From contig JAFSCX010000048.1 in assembly GCA_017436525.1 (NCBI GenBank), positions 1 through 48,298 on the forward strand: a stretch of DNA of 48,298 bases, read 5' to 3'. The DNA comes from Clostridia bacterium (GTDB lineage Bacteria > Bacillota > Clostridia > Oscillospirales > QAKW01). Below, piece after piece: positions 1-48,298 of this stretch. Every line of letters begins with the position of its first letter. Position 1 is the stretch's first letter. The notes beneath the pieces are model-generated. The model was not told the DNA's origin, made no database searches, and saw only the letters and a list, made by a program, of their open reading frames with translations. The translations under genes were made by a program, and so were the position numbers.

Positions 1-30
1 GCATCATCATGCGGATTTTTGATTAAAATT

Positions 31-161
31 TTCTGCTTTCCGCCGATCTGCTCTCTGCCGTACCTGTGTACGCCGACGAGAACAGATCGACGAAATCTGC
101 ACTCTTTTTTGAGAGTCTCCCAGCGTGTCAAAAACCTCCGCAGGAATTTTTTGACACGCTG
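31..161. repeat. Intergenic structured repeats
   Basis: No gene is visible in the first 277 bases. Two inverted-repeat structures occur before the proB promoter. The first is centred on CGTAC-CTGT-GTACG (59-72), with outer arms GATCTG (45-50) and CAGATC (83-88). Its layout resembles the palindromic elements near 6.1, 15.8 and 34.6 kb. The second is a perfect 14-bp stem, CAGCGTGTCAAAAA (121-134) with TTTTTGACACGCTG (148-161), and a 13-nt loop containing CCTCCGCAGGA. Its role is unknown. It could belong to the 3' end of a transcript entering from outside the window. Confidence 0.5.
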
Positions 162-164
162 TAT

Positions 165-199
165 AAAACAGGCCGTGGATTCCACGGCCTGTTTTTTTT
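165..199 (+). terminator. Intrinsic terminator upstream of proB
   Basis: A 14-bp stem, AAAACAGGCCGTGG with CCACGGCCTGTTTT, has a 3-nt loop and runs into eight T residues. It probably ends a transcript coming from left of the window and insulates the proB promoter, which begins about ten bases further on. Confidence 0.85.
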
Positions 200-209
200 G
201 AAATATTTA

Positions 210-238
210 TTGAAAACGCAATATAAATCTATTATAAT
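210..238 (+). promoter_or_regulatory. Promoter of proB operon
   Basis: A vegetative-type promoter: TTGAAA at 210-215, a 17-bp spacer, and TATAAT at 233-238. It lies 40 bp upstream of the proB start codon. A ribosome-binding site (TAGGAGC, near 261) follows. No T-box or other recognisable leader lies between promoter and gene. Confidence 0.75.
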
Positions 239-277
239 TAGAATGATATATTATAATTTATAGGAGCAAAAGAAAAA

Positions 278-1042
278 ATGCGCGTTGTTGTCAAGGTGGG
301 GACCTCCACCCTCACCCATTCTACGGGACATTTGAATATTCGCCATATCGAGACCCTTTGCAAGGTGCTCTCCGATCTGAAAAATGCAGGCCATGAGGTG
401 ATTTTGGTCTCCTCCGGTGCCATCGGCATGGGGGTAGGGAAGCTTTCTCTGAAGGAGCGCCCTTCGGATATGCCCACCAAGCAGGCAGCGGCCGCGGTGG
501 GGCAATGCGAACTGATGTATACTTATGATCGCTTGTTTTCGGAATATAATCATACGGTGGCGCAGATTCTGCTGACCGGTGAGGATATGAATCATGCCGA
601 TCGTTATGAAAATTTCCGCAACACCCTGCATCGGCTCTTGGAGCTTTCCGCGTTGCCGATTATCAACGAGAATGATACGGTCTCCACCGCCGAGATCTCG
701 CTGGGCGATAATGACAGCCTCGGCGCTTTGGTGGCCATCGGAGCGGATGCGGATCTTTTGATTCTGCTGACCGATATCGACGGTCTTTATACCGATGATC
801 CCCGCAAGGATCCCGAAGCAAAGCTGATTCCCGTGGTAGAGGAGATCACGCCGGAGATTCTGGCATTGGCAGGCGGGAAGGGCTCTGCCCTCGGGACCGG
901 CGGCATGAGCACCAAGCTTCATGCGGCCAAGGCCTGCAAGGAGAAGGGGATCTCCACTGTCATTGCCAATGGTGCAGACCCTGCCATCCTCTATGATATT
1001 TTAGAGGGAAACCCCGCAGGGACGCTGATTCGAGGAGAATAA
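278..1042 (+). CDS. proB: Glutamate 5-kinase
   Basis: First enzyme of proline synthesis: it phosphorylates glutamate to gamma-glutamyl phosphate in the cytosol. The protein has 254 residues and consists only of the amino-acid-kinase fold. The N-terminal nucleotide-binding motif is [10 protein letters not shown] (about residues 3-12), followed by [10 protein letters not shown] (about 46-55), then NENDTVS and GDNDSLGA (about 129-147), and GTGGMSTK (about 206-213). The C-terminal PUA domain found in the roughly 370-residue E. coli-type enzymes is absent, which is a known shorter form. The start is supported by the upstream RBS. The stop codon overlaps the proA start (TAATG), so translation is probably coupled. 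It heads the proBAC operon behind the promoter at 210-238. Confidence 0.95.
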
Positions 1043-2274
1043 TGATGACCACGCAAGAAATTTTAAGGGCTGCCAAGGGGGCAAAATCCCATGCGGCCGC
1101 CTTGAATACCGAAGATAAAAACCGCGCCCTCCTTTTGATGGCAGATGCGCTGGAGCAAAAGACCCAAGAGATTCTTGAAGCCAACGCCCAAGACATTTTG
1201 AAATACGGCGACACCATGACGATGGTGATGCAGGATCGCCTGCGCCTTACCGCCGAGCGGATCTGCGGCATGGCCGAAGGGATGCGGGAGGTGGCAAAAC
1301 TTCCCGACCCTGTGGGAGAAATTCTGGAGCGAGTGAGCCGCCCCAACGGCATGGTGATTGAAAAGACGGCGGTGCCCATGGGGGTAGTGGCGATTATCTA
1401 TGAGAGCCGCCCCAATGTTACAAGCGATGCCGCCGCCCTTGCCTTCAAGAGCGGAAATGCTTGCATCTTGCGAAGCGGCAAGGAGGCCTGGCAGAGCGCA
1501 AGCGCCATTGTGGGCGCATTGAGAGCGGGGCTTTTGGCTGGCGGATTTGACCCCGATTGTGTCCTATTGATTGAGGATACCACCCGCCAAAGCGCCAAAG
1601 AGCTGATGGAGGCGGTGGGCTATATTGATCTTTTGATCCCCCGCGGCGGCCCCGGTTTAATCAATGCTTGCGTCAGCAATGCCAAGGTGCCGGTGATTCA
1701 GACGGGCACGGGCATCTGCCATATTTATGTAGACGAAAGCGCCGATTTGGAGCAAGCGCTGAATATTATTGAAAATGCCAAGACCAGCCGCCCATCTGTC
1801 TGCAATGCGGCGGAGGTCTGCTTGGTTCATCAAAAGATTGCAGAGGAATTTCTGCCCCGCTTAAAAGAGCGGCTTGCGCAGGTGGAGCTGAGGTGTGCAC
1901 CGAAGGCGCATGCGATCATCGGCGGGCCCCCTGCGGGAGAGCAGGATTTCGATACGGAATTTTTAGATTATATTATGGCGGTCAAAGTGGTGGCCGATAC
2001 CGAAGAAGCCATCGCCCACATTGCGGCCCATTCCACAGGGCATAGCGAAGCCATTCTGACCCAAAGCGAAGAACATGCGCGCGCTTTTGAGCAGCAGGTG
2101 GATAGCGCGGCGGTCTATGTCAATGTATCCACCCGCTTTACCGACGGCGGGGAGTTCGGCCTGGGCTGTGAGATGGGGATCTCTACCCAGAAGCTTCATG
2201 CAAGAGGGCCGATGGGCCTTCGGGAACTGACCACCTATAAATATATCATCCGCGGAAGCGGGCAGATTCGATAA
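1042..2274 (+). CDS. proA: Gamma-glutamyl phosphate reductase
   Basis: Second proline-synthesis enzyme. It reduces gamma-glutamyl phosphate with NADPH to glutamate semialdehyde, which cyclises to pyrroline-5-carboxylate. At 410 residues it has the normal length for the family and an aldehyde-dehydrogenase-like fold. Recognisable parts are [14 protein letters not shown] (about 120-133), [11 protein letters not shown] (about 197-207) and the catalytic-cysteine segment RPSVCNAAE (Cys about 254). The start ATG overlaps the proB stop by one base and has GAGGAG just upstream inside proB. An ATG three bases later is equally possible. ProB and ProA usually form a complex that shields the labile acyl phosphate, and the overlapping genes fit this. 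Confidence 0.96.
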
Positions 2275-2285
2275 GGAGCAAAACA

Positions 2286-3062
2286 ATGAAATACGGATTT
2301 ATCGGCTGCGGCAATATGGGCGGTGCGCTGGCAAGAGCGGCGGCCAAGGCTGTGGGCGGAGAAAATATTTGGCTTGCAGATGCCGATTTTCTGAAGGCCG
2401 AGAGCCTCTCCGGGGAATTGGGCGCAAAAGTTGCAACTGCCGAGGAGATTGCAAAAAAATGTGATTATATTGTATTGGGCGTAAAGCCCCAGAATTTAGG
2501 GGATCTGATGCAAAGCCTGCCCCTTTCCGAAAAGGCGGTTTTGGTCAGCATGGCTGCGGGAGTAACCCTTCAGCGCCTTGCTTCTTTGGCGAAGGGAAAC
2601 CCGCTTATTCGGATGATGCCCAATACGCCTGTCGGCGTCGGGGCAGGGCGAATTCTCTACAGCGCTCGCGCAGAAAAGGAGCAAATCGAAGGCTTTTTGA
2701 AGCTTTTTGAAAAAGCAGGGGCTTTGATGGAATTGGAGGAAAAGTTGATCGATGCGGGAACTGCCGTATCCGGCTGCGGGCCTGCATTTGTCTGCCTCTT
2801 TATTGAGGCGCTGGCCGATGGCGGAGTGGCCTGCGGGCTGCCGCGCGAGCAAGCGATGGAGCTTGCGGCAGGGGTCGTGATGGGGACAGGGAAGATGGTC
2901 CTTGAAAGCGGCCTCCATCCTGCCGAGCTGAAGGACGCTGTCTGCAGCCCCGGCGGCAGCACCATTGAAGGGGTTCATGCGCTGGAAGCGGGCGCCTTTC
3001 GCTCCGCCGCCGCAGAGGCTGTTATCAAATCATATCAAAGAACCATGGAACTTGGAAAATAA
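2286..3062 (+). CDS. proC: Pyrroline-5-carboxylate reductase
   Basis: Last step of proline synthesis: NAD(P)H-dependent reduction of pyrroline-5-carboxylate to proline. The protein has 258 residues. The N-terminal Rossmann motif is [12 protein letters not shown] (about 4-15). Family hallmarks follow: [11 protein letters not shown] (about 113-123), [10 protein letters not shown] (about 159-168) and the C-terminal [14 protein letters not shown] (about 219-232). It starts 11 bases after proA with its own RBS (AAGGAGC), and glyA follows after 16 bases, so all belong to one transcript. Confidence 0.96.
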
Positions 3063-3078
3063 AAGGAGGACAAAGAAC

Positions 3079-4332
3079 ATGAAACTGGAAAAAGATATGG
3101 AATTTATCAAAAGCTTTGATGCCGAGGTGGGCGCCGCCATTGAGGCGGAATATCGCCGCCAGCAGGAGGGCATTGAGCTGATCGCATCGGAGAATGTGGC
3201 TTCTGCTGCAGTGATTGCGGCGATGGGGACTGTACTGACCAATAAATATGCCGAAGGCTACCCCACCAAGCGTTATTACGGCGGATGCCAGTGTGTAGAC
3301 GTTGTAGAGGATATTGCAAGAGCGCGCGCCTGCAAGCTTTTTGGCGCCGATCATGCCAATGTGCAGCCTCATAGCGGCGCGCAGGCCAATCTCGCTGTCT
3401 ATTTTGCGTTCTTAAAGCCCGGCGATACCGTATTGGGCATGAGCCTTGCCGAGGGCGGCCATCTGACCCATGGAAGCCCGGTCAATATGTCCGGTGCGTT
3501 CTTCAACTTTGTCCCCTATGGGGTCAGCCCCGAGACCGGCTGCATCGATTATGAGGAACTGGAGCGGCTGGCCAAGGAGCATCACCCGAAGCTGATCGTG
3601 GCAGGCGCTTCCGCTTACCCCAGAATCATTGATTTTGAGCGGATCGCCAAGATTGCCAAGGAAGTTGGCGCCCTCTTTATGGTGGATATGGCGCATATTG
3701 CAGGGCTTGTGGCGGCAGGGGAGCATCCCTCTCCCGTGCCTTATGCCGATATTGTAACCACCACCACCCATAAGACCTTGAGAGGCCCTCGGGGCGGCAT
3801 GATTCTTTGCAAAGAAGAATATGCCAAGGCGATTGATAAGGCCATCTTCCCCGGCACCCAGGGCGGCCCCTTGGAGCATATCATTGCCGCCAAGGCAGTT
3901 TGCTTCGGGGAGGCACTGCAGCCTGCTTTTAAGGATTATCAGGCGCAGGTGGTCAAGAATGCGAAAGCTTTGGAAAAGAAACTGGTGGAAGAAGGCCTCA
4001 ATCTGGTCTCCGGCGGGACAGATAATCATCTTTTGCTGCTGGATCTTCGGGGCACCGGCATCACCGGCAAGGAGCTGGAGCATCGCTTGGATGAGGTGCA
4101 TATCACCGCCAATAAGAATGCCATCCCCAATGATCCCGAGAAGCCGTTTGTAACCAGCGGTGTGCGCTTGGGTACTCCCGCCTGCACCACCCGCGGCTTC
4201 AAGGAAGCGGAGATGGAGCTGATCGGCGGCTGGATCAAGGATTGCATCGCCGATTTTGAAGGCAATAAAGAGCGGGTTAAGAAGGAAGTAATGGCCCTTT
4301 GCGAAAAATTTCCCCTCTATCGCGAAGTATAA
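3079..4332 (+). CDS. glyA: Serine hydroxymethyltransferase
   Basis: PLP enzyme that interconverts serine and glycine with tetrahydrofolate and is the main one-carbon source of the cell. The protein has 417 residues, the usual length. Visible signatures are IASENVAS (about 31-38), [14 protein letters not shown] (about 54-67), a DMAHIAGL segment (about 200-207) and the PLP-lysine motif [14 protein letters not shown] (Lys about 231). The start at 3079 is chosen because AAAAGGAGGA lies just upstream. An in-frame upstream extension back to 2965 runs inside proC and is not real. Its place behind proC, in front of an Lrp-type regulator and an aminotransferase, makes this a broader amino-acid operon. 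Confidence 0.96.
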
Positions 4333-4357
4333 CGAAATATAAAAGGAGGATTCTCCC

Positions 4358-4840
4358 ATGAATATGAAATTATTAAAGCTTTTGAGCAAAAACGGCAGAA
4401 TGTCCATCGAAGAGCTTTCCACCATGACAGGGATGGATCAGGCAGATCTGGTCTTGGAAATCAAGGAGATGGAAGAGGCAGGCGTCATCCGCGGCTATAA
4501 AGCGGTCATCGATTGGGAACGGCTGGATGATACCTATGTATCCGCGCTGATCGAGCTGAAGGTAACCCCGAAGGCAGGCCTTGGCTTTGAGGAGGTCGCC
4601 AAAAAGGTAATGAAGTATCCTGAGGTAGAGAGCGTATATCTGATGTCCGGCGGCTATGACTTGAGCGTGATGGTCAAGGGCAAGACCTTCCAAGGGGTAG
4701 CGATGTTTGTAGCCAAAGAGCTTTCTACTTTGGAGCATGTTACCTCTACTGCCACCCACTTTGTACTCCGGCGGTACAAGGAATTGGATGTGGAGCTTTG
4801 CGATGAAAAGAAGGATGATCGGGGGCTGTATTCATTTTGA
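4358..4840 (+). CDS. Lrp/AsnC family transcriptional regulator
   Basis: Small DNA-binding regulator of 160 residues. The N-terminal third is a winged helix-turn-helix (about 8-55, with MSIEELSTMTGMDQADLVLEIKEMEEAG). The rest is a RAM/ligand-sensing domain (about 60-145, with VESVYLMSGGYDLSVMVKG). Proteins of this family assemble as dimers to octamers and respond to amino acids. The gene has a strong RBS (AAAAGGAGGA) and its stop codon overlaps the next start (TGATG). The pairing with the aminotransferase that follows suggests it senses an amino acid linked to that enzyme. The ligand and DNA targets cannot be read from the sequence. Confidence 0.88.
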   Translation: MNMKLLKLLSKNGRMSIEELSTMTGMDQADLVLEIKEMEEAGVIRGYKAVIDWERLDDTYVSALIELKVTPKAGLGFEEVAKKVMKYPEVESVYLMSGGYDLSVMVKGKTFQGVAMFVAKELSTLEHVTSTATHFVLRRYKELDVELCDEKKDDRGLYSF

Positions 4841-6006
4841 TGGACTACAGTAAGATCCTCACCCCTCGGGTGAGGGAGATCAAACCCTCCGGTATTCGAA
4901 AATTTTTCGATATTGCGGAGACCATGAGCGAGGTGATCTCGCTGGGCGTGGGTGAGCCGGATTTTCCCACCCCATGGCAGATCCGCAAGGCCGGAATCCA
5001 ATCCTTGGAGGATAGTAAAACCCGCTATACCTCCAATCGCGGCTTGCAAGAGCTTCGAGAGACCATTGCAAGCTATATGAGCCGAAAATATCAGCTGAAC
5101 TATGAGCCTCTTGCCGAGATTTTGGTTACGGTAGGCGGCAGCGAGGCAATCGACGCTTGCTTGCGGGCGGTGATCAGCCCCGGTGATGAGGTGATTATTC
5201 CGCAGCCCAGCTATGTATGCTATGAGCCGATTACGCAGCTGATCGGCGGGGTGCCTGTCATCATCGAGACCAAGGCGGAGGATGAATTCAAGCTGACGCC
5301 CGAAGATCTTCTTGCCGCCATCAGCCCTAAGACCAAGGCGCTGATTATGCCCTATCCCTGCAATCCCACCGGAGCCATTATGGAGCGGGAGGATTTGGAA
5401 AAAATCGCAGAAATTTTGCGGGATAAGGAGATTTTGGTGATCTCCGATGAAATTTATGCGGAGCTGACCTTTGGCGGAAAAGCCCATGTATCCATTGCGT
5501 CCCTTGAGGGAATGCAGGAGCGTACCGTCGTAGTCAATGGCTTCTCCAAAGCCTTCTCCATGACCGGCTGGCGCCTGGGCTATGCCTGCGGCCCCCAAGA
5601 GATCATGGAGCAGATTACCAAGATTCATCAATATGCCATTATGTGCGCCCCCACCACCTCCCAATATGCGGCCATCACCGCCATGACCTCTTGCGATGAT
5701 GTGGTGGCAGAGATGGCGGAGGAATATGATGCAAGGCGCAGAATGATTGTGGATGGCTTCAATAAATTGGGGCTGACCTGCCGCAATCCCAAAGGCGCGT
5801 TCTATGCATTCCCCTGCATTGAAAAGAGCGGCCTCTCCAGCGAGGAATTCTGCCGGCAGCTTTTGGGGAAAAAGCATGTGGCAGTAGTGCCCGGCACAGC
5901 TTTTGGAAGAGGCGGCGAAGGGTTTGTCCGCGCTTCTTATTGCTATTCGACCGATCATATCAAGGAAGCTTTGAAAAGAATCGGCGAATTTTTGGAAGAA
6001 CTGTAA
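4840..6006 (+). CDS. Class I/II pyridoxal-phosphate aminotransferase
   Basis: PLP-dependent aminotransferase of 388 residues, related to aspartate and aromatic aminotransferases. Motifs in order: LGVGEPDFPTP (about 32-42), VTVGGSEAIDA (about 92-102), PYPCNPTGA (about 169-177), ISDEIYAEL (about 200-208) and the PLP-lysine segment NGFSKAFSMTGWRLGY (about 231-246, Lys about 235). A final arginine region, GEGFVRASY, lies near residue 366. The ATG at 4840 overlaps the regulator's stop by one base. A TTG one codon earlier is less likely. The substrate pair cannot be assigned. It is the last gene before a strong terminator. Confidence 0.9.
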   Translation: MDYSKILTPRVREIKPSGIRKFFDIAETMSEVISLGVGEPDFPTPWQIRKAGIQSLEDSKTRYTSNRGLQELRETIASYMSRKYQLNYEPLAEILVTVGGSEAIDACLRAVISPGDEVIIPQPSYVCYEPITQLIGGVPVIIETKAEDEFKLTPEDLLAAISPKTKALIMPYPCNPTGAIMEREDLEKIAEILRDKEILVISDEIYAELTFGGKAHVSIASLEGMQERTVVVNGFSKAFSMTGWRLGYACGPQEIMEQITKIHQYAIMCAPTTSQYAAITAMTSCDDVVAEMAEEYDARRRMIVDGFNKLGLTCRNPKGAFYAFPCIEKSGLSSEEFCRQLLGKKHVAVVPGTAFGRGGEGFVRASYCYSTDHIKEALKRIGEFLEEL

Positions 6007-6012
6007 TTATAT

Positions 6013-6060
6013 AAAGTGGCTGTAAAAAAATCAAAGTGATTTTTTTACAGCCACTTTTTT
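6013..6060 (+). terminator. Terminator of the pro-glyA-aminotransferase operon
   Basis: A perfect 21-bp inverted repeat (6013-6033 and 6037-6057) has a 3-nt AAG loop and is followed by a T run. The stem contains GGCTGTAAAAAAATC. A near-copy of this sequence, inverted, reappears at 6283-6297 (GACTTTTTTACAGCC), so the terminator may be one end of a longer repeat. Confidence 0.8.
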
Positions 6061-6082
6061 AGGGGATAGGAAAAATGTTTGA

Positions 6083-6297
6083 AACCTTCAAATCGAGCCG
6101 TAACCAAAGGTTACGGGAACCCGAAGGCGTATATGATACGCCGAGCGGCTTGATTTGGAGGTAGCAAAAGGCATCAATAAAAAGAAAAAATATTGCTAAG
6201 CAGCAATATTTTTTCTTTCCTTTTTCTTCATTACGAAGAATTTTATTATATAGCTTTCGTTTTTTAGGCCTTTTGCGGTTCGGACTTTTTTACAGCC
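6083..6297. repeat. Multi-hairpin intergenic element
   Basis: The 404-base gap between the aminotransferase and trhA holds no gene but is unusually structured. A 17-bp imperfect outer stem (6084-6100 with 6146-6162) encloses three small hairpins: GTAACC-AAA-GGTTAC (6100-6114), GGG-AA-CCC (6115-6122) and GGCGTAT-ATG-ATACGCC (6126-6142). A separate perfect 17-bp stem follows (6181-6197 with 6202-6218, loop AAGC), then a short TTCTTC/GAAGAA hairpin (about 6226-6243). The segment from 6019 to 6297 is bracketed by the 15-bp inverted repeat GGCTGTAAAAAARTC. This has the form of a small non-autonomous mobile element or a structured RNA. Confidence 0.55.
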
Positions 6298-6410
6298 CCT
6301 GTTTTATTAAATTTTTATTAAAGGGGCATTAAATAAACTTAAGGTGCTTTTTGGGAAATTCGTGATAAAATAATAGCATAAGGTACTTGTTACCCGAAGG
6401 AGATGCTATT

Positions 6411-7088
6411 ATGAACCGAATTAAATTAAAAGACCGTCTGCTTCCCGATTATACAAGGGGAGAAGAAATCTTTAATATGGTCTCTCATATTGTGGGCGGA
6501 GGGCTTGGTGTGGTCGCCTTGGTGGCTTGCCTGCTGAAGGCCTGCCTTTTTGGGAGCGGCTGGGAGATTGCAAGCGCGCTGATCTACGGAATCTCCATGA
6601 TTGTGCTGTATACCATGTCCAGCCTGTATCATGGGCTAAAGCCCCAGACGGCCAAAAAGGTCTTTCAGATTATTGACCATTGCGCCATCTTCATTTTGAT
6701 TGCCGGCACTTATACGCCGGTGGTCTTAAGCGGAATGAGGGAGCAGACGCCGCTGATTGCATGGATCGTCTTCGCCTTTGTATGGGGGATATCGATTCTC
6801 GGAATTGTCCTCAATGCTATTGATCTCAAGCGATATAATGTCTTATCCATGATCTTTTATATCCTGCTGGGCTGGTGTATTGTCTTTACAGGGAAAGAAG
6901 CCATTCGGGCGCTGACCTATGAGGGCTTTTTCTGGATGCTGCTGGGCGGCGTGGCCTATACGATAGGGGCCGTCTTCTATGGGTTCGGCGGAAAGAAAAA
7001 AGCGCGGTATATTCATTCGGTATTTCATTTATTTGTGGTATTGGGAAGCGTCTTGCAATTTTTCGGAATATTCTTTTATATACTATAA
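6411..7088 (+). CDS. trhA: TrhA/hemolysin III family membrane protein
   Basis: Integral membrane protein of 225 residues with seven predicted helices, in the PAQR/hemolysin III family. Bacterial members (TrhA) have been linked to membrane-lipid homeostasis, and the haemolysin name is historical. The family's likely metal-binding residues are present: MSSLYHGL in helix 2 (about 64-71), IIDHCAIFILIAGTYTPV (about 84-101), and the final IHSVFHLFVV (HxxxH, about 203-212). The start at 6411 has the RBS GAAGGAGATG. A longer form starting at a TTG (6387) would place the RBS inside the gene. It stands alone, facing the phosphatidyltransferase gene across a shared terminator. Confidence 0.9.
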   Translation: MNRIKLKDRLLPDYTRGEEIFNMVSHIVGGGLGVVALVACLLKACLFGSGWEIASALIYGISMIVLYTMSSLYHGLKPQTAKKVFQIIDHCAIFILIAGTYTPVVLSGMREQTPLIAWIVFAFVWGISILGIVLNAIDLKRYNVLSMIFYILLGWCIVFTGKEAIRALTYEGFFWMLLGGVAYTIGAVFYGFGGKKKARYIHSVFHLFVVLGSVLQFFGIFFYIL

Positions 7089-7089
7089 G

Positions 7090-7122
7090 AAAAATGAGCT
7101 GTATGATTACAGCTCATTTTTT
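7090..7122. terminator. Bidirectional terminator
   Basis: AAAAATGAGCTGTA (7090-7103) pairs with TACAGCTCATTTTT (7108-7121). A run on the left and T run on the right let it act on both converging genes. The right arm lies inside the last codons and stop of the minus-strand phosphatidyltransferase gene, so coding and terminator sequence overlap. Confidence 0.85.
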
Positions 7123-7691
7123 GTTTCGGTTTTAACGATCTTATAGATGCGTAGGTATCTAAGAGAATAAAGGATCATGGAGAGGATAATCGCGCTGTTC
7201 TCCAATGCAACCAAAAGAATGGCAACGGGAGAGGGCATGGCGGGGAAGAGCACCAAGGAAAGGGCCACAATAAAGAAAAGGACTGTGGTCGCCTTGCCAT
7301 ACCATACCGAGCCTTCCACCTGATTGGTCTTTTTAATGAAGATCAGCCCGATGATGCCCATATAGACCTCCTTCAGAATCAGAAGGATCAGCATGATGCG
7401 CATGGGAGGGTATCGCCATGCAAGGCAAAATGCGATGACAATCTGGGTCAGCTTGTCCGCAATCGGGTCGATGATCTTGCCCCAATCGGTAACCATATTG
7501 CATTTTCTTGCGATAATACCGTCTGCAATATCGGTAATAGCAGAAAAGAGCATGACCCATGCGGCGATCATATAATTTTTTTGAAAGCAATAGATCCAAA
7601 TAATCAAGGGAATCAGCGCCAGCCGCAGATAGCTGAGCAGGTTGGGAATATTAAAATATTGCCCCTTGAAGCGGGTGGGTTTATGGCTCAT
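7107..7691 (-). CDS. CDP-alcohol phosphatidyltransferase family protein
   Basis: Membrane enzyme of 194 residues that transfers a phosphatidyl group from a CDP-linked donor to an alcohol. The family motif DGxxARxxxxxxxxGxxxDxxxD is intact: DGIIARKCNMVTDWGKIIDP followed by IAD (about 56-78). Around it are about five hydrophobic helices. The most likely roles are phosphatidylglycerophosphate synthase or a cardiolipin-synthase-like enzyme, and sequence alone does not decide. The RBS AAAGGAG precedes the start. The last codons form the stem of the shared terminator. Confidence 0.85.
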   Translation of the reverse strand: MSHKPTRFKGQYFNIPNLLSYLRLALIPLIIWIYCFQKNYMIAAWVMLFSAITDIADGIIARKCNMVTDWGKIIDPIADKLTQIVIAFCLAWRYPPMRIMLILLILKEVYMGIIGLIFIKKTNQVEGSVWYGKATTVLFFIVALSLVLFPAMPSPVAILLVALENSAIILSMILYSLRYLRIYKIVKTETKNEL

Positions 7692-7844
7692 AAAGGCACT
7701 CCTTTAATATGAATTTCAAAAAAGCCAATCATTTTTCTATATTTTACCACTTTTTTTCGAAAAAGTAAAGATTTCCTTGTGGAAATACTGTGAAGAGTAT
7801 GTTAAAATTATAATAATATATCGAAAAGAAAGGAGGGAAAAGAA

Positions 7845-9932
7845 ATGACCTTGATTATTGCCGAGAAGCCAAGCCTTGCCCGAAATATCGCGGCGGGAAT
7901 CGGCAAAACCACCCGAAGGGATGGTTATCTGGAAGGGGAAGGATATTTGATCACCTGGGCCTTCGGCCATCTCTTTTCCCTTTGCGATATCGAGGATTAT
8001 ACAGGGCCTACCGCCGAAGGGCGATGGTCCATGGAGAATCTGCCCTGCTTCCCCAAAGAGTTCCGCTTTCAGCTGAGAAAAGGCGCCGATAAGCAGGTGG
8101 ATAGCGGCGTGGAGCGGCAGTTTCAAATTATTAAAAATCTTTGCAACCGTGAGGATGTGGATCGCATTGTCAATGCAGGAGACGCCGATCGGGAAGGGGA
8201 GATTATCATCCGCCTTTGCGTAAGCCATGGCTTGGAAAGCGAGAAGCCTTTTTATCGGCTGTGGCTGCCGGATCAGACGCCCGAGACGGTGGCGCAGGCC
8301 CTTTTGGAAATGAAAGAGGAGAAGGAATATCAATCCCTTGCCGATGAAGGCTTTGCCCGCACCTATGTCGATTGGCTTTACGGAGTGAATCTGACCCGCT
8401 ATGCCACCCTCAAGACAGGGGTTCTTCTGCGGGTCGGCAGAGTCATTGTGCCTATCGTAAAGGCCATTTATGATCGGGATAAGGCCATTGAGCATTTTAT
8501 TCCCGAAATCTATTATGCCCTGATCAGCAATAAAGAAACCAACGGGGAAGCGGTGGAACTGACCTCTTCCAAGAAATTTGATAAAAACAGCCTGAAAAAA
8601 GCCGAAGAATATGCCGCTCTCTTGAATAGCCAAGAGGCGGTGGTGGCAGATAAGAAGCAGAGAAAGACCACCCTGAAGCCCTCCAAGCTTTTCTCCCTTT
8701 CCAAGCTGCAAAATCTTCTGGGCAAAAAATATAAAATGCCCATGGAAGAGAGCCTGAAGCTTACCCAAGAGCTATATGAGGCGGGCTATATTACCTATCC
8801 CAGAACCAACTCGGAATATCTGGCCACTCAAGAAAAGGGGAAGATCAAAAAGCTTTTGGAGCAGATTGCCTCTTTGGGCTATGAGGTGGCCTTTCGGGGG
8901 GATAAGGGTGTATTTGATGATAGCAAGATCGAATCCCACTCAGCGCTCACGCCCACCCATCGAATCCCCAAAAAGGAAAATCTCAGTGAAAAGCAGATGC
9001 TGGTCTATCAGACCATCTTCCGCCGCTTCGCCGCCGTCTTTTGCGCGGAGGAGTGCATCGCGGAAAAGACAGAGATGACCATCAAGGCCGGGGAGATCGA
9101 GGAATTCAAATTAAAAGGAACGGTCATTCGCCGGCAGGGTTGGATGAAATATGATGATGGGGGGCAGAAGAATAAGCTGCTTCCCAATCTTGCGGTAGGC
9201 GATCGGGTGGCCATTGAATTTGCGCCCAAGGAAAAGGAGACCTCTCCGCCCCGCCATTATACCATTGAGACGCTGAACAACTACTTAAAGAATCCCTTTC
9301 GGGAGGAAAAGGCTGCCGCCGAGGAGCAGGATGACAGCGAGGAATACCGCGCCATCTTCGAGGGCCTTGAGCTGGGCACCGAAGCTACCCGCACCGGCAT
9401 TATCGGCAATGCGGTCAAGAGCCGTTATATTGAGCTGAAAAAGGATACCTACCGCCTGCTGCCCGATGGAGCCTATCTCATCGAGGAGCTGGAGCGGATG
9501 GGGATTGCCATGGATAAATATAAGACCAGCACCTTAGGGCAGGCCTTGAAAAAGGTTTATCGGGGAGAAATGCAGGTGGAAGAGAGCGTGGCGCTTGCGC
9601 AAGCGGAGATTCAAGAGATCTTCACCAAAAAGGAGCAGACCCGCGCCACCGATACCGATACCGGATTTTTCGGTGATGAGGTGGGCCCATGCCCTCTTTG
9701 CGGCGGGAAGGTAGTGAAGGGGCGCTACGGTTATGGATGCCTTGCTTATAAGGAGGGCTGTAAATTCCGGATCAACAGTGTCATCCTGCAGCGCACCATC
9801 CCCTTAAGCGCCGCCCGTAACCTCCTTGCGGTAGGCAGAAGCCAGAAGCTCTCCGGCTTTATTTCCAAAAACGGAAAAAGTTTTGATGCGATCTTGCGGC
9901 TGCAGGACGGAAAGATTATCTTTGATTTTTAG
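7845..9932 (+). CDS. topB: DNA topoisomerase III
   Basis: Type IA topoisomerase of 695 residues that cuts one strand to relax or decatenate DNA. It begins with the TOPRIM domain (LIIAEKPSLARNIA, about 3-16, and the acidic metal site NAGDADREGEIIIR, about 109-122). The catalytic-tyrosine motif GYITYPRTNSEYL lies at about 314-326 (Tyr about 318). The N-terminal EKPS and DADREGE motifs are typical of TopB. The C-terminus has a zinc-finger-like segment, CPLCGGKV...GCLAYKEGC (about 621-645). A strong RBS (AAAGGAGGGAAA) precedes the ATG. Confidence 0.95.
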   Translation: MTLIIAEKPSLARNIAAGIGKTTRRDGYLEGEGYLITWAFGHLFSLCDIEDYTGPTAEGRWSMENLPCFPKEFRFQLRKGADKQVDSGVERQFQIIKNLCNREDVDRIVNAGDADREGEIIIRLCVSHGLESEKPFYRLWLPDQTPETVAQALLEMKEEKEYQSLADEGFARTYVDWLYGVNLTRYATLKTGVLLRVGRVIVPIVKAIYDRDKAIEHFIPEIYYALISNKETNGEAVELTSSKKFDKNSLKKAEEYAALLNSQEAVVADKKQRKTTLKPSKLFSLSKLQNLLGKKYKMPMEESLKLTQELYEAGYITYPRTNSEYLATQEKGKIKKLLEQIASLGYEVAFRGDKGVFDDSKIESHSALTPTHRIPKKENLSEKQMLVYQTIFRRFAAVFCAEECIAEKTEMTIKAGEIEEFKLKGTVIRRQGWMKYDDGGQKNKLLPNLAVGDRVAIEFAPKEKETSPPRHYTIETLNNYLKNPFREEKAAAEEQDDSEEYRAIFEGLELGTEATRTGIIGNAVKSRYIELKKDTYRLLPDGAYLIEELERMGIAMDKYKTSTLGQALKKVYRGEMQVEESVALAQAEIQEIFTKKEQTRATDTDTGFFGDEVGPCPLCGGKVVKGRYGYGCLAYKEGCKFRINSVILQRTIPLSAARNLLAVGRSQKLSGFISKNGKSFDAILRLQDGKIIFDF

Positions 9933-9950
9933 AGAAATTTACGGAATTTA

Positions 9951-9980
9951 TTGACAAATTTTGCTTTAATATGTTAAAAT
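9951..9980 (+). promoter_or_regulatory. Promoter of the nhaC-type antiporter gene
   Basis: TTGACA (9951-9956) is followed, after 17-18 bases, by TTAAAAT with an upstream TG (extended -10, 9972-9980). It lies about 34 bases before the antiporter start. topB has no clear terminator before it, so read-through is possible. Confidence 0.65.
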
Positions 9981-10013
9981 GTTAAATATTTGTATTTTAG
10001 GAGGATTTTCAAG

Positions 10014-11804
10014 ATGAAACGGATGATCAAGTATCGCCGTGCATTGGTTACGCTGGGTTGCGTGCTGATGCTGGTATTTGCTTTGGGCTCTGTCCATTGC
10101 TTTGCCGATCTGGTGTTGGAGAATGGCGACACTTCTGTATCGGCTCCCGCTGATACTGATGGGGCAGTAGTAGAAGATACTGCCGCCACCGGTGCGGAAG
10201 AAGAGGTAGTAGAAGAAGAGCCGGCAGAGGTCGCTGAGGAGGAAGAGGAAGCTTACACCTCTCTTTTTGATAGCACTCCTTGGGCGCTTTTGCCTCCGGT
10301 GATTGCCATTGTATTGGCGCTGATTACCAAAGAGGTATATTCTTCCCTTTTTGTAGGAATTCTTTCCGGCGGTATTCTCTATGCCATCGGCGAGGGTGGA
10401 TTCAATTTTGAGACGATGTTTAATGCCGTTGTCCATGAGGGCTTTATTGTAAACCTTGCGGACGAATGGAATGTGGGTATTTTGATCTTCTTGGTGGTGC
10501 TGGGCGCCATTGTGGTTATGATGAACCGCGCAGGCGGAAGCCGCGCTTATGGGGATTGGGCTTCCAAGCGGATCAACAGCCGCAGAGGGGCAAATCTTGC
10601 AACCTTTGGTTTGGGCGCTTTGATCTTTGTGGACGATTATTTCAACTGCCTTACTGTAGGCAGCGTGATGCGTCCTATTACCGATAAGCAGAAGATTTCC
10701 CGCGCAAAGCTGGCTTATCTGATCGATGCCACCGCTGCTCCCATCTGCATCATCGCTCCTATTTCTTCTTGGGCGGCCGCCGTATCCGGTACGGTTGAGG
10801 GGGTTAACGGAATTTCCCTCTTTATTCAGACCATTCCCTATAACCTTTATGCTCTTTTAACCATTGCAATGGTGATCTTTATTTCTGTAACCGGCTTGGA
10901 TTACGGCCCCATGCGCCGCTTTGAGCAGAATGCGCTCAACGGCGATCTGCATACCTCCGGCGGTGAGCAATTTGCAGAGACTGCTGATGAAAAGGGCAAT
11001 TCCAAGGGCCGTGTCATTGATTTGATCATCCCGGTGGTCATTCTGATTGTTCTTTGCGTTGCCGGCATGGTTTATACCGGCGGCTTCTTTGCAGGCGAGA
11101 GCTTTATCAATGCTTTTGCCAATTGCGATGCGGCTTACGGCCTTGCAATGGGCTCCATTGCAGCGCTGATCATCGATATGATCTATTTCATCTGCCGCAG
11201 AGTGCTTACCTTTAAGGAGTGCACTTCCTCGATCCCCGAAGGCTTTAAGCAGATGGTTCCCGCCATCCTGATCCTGACCTTCGCTTGGGGCTTAAAGTCC
11301 ATGACCGGTCTGCTCAATGCCAGCACCTTTGTAGCTGCCATGGTAGAGGGCGCCACCGCTCTGCAGATTCTGCTCCCCTTGATTCTTTTCTTGGTTGCAG
11401 TATTGCTTTCCTTCGCTACCGGCACCTCTTGGGGCACCTTTGGGATCTTGATTCCCATTGTTACCGGTGTGTTTGAGAATCAGCTGGCCAATATCGGCGA
11501 GAACGGTGCGATCCCCTCTATGGTCATCATCTGCATCTCCGCTTGCCTTGCAGGCGCAGTATGCGGCGACCATTGCTCCCCCATCTCCGATACCACCATT
11601 ATGGCTTCGGCAGGCGCCAAGAGCGACCATGTGAACCATGTATCGACCCAGCTGCCTTATGCGTTGACCGTTGCAGCAGTTTGCTTGGTGGGTTATCTGA
11701 TTGCAGGCTTTGTGCAGAATGTATTTATTGTATTGGGTGTATCTTTGGTATTGCTGATTGCAATATTGACCCTGATCAAGGTTTTCCAAAAGAAAACAGT
11801 ATAA
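10014..11804 (+). CDS. nhaC: NhaC-family Na+/H+ antiporter
   Basis: Large membrane protein of 596 residues with about twelve hydrophobic helices, related to NhaC antiporters that exchange Na+ for H+. Family hallmarks include LGALIFVDDYFNCLTVG (about 201-217) and the C-terminal CGDHCSPISDTTIMAS (about 519-534). The N-terminus is unusual. A signal-peptide-like segment (about 1-34) ends at CFAD and leads into about 45 hydrophilic residues with a dense acidic stretch (EEEVVEEEPAEVAEEEEEAY, about 63-82) before the first transport helix. The start at 10014 follows AGGAGG; an upstream TTG at 9990 is not credible. A terminator follows directly. Confidence 0.9.
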   Translation: MKRMIKYRRALVTLGCVLMLVFALGSVHCFADLVLENGDTSVSAPADTDGAVVEDTAATGAEEEVVEEEPAEVAEEEEEAYTSLFDSTPWALLPPVIAIVLALITKEVYSSLFVGILSGGILYAIGEGGFNFETMFNAVVHEGFIVNLADEWNVGILIFLVVLGAIVVMMNRAGGSRAYGDWASKRINSRRGANLATFGLGALIFVDDYFNCLTVGSVMRPITDKQKISRAKLAYLIDATAAPICIIAPISSWAAAVSGTVEGVNGISLFIQTIPYNLYALLTIAMVIFISVTGLDYGPMRRFEQNALNGDLHTSGGEQFAETADEKGNSKGRVIDLIIPVVILIVLCVAGMVYTGGFFAGESFINAFANCDAAYGLAMGSIAALIIDMIYFICRRVLTFKECTSSIPEGFKQMVPAILILTFAWGLKSMTGLLNASTFVAAMVEGATALQILLPLILFLVAVLLSFATGTSWGTFGILIPIVTGVFENQLANIGENGAIPSMVIICISACLAGAVCGDHCSPISDTTIMASAGAKSDHVNHVSTQLPYALTVAAVCLVGYLIAGFVQNVFIVLGVSLVLLIAILTLIKVFQKKTV

Positions 11805-11812
11805 CTAAAACT

Positions 11813-11846
11813 AAAAAATACGAGCGGCAAGCCGCTCGTATTTTTT
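11813..11846 (+). terminator. Terminator after the antiporter gene
   Basis: AAAAAATACGAGCGGC (11813-11828) pairs with GCCGCTCGTATTTTTT (11831-11846), leaving a tight loop. It ends in six T residues and has an A tract on the left. It separates nhaC from the MarR-controlled operon. Confidence 0.9.
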
Positions 11847-11852
11847 ACCCTC

Positions 11853-11910
11853 AATTAGTTGACAACTCAACTAATTTGGAATATAATTTAGTTGATAGAT
11901 GCAACTAATT
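11853..11910 (+). promoter_or_regulatory. MarR promoter with two operator-like inverted repeats
   Basis: A near-consensus promoter: TTGACA at 11859-11864, a 17-bp spacer, and TATAAT at 11882-11887. The -35 box sits inside a perfect 10-bp inverted repeat, AATTAGTTGA-CAAC-TCAACTAATT (11853-11876). A second copy, TTAGTTG-N7-CAACTAA (11888-11908), begins directly after the -10 box. Both carry the half-site TTAGTTG/CAACTAA, with a 6-base gap in the first and 7 in the second. This is the layout expected of an autoregulated MarR repressor. Confidence 0.85.
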
Positions 11911-11925
11911 GAGAGGAGTTTTAAG

Positions 11926-12375
11926 ATGGACATTTTCAGAAAAAGCTTTTTTCGCATCCATAGAATTGCCCAGCGCTATTATAATTCTAAAATGGAAGAA
12001 GGGCTCACCGCTCAAGAGGCCCATGCTTTGCGGATCATCTCCTTTCGGAAGACAACAACCCAGCAGCTCCTTGCTGATCGGTTGGGGGTAGATAAATCTC
12101 AGGTAACCCGTTTGGTTAAAAAATTAGAGCAAGAAGGGTATCTTACCCGCACCGTCAATCCTGAGGATCGGCGGGAGAAGCTGATCTCTGCCACCCCTAA
12201 GGCTGATGCAGTGCGGGAGCAGGATCTTGCTCTGACGGGGCGGTTTTATGAATGGTTGCTCTCGGAAATGAACGAGGAGGAGAGAGAGGCTTTGGCGAAG
12301 ACCCTTGAGGGGTTGCTGGAGCGTGCGATAGAGGCACGCAGAAATGGGTTTTCTGAATTGGAGGAAGATCAATGA
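11926..12375 (+). CDS. MarR family transcriptional regulator
   Basis: Dimeric winged-helix repressor of 149 residues. The DNA-binding core (about 35-95) includes TTQQLLADRLGVDKSQVTRLVKKLEQEGYLTR and the wing VNPEDRREKLISAT. The flanking N- and C-terminal helices would form the dimer interface. MarR proteins usually release DNA on binding a small molecule. The start at 11926 has GAGGAG upstream. The stop overlaps the first exporter gene (ATGA). The TTAGTTG palindromes on the promoter are the probable binding sites. It likely represses its own operon until a toxic compound that the exporter removes is present; that last point is inference. Confidence 0.9.
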   Translation: MDIFRKSFFRIHRIAQRYYNSKMEEGLTAQEAHALRIISFRKTTTQQLLADRLGVDKSQVTRLVKKLEQEGYLTRTVNPEDRREKLISATPKADAVREQDLALTGRFYEWLLSEMNEEEREALAKTLEGLLERAIEARRNGFSELEEDQ

Positions 12376-14084
12376 AATTGATCATTCGGTATATACGTCC
12401 TTATTTGAAGCAGATGTCCTTGGGGCTGGTTATTAAATTTTTCGGCACCATTATGGATCTATTTCTGCCCTATATCCTTGCCCATATCATTGATCAGGTC
12501 ATTCCCCTTAAGGAAATGGCTCCGGTGCTATGGTGGGGCGCTCTGATGATCCTTTGCGCGGCGGTTGCATGGATCACCAATATTATTGCCAATCGAATGG
12601 CTTCTTTGGTGGCAAAAAAATCCATCTTTGCCATCCGCCATGATCTTTTTGAAAAGATCTTTTCTTTGGGCAATGCGCAGGTAGATCAAGCGACGATCCC
12701 TTCTCTCATTTCTCGGATGACCACCGATACTTATAATCTCCATCGGATGATCGGTATGATGCAGCGCATCGGAATCCGCGCACCGATTTTGCTGCTGGGT
12801 GGGATTCTGGTTACATGGACGCTGGATTGGGTATTGGCGGCAATCCTTATGGCGATTTTGCCGATCATGGGAATCATTGTATATCGGATTTCCAAATCGG
12901 GTGTTCCTCTGTATACCGCCTTGCAGGAAAAAAACGATGCGCTGGTCCGTAAGGTGCGGGAGAGCATCGGCGGAATTCGCGTCATCAAGGCCTTATCCAA
13001 GGAAAAGGATGAAAAAGATCGGTTTTTTGAGGTAAACCGCAAGGTATATCAAGCCGAGACCCATGCCAATCGGATCATGGCCATCAATTCGCCCATTATG
13101 AATTTGATTTTGAATTTAGGGTTGGTATTGGTAGTGGCAGTGGGCGCGTGGCGGGTCCAGATCGGTGCAACCGGCGTAGGGACCATTACCGCCTTTTTAT
13201 CCTATTTCACCATCATTCTGAATGCCATGCTGACCTTGACCCGTGTGCTGACCATGTATTCCCGCTCGCTGGCTTCTGCTCGCCGGATCGGGGAGGTGCT
13301 TGCGCTTCCGCCGGTTTTGCAGCCGGAAGCGCAGCAAGGGGGCGCAAGAGAGGAGGCGATTCGCTTTGAGAATGTCTGCTTCTCCTATCATAAAAAGAAA
13401 AACAATCTGGATTCCATCTCCTTTTCCTTGGGAAAGGGGGAGCGCCTTGGAATCTTAGGCGCCACCGGCGCGGGAAAAAGCACCATCGCTTCTTTGCTGA
13501 TGCGCTTCTATGATCCCGATGCGGGGCGGATTTTGCTCAAAGGCAAGGATCTTAGATCTATGCCCCCTCAGGAGATTCGAAAAGCTTTTGGGGTGGTCTT
13601 TCAAAATGATCAGCTTTTCCGCACAACCATTGGGGAGAATGTGCGAATCGGGCGAGAGATTTCCGAGGAGGCAGTCATTGAAGCATTGAAGGATGCGCAG
13701 GGGGAAGGATTTGTAGCAGAAAAGGGCGGAATCGAGGCGATGATTGAGCCCAAGGCCTCCAATCTTTCCGGCGGGCAAAAGCAGCGCCTTTTGATTGCGA
13801 GAGCCTTGGCAGGTAAGCCGGAATTTTTGATTCTGGATGATTCCTCCAGCGCCCTTGATTTCAAGACCGATGCGGCCTTGCGCAAGGTCTTGCGGGAAAA
13901 ATATGCCGATACCACCGCCATCCTCATCGCCCAGCGGGTAAGCGCAGTGCGGGATTGCGATCAGATCTTGGTATTGGAGGAGGGAAAAATGGCAGGCCTT
14001 GGCTCCCATGAGGATTTAATGGAGAACTGCCCGCTTTATCGGGAGATTTATCGGTTGCAGACAGGGGAGGAGGCGAGAACATGA
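12372..14084 (+). CDS. ABC exporter subunit A (degenerate-site half)
   Basis: Half-transporter of 570 residues: six membrane helices (about 15-310) fused to an ABC ATPase (about 330-565). Walker A is GATGAGKST (about 362-370) and the signature LSGGQKQ is canonical (about 464). Walker B reads LILDDSSSALD (about 485-495), with Asp where the catalytic Glu normally stands. This is the pattern of the non-hydrolysing site in heterodimeric exporters such as BmrCD or TM287/288, and the next gene supplies the complementary half. It overlaps both neighbours by four bases (ATGA). It belongs to the multidrug/lipid exporter class, but the substrate is unknown. Control by the MarR regulator suggests drug or metabolite efflux. 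Confidence 0.92.
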   Translation: MKLIIRYIRPYLKQMSLGLVIKFFGTIMDLFLPYILAHIIDQVIPLKEMAPVLWWGALMILCAAVAWITNIIANRMASLVAKKSIFAIRHDLFEKIFSLGNAQVDQATIPSLISRMTTDTYNLHRMIGMMQRIGIRAPILLLGGILVTWTLDWVLAAILMAILPIMGIIVYRISKSGVPLYTALQEKNDALVRKVRESIGGIRVIKALSKEKDEKDRFFEVNRKVYQAETHANRIMAINSPIMNLILNLGLVLVVAVGAWRVQIGATGVGTITAFLSYFTIILNAMLTLTRVLTMYSRSLASARRIGEVLALPPVLQPEAQQGGAREEAIRFENVCFSYHKKKNNLDSISFSLGKGERLGILGATGAGKSTIASLLMRFYDPDAGRILLKGKDLRSMPPQEIRKAFGVVFQNDQLFRTTIGENVRIGREISEEAVIEALKDAQGEGFVAEKGGIEAMIEPKASNLSGGQKQRLLIARALAGKPEFLILDDSSSALDFKTDAALRKVLREKYADTTAILIAQRVSAVRDCDQILVLEEGKMAGLGSHEDLMENCPLYREIYRLQTGEEART

Positions 14085-15835
14085 AAAAAGAACGTCGATT
14101 TCGCTCCACCCTTTTGCGCCTTGGAAGCTATCTGATCCAATATAAATGGTTTTTAGGCGTGGCCATTCTTTTGGCTCTTGCCGCCAATATTTTGGCATTG
14201 ATTGCTCCCGATCTTTCGGGAAAGGCCATTGATGCGGCGGTGGGGGCAGGGAAGGTGGATTTTGAGGCGGTTTTCCGCTATGCAGGCTGGATGGCGCTTC
14301 TTTATCTTGCCTCGGCCATCCTTTCTTATCTTTTGCAGGTGGTGATGATCCATATTGCAAGAAATGTAACCTTTCGGCTGCGGCAGGATCTCTTTGAGCG
14401 GCTGACCGATCTGCCCGTGCGCTTTTTCGATAGCCATCCGCCGGGGGACATTTTGAGCCGTATTTCCTATGATGCCGATAATATCAGCGAGACATTGGCA
14501 TCGGATGTGGTCCATATCTTTACTGCGATTGTAACCATTGTGGGCTCCCTTATCATGATGCTTCGGATCAGCCCTGCTATGATGCTGGTTTTCCTTGTTA
14601 CCATCCCGCTTTCCATCCTTCTAACCCGCTTTATTACCAAGCGAACCCGCCCCCTCTTTCGGGCGCGGAGCAAAAAGCTGGGCGAATTGAATGATTTTGT
14701 GGAAGAAAAAATCTCGGGGCAGAAGACCTTGAAATCCTATAATCAGGAAGAGAATGTGCTTTGTGAATTCGATGCGGTGGATGAGACGGTGGTGGAAGCC
14801 TATTATCGGGCCGAATATTTCGGCAGCACCATGGGCCCGTCCATGAATGTCATCAATAATCTTTCCCTTGCTCTGATCTCGGTATTGGGCGCCATCCTTT
14901 ATATCGGAAGCGGGGGCGCCGCCATTACCATCGGTAAGATTTCCAGCTTTGTGATCTATAGCCGGAAATTCTCCGGCCCTATTCATGAGATTGCCAATAT
15001 TTTCAGCGAGTTGCAATCGGCTCTTGCCGCCGCCGAGCGGATCTTCTCGTTGATGGACGAGGAGCCGGAAGAGGCGGATCTGCCCCAAGCGATTGCGCCT
15101 GAGCAGGTGAGAGGGGATGTGCGATTAGAGAAGGTCTCTTTTGGTTATACGCCTCAGCGGGAGATTCTTCATGATTTTTCACTGGAAGCACGCCCCGGCC
15201 AGTTGATCGCAGTCGTGGGCCCCACCGGCGCAGGAAAGACCACGTTGATCAATTTGCTGATGCGGTTTTATGAAGCGGAGAACGGAAAGATTTTGCTGGA
15301 TGAGCGGGAGATCCATGAGATTACAAGGGATCGCTTGCGCCTTTCCTATTCCATGGTTTTGCAGGATACCTGGCTTTTCTATGGGACGATTTATGATAAT
15401 ATTGCCTACGGCCGTCCCGATGCCACCGAAGAGGAGGTCATGAGAGCGGCAAAGGCCGCAGGGGTAGATCGATTTGTGGAGGCGTTGCCCGAGGGTTATC
15501 AAACCATTCTCACCGATGATGCCGCCAATATCTCCAAAGGCCAGAAGCAGCTGCTGACCATTGCCCGCGCCATGCTGATGGATTGCTCCATGCTGATTTT
15601 GGATGAGGCTACCTCCAATGTGGATACCCGCACCGAAAAGCTGGTGCAGGCGGCCATGCGCCGCTTGATGCAGGAGAAGACCTGCTTTGTTGTAGCCCAT
15701 CGTCTCTCTACCATCCTGGATGCCGATCTGATTTTGGTGGTAAAGGACGGCGAGATTGTCCAGCGGGGCACCCATCAAGAAATGATGGAACAAGGTGGAT
15801 TCTATCGGGAACTTTATAATGCTCAATTTGAGTAA
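14081..15835 (+). CDS. ABC exporter subunit B (catalytic half)
   Basis: Partner half-transporter of 584 residues: six membrane helices (about 20-320) and an ATPase domain (about 345-580). Walker A is GPTGAGKTT (about 379-387) and Walker B LILDEATSNVD keeps the catalytic Glu (about 507). The ABC signature is altered to ISKGQKQ (about 484) instead of LSGGQ. The intact Walker motifs here and the intact signature in subunit A together make one good ATP site. The altered signature here and the altered Walker B there make the degenerate one. That reciprocity is strong evidence that the two subunits work as a heterodimer. It is the last gene of the operon, followed by 107-bp tandem repeats. Confidence 0.93.
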   Translation: MKKERRFRSTLLRLGSYLIQYKWFLGVAILLALAANILALIAPDLSGKAIDAAVGAGKVDFEAVFRYAGWMALLYLASAILSYLLQVVMIHIARNVTFRLRQDLFERLTDLPVRFFDSHPPGDILSRISYDADNISETLASDVVHIFTAIVTIVGSLIMMLRISPAMMLVFLVTIPLSILLTRFITKRTRPLFRARSKKLGELNDFVEEKISGQKTLKSYNQEENVLCEFDAVDETVVEAYYRAEYFGSTMGPSMNVINNLSLALISVLGAILYIGSGGAAITIGKISSFVIYSRKFSGPIHEIANIFSELQSALAAAERIFSLMDEEPEEADLPQAIAPEQVRGDVRLEKVSFGYTPQREILHDFSLEARPGQLIAVVGPTGAGKTTLINLLMRFYEAENGKILLDEREIHEITRDRLRLSYSMVLQDTWLFYGTIYDNIAYGRPDATEEEVMRAAKAAGVDRFVEALPEGYQTILTDDAANISKGQKQLLTIARAMLMDCSMLILDEATSNVDTRTEKLVQAAMRRLMQEKTCFVVAHRLSTILDADLILVVKDGEIVQRGTHQEMMEQGGFYRELYNAQFE

Positions 15836-16171
15836 AACCGCTGAAAAGCGGCACTTCTTCCGCCTTTCCGCTCTCGCCGTATCGATATACGCTTATCGAT
15901 CGGAGAAAGCGAAAGCTGCACCACTTTTGAGCGGTTTTCAGCGAATTTTGAAAAGCGGCACTTCTTCCACCTTTCTGCTCTCGCCGTATCGATATACGCT
16001 TATCGATCGGAGAAAGCGAAAGCTGCACCACTTTTGAGCGGTTTTCAGCGAATTTTGAAAAGCGGCACTTCTTCCGCCTTTCCGCTCTCGCCGTATCGAT
16101 ATACGCTTATCGATCGGAGAAAGCGAAAGCTGCACCACTTTTGAGCGGTTTTCAGCGAATTTTGAAAAGCG
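15834..16171. repeat. Three tandem 107-bp palindromic repeats
   Basis: Three copies with an exact 107-base period start at 15844, 15951 and 16058, with a truncated start of a fourth at 16165. Copies 1 and 3 look identical, and copy 2 differs at two positions (CACC for CGCC and TCTG for TCCG). The first unit has imperfect terminal inverted repeats, AAAACCGCTGAAAAGCGG (15834-15851) and CCACTTTTGAGCGGTTTT (15921-15938). Each unit has a central palindrome, GCCGTAT-CGAT-ATACGC, flanked by TTTCC-rich and GGAAA-rich arms. The array begins inside the stop codon of the ABC exporter gene. No protein in it is credible. Spacer content is not variable, so it is not CRISPR. Confidence 0.85.
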
Positions 16172-16194
16172 GTATAAAAATTTCAATTAAAATT

Positions 16195-16231
16195 AAAATC
16201 GGGAAGTGCATTTTGCACTTCCCGATTTTTT
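16195..16231. terminator. Bidirectional terminator between exporter and serS
   Basis: A 16-bp stem, AAAATCGGGAAGTGCA with TGCACTTCCCGATTTT, has a TTT loop, a T run on the right and an A tract on the left. It can end the exporter operon on the plus strand and transcripts emerging from the serS hairpin array on the minus strand. Confidence 0.85.
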
Positions 16232-16239
16232 CCTTATCA

Positions 16240-16370
16240 TTTTCCCGATAGGGAAAATCTTTCACTTTGCTTGAAAAGCAAAATTTCACTCCGCCGAAAG
16301 GCGGAATTTCACTTTCTGCCGAACGGCAGAAAATTTCACTGATTGTATGGAAATTTATTTCCGTACAATC
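16240..16370 (-). repeat. Five-hairpin array after serS
   Basis: Five hairpins follow one another with almost constant spacers. They are TTTTCCC/GGGAAAA (16240-16257), TTTGCTT/AAGCAAA (16266-16282), CCGCC/GGCGG (16291-16304), TTCTGCCG/CGGCAGAA (16314-16331), and a 13-bp stem (16341-16353 with 16358-16370, one G-T pair). The spacers are (A/T)(A/C)TTTCACT, read on the serS strand as AGTGAAATT. The last stem contains the final codons of serS and its stop codon lies in the loop. Stem sequences differ completely while the form is kept. The array is probably transcribed as the serS 3' untranslated region. A similar array follows the U32 gene at 34709-34828. Confidence 0.85.
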
Positions 16371-17650
16371 TTCTCCATGCCGCCCATATAAGGCCGCAGC
16401 GCCTCAGGGATTCTTACGCTATAATTCTCGCCATCGAATTCCAGATTATTCTCCAAGAAGGCGATCAACATTCTGGGCGGAGCCACGACGGTATTATTGA
16501 GGGTATGGGCAAGATACTTTTTGCCGTCCTCCCCTTTGACGCGAATGCCCAGTCTTCTTGCCTGCGCATCGCCCAGATTGGAGCAGGAGCATACTTCAAA
16601 ATATTTGCCCTGCTTGGGAGACCAAGCTTCCACATCGTAGGATTTCACCTTCAGATCGGCCAGATCACCGGTGCAGCACTCCAAGGTGCGTACGGGGATA
16701 TCCAGAGAGCGGAAGAGCTCTACAGAATAGCTCCACATTTTATTGAACCAATCCATGCTCTCCTCGGGCTTGCAGATGACAATCATTTCCTGCTTCTCGA
16801 ATTGATGGATGCGATAGATGCCTCTCTCCTCGATACCATGAGCACCCTTCTCCTTGCGGAAGCAGGGCGAATAGCTGGTTAAGGTCAGGGGCAGAGCGCT
16901 TTCGGGGGTGATGGTATCGATGAATTTACCGATCATGGAATGCTCGCTGGTGCCGATCAGATAAAGATCTTCCCCCTCGATCTTATACATCATGGCGTCC
17001 ATTTCCTCAAAGCTCATAACGCCGGTTACCACATTGCTGCGGATCATGAAGGGGGGCACGCAATAGGTAAAGCCCTTATTGATCATGAAATCTCTGGCAT
17101 AGGAGAGGACCGCGCTGTGAAGGCGGGCAATATCGCCCATCAGATAATAGAAGCCCTCGCCTGCCACCTTGCCTGCTGCCTCTTTATCGATGCCTGCAAA
17201 GTGGGCCATAATATCGGTATGATAGGGGATCTCAAAATCCACCTTGGTCTGCTCGCCGTATTGGCAGACCTCTACATTCTCTTCGTCATTTTTTCCCACA
17301 GGGACACTATCGTCTACAATATTGGGAATCTGCATCATGATTTCCTGCAGCCGCTTAGCAAGCTCGCCCTCTTTCGCCTGCAGCTCGGCAAGCTCTGCTG
17401 CCTGCGCACCTACTTGCTTTTTAATCTCCTCGGCCTCTTCTCTTTGGCCCTTTGCCATCAAGCCGCCGATTTGCTTGCTCAGGCGGTTGCGGTTGGCCCG
17501 CAGATCATCGGCCCGCTTATTGGAGGCAAGCTTTTCATCATAGACTGCGATGGCTTCATCCACCAAGGGCAGCTTATGATCCTTGAATTTCTTGCGGATA
17601 TTCTCTTTTACAAGCTCGGGGTTTTCTTTCAAAAATTTAATGTCCAGCAT
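16355..17650 (-). CDS. serS: Seryl-tRNA synthetase
   Basis: Charges tRNA-Ser with serine (class II synthetase). The protein has 431 residues, the normal size. The N-terminal coiled-coil arm that grips the tRNA spans about 30-105 (charged heptads such as EEAEEIKKQVGAQAAELAEL). Motif 2 is FRKEKGAHGIEERGIYRIHQ (about 272-291). Motif 3 reads TLNNTVVAPPRMLIAFLEN (about 390-408), a variant of the more usual TLNGSGLAVGR. The start has the RBS AAAGGAG. Upstream on the same strand, 30 bases away, is the ATP-grasp gene, so serS may share the transcript starting before the helix-turn-helix gene. No T-box leader is visible. The 3' end is embedded in a hairpin array. Confidence 0.95.
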   Translation of the reverse strand: MLDIKFLKENPELVKENIRKKFKDHKLPLVDEAIAVYDEKLASNKRADDLRANRNRLSKQIGGLMAKGQREEAEEIKKQVGAQAAELAELQAKEGELAKRLQEIMMQIPNIVDDSVPVGKNDEENVEVCQYGEQTKVDFEIPYHTDIMAHFAGIDKEAAGKVAGEGFYYLMGDIARLHSAVLSYARDFMINKGFTYCVPPFMIRSNVVTGVMSFEEMDAMMYKIEGEDLYLIGTSEHSMIGKFIDTITPESALPLTLTSYSPCFRKEKGAHGIEERGIYRIHQFEKQEMIVICKPEESMDWFNKMWSYSVELFRSLDIPVRTLECCTGDLADLKVKSYDVEAWSPKQGKYFEVCSCSNLGDAQARRLGIRVKGEDGKKYLAHTLNNTVVAPPRMLIAFLENNLEFDGENYSVRIPEALRPYMGGMEKIVRK

Positions 17651-17680
17651 GGTTCTGCTCCTTTATATGATCTGACTGAA

Positions 17681-18727
17681 TTATTTATTCTTTTCTTTGA
17701 TTCGCTCTTCCAAAGAAGAATAGGGGACTACTGCGTTGAAGGCAGGCAGCAAGCCCTTTTTCTCGGGGTTTTGGGGAACCGGCCGATAAATATCATGGCC
17801 GGGATAATGATTTCCCTCTACCAGGACAGGGCCATCGGGGGTGATGCAGAGATCCCAGCCCACCAGCCGCACGCCCGGTACTTTTTTAGAGGCGTTATAG
17901 GCCAGCAGCAAGGATTGCTTCCAAAGGGGAAGGGCGTAACCCTCAAAGAGGATATCGGTATCGGGATGGCGCTCGAAGGCCTGCCCTGCTTTATTGACGG
18001 CATATTTTTCCAATTTACCCGTCTTGGGATCTACCGGAACGACCATTCCGCCGGAATTGAAATTATCCACCACAGCCCCGCCGCTTCCGATTCGAAGCGC
18101 GGAATAAAGCAGATGGGGATTTCCCTCATCATCCACCATGGTAACCATTCTCAAGGTGTTGACGGAGCCTGCATAGATCTTATTGATCTTATCATGCTGC
18201 TCCAATACCGGCTCCAGAAGGGTCTGCCCGCCGGTTTTTAAGCGATTGTAGAGCCCCATCAGGCCCTCCTCCGGATCCAAGGAGCATTTTTCCACTCCTT
18301 TGCCGCAAAGGCCATCCTGCGGCTTTGCAATGAAGATGGGATGCTGGATGACAAAATCTGCAAAGGTATCCGGATCGGATTGGGAGAGATCTAAAAATTC
18401 TCTGCCGCATTCTTTTTCAAAAAGAGCCAAAAATTCTGTCTTATTATTAAAGTAATGATAATCTTCCCGATTATTGAGGGCCCGCACGTAGCGGGTATTT
18501 TTTCCGCGGGTCAGGATGGTGGCGCGCTGCTCATCGGTCATATCATACATGCCGAAGATGGTATAATCAATGTAGCCCGCCTCATAGCGAATGCCGCAAA
18601 GCAGCATATCCCAAAGAATGGCAAGATGATGCATGCCGGTAAGCTCTCTTACCTGCTCCACCCGATCCCAAAGGCCCTTAAAATCAAGGCCGATAATCCG
18701 CTTAAAGAGATAGATGATCTTATTCAT
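17681..18727 (-). CDS. Sugar-transfer-associated ATP-grasp protein
   Basis: Predicted ATP-dependent ligase of 348 residues. Its order of segments matches the ATP-grasp family described as sugar-transfer associated. An alpha-helical N-terminus (about 1-130) is followed by the ATP-binding segment FIAKPQDGLCGKGVEK (about 150-165), LLEPVLEQH (about 194-202), and SVNTLRMVTMVD (about 212-223). The metal-binding end is VGWDLCITPDGPVLVEGNHYPGHD (about 297-320). Such genes often lie in cell-surface polysaccharide loci; the reaction is not known. The start overlaps the regulator gene by eight bases and its RBS (AGGAGG) lies in that gene, so the two are translationally coupled. serS follows 30 bases downstream. 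Confidence 0.8.
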   Translation of the reverse strand: MNKIIYLFKRIIGLDFKGLWDRVEQVRELTGMHHLAILWDMLLCGIRYEAGYIDYTIFGMYDMTDEQRATILTRGKNTRYVRALNNREDYHYFNNKTEFLALFEKECGREFLDLSQSDPDTFADFVIQHPIFIAKPQDGLCGKGVEKCSLDPEEGLMGLYNRLKTGGQTLLEPVLEQHDKINKIYAGSVNTLRMVTMVDDEGNPHLLYSALRIGSGGAVVDNFNSGGMVVPVDPKTGKLEKYAVNKAGQAFERHPDTDILFEGYALPLWKQSLLLAYNASKKVPGVRLVGWDLCITPDGPVLVEGNHYPGHDIYRPVPQNPEKKGLLPAFNAVVPYSSLEERIKEKNK

Positions 18728-19154
18728 TGGGGATCCTCCTTCTCAGATCGGCAAGATCAAAGGATGCGGCAAGGGTTTGATCGCCCTTGCGCAGGCGATA
18801 GATCTGACCGGCGGTATTTTGCTGAATGGTATAACCATCGGGGGTAAGGATGGTATTCCAAAGCGCATAGGGGGAATCGAAGGGCGCTCGCAAGCCTTCC
18901 TCTTCGGTGAGGGCGCGGATAAATTCTTCCACATCCGGCCCAAAGGTGAGGGTGATTTCCTTGGTATTGCGGAAAAGGGTGCATAGGGTTACTGCCCCTT
19001 GCCAGCCCAAGGAGGAACGCCACTTTTCAATTTCTACCAAGGTCTTTTTGGAAAGACCGAGGATTTCGCTCATTTTTTGCTGACTATAGCCCACTTCGTT
19101 GCGAACCAGCTTTTCCTTGCGGTCGCATAGGGTGATAAAAGCATCACGGGTCAT
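18720..19154 (-). CDS. Helix-turn-helix transcriptional regulator
   Basis: Small regulator of 144 residues. The N-terminal part (about 10-55) contains an XRE-like helix-turn-helix: RNEVGYSQQKMSEILGLSKK followed by TLVEIEKW. The C-terminal half (about 90-144, with SPYALWNTILTPDGYTIQQN) is an uncharacterised domain of predicted strands that may sense a ligand. The gene starts behind a promoter whose -10 box lies inside a perfect palindrome, which makes autorepression likely. The gene overlaps the ATP-grasp gene, its probable regulatory target and functional partner. Confidence 0.8.
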   Translation of the reverse strand: MTRDAFITLCDRKEKLVRNEVGYSQQKMSEILGLSKKTLVEIEKWRSSLGWQGAVTLCTLFRNTKEITLTFGPDVEEFIRALTEEEGLRAPFDSPYALWNTILTPDGYTIQQNTAGQIYRLRKGDQTLAASFDLADLRRRIPNE

Positions 19155-19191
19155 AGGCTTCTCCTCTCTGCATGATTTGCGGGGAAACTCC

Positions 19192-19226
19192 AGTGTAATA
19201 TTACACTATTTCCCGCCGTTTGTCAA
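19192..19226 (-). promoter_or_regulatory. Promoter and operator of the HTH/ATP-grasp operon
   Basis: On the minus strand, TTGACA (19226-19221) is separated by 17 bases from TAATAT (19203-19198). The -10 box lies exactly in the middle of a perfect 16-bp palindrome, AGTGTAATATTACACT (19192-19207). A weaker outer pair, GGGAAA/TTTCCC, flanks it. The -35 box overlaps the end of the eamA gene. A dimeric repressor bound here would block RNA polymerase directly. The helix-turn-helix protein encoded downstream is the natural candidate. Confidence 0.85.
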
Positions 19227-20122
19227 GAGAGGCGGCTTTTGCTCCGTTTTTTAGCGGGAAGCTGCGCGAAAACGACAGCGATCAGCATCAGTGCGCAGCC
19301 CAGCCATTCCTTATCGGTGGGGATTGCCTTTTGCACCACAATCGCCGCCAATACGGCAAAGACCGATTCTAAGCTCATCAGCAGGGAGACGACGGTGGGA
19401 TTGGCATCCTTCTGCGCAATAATCTGCAGGGTATAGGCTACGCTGCTGGAAAGAATTCCCGCATAGAGGATGGGGAAAATGCAGGCCTGCAGGTGGGCCC
19501 AAATCATCTTCTCAAAAAGAAGGGAGAGGGCAGAGGAAAGGATGGCGGTTACAAAAAATTGCATGCAGGAGAGCCGCACTCCGTCTACGATCTGGGTATA
19601 ATGATCAATGACCAGAATGTGGGCAGTAAAGGCGACAGCGCAGAGAAATACCAAAAAATCGCTGAATTGGATGGTAAAATCCTCTTTGATGCAAAGGAAA
19701 TAAAGGCCTGCCGCCGCAATGACGACGGCGATCCATACTGTAAGCGGCGCTTTTTCCTTGAAGAAGATGCCTGCAATAGGCACCAAGACAATGTAGAGCG
19801 CGGTAATAAAGCCTGCCTTGCCTGCGTCGGTATCGGCAAGGCCTGCTTGCTGAAGATTGGCGGCGATGGTCAGCGCAATGCCGCAGAAAAGCCCGCCTAA
19901 AGCCAATGGCTTGCGTTCTTCTTTTTTGGGGATAAAGGGCTCTTTTTTGATTTTGGAGAGGACCCATACCACGCCCAGCAAAGCAAAGGTTGCGATGAAG
20001 GAGCGGGCGGCATTAAAAGCCATGGGGGGCATATAGTCGGCCGCAATATTTTGGGCCACAAAGGTGGTGCCCCATAAAAAGGCGGCGATGATGGGTAAAA
20101 GGGTGGTTCTTAATCGATTCAT
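19223..20122 (-). CDS. EamA/DMT-family transporter
   Basis: Inner-membrane transporter of 299 residues with ten predicted helices in two EamA repeats (about 5-140 and 150-285). Typical segments are LWGTTFVAQNIAADYMPPMAFNAARS (about 17-42, repeat 1) and AYTLQIIAQKDANPTVVSLLMSLESVFAVL (about 229-258, repeat 2). The basic C-terminus (AKKRSKSRLS) is cytosolic. Members export amino acids, metabolites or drugs, and the substrate here is unknown. It has the RBS AAGAGG. The HTH operon promoter overlaps its 3' end. Confidence 0.88.
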   Translation of the reverse strand: MNRLRTTLLPIIAAFLWGTTFVAQNIAADYMPPMAFNAARSFIATFALLGVVWVLSKIKKEPFIPKKEERKPLALGGLFCGIALTIAANLQQAGLADTDAGKAGFITALYIVLVPIAGIFFKEKAPLTVWIAVVIAAAGLYFLCIKEDFTIQFSDFLVFLCAVAFTAHILVIDHYTQIVDGVRLSCMQFFVTAILSSALSLLFEKMIWAHLQACIFPILYAGILSSSVAYTLQIIAQKDANPTVVSLLMSLESVFAVLAAIVVQKAIPTDKEWLGCALMLIAVVFAQLPAKKRSKSRLS

Positions 20123-20221
20123 AGAATACCTCTTAAATGGAAATTATAGTAATAATACCATTTTTGAAGAATAAAAATCAATAGGGATTCTTAAGATTTC
20201 ATGAGAAATTTGTCAATGTAC

Positions 20222-20250
20222 TTGAAAGATGAGAGAAAATATTGTAGAAT
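20222..20250 (+). promoter_or_regulatory. Promoter of the E2-like gene
   Basis: TTGAAA (20222-20227), a 17-bp spacer and TAGAAT (20245-20250), 33 bases before the start codon. An RBS-like AAAGGGA follows. The intergenic region is shared with the divergently transcribed eamA gene. Confidence 0.6.
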
Positions 20251-20283
20251 TATAGTGCATTAAAAAGACGGAAAGGGATTTTT

Positions 20284-21150
20284 ATGAACAGAAGAGACGG
20301 AAAACGCATTAAAAAGGTCGATCCCATGTATCAAATCGCCGCTTATGTCATGAATAAGCGAATTGATTCCATGAATATGATCAGCTTGGAGATTCCCTTG
20401 GAGCCCATGCTGCAATTTACCCGTAAAAAGCTACGGGAGGATGGGGTGAAGATCTCTCGCTTGGCAGTGGTTTTGGCGGCCTATATCCGCGTCCTTTGCG
20501 AGTATCCCAAGCTCAATCATTTTATCATAAACTCCAAGCCCTATGCCCGCAATGAGCTGGCGGTGAGCATGGTGGTCCTGAAAGGCGGCGCCATGGATGA
20601 TGGCGGCACCATGAGTAAAATTTATTTTCAGCCTACCGATGATCTCTATAAAGTGCAGGAGCGGCTTTCTGCTTATATCGAGGAAAATCGGAAAGAAGAT
20701 CCCGATAACGGGACAGAGAAGATCATGAAGGTGCTGATGAGGGCCCCCGGCCTTTTGAAGGTGGCGGTGGAATTTTTGCGTTGGCTGGATAAATGGGGCC
20801 TGCTGCCCAAGGCGGTGATTGATATGAGCCCCTTCCATGCTTCCTTGCTGGTTACCGATCTTGCCAGCATCCGCACCGATGCCATTTATCATCATATCTA
20901 TGAATTCGGCAGCACCTCTGTGGCCATGGCCATCGGAAATTCCAAAGAGGTCGCTCGCAAGAGTGGGGATGGGGTTGTATTTGAAAAATGCATGCCCTTG
21001 GGGTTGGTGATGGATGAGCGAATCGCCAGCGGCAGTGATTTTGCTATGGCATTCCATGCCTTCCGCAATTATATGAAGCATCCGGAGCTGCTGGAGCAGC
21101 CGCCCCAAAAGATCCACGATGAAATCAAAGAAATCTTTCATATCGATTAA
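20284..21150 (+). CDS. Acyltransferase-fold (E2/CAT-like) protein, catalytic residues absent
   Basis: A 288-residue protein resembling the catalytic domain of 2-oxo-acid dehydrogenase E2 acyltransferases (chloramphenicol-acetyltransferase fold). It has no lipoyl or subunit-binding domain. Similarity lies in the N-terminal strand/helix pattern (about 25-80, ending YPKLNHFI) and in the C-terminal LGLVMDERIASGSDFAMAFHAF (about 240-261). In true E2 enzymes this C-terminal segment contains DHRxxDG with catalytic His and Asp. Here the same positions read DERIASG, so both are missing. No E1 or E3 gene is nearby. It may be a binding or regulatory protein or have a different acyl chemistry. A bidirectional terminator follows immediately. 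Confidence 0.7.
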   Translation: MNRRDGKRIKKVDPMYQIAAYVMNKRIDSMNMISLEIPLEPMLQFTRKKLREDGVKISRLAVVLAAYIRVLCEYPKLNHFIINSKPYARNELAVSMVVLKGGAMDDGGTMSKIYFQPTDDLYKVQERLSAYIEENRKEDPDNGTEKIMKVLMRAPGLLKVAVEFLRWLDKWGLLPKAVIDMSPFHASLLVTDLASIRTDAIYHHIYEFGSTSVAMAIGNSKEVARKSGDGVVFEKCMPLGLVMDERIASGSDFAMAFHAFRNYMKHPELLEQPPQKIHDEIKEIFHID

Positions 21151-21176
21151 AAAAAGAGCCATTTGGCTCTTTTTTT
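21149..21176. terminator. Bidirectional terminator
   Basis: AAAAAAAGAGCC (21149-21160) pairs with GGCTCTTTTTTT (21165-21176) around an ATTT loop. It serves both the E2-like gene and the convergent SDR gene, whose stop codon overlaps the T run. Confidence 0.9.
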
Positions 21177-21942
21177 AATCGAATTTTTGCTGCTTCATCC
21201 AGATTTTGAGTACCAAAGCAGTAGGCAGCAGTTTGACGCCCAATACCTGCAATTTATTTTGCCAAGAAGGGACGCAAACGCTCCGTTTCTTTTTGAGATC
21301 CTTTAGTGCGCAGGCCACCACCTCCTGGGCGGTGAAGATTTTATTGAAATAGGTGATCACCTTTTTTTCGGCCGCTTCGGCACGATTGAAAAACTCGGTC
21401 TGCACCCAGCCGGGGCAGAAGGCCATTACATGGATCTTGCGATCCTTCAATTCTGCCTTTAAGGCTCTGGAGTAGCTTAAAATAAAGGCCTTGGTGGAGC
21501 CGTATACATTGAGATAGGGCACCGGCTGAAAAGCGGAAAGAGAATCCACCTGCAGGATGCGGCCGCCCTCTTCTATATAGGGAAGGGAGAGCTCTGTGAT
21601 GGCAACCACCGCCTTGCAGTTGAGATCAATCATCTCTAAGGAATCTTCTATGGAGATGGCATCATAGCGGCCGAACCGCCCGAATCCGCTGGCATTGATC
21701 AGCAGAGAGATGGTGGGCTGCTCTTTTTTCAGCAATTCCTTATATTGAGCAAAGCTTTCTTTTTGGGTAAGATCCATGGGGAGAATCCGCATGGGAATTC
21801 CAAGCTCTTCCTTGAGGGTAAAAAGGCGATCCTCTCGGCGGGCGATGACCCACATTTCATCAAAGCGTTCCTGCTTTTTTAATTGGCGGGCAAATTCCTG
21901 CCCCATGCCGGAGCTGGCTCCGGTGATTACTGCAATTTTCAT
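21175..21942 (-). CDS. Short-chain dehydrogenase/reductase
   Basis: NAD(P)-dependent oxidoreductase of 255 residues. The cofactor motif TGASSGMG lies at about 7-14. An NAG-like segment is represented by INASGFG (about 84-90), and catalytic Tyr and Lys occur in NVYGSTKAF (about 147-155). The basic residues after the first strand (RREDR) suggest NADP(H). The start is placed at the ATG at 21942, directly before the Rossmann strand MKIAVITG. A longer form beginning at 22029 would add an unlikely Tyr/Lys-rich tail. The substrate is unknown; the closest style is the YqjQ/DltE group of cytosolic SDRs. Confidence 0.85.
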   Translation of the reverse strand: MKIAVITGASSGMGQEFARQLKKQERFDEMWVIARREDRLFTLKEELGIPMRILPMDLTQKESFAQYKELLKKEQPTISLLINASGFGRFGRYDAISIEDSLEMIDLNCKAVVAITELSLPYIEEGGRILQVDSLSAFQPVPYLNVYGSTKAFILSYSRALKAELKDRKIHVMAFCPGWVQTEFFNRAEAAEKKVITYFNKIFTAQEVVACALKDLKKKRSVCVPSWQNKLQVLGVKLLPTALVLKIWMKQQKFD

Positions 21943-22073
21943 TTTCTTTATGTTCCTCGTTTCGTTCCTTTTCCTTATTATAATAAAAAAATATAAATAA
22001 TAAAAGGTTTTTTTCATTGTTTTTTGCAAAATAGGGTGCTATATTATAAAAAAATACTAAAGGAGAGCAGAAA

Positions 22074-22844
22074 ATGAAAGAATTCGGTTTGCAGGTTTTC
22101 AGCGTTCGTTCCGAGATGGAGACGGTAGAAGCCACCCGCGCCACCTTCAAGGCATTAAGAGAGATGGGTTATACCCAGATCCAGACAGCCGGTTGCGCCA
22201 TTCCCTATGAGCAATACGGCCGCATCGCCCGTGAAGAAGGGCTGGAGATTGTAGGTACCCATGAAAATTTCCAGATGATGGAAGAAGATTTTGAGCAGGC
22301 AGTAGCCAATCATAGGCTTCTCGGCACTACCAATATGGGAATCGGCGGCTACTTTTTGAAGGAGCAGACGGTTGAGGCTTGGGAGGATTTTATTCAGAGA
22401 GCCAATGTGGTTGCGAAAAAGTGCGGCGAGATCGGCATGAAATTTACCTATCATCATCATAGCCATGAGTTTGTGAAATTAGAAAACGGTAAGCGGGCAA
22501 TGGATATGCTGGTAGAGGGCCTGGATCCTGAAAATACCTCTTTTGTATTGGATACTTATTGGCTGCAGCATGGCGGCGCGGATATTTATGAATGGCTGGA
22601 GAAACTGGCCGGCCGCGTAGATATTCTCCACCTGAAGGATATGCTTCGCCTGCCCCATAAGGATGAGAATTATGGCTATCATCATATGACCGAGGTAGGC
22701 AACGGAAATCTTAATTGGAAGAAGATCTGTGAGGTTGCTCAAAAGGTCGGCATCAAATATTATGTAGTGGAGCAGGATGCTTGCCTGGGCGGCGATGTCA
22801 TGTGGAGCATGAAGCAGAGCGCTGATTTTATGAAAAATCTTTAA
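22074..22844 (+). CDS. Sugar phosphate isomerase/epimerase family protein
   Basis: TIM-barrel protein of 256 residues in the AP-endonuclease-2/xylose-isomerase-like superfamily. Likely metal ligands are spread along the barrel: HENF (about 63), YHHHSHEFV (about 125-133), VLDTYWLQHGGAD (about 156-168), LHLKDM (about 184-189) and VVEQD near residue 236. These proteins isomerise or epimerise sugars or related polyols (IolE/IolI and relatives), and the specific substrate is not clear. It stands alone with the RBS AAAGGAGAG. A possible promoter (TTGTTT-17-TATATT) lies just upstream at 22017-22045. A shared terminator follows. Confidence 0.82.
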   Translation: MKEFGLQVFSVRSEMETVEATRATFKALREMGYTQIQTAGCAIPYEQYGRIAREEGLEIVGTHENFQMMEEDFEQAVANHRLLGTTNMGIGGYFLKEQTVEAWEDFIQRANVVAKKCGEIGMKFTYHHHSHEFVKLENGKRAMDMLVEGLDPENTSFVLDTYWLQHGGADIYEWLEKLAGRVDILHLKDMLRLPHKDENYGYHHMTEVGNGNLNWKKICEVAQKVGIKYYVVEQDACLGGDVMWSMKQSADFMKNL

Positions 22845-22852
22845 TTTCAAAT

Positions 22853-22885
22853 AAAAAATGAACCCCATCAGGGGTTCATTTTTTT
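22853..22885. terminator. Bidirectional terminator
   Basis: AAAAAATGAACCCC (22853-22866) pairs with GGGGTTCATTTTTT (22871-22884) around ATCA. It ends the isomerase gene on the plus strand and trpB on the minus strand. Confidence 0.9.
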
Positions 22886-24104
22886 ATCTGATTCCGTAGT
22901 TTTCAATGATATAGTCCATATCCTTATCGCCGCGGCCGGAGAGGCAGATGAGGACAGATCCCTTGCCCATCTTCTCCGCCAGCTTAATGCCGTAGGCTAC
23001 GGCGTGGGAGCTTTCAATGGCGGGAATAATGCCCTCCATGCGGGAAAGGCGGAAGAAGGCATCAATGGTCTCCTCATCATTGATGACATCATATTTTACG
23101 CGGCCTAAATCCCGAAGGAATGCGTGCTCAGGGCCGGAAGAAGGATAATCCAAGCCGCTTGCTACCGAATAGACGGGAGCAGGCTCGCCGTTCTCATCCT
23201 TGAGCATGATGCTATTGAATCCGTGCATAACGCCCTCAGTGCCGTATTGCAGGCTTGCGGCATGGTCGCCCATTTTGGTGCCGCGGCCCAAAGGCTCAAT
23301 GCCATAGATATCAACAGGGTCATTTAAGAAGCCTGCAAAGAAGCCGGCGGAATTGGAACCGCCGCCCACGCAAGCCACGATGGAATCGGGAAGTTCGCCC
23401 GTCATTTCCTTAAATTGCTCTCTTGCCTCGATGCCGACCACGCTCTGGAAATCTCTTACCATCATGGGGAAGGGATGGGGGCCTACGACTGAGCCGATGC
23501 AATAGATGCTGTTTTGATAATCCTTGGCATAGGCATCAAAGGCCGCATCCACCGCCTCCTTCAAAGTGGCAAGGCCGTGGGTAACCTCTACCACATTGGC
23601 GCCGAGGATTTTCATTCTGGCCACATTGGGCGCTTGCTTTTTAATATCAACAGTGCCCATATAGACATCACATTCCAGCCCGAAATAAGCGGCGGCGGTT
23701 GCGATGGCAACGCCATGCTGGCCTGCGCCCGTCTCGGCGATCAGCTTCTTTTTGCCCATATATTTAGCAAGGAGCGCCTCGCCCATGCAGTGATTCAATT
23801 TATGGGCGCCGGTATGATTGAGATCCTCCCGCTTGGCATAAAGCTGCACGCCGGTGCCGATCTGATTGGAGAGCCGCTCCAGATGGGTGATGGGGGTGGG
23901 GCGGCCTTGGAATTCTTTGCGGATACGGCGCAGCTCATCAATGAATTTGCGGGATTTACAGATGGTAAAATACGCATCATTGATCTCCTGCATGGCCTTT
24001 AAGAGCCCCTCATCTACAAAGGCGCCGCCATAGGGGCCGAAAAAGCCGTTTTTATCGGGATAGTTTTTGAAATAAGTGTCGAAATCAATGCCGTTGAATT
24101 TCAT
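22884..24104 (-). CDS. trpB: Tryptophan synthase beta chain
   Basis: PLP enzyme that condenses indole with serine to give tryptophan. The protein has 406 residues, the usual TrpB1 length. The start [12 protein letters not shown] (about 20-31) is typical. The PLP lysine is in [14 protein letters not shown] (about 89-102) and the catalytic Glu in AETGAGQHG (about 118-126). The phosphate-binding segment GGGSNSAG lies near 240. The RBS AAAGGAG supports the ATG at 24104; a longer reading runs through the leader terminator and is rejected. No trpA or other trp gene is adjacent, so the enzyme may salvage free indole or work with a distant trpA. A Trp T-box controls it. Confidence 0.95.
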
Positions 24105-24125
24105 GGAAATACTCTCCTTTTTGCC

Positions 24126-24414
24126 AAAATAAAAATCCCAAGTATTCCAAAAAGGAATACTTGGGACAGAAAACAAAATTTTCTGCGGTGCCACCCAAAT
24201 TGATGAATCTCATCCGCTTTGCTCCGCACGATCATGCGGCTCGCGACGATAACGGGCGCGCCCCGTCAACTGCTACTTGCAAAAAAATCCTTTTTGCTTT
24301 CGGTTGCCCTCATAAGCCCATTCAGATCTCCTTCCGCTACCGCCATCCCACCATCGGCGGCTCTCTTAAAGTTTCTTAGAGATCCTACTCTTCTTAATCA
24401 AAGGTTTATTTATT
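24126..24414 (-). promoter_or_regulatory. Tryptophan T-box riboswitch leader of trpB
   Basis: The minus-strand leader has the parts of a T-box. The conserved antiterminator sequence GGGTGGCACCGCAGAA is at 24196-24181. A terminator follows at 24166-24126: TCCCAAGTATTCC and GGAATACTTGGGA around a 5-nt loop, then a T-rich run. Stem I begins AGTAGGATCTC and its 3' side reads GAGATCTGAATGGGC. The triplet opposite the AGTA motif is TGG (24320-24318), the tryptophan codon. Uncharged tRNA-Trp pairing with TGG and with the T-box bulge would stabilise antitermination and switch on trpB when tryptophan runs short. Confidence 0.92.
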
Positions 24415-24420
24415 GAAATC

Positions 24421-24449
24421 AATATATCACAGTTTGAAAAAAGTGTCAA
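24421..24449 (-). promoter_or_regulatory. Promoter of the T-box/trpB transcript
   Basis: On the minus strand, TTGACA (24449-24444), a 17-bp spacer and TATATT (24426-24421). Transcription would start near 24414, directly before the T-box leader. The rest of the 417-base gap between the ATPase gene and trpB (24450-24521) shows no gene or clear terminator. Confidence 0.8.
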
Positions 24450-24521
24450 GTATTTTTTAAGCAAACACGAGTAATCCAAACCTGATTTTAAGGGGCAGAT
24501 TTTCGAGTTTGATTGCGCACC

Positions 24522-25316
24522 CTAACTAAGCAGCGCACGATCGCTGGCAAAGGCGGCGCCGCTGGTCTCCTTAAAGGCCTGCAGCAGCGTTTCAACAGTC
24601 AGCTTCTTCTTTTCTTCTCCGCTGATATCCAGAATGATCTTGCCCGCATTCATCATAATCAGGCGGTTGCCATTGTCGATGGCATCCTGCATATTATGGG
24701 TGATCATCAAGGTGGTGAGCTGATGCTCCTCGACAAGCTCTCGGGTAATGGAGAGGACCTTGGCGGCTGTCTTGGGATCCAAGGCAGCAGTATGCTCATC
24801 CAATAGGAAAAGTTTGGGGCTGTTCATGGAAGCCATCAGCAGGGTGATGGCCTGCCGCTGACCGCCGGAAAGAAGGCCTACTTTGGTAGAGAGCCGCTCC
24901 TCCAACCCAAGATCCAAGCGCATCAGCATTTTTTTGAACGCTTTACGGTCGGATTCCTGAATGGCCCAAGAAAAGCCGCGGGGCTTGCCTCGATTGAGGG
25001 CCAGCGACATATTCTCCTCGATCCACATATCTGCGGCGGTGCCGGTCATGGGGTCCTGAAATACGCGGCCGATGAATTTAGCCCGCTTATGCTCGGGAAG
25101 GCGGGTGATATCCTGATCATCAATAATGATCTGCCCTTCATCCACCGGATAGGTGCCGGCAATGGCATTGAGAAGGGTGGATTTACCTGCGCCGTTGCCG
25201 CCGATTACCGTTACAAAATCGCCATCGTTTAAGGTAAGAGAGACATCATTCAATGCGACCTTTTCGTTGATGGTATCGGGATTGAAAATCTTTGTAATAT
25301 TTTTCAGCTCAAGCAT
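24522..25316 (-). CDS. ABC transporter ATPase (TrpZ type)
   Basis: Cytosolic ATPase of 264 residues that powers the permease encoded just upstream. Walker A is GGNGAGKSTLL (about 38-48), the signature LLSGGQRQAITLLMA (about 147-161) and Walker B LFLLDEHTAALDP (about 170-182), followed by the switch MITHNMQ. The LDEHTAALDP form and the pairing with a BPD_transp_2-type permease and an ABC_sub_bind lipoprotein match the transporter class called TrpXYZ, which in other Firmicutes is predicted to import tryptophan or a related compound. It overlaps the permease gene by eight bases. The trpB T-box follows 100 bases downstream. Confidence 0.9.
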   Translation of the reverse strand: MLELKNITKIFNPDTINEKVALNDVSLTLNDGDFVTVIGGNGAGKSTLLNAIAGTYPVDEGQIIIDDQDITRLPEHKRAKFIGRVFQDPMTGTAADMWIEENMSLALNRGKPRGFSWAIQESDRKAFKKMLMRLDLGLEERLSTKVGLLSGGQRQAITLLMASMNSPKLFLLDEHTAALDPKTAAKVLSITRELVEEHQLTTLMITHNMQDAIDNGNRLIMMNAGKIILDISGEEKKKLTVETLLQAFKETSGAAFASDRALLS

Positions 25317-26229
25317 GGTTGCCCTCCTCCTTTCTCTTGGCTTTGGTGAAATAGCGCTTCTTCAGATACGGGACAGCCAAGAAGACTGCAACGACCAATG
25401 CCGAAAGCATCTTCAGAAGGTCGGTATCCAAACCGAGGAAGACGACCGTCTGGTAAACCAGATAGTAGACAATGCCGCCCACAATGACACCGGAGAGCCG
25501 CACAATAAAGTTCTTGGGCAGCTTGGAAATCAAAGCCTCCCCGATGATGACGGCTGCCAAGCCGATTACAATCGCGCCGCGGCCGTCGTTGATATCGGCT
25601 TTGCCGGAATATTGGGCCATCAAGGCGCCGGAAAGGGCCACAACACCATTGGAGAGGGTGAGGCCGATCATTTTATGAAAATCTGTATTGATCCCTTGGG
25701 CTCTTGCCATTTTTTCATTGCAGCCGGTGGCGCGCATGGCAGAGCCGAATTTGGTGCCGAAGAACCAATAGAGCACCACCACAAGGGCGATGCAGAAAAG
25801 AGCAAGCACCACCAAAGCGTGGTATTTTTCAAGCTGGCTGATCAGCACCTTGAAGCTTCTTGCGGGCAGGGCCTGATTGGCTTTGCCCATGATCTTCAGA
25901 TTGACCGACCAAAGGATCAGCTGGGTTAAGATTCCCGCCAAAATGGCGGGGATTCCCATCAGCGTATGGAAAAGGCCGGTAATAAGGCCGCAGGCCATGC
26001 CTGCCAGCGTGGCAATGCCCATGGCCGGCCATACATTCCAGCCTGCCGCCATCAGCATGGCGCATACTGCCATGCCGGTTACCATAGAGCCATCGACGGT
26101 AAGATCGGCAAGATCTAAAATCTTAAAGGTGATATAGACGCCGATCGCCATAATACCCCATATCAAGCCTTGGGCGGCAGCGCCGGGCAGGGTATTGCCG
26201 TATTGCATCAGCATTTCAAGAAAGTTCAT
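25309..26229 (-). CDS. ABC transporter permease (TrpY type)
   Basis: Membrane subunit of 306 residues with about eight to nine helices and features of the branched-chain amino-acid/ribose-type permease family: IKILDLADLTVDGSMVTG-like text near 40-57 and a cytosolic coupling segment RATGCNEKMARAQGIN (about 185-200). The start at 26229 is supported by GGAGGG upstream; the TTG at 26247 would place that RBS inside the gene. It forms a transport unit with the ATPase (overlapping) and the lipoprotein gene. The substrate is inferred from context to be tryptophan or an aromatic precursor. Confidence 0.88.
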   Translation of the reverse strand: MNFLEMLMQYGNTLPGAAAQGLIWGIMAIGVYITFKILDLADLTVDGSMVTGMAVCAMLMAAGWNVWPAMGIATLAGMACGLITGLFHTLMGIPAILAGILTQLILWSVNLKIMGKANQALPARSFKVLISQLEKYHALVVLALFCIALVVVLYWFFGTKFGSAMRATGCNEKMARAQGINTDFHKMIGLTLSNGVVALSGALMAQYSGKADINDGRGAIVIGLAAVIIGEALISKLPKNFIVRLSGVIVGGIVYYLVYQTVVFLGLDTDLLKMLSALVVAVFLAVPYLKKRYFTKAKRKEEGNHA

Positions 26230-26252
26230 GATAGGGAAACCCTCCAAATCAA

Positions 26253-26283
26253 AAATATGCCGCCGCTTGCGCGGCGGTATATT
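26253..26283 (-). promoter_or_regulatory. Intercistronic hairpin between binding-protein and permease genes
   Basis: On the minus strand ATATACCGCCGC pairs with GCGGCGGCATAT around a GCAA loop and is followed by TTTTT. It lies after the lipoprotein gene and before the permease. A stable hairpin here could stop most transcripts or protect the upstream mRNA end, so that the binding protein is made in excess over the membrane parts, as in many importers. Confidence 0.7.
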
Positions 26284-26316
26284 TATTATAAGTTATTTTT
26301 TATGAAAACGCAAGGA

Positions 26317-27288
26317 TTAATCCAGAGCGGTATAGCCTTCGGGAGGAGTGATTCCGAGCGTTTTGCAGATATCTGCGTTATACTTCTTTACAGGAGCCTC
26401 GTCATAAGCGATGGGCATTTCGGAAATATCCTTTCCGTCCTTCAAAATCTCAACTGCCATCTCGCCGGTCTTTTTGCCCAAATTATAATAGTCAATGGAA
26501 AGAGTAGCGATTCCGCAACCGCCGCAGATGCCGGCCTCCCCTGCAATGATGGGGGTCTTGGTGGGCAATACAGCATTGTTGATGGTCTCGGTGCAGGATG
26601 CAGCGGTATTATCGGTGGGGATGTAGATTACATCGCATTTTGCAGCAGCTGCAGCAGCAATGTTGGCTACATCGTTGGAGGCGGAGAAGGAATAATCCTC
26701 TACCTTCAGGCCCTTCTTTTGCAGATACTCTTTCACAACCTTTACCTGATAAGCAGAGTTGGGCTCTGCGGAGCAATAAAGCATACCGACCGTCTTGGCA
26801 TTGGGAACCAGCTCAAGGATCATCTCGGCCTGCTCGGTGAGAGGAGCAAGGTCGGAGGTGCCGGAAATATTTCCGCCGACAGTGCCGCTAAAATCATCAA
26901 TCTCCAGCGCAACACCATATTCGGTAACAGAGGTGCCCAAGATGGGAATCTCCAAAGTGGCGTTGGCGGCCGCCTGCAGAGCGCCGGTTGCATTTGCCAT
27001 GATCAGATCTACATTTTTGGAGACAAAATCGTTTACGATGGTTACGCAGGTATTATTCTCGCCTGCACCGTTCCCATCTAAGAAAGTTACATTCTCTTCG
27101 CCAAGGCCTGCGATGACCGCATCCTTAAAGCCTTTGGTGGCGGCGTCCAGCGCATCATGGGTTACCAGCTGGCATACGCCGATGGTGTATTTATCGTCGG
27201 TGGCCTCCCCGCAGGAGGTGAGCGATACCATGGCGGTGGCCATCATTACAAGTGCCAGCAGAGCGGCAATCAGTCTTTTTGCTTTCAT
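26317..27288 (-). CDS. ABC substrate-binding lipoprotein (TrpX type)
   Basis: Secreted, lipid-anchored receptor of 323 residues. The signal peptide (about 1-25) ends in a lipobox, LTSC followed by G (Cys about 26). The mature part has the two-lobed ABC_sub_bind fold, starting YTIGVCQLVTHDALDAATKGF (about 34-54). IMANATGALQAA (about 95-106), TSVTEYGVAL and YIPTDNTAASCTETI (about 223-237) line the predicted cleft. Several relatives are annotated as tryptophan-binding TrpX. The RBS AAAAGGAGAA precedes the ATG. It is the first gene of the transporter operon and has its own promoter; no T-box is seen here. Confidence 0.88.
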   Translation of the reverse strand: MKAKRLIAALLALVMMATAMVSLTSCGEATDDKYTIGVCQLVTHDALDAATKGFKDAVIAGLGEENVTFLDGNGAGENNTCVTIVNDFVSKNVDLIMANATGALQAAANATLEIPILGTSVTEYGVALEIDDFSGTVGGNISGTSDLAPLTEQAEMILELVPNAKTVGMLYCSAEPNSAYQVKVVKEYLQKKGLKVEDYSFSASNDVANIAAAAAAKCDVIYIPTDNTAASCTETINNAVLPTKTPIIAGEAGICGGCGIATLSIDYYNLGKKTGEMAVEILKDGKDISEMPIAYDEAPVKKYNADICKTLGITPPEGYTALD

Positions 27289-27346
27289 TTTAATGTTCTC
27301 CTTTTATATAACAATATCGCAGGAATGAATTCCTTTTGTTGTTTAA

Positions 27347-27376
27347 GACTTTAACACATAAAAGCGCTAAAGTCAA
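27347..27376 (-). promoter_or_regulatory. Promoter of the TrpXYZ-type transporter operon
   Basis: On the minus strand, TTGACT (27376-27371), a 17-bp spacer and TAAAGT (27353-27348). The two boxes carry the halves of an inverted repeat, GACTTTA-N14-TAAAGTC (27347-27374). This could be an operator for an unidentified regulator or a coincidence of box sequences. Confidence 0.7.
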
Positions 27377-27403
27377 GGCTTTTTTACAAAAAAATCAAAA
27401 AAA

Positions 27404-27428
27404 TTCCGCCCCGTGCAAAAGGGCGGAA
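27404..27428 (-). terminator. Terminator of the mre/HAD operon
   Basis: TTCCGCCC (27404-27411) pairs with GGGCGGAA (27421-27428). On the minus strand it is followed by a run of T residues. It ends the transcript that includes the HAD phosphatase gene. Confidence 0.8.
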
Positions 27429-27435
27429 AAATTGT

Positions 27436-28053
27436 TTATTTATTATTAGGAAGAATTCCATTCTCAGCCAAAAAAACAAAGAATTTTTCGGGTGTGGAAA
27501 AGTGATGGGTTTGATAGCCGCATTTTTGAGCACCCTCGATATTCACCAAGGTATCGTCCACAAAAAGGGTTTCCTCCGGCTTGAAATGGAAGCGGCGCGC
27601 TGTCTCCATAAAGATATCGGCATGGGGCTTGATCAAACCCATGCGGGAGGAAATGGCAAGGCCATCCATCTTTGCAAGGGGCGGGCAGGAGGGGGCAAAA
27701 TCATCAAATTGCTCCGAGAAATTGGAGAGCAGATAGCAAGGATAGCCGGCCTCATGAAGGCGGTCTACAATATCTTCCATTTCAGGGAAGAGGGGGAGGG
27801 CATAGGGCCATTTTTCCAAGAACGTATCAAAGACCATCTCGGGAATATCCAGCATATATTCGCGCATCAGCTTGCCGATTTCATCTCTTTTATAATCACC
27901 GCGGTCATAGAGATGCCAAGGAGAGTCTGCGGCAAAAAAACGCTTCATAACATCGGCGGCAAAAGCACTGTCGCCGGTGATCTCTTCAAATAATTCGCGA
28001 AAGCGCACATCTACAAAGACCCCGCCGCAATCAAATAAAATTTGCTTGATCAT
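27436..28053 (-). CDS. HAD-superfamily hydrolase
   Basis: Haloacid-dehalogenase-like hydrolase of 205 residues, probably a small-molecule phosphatase of the YihX-like subfamily. The nucleophile motif is LFDCGGVFVDV (Asp about 8). The second motif is LLSNFS (about 109-114), the lysine GLIKPHADIF near 139, and the acidic motif LFVDDTLVNIEGA (about 161-173). An alpha-helical cap (about 15-95) sits after motif I. The ATG at 28053 has AGGAGG upstream; a longer start at 28095 is unlikely. It is the last gene behind mrdA. Its substrate is unknown and its link to cell-wall synthesis is only positional. Confidence 0.85.
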   Translation of the reverse strand: MIKQILFDCGGVFVDVRFRELFEEITGDSAFAADVMKRFFAADSPWHLYDRGDYKRDEIGKLMREYMLDIPEMVFDTFLEKWPYALPLFPEMEDIVDRLHEAGYPCYLLSNFSEQFDDFAPSCPPLAKMDGLAISSRMGLIKPHADIFMETARRFHFKPEETLFVDDTLVNIEGAQKCGYQTHHFSTPEKFFVFLAENGILPNNK

Positions 28054-28091
28054 AATACCTCCTATAGTTAATATTGAAATTTTTTGATTGA

Positions 28092-30143
28092 TCAAGGGAG
28101 GAGCGTGTTTTCTTCGGTCAGCTGATCTCCGACCGATACTTTTGAAAAATATGAATCAAATACATCTCTTGCGACGGATCCGACATAATTACCGTGGGCC
28201 CCATGCTCCACAATGACACTGACCGCAATTTTGGGATTTTCAGCAGGCGCAAAGGCTACAAATACACCATTGGCCGAGCCTTCAGGCACCGAGGCGGTGC
28301 CGGTCTTGGCACCGGCGGAGATGGAATAGGAGGCGCCGAATACGCCGGCGGCAGTACCCCGCTGCGCGCAGGCGATCATCCCGTCGATGATGGCGTTGAA
28401 ATTCTCTTCCTTCATTTTGAGATTATCGGCCACCTTGATTTTTTCTTCCTCCAAGCAAACGCCGGAGACCGCATCATAGATTCCTTTTACCAGATGGGTA
28501 TTATAGCGGGTGCCGCCGTTTACAATGGTTGCTACATAATTGGCAAGCTGCAGAGGGGTGAAAAGATTATCCGATTGGCCGATGGCCGCCTGCAGGGTAT
28601 CGCCGGGATACCAAGCCTCATCAATGGAGGCGCGGTATTTCGGCCCTGCTAAAATGCCGGTGGCTTCTCCGATTTCCACCCCCGTCTTGATGCCAAGCCC
28701 TAATTTGATACAATAGCGGTTGAGGGCATCAATCCCCAAGCGATCGGCCGATTCATAGAAATAATAGTTGCAGGAATTCTTTAAGGCATCCTCAATCCCT
28801 TGAGGGCCATGGCCGCGGCCATATTGAGAATAGATCCAGCAGCGGGGGCTATAGCCTTCATATTTTACATATTTGCCCACATCGTTGATCTTTTCATAAC
28901 GCCCCACCTTCTCCTCTTCCAGCGCGGCAATGCCGGTGGCCATCTTAAAGGTAGAGCCGGGGGCGTAGGTGCCTAAAAATGCCCGATTAAAGAGGGGAAG
29001 CTTTTTATCGGTGGCAAGATCGGAATACTTATTTTCATATTCATCCTGCGTATAGGTGGGATAGGTGGCGCTGGCCAAAATGGCGCCGCTATTGACATCA
29101 ATGACCACTGCGGCGCCTGCATCGGCATCTTCGCCGTCCCGCCCCGGCTCATGGGCTCTGCGGGCGATGGTTTCGATGCAATCCTTCAGCGAATCCTGCA
29201 GGACCTTTTGCAGCTTGCTATCAATGGTCAATACCACATTGTTGCCGCCCTGAGGCTCTTTAAGGACCGTTACATTCAGCACCTTGCCGTTGGAATCCCG
29301 CTCAATCACACGGGTACCGTCGGTACCCTTTAGGGTTTCTTCCATGGCTTTTTCAATGCCGCTTTTCCCGACAGAATCGTTCATTTTATAGCCTTTTTCC
29401 GCAAGCTCTTGATATTCTTCGGCATAGATTTTATCCACATAGCCCAAAAGATGAGGGGCAATGGAGGGATCGGTATAATAGCGGATGGGGCGGGTATCAA
29501 TATCAACGCCCTTATAGAGATCGGAAAGCTGCTTGATGGTGGCCACAACATCTACGCTGACATTTTCTGCAAATTCATAAGGCGTAGAAAGGGAAAAGGC
29601 GCTGATCTCCATTTCATAGCGTACTCCTGCGATCTTGCGCTGCTCCGCCTTGGTATAGCCGGAAAGGTCGTATTTTTCCACCAGCGCGGAGAAGCTCTCT
29701 TCGGCCGAAGGGGTGCCGCTCAATTTAGCCGTCTTCCATAGGCGGGTAAGCGCAGCATCCTTCTTATCCGAAGTGGTATAAGAAAAAGGTTCTTCCTTGG
29801 TGAGAGGAAGGCGATCATGATAGGCGGTTTTATGCTCCTCCAATAAGGAGATCAGCGAAAGAATAATGTCGTTTTGCTCGGCCTTGGGCATCAGGGCACG
29901 GGTGAAGCGGACACAATAACCGGTGGTATTGGTTACAAGGCTGACTCCGTTGCAATCGAAGATGCTGCCCCGCGAGGCGGTCAGATTTTCGGTGGAATAA
30001 ATTTTTTGGGTGGATTGCTCTTTATAATAGTCTCCGTTGACCAGCTGAAGGCGGATCAGGGTGAATACATAACTGATAAAGACCACAAAGACTACCCCGA
30101 TCACGATGGGATAACGGTATTTACTGTTTTTAAGAGAAGTCAT
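28092..30143 (-). CDS. mrdA: Penicillin-binding protein 2 (elongation transpeptidase)
   Basis: Class B PBP of 683 residues that cross-links peptidoglycan during rod elongation. One N-terminal membrane helix (about 12-32) is followed by the pedestal/dimerisation domain (about 50-290) and the transpeptidase domain. The three active-site motifs are present: STFK in APGSTFKMATG (Ser about 394), SCN in KNSCNYYFYE (about 457) and KTG in GAKTGTASVP (about 613). Its start overlaps mreD by four bases. Its place at the end of mreBCD matches its role with the MreB elongasome and a RodA-type polymerase, which is not seen in this window. Confidence 0.95.
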   Translation of the reverse strand: MTSLKNSKYRYPIVIGVVFVVFISYVFTLIRLQLVNGDYYKEQSTQKIYSTENLTASRGSIFDCNGVSLVTNTTGYCVRFTRALMPKAEQNDIILSLISLLEEHKTAYHDRLPLTKEEPFSYTTSDKKDAALTRLWKTAKLSGTPSAEESFSALVEKYDLSGYTKAEQRKIAGVRYEMEISAFSLSTPYEFAENVSVDVVATIKQLSDLYKGVDIDTRPIRYYTDPSIAPHLLGYVDKIYAEEYQELAEKGYKMNDSVGKSGIEKAMEETLKGTDGTRVIERDSNGKVLNVTVLKEPQGGNNVVLTIDSKLQKVLQDSLKDCIETIARRAHEPGRDGEDADAGAAVVIDVNSGAILASATYPTYTQDEYENKYSDLATDKKLPLFNRAFLGTYAPGSTFKMATGIAALEEEKVGRYEKINDVGKYVKYEGYSPRCWIYSQYGRGHGPQGIEDALKNSCNYYFYESADRLGIDALNRYCIKLGLGIKTGVEIGEATGILAGPKYRASIDEAWYPGDTLQAAIGQSDNLFTPLQLANYVATIVNGGTRYNTHLVKGIYDAVSGVCLEEEKIKVADNLKMKEENFNAIIDGMIACAQRGTAAGVFGASYSISAGAKTGTASVPEGSANGVFVAFAPAENPKIAVSVIVEHGAHGNYVGSVARDVFDSYFSKVSVGDQLTEENTLLP

Positions 30144-30667
30144 AGTAGCTCATCCTCCTCTTTGCGGAATTTACGGTCGAAATAATAGAGGATACCGTAG
30201 AGGGGAAAAGCAAAAATTCCGGAGAAGAAAAAAGTGGGCAGAATACGTTGGAGAAGCGCGGTCCCCAAGGAAATGCGCTCCCATAAAAGCAGATGGAAAA
30301 GAAAATCCACCGCCTGCTGCAGGAATAAAGCAATCAAAGCCACATAGATGAAGCTGATAAATTTTCGCTGAAGAAAGAGGGCCAAGGCGGCAGCGGTGAA
30401 ATAGGCGATAAACATAAAAAGGATTCCATCCATCCCGACAAAGGAGGAGGTTACCATCTGCGAGAGCAAGCCCGCACCGAGGCCAAACCAAAGGGCGAAA
30501 TCCGCAGTCTCGAAAAAGGCTACTCCGATGGTGAGCAGCAGCAAAAGAGAAGGCGCGCACCCTAAAAAGCGCACGCCGAAAGCCGGTACACTTTGCAAAA
30601 GAAAGCATACCAGCGTCAGAATGGTATATTCAATGATTTTTCGATAACTACGAGGCCTACTAAACAT
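30140..30667 (-). CDS. mreD: Rod-shape-determining protein MreD
   Basis: Small, very hydrophobic membrane protein of 175 residues with five to six predicted helices, part of the elongasome that links MreB filaments to the wall-synthesis enzymes. Sequence conservation in MreD is low, and the call rests on size, membrane profile and position between mreC and mrdA. It overlaps mreC by one base (TAATG) and mrdA by four, so translation is coupled along the operon. Confidence 0.88.
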   Translation of the reverse strand: MFSRPRSYRKIIEYTILTLVCFLLQSVPAFGVRFLGCAPSLLLLLTIGVAFFETADFALWFGLGAGLLSQMVTSSFVGMDGILFMFIAYFTAAALALFLQRKFISFIYVALIALFLQQAVDFLFHLLLWERISLGTALLQRILPTFFFSGIFAFPLYGILYYFDRKFRKEEDELL

Positions 30668-31506
30668 TAGCGCTCACTTTCAAAATTGGTAATAACGAAT
30701 ACGGTGCTTACTTGATCTACCTGCACCGCAGGCTCCAATACGGCATATTGGGAGATGCCGTGGCTTTCGGTTTTGAGCTCTTTTACGCGGCCTAAAAGAA
30801 TCCCCTTGGGGAAAATTCCGCCTACACCGCTGGTTTCCACAGCGTCGCCGCTTTGAAGGACCACATCGGTATTGAGATAAGCCATCCGAAGGAGGTTTTG
30901 CTCCGAGAGGGAATAATCCCAATCCAATACCCCCACATCCTGCGTGCGGGTTACAATCGCGCCCATCTCGCAGGAAGAATCCAGAATGGTGGTTACCTTG
31001 CTCCAAGAAAGGCCAAGCTCATTAATGTATCCTACTACTCCGTCGGCCGTCATTACAAGGTCCTTTTCGGCCAGCCCGTCTGCCGAGCCCTTATTGAGGG
31101 TCAGAGTATGAGAATAGCCGTTTTGATCGCTGCCCACCACCAAGCAGGGGGCAAAATCAAAGTCCTTATGCTCCTCGGCGATGCCCAGCATCGCCTTGAG
31201 ATTCTGATTCTCATTGGCATAGGCTTCGGCATCCCGCAGCAGCTGGCTGATGCTGGCAAGCTCATTTTTAAGCTTATTATTTTCCTCTAAAAGCGCATCA
31301 TACTCTGTATAAGCCCGCACCAAATTACCGCCGTAGCGGATGGCGGTGGAGCAGAAATTTTGCACCGGCGTAATGAGAGAGCCTGCCAGATTCTCAAAAA
31401 AGGTCAGGTGCCCGTGGGCCGCAGTGTCCAGCACCATCATGCCCAGGAGCAAAACCGCCACAATACAGGCTGCTATGAAAGATTTTGTTTTCAAAAATGC
31501 CTTCAT
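30667..31506 (-). CDS. mreC: Rod-shape-determining protein MreC
   Basis: Bitopic membrane protein of 279 residues. One N-terminal helix (about 9-28) is followed by a coiled coil (about 65-105, with YDALLEENNKLKNELASISQLL) that mediates dimers. The extracellular beta-barrel part includes VVGSDQNGYSHTLTLNKGSADGL (about 124-146) and VETSGVGGIFPKGILLGRV (about 222-240), typical of MreC. It connects MreB and MreD to PBP2 on the outside. It is three bases from mreB and overlaps mreD. Confidence 0.93.
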   Translation of the reverse strand: MKAFLKTKSFIAACIVAVLLLGMMVLDTAAHGHLTFFENLAGSLITPVQNFCSTAIRYGGNLVRAYTEYDALLEENNKLKNELASISQLLRDAEAYANENQNLKAMLGIAEEHKDFDFAPCLVVGSDQNGYSHTLTLNKGSADGLAEKDLVMTADGVVGYINELGLSWSKVTTILDSSCEMGAIVTRTQDVGVLDWDYSLSEQNLLRMAYLNTDVVLQSGDAVETSGVGGIFPKGILLGRVKELKTESHGISQYAVLEPAVQVDQVSTVFVITNFESER

Positions 31507-31509
31507 CGC

Positions 31510-32553
31510 TTATCGGGCAAGGGAGGCCCAGAGAAGGGGGTTCTCCAAACTCTTACCGGTACCCAGAGCGACGCAATCCAAAGGCTCATCGGCAATATAT
31601 ACAGGCATGCCGGTTTCTTTATTAATCAATGCATCCAAGCCTCGAAGAAGCGCACCGCCGCCGGTGAGGGTGATGCCGTGGTCAATGATATCTGCGGCAA
31701 GCTCGGGAGGCGTATCCTCCAAGGTCTGCTTAATGGCGTCGATCACGATCTGCACATTCTCTGCCAATGCTTCTCTTACATGAGCGGCACTGATATCAAT
31801 ATTCTTAGGCAGGCCGGAAATCAGATCGCGGCCGCGCACATTCATTGAGCTCTCTCCGGTATAAGGGTAGGCAGAGCCGATCTGGAATTTGATTTCCTCG
31901 GCGGTACGATCGCCGATCAAAAGATTGAAGTGCTTTTTTACATAGGCAACAATGGCGGAATCAAAGGCATCTCCTGCTACTCTTACCGAGCGGGAGGATA
32001 CAATGCCGCCCAAAGAAATGACTGCCACCTCAGAGGTGCCGCCGCCGATATCAACCACCATGCTTCCGGTGGGCTCGCCTACAGGAAGCCCTGCGCCGAT
32101 GGCAGCCGCCAGAGGCTCTTCAATGATTCTTACATCTTTTGCGCCGGTTTCGTAGGCTGCATTTTCAACTGCCCGATGCTCCACATCTGTTACGCCGAAG
32201 GGGATGCAGATGAGGATCCGCTTTTTGGTAAGAGGGGTATTGCCCATGGTCTTTTTCAGGAAAAAGCGCAGCATGGCAGCACCGCTCTCAAAATCGGCGA
32301 TAACCCCTTCCTTCAGAGGGCGTACGGCACGAATACTGTCGGGCGTTCTGCCGATCATCTCCTTGGCCTCTTGGCCTACCGCTACCACCCGATCATTGAT
32401 GGTATCGATGGCGACAACGCTGGGCTCTCTTAAAATGATGCCCTTGCCGCTGCGATAGACAATGGTATTGGCGGTGCCAAGATCAATGCCGATATCTGTA
32501 TAATTCAAAAATTTCAAGGCGCTCAGCTTTGTTAAAAAATTGGTCTTTTTCAT
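31510..32553 (-). CDS. mreB: Rod-shape-determining protein MreB
   Basis: Actin-like ATPase of 347 residues that forms membrane-bound filaments guiding wall synthesis. The phosphate-1 motif is IGIDLGTANTIVY (about 21-33). The phosphate-2 motif is VVDIGGGTSEVAVISLG (about 167-183), and the adenosine motif is ITLTGGGALLRGLD (about 292-305). IPFGVTDVEHRAV and RIIEEPLAAAIGAGLPV are MreB hallmarks. The basic, hydrophobic N-terminus (MKKTNFLTKLSALKFL) could be the membrane anchor. Maf overlaps its start by four bases. Confidence 0.96.
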   Translation of the reverse strand: MKKTNFLTKLSALKFLNYTDIGIDLGTANTIVYRSGKGIILREPSVVAIDTINDRVVAVGQEAKEMIGRTPDSIRAVRPLKEGVIADFESGAAMLRFFLKKTMGNTPLTKKRILICIPFGVTDVEHRAVENAAYETGAKDVRIIEEPLAAAIGAGLPVGEPTGSMVVDIGGGTSEVAVISLGGIVSSRSVRVAGDAFDSAIVAYVKKHFNLLIGDRTAEEIKFQIGSAYPYTGESSMNVRGRDLISGLPKNIDISAAHVREALAENVQIVIDAIKQTLEDTPPELAADIIDHGITLTGGGALLRGLDALINKETGMPVYIADEPLDCVALGTGKSLENPLLWASLAR

Positions 32554-33110
32554 TTTTTACCTCTCTCTTGTATTTCTTGCAAATATGCTTCAAAGCGCTC
32601 GGCGGGAAAGCCTACCACATTGGTGAAGCTTCCTTCGATAAACGCTGCAAAATCACTATCTTGAATCCCGTAGGCGCCTGCTTTATCCATCGGAGAGCCG
32701 GTGGCAATATAGCGGCGGATTTCCTCTTGGGATAGGGGACGAAAATGCACAGCCGTACAGTCGGTAAAGATCTGCTCTTCCCCTAAATAGCGCAGATAGA
32801 CGCCGGTGTAGACATGATGGGTGCGGCCGCTCAAGGAGCGAAGCATCTCAAAGGCTTCCTTCTCATCCGATGGCTTGCCTAATATGACGCCGTCTAAGCA
32901 GACAATCGTATCGGCGGCTACCAGCAACCGATCTTTTTCCCCTTTAATGCTGCGGCCTTTGCCTGCCGCAAGGGTCTCCACATAGGCAGGCGGTGCGTTG
33001 AATGGCACCTGCTGCTCATCAAAGGTGGGGTGTACCGCTTCCACCTGATGGCCCATCTCCTCTAAGATTTGCCGCCTTCTCGGCGATTGGGAGGCCAGCA
33101 GAATTTTCAT
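32550..33110 (-). CDS. maf: Maf family nucleotide pyrophosphatase
   Basis: House-cleaning nucleoside triphosphate pyrophosphatase of 186 residues, historically named for septum-formation inhibition. The signature LASQSPRRRQIL lies at about 5-16, VAADTIVCLDG at about 66-76, GKPSDEKEAFEML at about 79-91, and YAYGIQD-like GAYGIQDSDFAAFIEG at about 147-162. It hydrolyses modified or canonical NTPs such as dTTP or UTP. It overlaps both zapA and mreB by four bases, the standard arrangement in Firmicutes elongation clusters. Confidence 0.93.
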   Translation of the reverse strand: MKILLASQSPRRRQILEEMGHQVEAVHPTFDEQQVPFNAPPAYVETLAAGKGRSIKGEKDRLLVAADTIVCLDGVILGKPSDEKEAFEMLRSLSGRTHHVYTGVYLRYLGEEQIFTDCTAVHFRPLSQEEIRRYIATGSPMDKAGAYGIQDSDFAAFIEGSFTNVVGFPAERFEAYLQEIQERGKK

Positions 33111-33493
33111 TCGCTTAATCCGCCTTGCCCCAGCTCATATTGGCTCAGGCGGGCACGCAGAAGCTCGTTTTCCTCTTTCAGATGATTGATCTGCTCCTGC
33201 AGCTCTTTTGCTTCGGCGGGAGAGGTGCCGGCATGCTCTAATTGATAAAGATAGCGGCGGATCTCCTCCCGAAGACGGGCGCAGGAAGCTTTGTTTTTTT
33301 CATTTTCATCGCAAAAGTCCAGCGCGCAAAGAATGGATGCGGTGCTGAGGCTGAGCTTGCTGTTGCTTTTCAAAAGGGTGCGGATCTTTTCATCCAATGC
33401 CGCTGCAAGGCCTAAAGTATATTCGCGGGATTCTTCGGTCATGACAACAAATTCATTGCCTGCAACGGAGATGCTGATCTTATTTCTCCCCAT
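33107..33493 (-). CDS. zapA: Cell division protein ZapA
   Basis: FtsZ-ring-associated protein of 128 residues. The N-terminal globular head (about 1-55) includes KISISVAGNEFVVMTEESREY. The C-terminal half is a coiled coil (about 60-120, with LQEQINHLKEENELLRARLSQ) that drives tetramer formation and FtsZ bundling. It is the first gene of the minus-strand zapA-maf-mreBCD-mrdA operon. AGGGGAGG precedes its start. Confidence 0.88.
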   Translation of the reverse strand: MGRNKISISVAGNEFVVMTEESREYTLGLAAALDEKIRTLLKSNSKLSLSTASILCALDFCDENEKNKASCARLREEIRRYLYQLEHAGTSPAEAKELQEQINHLKEENELLRARLSQYELGQGGLSE

Positions 33494-33525
33494 GATATTG
33501 TCCTCCCCTTAGTTATTATTATTCT

Positions 33526-33554
33526 ATTATAATAGATTCTTTTTGATATTTCAA
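33526..33554 (-). promoter_or_regulatory. Promoter of the zapA-mre operon
   Basis: On the minus strand, TTGAAA (33554-33549), a 17-bp spacer and TATAAT (33531-33526), about 33 bases before the zapA start. Its -35 box is only eight bases from the -35 box of the divergent AEC transporter promoter, so the two polymerases would compete. Confidence 0.8.
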
Positions 33555-33562
33555 GATAATAT

Positions 33563-33591
33563 TTGACATGCTTTGGGGAAAATATTATAAT
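33563..33591 (+). promoter_or_regulatory. Promoter of the AEC transporter gene
   Basis: Consensus TTGACA (33563-33568), a 17-bp spacer and TATAAT (33586-33591), 24 bases before the start codon at 33616. It is divergent from the zapA promoter. Confidence 0.85.
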
Positions 33592-33615
33592 AGAATTCCG
33601 AATGAGGTGAAAATA

Positions 33616-34548
33616 ATGGAATTTTTTAATTATATGGCTGCCGCCTTCGGGCAGGTGGCAATCCTTGCGGTGCTGGTCATTGTGGGCTTTATCTGCGATA
33701 AAACCAAGCTTTATACCCAATCGGTATCCCGCAGCTGCAACGATCTTTTATTTTATATTATAACGCCTGCGGTAATCATTGATTCCTTTTTGAATGTGAA
33801 ATTCGAGCAGGAAAGCGCCCTTTCTTTTTTGGCGGCCTTTTTGATCTTTGGGGTCTTTCATGGTGCGGCGGCCCTTCTGGTCCGCCCTCTTTATAAGAAA
33901 GCGGGGGAGCATCGGGCCATCTTCCGCTATGCCACCATGTTTGGCAATGTGGGCTATATGGGCCTGCCTCTTGCAAAGGCGGTGGCCGGGGATTTGGGCG
34001 TCTTTTATGCCAGCGCAGGTGTCGCCGTTTTTAATATTTTCGCCTTCACCTACGGCATCCGCCTGATGGATCGGGAGCAGGCGGGCTTCCAACTGAAGAA
34101 ATTACTTTTGAACCCCGGCTCCATCGGTATTATTATCGGCATACCGCTTTTTTTGCTGCGGGTAGAATTGCCGGCCCTTTTGGCAACGCCCATCACTTAT
34201 CTGGGCAGCCTTAATACCCCCCTTGCCATGCTGATGTTCGGCACTTATCTTGCTAATACCGATCTTTTGGGAATGTTTCGCAAAAAAGAGAATTATTTTG
34301 TGGCTCTTTTGAAATTATTGGTGATGCCCCTTTGCACCTTGGGAATCCTTTGGCTGGTCGGCGTAAGGGGGACTCTTTTGCTCACCGCCGTGGTCCTCTG
34401 CAGCGCACCCACTGCCAATAATACGGTCATGTTTGCCGCGAAATACGGGCAGGATACCGGCGTTGCCTCCAAAGTCTCCGGATTTACAAGTGTCTTATCT
34501 GTCATTACCATGCCGATCTGCATCGCCCTTGCGGATTTGCTGGGGTGA
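33616..34548 (+). CDS. AEC-family transporter
   Basis: Membrane protein of 310 residues with about ten helices in two inverted halves, in the auxin-efflux-carrier family. Bacterial members move malate, malonate or other organic acids. Typical features are PAVIIDSFL in helix 2 (about 55-63), the YATMFGNVGYMGLPLAKA segment (about 109-126) and the C-terminal CSAPTANNTVMFAAKYGQD (about 262-280). The start at 33616 has GAGGTGA upstream. It is followed directly by a palindromic element and a terminator. Confidence 0.88.
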   Translation: MEFFNYMAAAFGQVAILAVLVIVGFICDKTKLYTQSVSRSCNDLLFYIITPAVIIDSFLNVKFEQESALSFLAAFLIFGVFHGAAALLVRPLYKKAGEHRAIFRYATMFGNVGYMGLPLAKAVAGDLGVFYASAGVAVFNIFAFTYGIRLMDREQAGFQLKKLLLNPGSIGIIIGIPLFLLRVELPALLATPITYLGSLNTPLAMLMFGTYLANTDLLGMFRKKENYFVALLKLLVMPLCTLGILWLVGVRGTLLLTAVVLCSAPTANNTVMFAAKYGQDTGVASKVSGFTSVLSVITMPICIALADLLG

Positions 34549-34648
34549 GAGGCGCAAAAATGGTGCCTTTTTCCTTTTTTCATCTTCGCCGTATCGGCAT
34601 ACGCCTTCAGCTGAAGAAACGAAAAAATCCATCCATTTTAGCACCTCT
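34548..34648. repeat. Palindromic intergenic element with terminal inverted repeats
   Basis: A roughly 101-bp element lies directly after the AEC transporter stop. Its ends are AGAGGCGCAAAAATGG (34548-34563) and CCATTTTAGCACCTCT (34633-34648), an imperfect inverted repeat. Inside are a T/C-rich arm and a matching GAAGAAACGAAAAAA arm around the palindrome CGCCGTAT-CGGC-ATACGCC (34587-34605). This layout and the CAAAAATGGTGC block resemble one unit of the 107-bp repeats at 15.8 kb read in reverse. Confidence 0.6.
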
Positions 34649-34670
34649 TGGATTGAAAAACTTTGAATCA

Positions 34671-34702
34671 AAAAACTCGACCCATGGGGGTCGAGTTTTT
34701 TT
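34671..34702 (+). terminator. Terminator after the AEC transporter gene
   Basis: AAAAACTCGACCC (34671-34683) pairs with GGGTCGAGTTTTT (34688-34700) around ATGG, with seven T residues following. It is separated from the U32 gene end by the hairpin array. Confidence 0.88.
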
Positions 34703-34708
34703 CTTAAC

Positions 34709-34828
34709 GGCCCGCCTTTGGCGGGCCATATCACTTTTGCGAAGCAAAAATATCACTGCGTCGCCAGACGCAATACCACTGCGTCGTAAGACGCAATATC
34801 ACTGTAAGGCGAATGGAATTCGCCTTAC
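34709..34828 (-). repeat. Five-hairpin array after the U32 gene
   Basis: Five hairpins occur in a row: GGCCCGCC/GGCGGGCC (34709-34727), TTTGC/GCAAA (34736-34748), GCGTC/GACGC (34758-34771), a second GCGTC/GACGC with a different loop (34781-34794), and GTAAGGCGAAT/ATTCGCCTTAC (34804-34828). The spacers are ATATCACT, AATATCACT, AATACCACT and AATATCACT, read on the gene strand as AGTGATATT. The last stem is a perfect 11 bp and its right arm contains the TAA stop codon of the U32 gene. The design is the same as in the array after serS, with almost no shared stem sequence. Confidence 0.85.
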
Positions 34829-36858
34829 CATACGCCTCTATAATAAAGCCCCCTTGTATATTCTTCCGGTGTTTCTTTCGCGCCCTTGCGATATTGAAGG
34901 ATGATCTTCATGATTTCATCGGGCCGCTCATCCGTAAAAAGAAGCCGCCCGAAGGCGACTCCCGCCGATTGCCATTCCCGATTACGGTCGGCAAGGAAAA
35001 GGGGCGCATTATTAAAGAGGGTGTTGGTGCAACGGTGGCCGCAGGCGATGGGGAAGCGGCGGCCGGTGCGGTCGGTGATGGTGCCGCCTGCGCCTTTGCG
35101 GCAGGGGCCGACATTTTTGAGGATGCAATTGACCGTCTCCATCAAGGGCAGCCGCCCATAGACGATGATTCCCGCAGGGAGGGGCTTTGGAATCTGCCGG
35201 AGCTGCTTGAGGGTCAGCTCAAAAGAAAGGGTTGCTTCCGAGAGATGGCCGGCAAGGGTGCGAAGGCTATGGCCGTTGGCAAGGTTAAGCCCGTAATCTC
35301 CGTGGAGCGTAAAGCCCATTTTTTGAAGGGGCAGGATCTGCCCTATATTGCGGATCAGCCCATGGCGAAAGCCGGCGCCATAGAGGGTGCTTGCCAGCGA
35401 GAGCAACTCTTTTTCGCTGATAAATGCAGGGAAGAAGACCCCGCATTTCGGCTCTTTGCCAAAGGGGATGCATTGCTCCGGCTTTGCGGCGTTGAGCCAG
35501 CAAAAATCAAGGCGGGCAAGGGCATCGCTACGCAAATTCTCAGGGCGATGATACCATCCTTCCAGCCGCGGCTCTCCTTGATGATCGGCCTTGGGAACGG
35601 GAGAGACTCCTTGGGGGATAAAGGGATGGGCTTTAGGCGCAAAATGGGCAGTCAGGCGGGAGAGGGCCTCTCTGCGCAAGGCATTAAAAGCGGCGGCAGA
35701 ATAAAAGAGATCATGCTCGATGCGCGCCGTGAATTTTTCAAGGTAGAAGGGGGTGCCGCCCAGCTTGCCCAAAGAGCGTGCGGCGTCTTCTTCGGTGATC
35801 TCTCGCTTAAGGGCGGGGGCGGGAGCTTCCGGCTCCATGGAGAAGGTATAGCCATCGCAGGTGGTCTCCAATCGGCAGTAGCCCTCTCGCATGATGAGAT
35901 AGAAAGAGACCCCTCTTTTTTTAGGCTCATAGCCTTCCTCCAAGGTCTTGGATACGGCGGCAACCGCCGCTTTATAATCGGCGTACTCCGTCTTGGTCTT
36001 GGTGCCGAACATTTGGGGGCCCAAGCGGCCGGTCAGATAGCCGGCCGTAAATCCGCCCCTTGCAAAAATGTGCGCCAATTGGGTGATGGTTTCTTGGGTG
36101 GCGGGGGCACCGTCGATGCAATTTCGATAGGCGGCGGTAACGCTGCCTACATATTCGGGAGATTTTAATCTTCCTTCAATTTTCAGAGAAGCAACGCCCG
36201 CCTCTTTGAGGGCGGAAAGATGCTCAAGGGTGCAAAGATCCTTGAGGCTCAAGGGATATTGCCCCCCTTCATAAGGCAGGCGGCAGGGCTGCGCGCAAAG
36301 GCCACGATTGCCGCTTTTTTGGCCTGCCACTGCGGAAAACAGACAATTTCCGCTGCAGCTCATGCAGAGCGCTCCATGGGCAAAGACCTCAATTTCCAAT
36401 CCGCATTTGCAAAGAGAGGCAATCTGCTCAAGAGGCAATTCTCTTGCCAGCACCACCCGCGAAAAACCCAGCTCTTTCAAAAAGAGGATGCCGCTTTCGC
36501 TATGAATATTCATTTGAGTGGAGGCATGAAGGGGCAAAGAAGGGCAGAGCTCATGAAGCACTTTTGCTGCGCCGAGATCCGAGACAATGGCAGCATCGGC
36601 GCCGCTTTTTGCAATATCTTCAGCGAGGGCATAAAGCTCTTCCATCTCCTCTTCCCGCACCAGTGTATTGACGGTTACATAGACCTTCACCTTCCTCAGA
36701 TGGCAATAGGCCACGATCTCTTTGAGCGCGTCTCCATCAAAGCCGCAAGCAGCGCGGCGGGCATTGAGGGTCTTTCCGCCCAAATAGATGGCATCCGCTC
36801 CGTTGCGAACGGCGCTGACAGCCGCTTCAAAATTACCTGCAGGTGCTAAAAGCTCCAT
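34825..36858 (-). CDS. U32 family peptidase
   Basis: A 677-residue protein of the U32 (collagenase-like) family. The N-terminal part is TIM-barrel-like, beginning MELLAPAGNFEAAVSAVRNGADAIYLG. The family signature is EVFAHGALCMSCSGNC (about 154-169), with cysteines continuing in CAQPCRLPY (about 186-194), suggesting an iron-sulfur or metal site. The C-terminal half (about 380-600) corresponds to the extended form of the family. Better-studied relatives act in tRNA or ubiquinone hydroxylation rather than proteolysis, so the peptidase name may mislead. The RBS AAAGGAGG is strong. Its stop codon lies in the stem of the hairpin array. Confidence 0.88.
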   Translation of the reverse strand: MELLAPAGNFEAAVSAVRNGADAIYLGGKTLNARRAACGFDGDALKEIVAYCHLRKVKVYVTVNTLVREEEMEELYALAEDIAKSGADAAIVSDLGAAKVLHELCPSLPLHASTQMNIHSESGILFLKELGFSRVVLARELPLEQIASLCKCGLEIEVFAHGALCMSCSGNCLFSAVAGQKSGNRGLCAQPCRLPYEGGQYPLSLKDLCTLEHLSALKEAGVASLKIEGRLKSPEYVGSVTAAYRNCIDGAPATQETITQLAHIFARGGFTAGYLTGRLGPQMFGTKTKTEYADYKAAVAAVSKTLEEGYEPKKRGVSFYLIMREGYCRLETTCDGYTFSMEPEAPAPALKREITEEDAARSLGKLGGTPFYLEKFTARIEHDLFYSAAAFNALRREALSRLTAHFAPKAHPFIPQGVSPVPKADHQGEPRLEGWYHRPENLRSDALARLDFCWLNAAKPEQCIPFGKEPKCGVFFPAFISEKELLSLASTLYGAGFRHGLIRNIGQILPLQKMGFTLHGDYGLNLANGHSLRTLAGHLSEATLSFELTLKQLRQIPKPLPAGIIVYGRLPLMETVNCILKNVGPCRKGAGGTITDRTGRRFPIACGHRCTNTLFNNAPLFLADRNREWQSAGVAFGRLLFTDERPDEIMKIILQYRKGAKETPEEYTRGLYYRGVW

Positions 36859-36929
36859 CCTTCCACCTCCTTTTGGGTTCTTGTTTGCTTTATATTATAT
36901 AAAAATCCGCGGAATATTTCAACACCAAC

Positions 36930-36958
36930 TTGACTATTAGGAGAAAAAAGGTTAAAAT
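36930..36958 (+). promoter_or_regulatory. Promoter of the membrane-anchored unknown gene
   Basis: TTGACT (36930-36935), a 17-bp spacer and TAAAAT (36953-36958), 32 bases before the start codon at 36991. Confidence 0.75.
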
Positions 36959-36990
36959 AGAACCATTAATATTAGTTTGGAGCAAGAGGA

Positions 36991-37803
36991 ATGAATAAAA
37001 TTACCGTTTTTTTTCGTAAATACGGCCACAAGATTCTCACCTTCACCATTGGGCTTGTCTTTCTTTCCGTCTGTGCAGGCGGCGTGGTCATGGGCGGAAT
37101 CCGCGTCTATCATCGGTTTCGCCCCGCTCATATTTATGAAGAAGGGGTGGATCCCGATCTCATTTCTGCCGGAGCCGCCTTTGACGAGCTGAGAGACGCA
37201 GGCCTTGAAGAGGGGACAAAGGAATTCTTTACCCAATATATCGCAAATTTTGTGGCGCAGGATTTTCCTAATTTTTCCGATCCTGTGGGCCTGAATCCCG
37301 ATTATTTTATCTCCTATGGTCTTTGGCAGGCGATCAAGGTCAATGGGCAGGGGGTTTATTCCTTCCGCAATAATGATACATTCTTAGTGCCGAGAGCGGA
37401 TGTGGAAAAATACGGCCTTTATAATTTTAATTACGCAGGTAAGATTAAGCATAAGACGGTAGATATCTGCGGGAAATTCACCTATGATAAGCTCAGCCGA
37501 TGCTATAAAGTCAGCAATGAGGTGATGGATGAGGAATACTTGGTTCCCAGCATTCTGGAAGTGAAGAAGGATGAGAAGACCGGCTATTATACGCTGCTGG
37601 TCGATTGCTATTACAGCGATCCTTTGACCGAGACGGATGTAACGCAGGATGCCACCCGCTTTGCCAAGCGGCTTTCCATTGTCTTGCGGCCGGTGGAGAT
37701 GGTCTCTAATCCTGCTGCAGAAGAGGAGGCGGCTGATACGGTTACCGATTATCAATATGTCTCCTGCACCTTGGTGGATGAGACTTTGGATCAAAATAAG
37801 TAA
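36991..37803 (+). CDS. Membrane-anchored protein of unknown function
   Basis: I do not recognise this 270-residue protein. A basic N-terminus (MNKITVFFRKYGHK) leads to one membrane helix (about 15-36). The remaining 230 residues would be outside the membrane, and the charge pattern suggests outside the cell. The region is a mixture of short strands and helices without an evident catalytic motif, for example FVAQDFPNFSDPVGLNPDYFISYGLWQ (about 83-109). Three cysteines (about residues 151, 161 and 197) could form a disulfide. The C-terminus is acidic. It has its own promoter and a terminator hairpin directly behind it. Its codon use resembles its neighbours. Confidence 0.8.
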   Translation: MNKITVFFRKYGHKILTFTIGLVFLSVCAGGVVMGGIRVYHRFRPAHIYEEGVDPDLISAGAAFDELRDAGLEEGTKEFFTQYIANFVAQDFPNFSDPVGLNPDYFISYGLWQAIKVNGQGVYSFRNNDTFLVPRADVEKYGLYNFNYAGKIKHKTVDICGKFTYDKLSRCYKVSNEVMDEEYLVPSILEVKKDEKTGYYTLLVDCYYSDPLTETDVTQDATRFAKRLSIVLRPVEMVSNPAAEEEAADTVTDYQYVSCTLVDETLDQNK

Positions 37804-37808
37804 GGAAT

Positions 37809-37836
37809 AAGAGAGCGGAGCAACCGCTCTCTTTTG
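37809..37836 (+). terminator. Hairpin just before the adenylate-forming-like gene
   Basis: AAGAGAGCGG (37809-37818) pairs with CCGCTCTCTT (37824-37833), followed by TTTT. It looks like the terminator of the preceding gene. It ends only three bases before the next start codon, so it could also mask the translation start of the following gene. Confidence 0.75.
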
Positions 37837-37838
37837 GT

Positions 37839-39083
37839 ATGATGATGGATCTGAAAAGGGAAGGCTCTGCTTATCGGGCCTATCGCACCTGCGCCTATCG
37901 CAATAAATATGAAACTGCCCTCATTTTCGGGGGAAAAAGCTTCACCTACGGAGAGCTGCTCTCAGGGGCGGAGCAGGCTTATAATACCTTTCGCCAGATG
38001 GGTATAGAACCCCGAGAGAGGGTTTGCCTGTGGCTGCCTAATTGCCCCGATCTGCTGCGCATTTTTTATGGGCTCTCCCGCATGGGCGCAATAGGAGTTT
38101 TTGCCCATCCCGATGCGGCTCCTGCGGAGGTGATCAAGCAGATGGAGGCGACGGGTGCCGCCCGCTTGATCACCACTGCGCAAAATTACGAGGCCTTTTG
38201 CAGCTATGCAGGGCCTTTGGGGGCGGGAAAGATCAGCATATGCCGCCCTGAGCGGGAGATGAAGGGGAAGGTGTTGCGGCTTTATCGGCAAAAAAATCCC
38301 GCTTCCGAGGATTTATTTGAGCTGGATTTTTTGGATCAGCAGATGGAGAAAAATCGCTACCACGCAGGGGATGCGGCCTATCTTGATCCATCCCAGCCGG
38401 CGGCGATTCTTTTCGGAAGCAGCAGCTTTTTGCAGGTAAAGCCTGTGGAATATTTGCCTGCTGAGCTTTATGAGAAATCCCAACTGTTTTATGGCAAAAA
38501 TGAGGCTGCAAAGAGCGTATATATCGAGCATTCTTTTGCTTTTGAAGGAGGCTTTCTTGCTGCGCACAGCGCCCTTTGCTCCGGGAAAACCATCCTTTGG
38601 GGCAAGGAGGAGGCAGTGGCGCTTTTGAAGCACAATCAGCCCGATCTGATTGTGGCCACCGAAGAGCTTTTTTGGCTGCTTCGGCAGAGGGCAGGGGAAT
38701 TTCGCGGCCGATGGAAGAATCTGCAGGGCGGAATTCAGATGGGCAGAGCAGTCAGCCCGCTGATGAGAAAATATGCGCCGCGCGCTTTGGAGAAGATGGG
38801 CGGAAAAGGATGCTTTTCGGAAAGTGCGGCAGAGCTGAAAATCGGCAAAGAGCCGCTATGCTTTATGGGCGATTTCGGGGTGCGGCTTGCGGATGTGGCG
38901 GCAGCTGTATCGAATTTCGATGGTATTGAAAAATGCCGATGCCTTCCCTATCAGGGCGGCTTTATTTTGCAGATTATGCCTCAGAAGAAGGGGGATCAGC
39001 AGCTGGGCGCCGCGCTGATTCAGCGTTGTCGGCGGGAAATGGGGCCGTTGCATCTTCCCAAAAAAGTGGAATTTATAGGGTGA
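37839..39083 (+). CDS. Degenerate AMP-dependent synthetase/ligase homologue
   Basis: A 414-residue relative of acyl-CoA synthetases and adenylation enzymes that seems to have lost catalysis. The N-terminal fold is recognisable (ALIFGGKSFTYGELLSGAEQ, and RERVCLWLPNCPDLLRIFYGLSRMGAIGV, about 59-87). The ATP-binding TSGTTGxPKG loop is replaced by AAILFGSSSFLQVKPVEYL (about 188-206). The YGxTE motif is replaced by GCFSESAAEL, and the C-terminal lysine motif is missing. The protein ends at MGPLHLPKKVEFIG, short of the usual 500 or more residues. Three ATG codons in a row (37839, 37842, 37845) could start it, and no clear RBS precedes them. It sits just after a hairpin. It is probably not an active ligase; a binding role is possible. 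Confidence 0.72.
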   Translation: MMMDLKREGSAYRAYRTCAYRNKYETALIFGGKSFTYGELLSGAEQAYNTFRQMGIEPRERVCLWLPNCPDLLRIFYGLSRMGAIGVFAHPDAAPAEVIKQMEATGAARLITTAQNYEAFCSYAGPLGAGKISICRPEREMKGKVLRLYRQKNPASEDLFELDFLDQQMEKNRYHAGDAAYLDPSQPAAILFGSSSFLQVKPVEYLPAELYEKSQLFYGKNEAAKSVYIEHSFAFEGGFLAAHSALCSGKTILWGKEEAVALLKHNQPDLIVATEELFWLLRQRAGEFRGRWKNLQGGIQMGRAVSPLMRKYAPRALEKMGGKGCFSESAAELKIGKEPLCFMGDFGVRLADVAAAVSNFDGIEKCRCLPYQGGFILQIMPQKKGDQQLGAALIQRCRREMGPLHLPKKVEFIG

Positions 39084-39119
39084 AACATACAGAATTTGAT
39101 AGTTTTTTTGTAAAAAATC

Positions 39120-39148
39120 TTTACTAATAAAAAAGAATATGATAAAAT
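39120..39148 (+). promoter_or_regulatory. Possible promoter of minD
   Basis: TTTACT (39120-39125), a 17-bp spacer and TAAAAT (39143-39148), 32 bases before the minD start. The -35 box is weak. Confidence 0.5.
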
Positions 39149-39180
39149 ACCAATATTAAAATTTGATCGAGGAGGGAAAA

Positions 39181-39930
39181 ATGGGGACCGTCATCAGTAT
39201 CGTTTCCGGCAAAGGCGGCGTCGGCAAGACCACCATTTGCGCCAATCTGGCCTTTGCATTGGCTCAAAGCGGGCGTACAGTGATCGCCATCGATGGTGAT
39301 ATGGGCCTTCGCAATTTAGATATCCTTCTTCGGATGGAGGATAAGAGCGCTTACGATCTTCTGGATATTCTGGAAGAGCGTTGCCCCATCAGTAAAGGCA
39401 TCAGCGCTCATGATTTATATCCCAATCTGCATTTCATCTCGGGTGCAGATGATTATAACGCAAAAATCGATCGCGGCGCTTTTCGCAAGCTTTGCCGCTA
39501 TCTGGCAGATCATTATGAATATGTCCTGATCGATGCCCCTGCAGGGGTGGGCGAAGGCTTCAAAGATGCCGTCTTCTGCGCCCATCGCTGCATTGTGGTC
39601 TCCACCCCCGATCTTACCGCTGTCCGGGATGCATCCCGCACCGCCGCTATTATTTTGGCGGAGCGGAAGATGAGAGTGGAGCTGATCATCAATAAGGTCC
39701 GTAAGCAGATGATTAAAAAAGGCTATCTGCAGAATGTGGATCAGGTGATGGATTCGGTGGCGCTTCCGCTGATCGGCCTTGTGCCCCATGATGAGGCGGC
39801 AGTGATCAGCGCCAATCAAGGGGAAGTATTGGCGGGAAAGAAGAGTGTGATCGGCCGTGCATTGATCAATATCGCAGGGCGCCTGCAGGGGGAGGATATT
39901 CCGCTGGCGTCTTTCTGGAGAAAGAAATAA
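39181..39930 (+). CDS. minD: Septum-site-determining ATPase MinD
   Basis: ParA/MinD-type ATPase of 249 residues. The deviant Walker A is GKGGVGKTT (about 10-18). The MinD motifs are IDGDMGLRNLDILL (about 38-51), DAPAGVGEGF (about 120-129) and STPDLTAVRDASR (about 141-153). The start at 39181 has GAGGAGGG upstream. The C-terminus ends ALINIAGRLQGEDIPLASFWRKK and is short for a membrane-targeting helix, unlike the longer amphipathic tails of most MinD proteins. No minC or minE is adjacent, and minD is 6 kb away from the mre cluster, although in many Firmicutes they are neighbours. The methylglyoxal-synthase-like gene follows 18 bases later. Confidence 0.88.
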   Translation: MGTVISIVSGKGGVGKTTICANLAFALAQSGRTVIAIDGDMGLRNLDILLRMEDKSAYDLLDILEERCPISKGISAHDLYPNLHFISGADDYNAKIDRGAFRKLCRYLADHYEYVLIDAPAGVGEGFKDAVFCAHRCIVVSTPDLTAVRDASRTAAIILAERKMRVELIINKVRKQMIKKGYLQNVDQVMDSVALPLIGLVPHDEAAVISANQGEVLAGKKSVIGRALINIAGRLQGEDIPLASFWRKK

Positions 39931-39948
39931 GGAGGTCAAATCGAAAGA

Positions 39949-40347
39949 ATGAATATTGCTTTAATTGCCCATGAAAAGAAAAAGGAATTGATGGTGCAGT
40001 TTTGTATTGCCTATGCAGGGATTCTTGCTAAGCATAATCTTTGCGCTACCGCCACCACCGGCAATCTGATTGTGGATGCAACCGGCCTGCAGATCAATAA
40101 AGTATTGAGCGGGTCTCATGGCGGCGAGGATCAGATCGCAGCGCGGATTTCCTGCGGGGAAATCGATGCTCTGCTATTCTTTCGGGATTCTCTTACCCCC
40201 ACCACCAGAGAGCGGGAGGAGTTGAATATTTTCCGCCAGTGCGATGTGCATAATGTCCCTTATGCGACCAATATTGCCACTGCAGAGGTGATTATCATGG
40301 CCCTTGATCGAGGCGACCTCGATTGGCGGGAGATTGATAGAGAATAA
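39949..40347 (+). CDS. Methylglyoxal-synthase-fold protein with altered active site
   Basis: A 132-residue protein whose whole length matches methylglyoxal synthase (dihydroxyacetone phosphate to methylglyoxal and phosphate). LIAHEKKK (about 5-12), ATTGNLIVDATG (about 36-47), FFRDSLTP (about 77-84) and PYATNIATAEVII (about 103-115) align with the E. coli enzyme. Of its active-site residues, His19 and Asp91 are kept here, but Asp20 becomes Glu, Asp71 becomes Glu, His98 becomes Arg and Asp101 becomes Glu. The enzyme name is therefore uncertain. It could be a divergent synthase or a phosphate-ligand sensor. It is probably cotranscribed with minD and ends before a hairpin terminator. Confidence 0.75.
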   Translation: MNIALIAHEKKKELMVQFCIAYAGILAKHNLCATATTGNLIVDATGLQINKVLSGSHGGEDQIAARISCGEIDALLFFRDSLTPTTREREELNIFRQCDVHNVPYATNIATAEVIIMALDRGDLDWREIDRE

Positions 40348-40352
40348 ATTTT

Positions 40353-40386
40353 ATCCTCGCTCTCTTTTGGGGAGTGAGGATTTCTT
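40353..40386 (+). terminator. Terminator after the minD pair
   Basis: ATCCTCGCTC (40353-40362) pairs with GAGTGAGGAT (40372-40381) with one G-T pair, followed by a short T-rich stretch. It separates the minD pair from hisS, which must have its own promoter in the next 50 bases. I see none that is convincing. Confidence 0.65.
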
Positions 40387-40437
40387 GCGTAAAATCGGCA
40401 AAAAACCAAAGTAGATCGTTAAAGTGAGGAATAAGAA

Positions 40438-41706
40438 ATGGCTCAGATTACCGCCCCTAAGGGCACGCAGGATCTGCTGCCGCGGGATAGCTACCGCTGG
40501 CAATGGATCGAAGGAATGATCAGAAATTTATGCGCTCAGTACGGCTTTAAGGAGATCCGTACCCCCGTCTTTGAGCATACGGAAGTCTTTGTACGGGGCG
40601 TAGGGGAGACCACCGATGTGGTAACCAAAGAAATGTATACTTTTGAGGATAAGGGCGGCCGCTCGGTTACCCTTCGCCCGGAGGGGACCGCCGGAATCGT
40701 GCGGGCTTTTGTGGAAAACGGGCTCTTTAATGACGCTCTGCCCGCCAAGCTTTTTTATCTGATTCAGTGCTTCCGCTATGAGCGGCCTCAAAAAGGGCGG
40801 CTGCGCCAATTCAATCAATTCGGTATTGAGCTTTTCGGCGCGCCCGATCCCATTACCGATGCCACAGTGATTTCCTTGCCTTATCGCCTCTTTAAGGAGG
40901 TAGGGCTCAAGGGAATCTCCTTGGAGCTGAATTCCATCGGCTGCAAGGAATGCCGTGCAAAATACAGAGAAGCGTTGATTGCCTATTTTGAAAAAGATCA
41001 AGAGCGCCTTTGCGGCACCTGCCTTGAGCGATTGGAGAAGAATCCCATGCGGATTCTCGATTGCAAGAGTGAGGTCTGCAAAGAGGTATCCAAGGATGCT
41101 CCTTTGATTACCGATTTCCTCTGCGAGGAATGTGAGGCCCATTTTAAGGCGGTGCAGGAATATCTGGACGCGCTGGACATTGAATATAAAATCAATCCTC
41201 GGATTGTGCGGGGATTGGATTATTATAACCGCACTGTATTTGAATTTGTCAGCAACGAGATCGGTGCGCAAGGGACGGTCTGCGGCGGCGGCCGTTACGA
41301 CGGCATGACCGAGCAGTTCGGCGGCGCCAGCCAATCGGGAATCGGCTTTGCCATGGGGCTGGAGCGATTCATGCTGGTATTGGAGCAGGCAGGAATTGAA
41401 GCACCGAAGCCTCAGGATTGCGATCTCTTTATCATCCCCTTGGGCGAGAGCGCCAAAAAGGAGGCGGTGAAAATCGCAAGCCGCCTGCTGGATGGCGGAA
41501 TGGGCGCTCAATATGATTTAATCAGCCGCTCGGTAAAGGCGCAGATGAAATATGCCGATAAGATCGGCGCAGCCGCCACTATGGTATTGGGCGATAGTGA
41601 GCTGGAGCAAGGCATAGCAAGAATCAAGAGAATGGCCGACGGCGCGCAGGAGGAGATCTCCCTTGAAGCGCTGAACGCAGAATGGTTGGAGGAATTTTTA
41701 AGATGA
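40438..41706 (+). CDS. hisS: Histidyl-tRNA synthetase
   Basis: Class II synthetase of 422 residues that charges tRNA-His. Motif 1 region: FKEIRTPVFEHTEVFVRGVGETTDVVTKEMYTF (about 37-69). Motif 2: CFRYERPQKGRLRQFNQFGIELFG (about 111-134). The histidine-specific segments RGLDYYNRTVFEF (about 258-270) and GGGRYDGM (about 282-289), and motif 3 GIGFAMGLERFML (about 300-312), are intact. The anticodon-binding domain fills about 330-420. The stop overlaps the aspS start (ATGA), the common hisS-aspS pairing in Firmicutes. Confidence 0.97.
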   Translation: MAQITAPKGTQDLLPRDSYRWQWIEGMIRNLCAQYGFKEIRTPVFEHTEVFVRGVGETTDVVTKEMYTFEDKGGRSVTLRPEGTAGIVRAFVENGLFNDALPAKLFYLIQCFRYERPQKGRLRQFNQFGIELFGAPDPITDATVISLPYRLFKEVGLKGISLELNSIGCKECRAKYREALIAYFEKDQERLCGTCLERLEKNPMRILDCKSEVCKEVSKDAPLITDFLCEECEAHFKAVQEYLDALDIEYKINPRIVRGLDYYNRTVFEFVSNEIGAQGTVCGGGRYDGMTEQFGGASQSGIGFAMGLERFMLVLEQAGIEAPKPQDCDLFIIPLGESAKKEAVKIASRLLDGGMGAQYDLISRSVKAQMKYADKIGAAATMVLGDSELEQGIARIKRMADGAQEEISLEALNAEWLEEFLR

Positions 41707-43469
41707 GAAGAACCGATTATTGCGGTGAGATCACCGAGGCTCATATTGGAAAAAAGGTAACGGTATGCGGTTGGGTGCAGCGCCAAAGAGATTTGGGCGG
41801 CCTGATCTTTATCGATTTGAGAGACCGCACCGGCTTGGTGCAGCTGCAGTTTGATGAGTCTGTCAATAAGGAAGCCTTTGAGATTGCTTTCGGCGTGCGC
41901 AGTGAGTATGTCTTGGAGGTTTGCGGCACTGTCGCAAAGCGGGGCGGAGCGGTCAATCAGAATCTGAAGACCGGTGCGCTGGAGATCATCGCCGATACAG
42001 TGAAGGTATGGTCCAAGGCCAAGACCCCTCCCTTTGAAATTGTAGAGAATAGCAATGTAAACGAAGAGCTGCGGCTGAAATACCGCTATCTGGACCTTCG
42101 CCGCCCCGATCTGCAGGGCAATATTTTGATGCGCCATCGGATCACCAAGGTAACCAGAGACTATTTTGATGAAAACGGCTTCATCGAGATTGAGACCCCT
42201 ATTCTGATGAAATCGACCCCTGAGGGGGCAAGAGACTATCTGGTCCCCAGCCGCATCCATCCGGGCACCTTCTATGCCCTGCCCCAATCTCCCCAGATCT
42301 ATAAGCAGCTTTCCATGGTAGCAGGCTTTGATCGCTATATGCAGATCGCGCGCTGCTTCCGTGATGAGGATCTGCGGGCCGATCGGCAGCCGGAATTTAC
42401 CCAGATTGATCTGGAGATGTCTTTTGTGGATATGGAAGATGTCTTGGCGATCGGAGAGGGCTATATGAGCCGCCTCTTCAAAGAAGCTTTGGGCGTGGAA
42501 ATTCCTCTGCCCCTGCCTCGCCTTACCTATAAAGAGGCCATGGAGCGCTATGGCTCCGATAAGCCGGATGTGCGCTTCGGGATGGAGCTTTTTGATATCA
42601 GCGATATTGCTAAGGATTGCGGCTTCTCTGTATTCAGCGGCGCAGTAGAGGCCGGCGGTAGCGTGCGGGGTATTAACGCCAAGGGCGGCGCCGCCAAGCT
42701 GACCCGAAAAGAGATTGATAAGCTGACCGAGCATGCCAAGGGCATCGGCGCTAAGGGCCTTGCCTTTATCCGCTGGACGGCCGAGGGCATTACCTGCCCC
42801 TTCTCTAAATTCTTGAGCGAGCAAGAGCTGCAGGCCATTCTGACCCGTGCGGGCGCAGAAGAGGGGGATGCCATTCTCTTTGTGGCAGATGGCAAAAATA
42901 GCATTGTATTTGGCACTTTGGGCGCTTTGCGTACCATTGTAGCGGATAAATTGGAAGTGGAGAAGAAGGGCTATGCCCTCCTTTGGATCACCGAATTCCC
43001 CTTCTTCGATTGGGATGAGGATCAGAATTGCTGGGTGGCCATGCACCATCCCTTCACCTCTCCTTTGGATGAATGCCTTCCCTATCTGGAGGAGGATAAA
43101 TCCAAGGTGCGGGCCAAGGCTTATGATCTGGTGCTCAATGGGGTGGAGCTGGCAAGCGGCTCGATCCGTATTACCGATCCCGATCTGCAGAGCAGAATGT
43201 TTAAGATGCTGGGCCTCTCTCCCGAAGAAGCCCATCAGAAATTCGGCTTCCTGACCGATGCATTCCAATATGGTGCACCTCCCCACGGCGGGATGGGCAT
43301 CGGCTTGGATCGGCTGGTGATGCAGATGCTGGGCCTCAAGAATCTGCGGGATGTGGTGCCCTTCCCCAAGGTGCAGAACGCATCCGAGCTGATGAGCGAA
43401 TGCCCCTCCAATGTATCCGAAGAGCAGCTTCGGGAGTTGGGGATTGCTATCATCAAGGAAGAGCAGTAA
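41703..43469 (+). CDS. aspS: Aspartyl-tRNA synthetase
   Basis: Class II synthetase of 588 residues, the size of the bacterial type with an inserted GAD domain (about 290-410). The N-terminal OB-fold anticodon domain (about 1-105) includes VTVCGWVQRQRDLGGLIFIDLRDRTG. Motif 2 is ARCFRDEDLRADRQPEFTQID (about 216-236). Motif 3 is PPHGGMGIGLDRLVMQMLG (about 528-546). Whether it is strictly Asp-specific or also charges tRNA-Asn cannot be told here. The start overlaps hisS by four bases; a longer reading begins inside hisS and is rejected. Confidence 0.96.
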   Translation: MRRTDYCGEITEAHIGKKVTVCGWVQRQRDLGGLIFIDLRDRTGLVQLQFDESVNKEAFEIAFGVRSEYVLEVCGTVAKRGGAVNQNLKTGALEIIADTVKVWSKAKTPPFEIVENSNVNEELRLKYRYLDLRRPDLQGNILMRHRITKVTRDYFDENGFIEIETPILMKSTPEGARDYLVPSRIHPGTFYALPQSPQIYKQLSMVAGFDRYMQIARCFRDEDLRADRQPEFTQIDLEMSFVDMEDVLAIGEGYMSRLFKEALGVEIPLPLPRLTYKEAMERYGSDKPDVRFGMELFDISDIAKDCGFSVFSGAVEAGGSVRGINAKGGAAKLTRKEIDKLTEHAKGIGAKGLAFIRWTAEGITCPFSKFLSEQELQAILTRAGAEEGDAILFVADGKNSIVFGTLGALRTIVADKLEVEKKGYALLWITEFPFFDWDEDQNCWVAMHHPFTSPLDECLPYLEEDKSKVRAKAYDLVLNGVELASGSIRITDPDLQSRMFKMLGLSPEEAHQKFGFLTDAFQYGAPPHGGMGIGLDRLVMQMLGLKNLRDVVPFPKVQNASELMSECPSNVSEEQLRELGIAIIKEEQ

Positions 43470-43550
43470 ATTTACAAATCGTTCATAGCATAAAAGGATG
43501 CGCTATGATAAAATAAAAGCGTAAAAGATGAAATTATAAGGAGAAAATCC

Positions 43551-44498
43551 ATGATCGAGGTAAAAAATATCGTTAAAAAATACGGCGATAAATGCGCAGT
43601 AAACGATGTTTCCTTCAAGGTGGAGACCGGCGAGATCGTAGGCTTTTTGGGCCCCAACGGTGCGGGGAAATCCACCACCATGAATATCCTTACGGGCTAT
43701 CTTTCCGCTAATAGCGGCACCGCTGTGATCGACGGTGTGGATATTCTGGAGGATCCTACCGCCGCCAAGCGGATGATCGGCTTTTTGCCGGAGCAGCCGC
43801 CCCTTTATATGGATATGACGGTAAGGGAATATCTGAATTTTGTATATGATTTGAAGGGCTGTAAATTCCCGCGGAAGGAGCATCTTCGGGAAATTTGCGA
43901 GCTGATCAAAATTCAGGATGTATACGACCGCATGATCAAAAACCTTTCCAAAGGTTATCGGCAGAGAGTAGGCTTTGCGCAGGCGCTGGTGGGCAATCCG
44001 CCGGTGCTGATTCTGGATGAGCCTACTGTGGGCTTGGATCCGCGGCAGATCATTGAAATTCGCAATCTGATCAGCCGCTTGGGCAAGAAGCATACGGTGA
44101 TCCTCTCGACCCATATTCTGCAGGAGGTGCAGTCGGTATGCGATCGGATCATTGTCATCAATAAAGGGCGCGTGGTAGCCGATGGCGATGCCGATACCCT
44201 TACTTATAATACCGCAGGCAACCGCCGCTTGGTCGCGCGGATTGCAGGCGGAAAGGCAGAAATTAAAAAAGCCATCCGCGGGATGGACGGGGTGCTTTTT
44301 ATTGATGAACTTCCGCAAAAGGAAAAAGGCACCTATGAATTTTTGATCGAGGCGCAGCCTTCGGTGGATATCCGCAAGCCCCTCTTCCGTATGCTGGCAG
44401 AGCGGGGCTGGGTATTGATGGGGCTGAAATCCATGGATATGTCCTTGGAGGATGTCTTTGTCAATTTGATTACAGGGGAAGGAGGCGCTGAAGAATGA
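43551..44498 (+). CDS. ABC transporter ATPase (Gld/CcmA type)
   Basis: ATPase of 315 residues. Walker A is GPNGAGKSTTMN (about 35-46). The signature region is LSKGYRQRVGFAQAL (about 127-141), where LSGGQ is varied to LSKGY as is common in this group. Walker B is VLILDEPTVGLDPRQ (about 148-162). A C-terminal regulatory extension follows (about 225-315). The permease starts four bases before its stop (ATGA). The four-gene set ATPase, permease, GldG-like and DUF4340 resembles the gliding-motility (GldA-F-G) transporter layout, which in non-gliding Firmicutes has an unknown export or membrane-organising role. RBS: AAGGAG. Confidence 0.9.
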   Translation: MIEVKNIVKKYGDKCAVNDVSFKVETGEIVGFLGPNGAGKSTTMNILTGYLSANSGTAVIDGVDILEDPTAAKRMIGFLPEQPPLYMDMTVREYLNFVYDLKGCKFPRKEHLREICELIKIQDVYDRMIKNLSKGYRQRVGFAQALVGNPPVLILDEPTVGLDPRQIIEIRNLISRLGKKHTVILSTHILQEVQSVCDRIIVINKGRVVADGDADTLTYNTAGNRRLVARIAGGKAEIKKAIRGMDGVLFIDELPQKEKGTYEFLIEAQPSVDIRKPLFRMLAERGWVLMGLKSMDMSLEDVFVNLITGEGGAEE

Positions 44499-45199
44499 TC
44501 GCAGTATGGAAAAGAGAGCTGCGCTCTTATCTGAAATCTCCGGTAGGATATGTCTATTTGTTTTTGTATCTGATTATCATGGGCGCTTGCTTCAGCATTT
44601 TCAATGTGGCAAGATATAATTCCGAGGTCAGCTATTATTTCTACTATAGCTGCTATGTCTTGATTCTGGTGGTGCCGATTCTCACCATGAAGCTCTTTCC
44701 GGAAGAGCGGCGCAATAAGACGGATCAGATTTTAATTACAGCGCCGATCAGCATTACCCAAATGGTTTTGGGCAAATTCTTTGCCGCCTATTCCATGTTT
44801 TTGATCAGCCTGATTCCCAGCGTATTCGCAGTAGGATTTTTGGCGGTCAACGGCTATATTGAGGGCGGGATTCTTGCAGGCAACTATATCGCTATTCTGC
44901 TTGCAGGTGCGGCTTATATTGCCATTGCCATGCTGATGGCCTGCATTACCGAAAGCCAGATTATCGCTTTTATGATGGGCTTTTTCACCTTGCTGATCTT
45001 TGCCATCTGCGATGTGATCAGTACGGTGATCAATAATAGCTTTGTAACCAAGCTGGTGAATGTGATCTCCATCACCTCCCGCTTCCAAAAGCTATCCACA
45101 GGCCTTTTCGATTTCTCGGCGATTTTCTATTTTCTGAGTATTACCACGGTATTTCTCTTTTTAATTATTCGCATCATTGATAAAAGGAGGTGGAGCTGA
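44495..45199 (+). CDS. ABC transporter permease (GldF type)
   Basis: Membrane subunit of 234 residues with six helices. It begins with the motif KRELRSYLKSPVGYVYLFLYLIIMG (about 5-29), typical of the ABC-2/GldF permease group. A cytosolic loop FPEERRNKTDQILITAPISITQMVLGKFFAAY (about 67-98) precedes the other helices. Its stop overlaps the next start by one base (TGATG). It forms the channel for the ATPase upstream. Confidence 0.88.
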   Translation: MIAVWKRELRSYLKSPVGYVYLFLYLIIMGACFSIFNVARYNSEVSYYFYYSCYVLILVVPILTMKLFPEERRNKTDQILITAPISITQMVLGKFFAAYSMFLISLIPSVFAVGFLAVNGYIEGGILAGNYIAILLAGAAYIAIAMLMACITESQIIAFMMGFFTLLIFAICDVISTVINNSFVTKLVNVISITSRFQKLSTGLFDFSAIFYFLSITTVFLFLIIRIIDKRRWS

Positions 45200-46659
45200 T
45201 GGAAAAGAAGACTTCCTTCTTTAAGAGCAGAAAATTCAAATACGGCTCTCTCTCTACCGGCCTTACGATCGCATTTGTGGCAGTGGTAATCATTGTGAAT
45301 GTCATCTTCACCCTGCTGGCGGATACCTATTCTTGGAAACTGGATATGACCTCTTATGATCTCTATAGTATTTCCGATAATACCAAGCAGATTGTCCGCT
45401 CCCTGACCAAGGATCATACCGTTACCTTTACGGTCATGTATAAAGAGGAGGAATATCCCGAGCAATTCCGCGAGGTCATCAAGCGGTTTGCCAATCTTTC
45501 CGATAAAATCGAATGTACCTTTATCGATGTGGATGTCAATCCTTCTGCTCTCACTTCCTATGGGAGTGAATATAGCATCGAAGAAGGTTCTATTGTCGTG
45601 CAGAGCAAGGATCGGATCCGCGTGGTGCCTTTTGAGGACCTTTATAAGACCGACAATGAGACCGGCGCAGTTTCTTATAAGACGGAGGAAAGCCTGGCGG
45701 CAGCGATGCTCTATGTAACCAAAGAGGAAATTCCTCTGATTTACTTCCTCACCGGCCATGGAGAATCGGGATATGAATCCTTGCTGAATCTCTTTGCCAA
45801 TAATGGCTCGGATGTGGAGGAAGTGCGGCTGAGCCAGCTGAAGGAATTTGATGAGCAGGCCCGCTGCGTAGTCATCTGCGGCCCCACCATGGATTATTCC
45901 GAAAGCGAGATCCGCAAGCTGCAGGATTTCCTTGCCAACGATTATAATTATGAGCGCAATCTCTTTTATTTCTCCGATCCCGAGAGCCCCGATCTTCCCC
46001 ATCTGGATGGCTTTTTGGCTGAATGGGGGATTCAGATCAATCATGATGTGGTGCTGGAATCGGATGAAAACAGTGCTTCTGCTTATGCCGCCGGCGGGAC
46101 AGCCGGCCTCTACCTGATCCCCTCTTATTCCGAGGAAGAGATCAACGGCCAAAAGCTTGGCGCCGATTATCTGAGCGTTGTGCCCAATGCAAGCTCTGTT
46201 TCGCTGCTTTTCGAGGCAGACGGAATTACCGAGACCTTCCCCTTATTGGTAACCTCGGAGGATTCTTATGCCAAGGACAGTGCTTCGGTCAATTCCGGCT
46301 ATGATAAGGAAAAGGGCGACGGGGAAGGCCCCTTCAATGTGGCAGTGCTTTCCACCCGCTATAAATATCAGGATAATGTCCCCATCTATAGCCATATTTT
46401 TGCAGCCGGCTCGGTGGATATGCTGAATGAATACTACCTTAATTATAATGGCAACGGCAACTATCTTTATAAGATCTATCAAATGATGGTAGGCGAGGAT
46501 GAGCTGGAGATTGATGGGGCTGTAAAGAGCACCGCTATCACCGGTATGACCCTCAGCACCGCCGCCGTTCGCTGGACTTCGATTATTTTTATCGGCGTCA
46601 TCCCCGGTATTTTCCTGATCATCGGGCTTGTGGTATATATCCGGAGGAGATATCTATGA
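45199..46659 (+). CDS. GldG-like ABC-associated membrane protein
   Basis: A 486-residue protein anchored at both ends: one helix near 20-42 and one near 460-481, with about 415 residues between them facing outward. The first part (about 45-330) looks like the GldG/ABC-type uncharacterised domain: DLYSISDNTKQIVRSLTKDHTVTFTVMYKEE, then IYFLTGHGESGYESLLNLF (about 182-200) and VVICGPTMDYSESEIRKLQDFL (about 218-239). The start at 45199 follows AAAAGGAGG; the GTG at 45190 is less likely. It probably binds or processes the cargo or the envelope partner of the exporter. Confidence 0.85.
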   Translation: MEKKTSFFKSRKFKYGSLSTGLTIAFVAVVIIVNVIFTLLADTYSWKLDMTSYDLYSISDNTKQIVRSLTKDHTVTFTVMYKEEEYPEQFREVIKRFANLSDKIECTFIDVDVNPSALTSYGSEYSIEEGSIVVQSKDRIRVVPFEDLYKTDNETGAVSYKTEESLAAAMLYVTKEEIPLIYFLTGHGESGYESLLNLFANNGSDVEEVRLSQLKEFDEQARCVVICGPTMDYSESEIRKLQDFLANDYNYERNLFYFSDPESPDLPHLDGFLAEWGIQINHDVVLESDENSASAYAAGGTAGLYLIPSYSEEEINGQKLGADYLSVVPNASSVSLLFEADGITETFPLLVTSEDSYAKDSASVNSGYDKEKGDGEGPFNVAVLSTRYKYQDNVPIYSHIFAAGSVDMLNEYYLNYNGNGNYLYKIYQMMVGEDELEIDGAVKSTAITGMTLSTAAVRWTSIIFIGVIPGIFLIIGLVVYIRRRYL

Positions 46660-48059
46660 TAAAAAGAGTAAAGCCCCTTTTGATCTTGGCTTCTGCGGCG
46701 GTAGTGCTTGGGATTTTGCTTTGGGTATTGGTGGCGTTTGTCTTGCCGAAGGATGAGGCAGGCGCCGAAAAGGGCAATGCGGTCGTATTGATGGACGCGG
46801 ATCTTACCGAAGCAGATTTCCTTGAGGTGGAGAATTCCTTCGGCCGGTATAAGCTGATCAAAGCCGCCATCGGTAAGTATTATATAGAAGGAAAGAAAGA
46901 CTACCCGATCAACAGCGGAAGTGTGGTCTCTCTGCTGGAGCAGATCGGCAGCCTTACTGCGGTGAAAAAAGTGGTGGATCATCCCAGCGAGGATCAGCTG
47001 AAGGATTACGGCCTTTCGGATCCTGCGGCCACCTTTAAGGTAACCGATGATGAGAAGGTCTATCGCTTCTATATCGGTGCCCCTTCCGCTTCCGGAAATT
47101 ATTATTTCCAAAAGGATGGGGAGGAGAGCGTATATCTCGTCAATGCAAGCTTGCCCGATCTCATGCTGCTTTCCCGCCATCAATTCTATTCCGATATCAT
47201 TACCGCATATACCGATAGTGTGTCGGAGCAGGGCGGGCTTACCAATATTATCGTGGAGAGTAAAAATCGGGAAGAGACGGTGAAGATCAAGTTCAATGAC
47301 GAACTTGCTGAGGAGGAGGCGGGAGTTAGCTATATCATGACCGCGCCCATCAAGCATGCAGTCTCTTTTGCGATGGTGGATCGGATTGCAGCGTTGCTGA
47401 CCGATCTTTCCAATAGCAGCGTAGTAGGGGATGATACCTCTGCGGCAGGGTTGAAAAAATTCGGCTTGGATCAGCCGGTATCAACCCTTCGCGTAACCAT
47501 GAACGGCAAGCAGGAGATCATGCATTTCGGCGGTGTGAACGAGAGCGAAATGCAGTATTGCTATCGGGAAGGCGGAAAATTTGTCCATGCAGTGAGCGCG
47601 TCTTCTGCCGCGCTGCTGGAGGCTCCGCTTCTGGATTATTGCGAGGATATGATTTATACCCGCGCCGCCGATGAGCTTTCCAAAATCGAGATCAAGGGCA
47701 AGGAAAAGAGCTATATCATCCGCATCGGAGAAAAGGATGAGGCGGGCAATATGGCGGTCAATATCAATAACCGCGCGGTAGACAGCGAATTATTCTCCGA
47801 TTTTTATATGCATATTCTGAATATTGCCATTACCGGTATGGATGAGAAACCCAAGGAGGATACCCCTTATGTGAAGGTGGAGTTCACCTTGAAAGACGGT
47901 GGGGTAGAAACCATGGAATTCTATCCCGTAAGCGATCTGAAATGTTGCTGCAAGATCAAAGGCAATGATCGTTTTCTGGTCAATACCCAGTATGTGGACC
48001 TCATTTTGGAGAATGCGCAGCATCTCTATGATGGGGAGACCATCGAGCTGGAATGGTAA
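46656..48059 (+). CDS. DUF4340 domain protein
   Basis: A 467-residue membrane-anchored protein with an N-terminal helix (about 7-32). The extracytosolic part contains two related halves of the DUF4340 type. Examples are VENSFGRYKLIKAAIGKYYIEG (about 60-81), DYGLSDPAATFKVTDD (about 114-129), and in the second half KFGLDQPVSTLRVTMNGKQEIMHFGG (about 267-292). The repeated pattern of a short GLxxPxxTxxV strand suggests tandem beta domains. Function is unknown; it regularly follows GldG-like genes and is probably part of the same transport complex. Its ATG overlaps the previous gene (ATGA). Confidence 0.85.
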   Translation: MIKRVKPLLILASAAVVLGILLWVLVAFVLPKDEAGAEKGNAVVLMDADLTEADFLEVENSFGRYKLIKAAIGKYYIEGKKDYPINSGSVVSLLEQIGSLTAVKKVVDHPSEDQLKDYGLSDPAATFKVTDDEKVYRFYIGAPSASGNYYFQKDGEESVYLVNASLPDLMLLSRHQFYSDIITAYTDSVSEQGGLTNIIVESKNREETVKIKFNDELAEEEAGVSYIMTAPIKHAVSFAMVDRIAALLTDLSNSSVVGDDTSAAGLKKFGLDQPVSTLRVTMNGKQEIMHFGGVNESEMQYCYREGGKFVHAVSASSAALLEAPLLDYCEDMIYTRAADELSKIEIKGKEKSYIIRIGEKDEAGNMAVNINNRAVDSELFSDFYMHILNIAITGMDEKPKEDTPYVKVEFTLKDGGVETMEFYPVSDLKCCCKIKGNDRFLVNTQYVDLILENAQHLYDGETIELEW

Positions 48060-48073
48060 TTTTCAAAAAATGC

Positions 48074-48149
48074 TTGCATTATTAAAATGAATATGCTATA
48101 CTACTAATAGATTGAATAACAAGGAGGTTCGTGCAACGCGGACCTCTTT
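48074..48149 (+). promoter_or_regulatory. Promoter followed by a short hairpin
   Basis: TTGCAT (48074-48079), a 17-bp spacer and TATACT (48097-48102) form a fair promoter. Some 15 bases after the likely start point comes a 10-bp stem (48124-48133 with 48137-48146, loop CAA), followed by TTTCGTTTT. It may be a leader attenuator for a gene beyond the window, or simply the terminator of the DUF4340 operon with a promoter-like sequence before it. Confidence 0.5.
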
Positions 48150-48186
48150 CGTTTTGGTTAGGGTGGCAAGAGTCGAACCTACCACG

Positions 48187-48293
48187 CCTGTCAAATAATA
48201 ATTTTTCGTTTTATCTTGCTTCATCACTTGTAATACGGCAGTATTACTGCGTTCTTCAGCTTCACTCTCTCAAAAAATTCTTCATTTGACAGG
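48187..48293. repeat. Palindromic element at the window edge
   Basis: Ten-base terminal inverted repeats, CCTGTCAAAT (48187-48196) and ATTTGACAGG (48284-48293), enclose a centred palindrome, GTAATAC-GGCA-GTATTAC (48230-48247). The 107-bp length and central 4-nt-loop palindrome recall the elements at 15.8 and 34.6 kb, though the sequence is different. The short sequence GTCGAA occurs just outside both ends. No gene is visible from 48060 to the end. Confidence 0.5.
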
Positions 48294-48298
48294 TCGAA

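Follow-up and report, generated by a model that had tools for sequence, protein, structure and literature searches.

Two arrays of short hairpins lie at gene ends in the window (the whole stretch of 48,298 nucleotides that was analysed), one after a gene for a U32-family peptidase and the other after serS. The U32 array consists of five perfect minus-strand hairpins at 34709-34828, with GTGATAT-type linkers between them. It starts on the stop codon of the peptidase gene (TAA, 34825-34827, in the 5' arm of hairpin H0) and ends ahead of an intact terminator. Examination of the minus strand confirmed what the preliminary description had reported, a five-hairpin array with the TAA inside a perfect 11-bp stem. 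The features of this array, from the gene outwards, are as follows.

34825-36858, minus: U32-family peptidase gene (Peptidase_U32 and DUF3656), stop codon within H0
34804-34828, minus: H0, GTAAGGCGAAT-TCC-ATTCGCCTTAC, perfect 11-bp stem; loop TCC, GGA on the other strand
34796-34802, minus: linker GTGATAT (H0/H1)
34780-34795, minus: H1, TGCGTC-TTAC-GACGCA; GTAA loop on the opposite strand
34773-34779, minus: linker GTGGTAT (H1/H2)
34757-34772, minus: H2, TGCGTC-TGGC-GACGCA; GCCA loop on the opposite strand; imperfect duplicate of H1
34750-34756, minus: linker GTGATAT (H2/H3)
34735-34749, minus: H3, TTTTGC-TTC-GCAAAA; GAA triloop on the opposite strand
34728-34734, minus: linker GTGATAT (H3/H4)
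34709-34727, minus: H4, GGCCCGCC-AAA-GGCGGGCC; the loop AAA is an exception to the GNA rule described below
34703-34708, minus: end motif GTTAAG, with the terminator A-tract directly after it
34670-34701, minus: intact intrinsic terminator AAAAAACTCGACCC-CCAT-GGGTCGAGTTTTTT, downstream of the array

With the end motif included, the U32 element reaches 34703. The terminator at 34670-34701 is probably the host U32 gene's own, judging by orthologues, which have a terminator right after the stop. H1 and H2 form an imperfect 23-bp tandem duplication with differing loops, which bears out the local duplication that had been suspected from their shared GCGTC/GACGC stems. In 4.8 Mb of simulated sequence, made as 100 first-order Markov copies of the window, no array of at least two such hairpins appeared, and AGTGATATT occurs 62 times in the genome versus 5 times for its reversed control.

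The serS array spans 16239-16370 in all and, as had been noticed beforehand, has the same design with one change in the spacer, which reads GTGAAAT here versus GTGATAT (once GTGGTAT) at U32.

16355-17650, minus: serS, seryl-tRNA synthetase
16341-16370, minus: H0; 5' arm made up of the final serS codons and the stop, 3' arm an inverted copy of these with one mismatch
16239-16340, minus: GTGAAAT linkers and four hairpins
16197-16227, minus: intact terminator after the array

Directly downstream of this terminator, at 15842-16172, lies a 107-bp tandem repeat in three near-identical (98%) copies. The window also contains a T-box leader above the Rfam cut-off at 24159-24410 on the minus strand.

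Gut-1 as a dispersed repeat

Both arrays meet the cut-off (50 bits) of the covariance model for Gut-1, Rfam family RF01706.

34723-34804, minus: Gut-1 match in the U32 array, 51.6 bits (cut-off 50)
16254-16341, minus: Gut-1 match in the serS array, 55.4 bits (cut-off 50)

Gut-1 was defined in 2010 by Weinberg et al. solely from human-gut metagenome sequence and was listed as certainly an RNA, unaffiliated with mRNAs (PMC2864571). The Rfam entry describes an sRNA known only from human-gut metagenomes, and in the literature searched the accession RF01706 is named by PMC2864571 alone. The genome to which the window belongs (G000, 1.75 Mb) gave 33 Gut-1 matches at about 26 places, five of them above the Rfam cut-off and the weakest few doubtful. 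Its relatives carry from 0 to 51 matches per genome, with Gut-1 present in 32 of 59, and 36 of 291 genomes sampled from the class were positive, scattered over many families. Given these copy numbers and this scatter, Gut-1 is a dispersed repeat with a patchy distribution across Clostridia, and the Rfam Gut-1 RNA is a catalogued piece of a dispersed family of DNA elements. The motif, which in the 2010 survey was represented by human-gut metagenome reads alone, now gains hosts and a genomic context.

Two further features of the arrays in G000 concern their internal arrangement. At C57:7400-7880 (L036, L087) an array is tandemly duplicated together with its flanks, at a spacing of 285 bp and in almost identical copies. 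Additionally, one longer module, a bulged hairpin (TCTTTTGGAATA...TATTCCAAAAGA), turns up repeatedly at varying positions in the arrays of C28, C29, C39, C57, and C11, where the hairpin modules look as if they had been shuffled.

Gene ends, empty sites and composites

Genes in the stretches around arrays from seven genomes were called with a home-made codon-usage caller. Simple arrays were co-oriented with the upstream gene in 29 of 31 cases (p 5e-7); once set to one orientation, 15 lay in convergent gaps, 14 in tandem gaps running with the array, 2 in tandem gaps running against it, and none in divergent gaps, compared with 78 divergent among the 242 array-free gaps of the same DNA (p 2.4e-5), the remainder of which were 34 convergent and 130 tandem. 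The bias toward gene 3' ends and toward one orientation, which the preliminary description had proposed from two loci, therefore holds well beyond them. The flanking genes are unrelated and ordinary, and arrays were also found after tRNA and tmRNA genes.

Homologous sites without an array were found for both loci of the window. U32 orthologues within the genus (61-63% identity) carry no array where the stop was readable, and one of them, in G004, keeps the same convergent neighbour; G002 was left out of the clear empty sites because its reading missed the true stop. Arrays are likewise missing from four serS orthologues in the genus (88-90% identity). These array-free orthologues fit insertion at both genes. 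No target-site duplication was established, and the candidate TAAG at U32 was dropped because GTTNAAGG is a conserved end of the element even where the stop is TGA or TAG.

In the relatives and elsewhere in this genome we found 39 composites, each consisting of two arrays placed head to head about 20 bp apart and holding no gene. Composites lay in 16 convergent, 14 tandem, and 4 divergent gaps, an enrichment in convergent gaps (16 of 34 versus 34 of 242 array-free gaps, p 2.7e-5). Six copies in G034 align as one element of ~356 bp, from the left hairpin TTGGCGTGATACTC... to ...GGACATCACCCATT, between unrelated flanks. In the five copies readable to the right end, the flanks are mutually complementary, with A-runs before and T-runs after; each pair of flanks forms the arms of a host terminator, different from copy to copy, that holds the element in its loop. 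Of 37 composites, 7 passed a strict test for terminator arms (0.8 expected from permuted flanks), as did 2 of 36 other clusters (0 expected); looser cases of a split terminator include L083 and L085 in G000. At metY, the congener G053 has an intact terminator, AAAACGCCCGC-GAAA-GCGGGCGTTT, just after the stop, and at the same place G034 reads AAAACCCCCGAAGA-element-TCTTCGGGGGTTT. Furthermore, elements in different families share up to 93.5% identity over 215 bp. Taken together, the insertions in terminator loops, the empty metY terminator, and the similarity across families support mobility, including movement between lineages. The simple arrays of the window split no terminator; only composites do.

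It had also been suggested that the first hairpin is made by copying the gene end. This stood for serS H0 and for most composites, in which the 3' arm of the first hairpin repeats the flank inverted, across flanks as different as TATTCGCC, TATTCGTTCC, AAATCCACCC, and AAATTTGCCC; it did not extend to U32, where only the stop codon plus 3'-UTR is involved, or to the many arrays that start after the stop. Such pairing lends limited support to snap-back copying, from which it would follow, and selection for pairing could give the same result.

Several other aspects of the composites were recorded. A long-range switch between their proximal and distal arms was considered and dropped, as it is not kept in all copies (L191), and the pairing was taken as a trace of nesting. 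One composite lies directly after a tmRNA gene and its terminator (L189:3619-4330, G022); related elements adjoin tRNA genes in G000, G014, and G034, and several of them share the right flank with TTCGAATTCATAC. The right-hand segment of the G034 element was seen inverted beside other composites (L143, L190, L147), and the G034 element looks modular.

Loops and stems of the hairpins

Of the 226 different array hairpins that we collected, 205 have a triloop or a tetraloop. Read on the Gut-1 strand, the triloops were TNC in 72 cases versus GNA in 2, and the tetraloops TNNC in 57 versus GNNA in none, so that it is the opposite strand, with its 5'-ATATCAC linkers, that carries the C-GNA-G and C-GNNA-G caps (72 GNA and 57 GNNA among the 205 short loops; 129 versus 2 between the strands). 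The bias was seen in each of the seven genomes, and terminators in the same DNA lacked it (7 versus 5 triloops, 17 versus 17 tetraloops). Other inverted repeats in these loci show some excess of GNA/TNC as well (145 of 482 triloops), and the preference may therefore be partly general or come from unmasked pieces of arrays. In a third of the GNNA loops the third position is a pyrimidine, which would not be tolerated in RNA loops of the GNRA type, and about two thirds of the tetraloops would be GNRA-like in an RNA made from the opposite strand.

The stems were similarly distinctive, with 1189 Watson-Crick, 2 G-T, and 5 A-C pairs in arrays (G-T 2 of 1198 stem pairs) versus 2217, 91, and 25 in terminators (G-T 91 of 2355); the G-T and A-C mispairs are too few to tell which strand folds. 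Energies computed with ViennaRNA favoured the GNA strand only slightly, with DNA and RNA parameters alike.

There is precedent for such loops in DNA. Loops of the d(GNA) type closed by C-G are classic stable DNA loops (PMC5815330), and GNA loops form the tips of the palindromes that are lined up in Streptomyces telomeres (PMC7205883). The promoter hairpins of phage N4 extrude on one strand of supercoiled DNA while SSB melts the partner strand, and at the early promoters the hairpin is kept by the GNA strand only (PMC4496689). From the loop bias, the rarity of G-T pairs, and these precedents we infer that the strand with the 5'-ATATCAC linkers folds as DNA in the cell; the loops suggest folding as single-stranded DNA rather than as RNA. 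A loop test of this kind (GNA versus UUCG/GNRA, G-T content, and strand bias) is applicable to other doubtful RNA motifs.

These data bear directly on the view of Gut-1 as a structured noncoding RNA, transcribed from the gene strand, whose GUGAUAU linkers would bind a protein, either as a sponge RNA or as a 3'-UTR element. The strong covariation of the stems, the sense orientation of arrays after genes and before terminators, and the filing of Gut-1 as an RNA both by Rfam and by the 2010 paper (PMC2864571) speak for it. We nevertheless consider it unlikely, because the loops of the Gut-1 strand are UNC and UNNC and not the RNA-stabilising UUCG or GNRA (UNCG in 1 of 81 tetraloops), because G-U pairs are almost absent, because 0 to about 50 copies per genome follow unrelated genes including those for tRNA and tmRNA, and because head-to-head composites split host terminators.

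Probable mobilisation and comparison with known systems

Our preferred reading, to which we give a probability of roughly 55%, is that the U32 array is a simple form of a dispersed, gene-less, and probably mobile DNA family of uncultured Clostridia, which is non-autonomous and works probably as single-stranded DNA hairpins. We propose that the ATATCAC strand, which lies opposite the Gut-1 strand and is the template for the upstream gene, forms a series of highly stable mini-hairpins with C-GNA-G or C-GNNA-G caps and unpaired heptamers between them. A putative trans-acting enzyme that handles single-stranded DNA would recognise these GNA mini-hairpins and heptamers and would insert further copies wherever else the DNA can form hairpins, mainly at terminators, the hairpins found after genes. 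Placement at terminators would account for the gene-end position and the orientation of the arrays. A route of arrival shared with the composites is less certain for the window's simple arrays, since an intact terminator follows them.

We searched for a mobilising enzyme or vehicle among known classes. Y1/HUH transposases were rejected as they are absent from G000 (no PF01797 match) and from G014, G022, G034, G007, and G038. An IS110-type DEDD transposase (PF02371) occurs in 1 of 20 array-bearing genomes and not in G000, and no more than 8 of 20 array-rich genomes encode a reverse transcriptase; neither enzyme was retained. A scan of 88 proteins encoded beside arrays revealed no recurrent mobile-element family among the 25 most frequent. 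A phage vehicle was likewise set aside, as a scan of viral contigs gave almost only chance pairs of spacers. One IMG/VR contig filed as viral (L210, 4.2 kb) has a complete composite at L210:1370-1560, in a context that may be host DNA.

The result for Y1 transposases also bears on the view that the arrays are extragenic palindromes of the REP/BIME kind with a new class of tag, spread in trans by a Y1 transposase of the RAYT type that has since disappeared or diverged strongly. REPs likewise lie downstream of genes and in convergent gaps, form inverted pairs, and have hairpins with a conserved unpaired foot (PMC3733652). The foot of the array hairpins, however, is GTG[A/G][A/T]AT or similar and not GTAG or CGTC, the stem sequences are free rather than family-specific, G-T pairing is rare in arrays and described as frequent in REPs, and no RAYT/Y1 partner is encoded in G000 or the five further genomes named above; we regard this origin as very unlikely. 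Least probable of all are passive clusters, in which palindromes perfected by template switching at gene ends are tolerated there, are useful for termination, mRNA-end protection, or supercoil relief, and do not move, since the location between stop and terminator, the 23-bp H1/H2 duplication, and the tandem 285-bp array unit elsewhere in the genome agree with them but linkers and an end motif conserved across families, strand-biased loops, near-identical copies of ~350 bp at unrelated loci, and the empty homologous terminator at metY do not.

A bolder form of the mobile-DNA reading, which we offer tentatively and hold to be possible rather than probable, is that Gut-1, rather than an RNA, is the end by which widespread mobile single-stranded DNA elements of Clostridia are recognised; these would consist of one-strand rows of GNA-capped mini-hairpins, target terminator hairpins, be moved by an undescribed enzyme, and acquire the first hairpin when the flank at the target is copied by snap-back. 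The results as a whole suggest that an Rfam "RNA" family is really folded DNA. They also point to mobile elements that land in transcription terminators without a known transposase, and an undescribed enzyme for single-stranded DNA may await in common gut Clostridia.

Individual traits of the arrays recur in several known systems. The multiple-hairpin layout differs from the hairpin of integron attC sites. Group IIC introns target the hairpins of intrinsic terminators (PMC7923331), but the arrays have no ribozyme or reverse transcriptase and composites enter the terminator loop; loci with composites gave no group II intron match. The promoters of the virion RNA polymerase of phage N4 (PMC4496689) share the C-GNA-G hairpin, which in N4 extrudes strand-specifically from supercoiled DNA, but they are single hairpins that drive transcription, form no array, and are not mobile. 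REP/BIME elements of the GTAG and CGTC superfamilies (PMC3733652) are alike as non-autonomous palindromic repeats, often in inverted pairs, whereas the arrays have several different hairpins per unit, free stem sequence, and almost no G-T pairs. The 3' overhangs of Streptomyces telomeres (PMC7205883) are likewise rows of palindromes in which the GNA loops are conserved and the stem sequence is free, and they work as single-stranded DNA; these occupy chromosome ends only and have terminal proteins, whereas the arrays are internal, present in many copies, and joined by conserved heptamer linkers, those of the window and most others lying within contigs between ordinary genes and not at replicon ends. 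Finally, Gut-1 (RF01706) is the same sequence and structure family as the window arrays; its model describes three hairpins of one strand only as a human-gut sRNA, whereas the arrays described here are dispersed at 0 to about 50 copies per genome and have loops that fit the other DNA strand.
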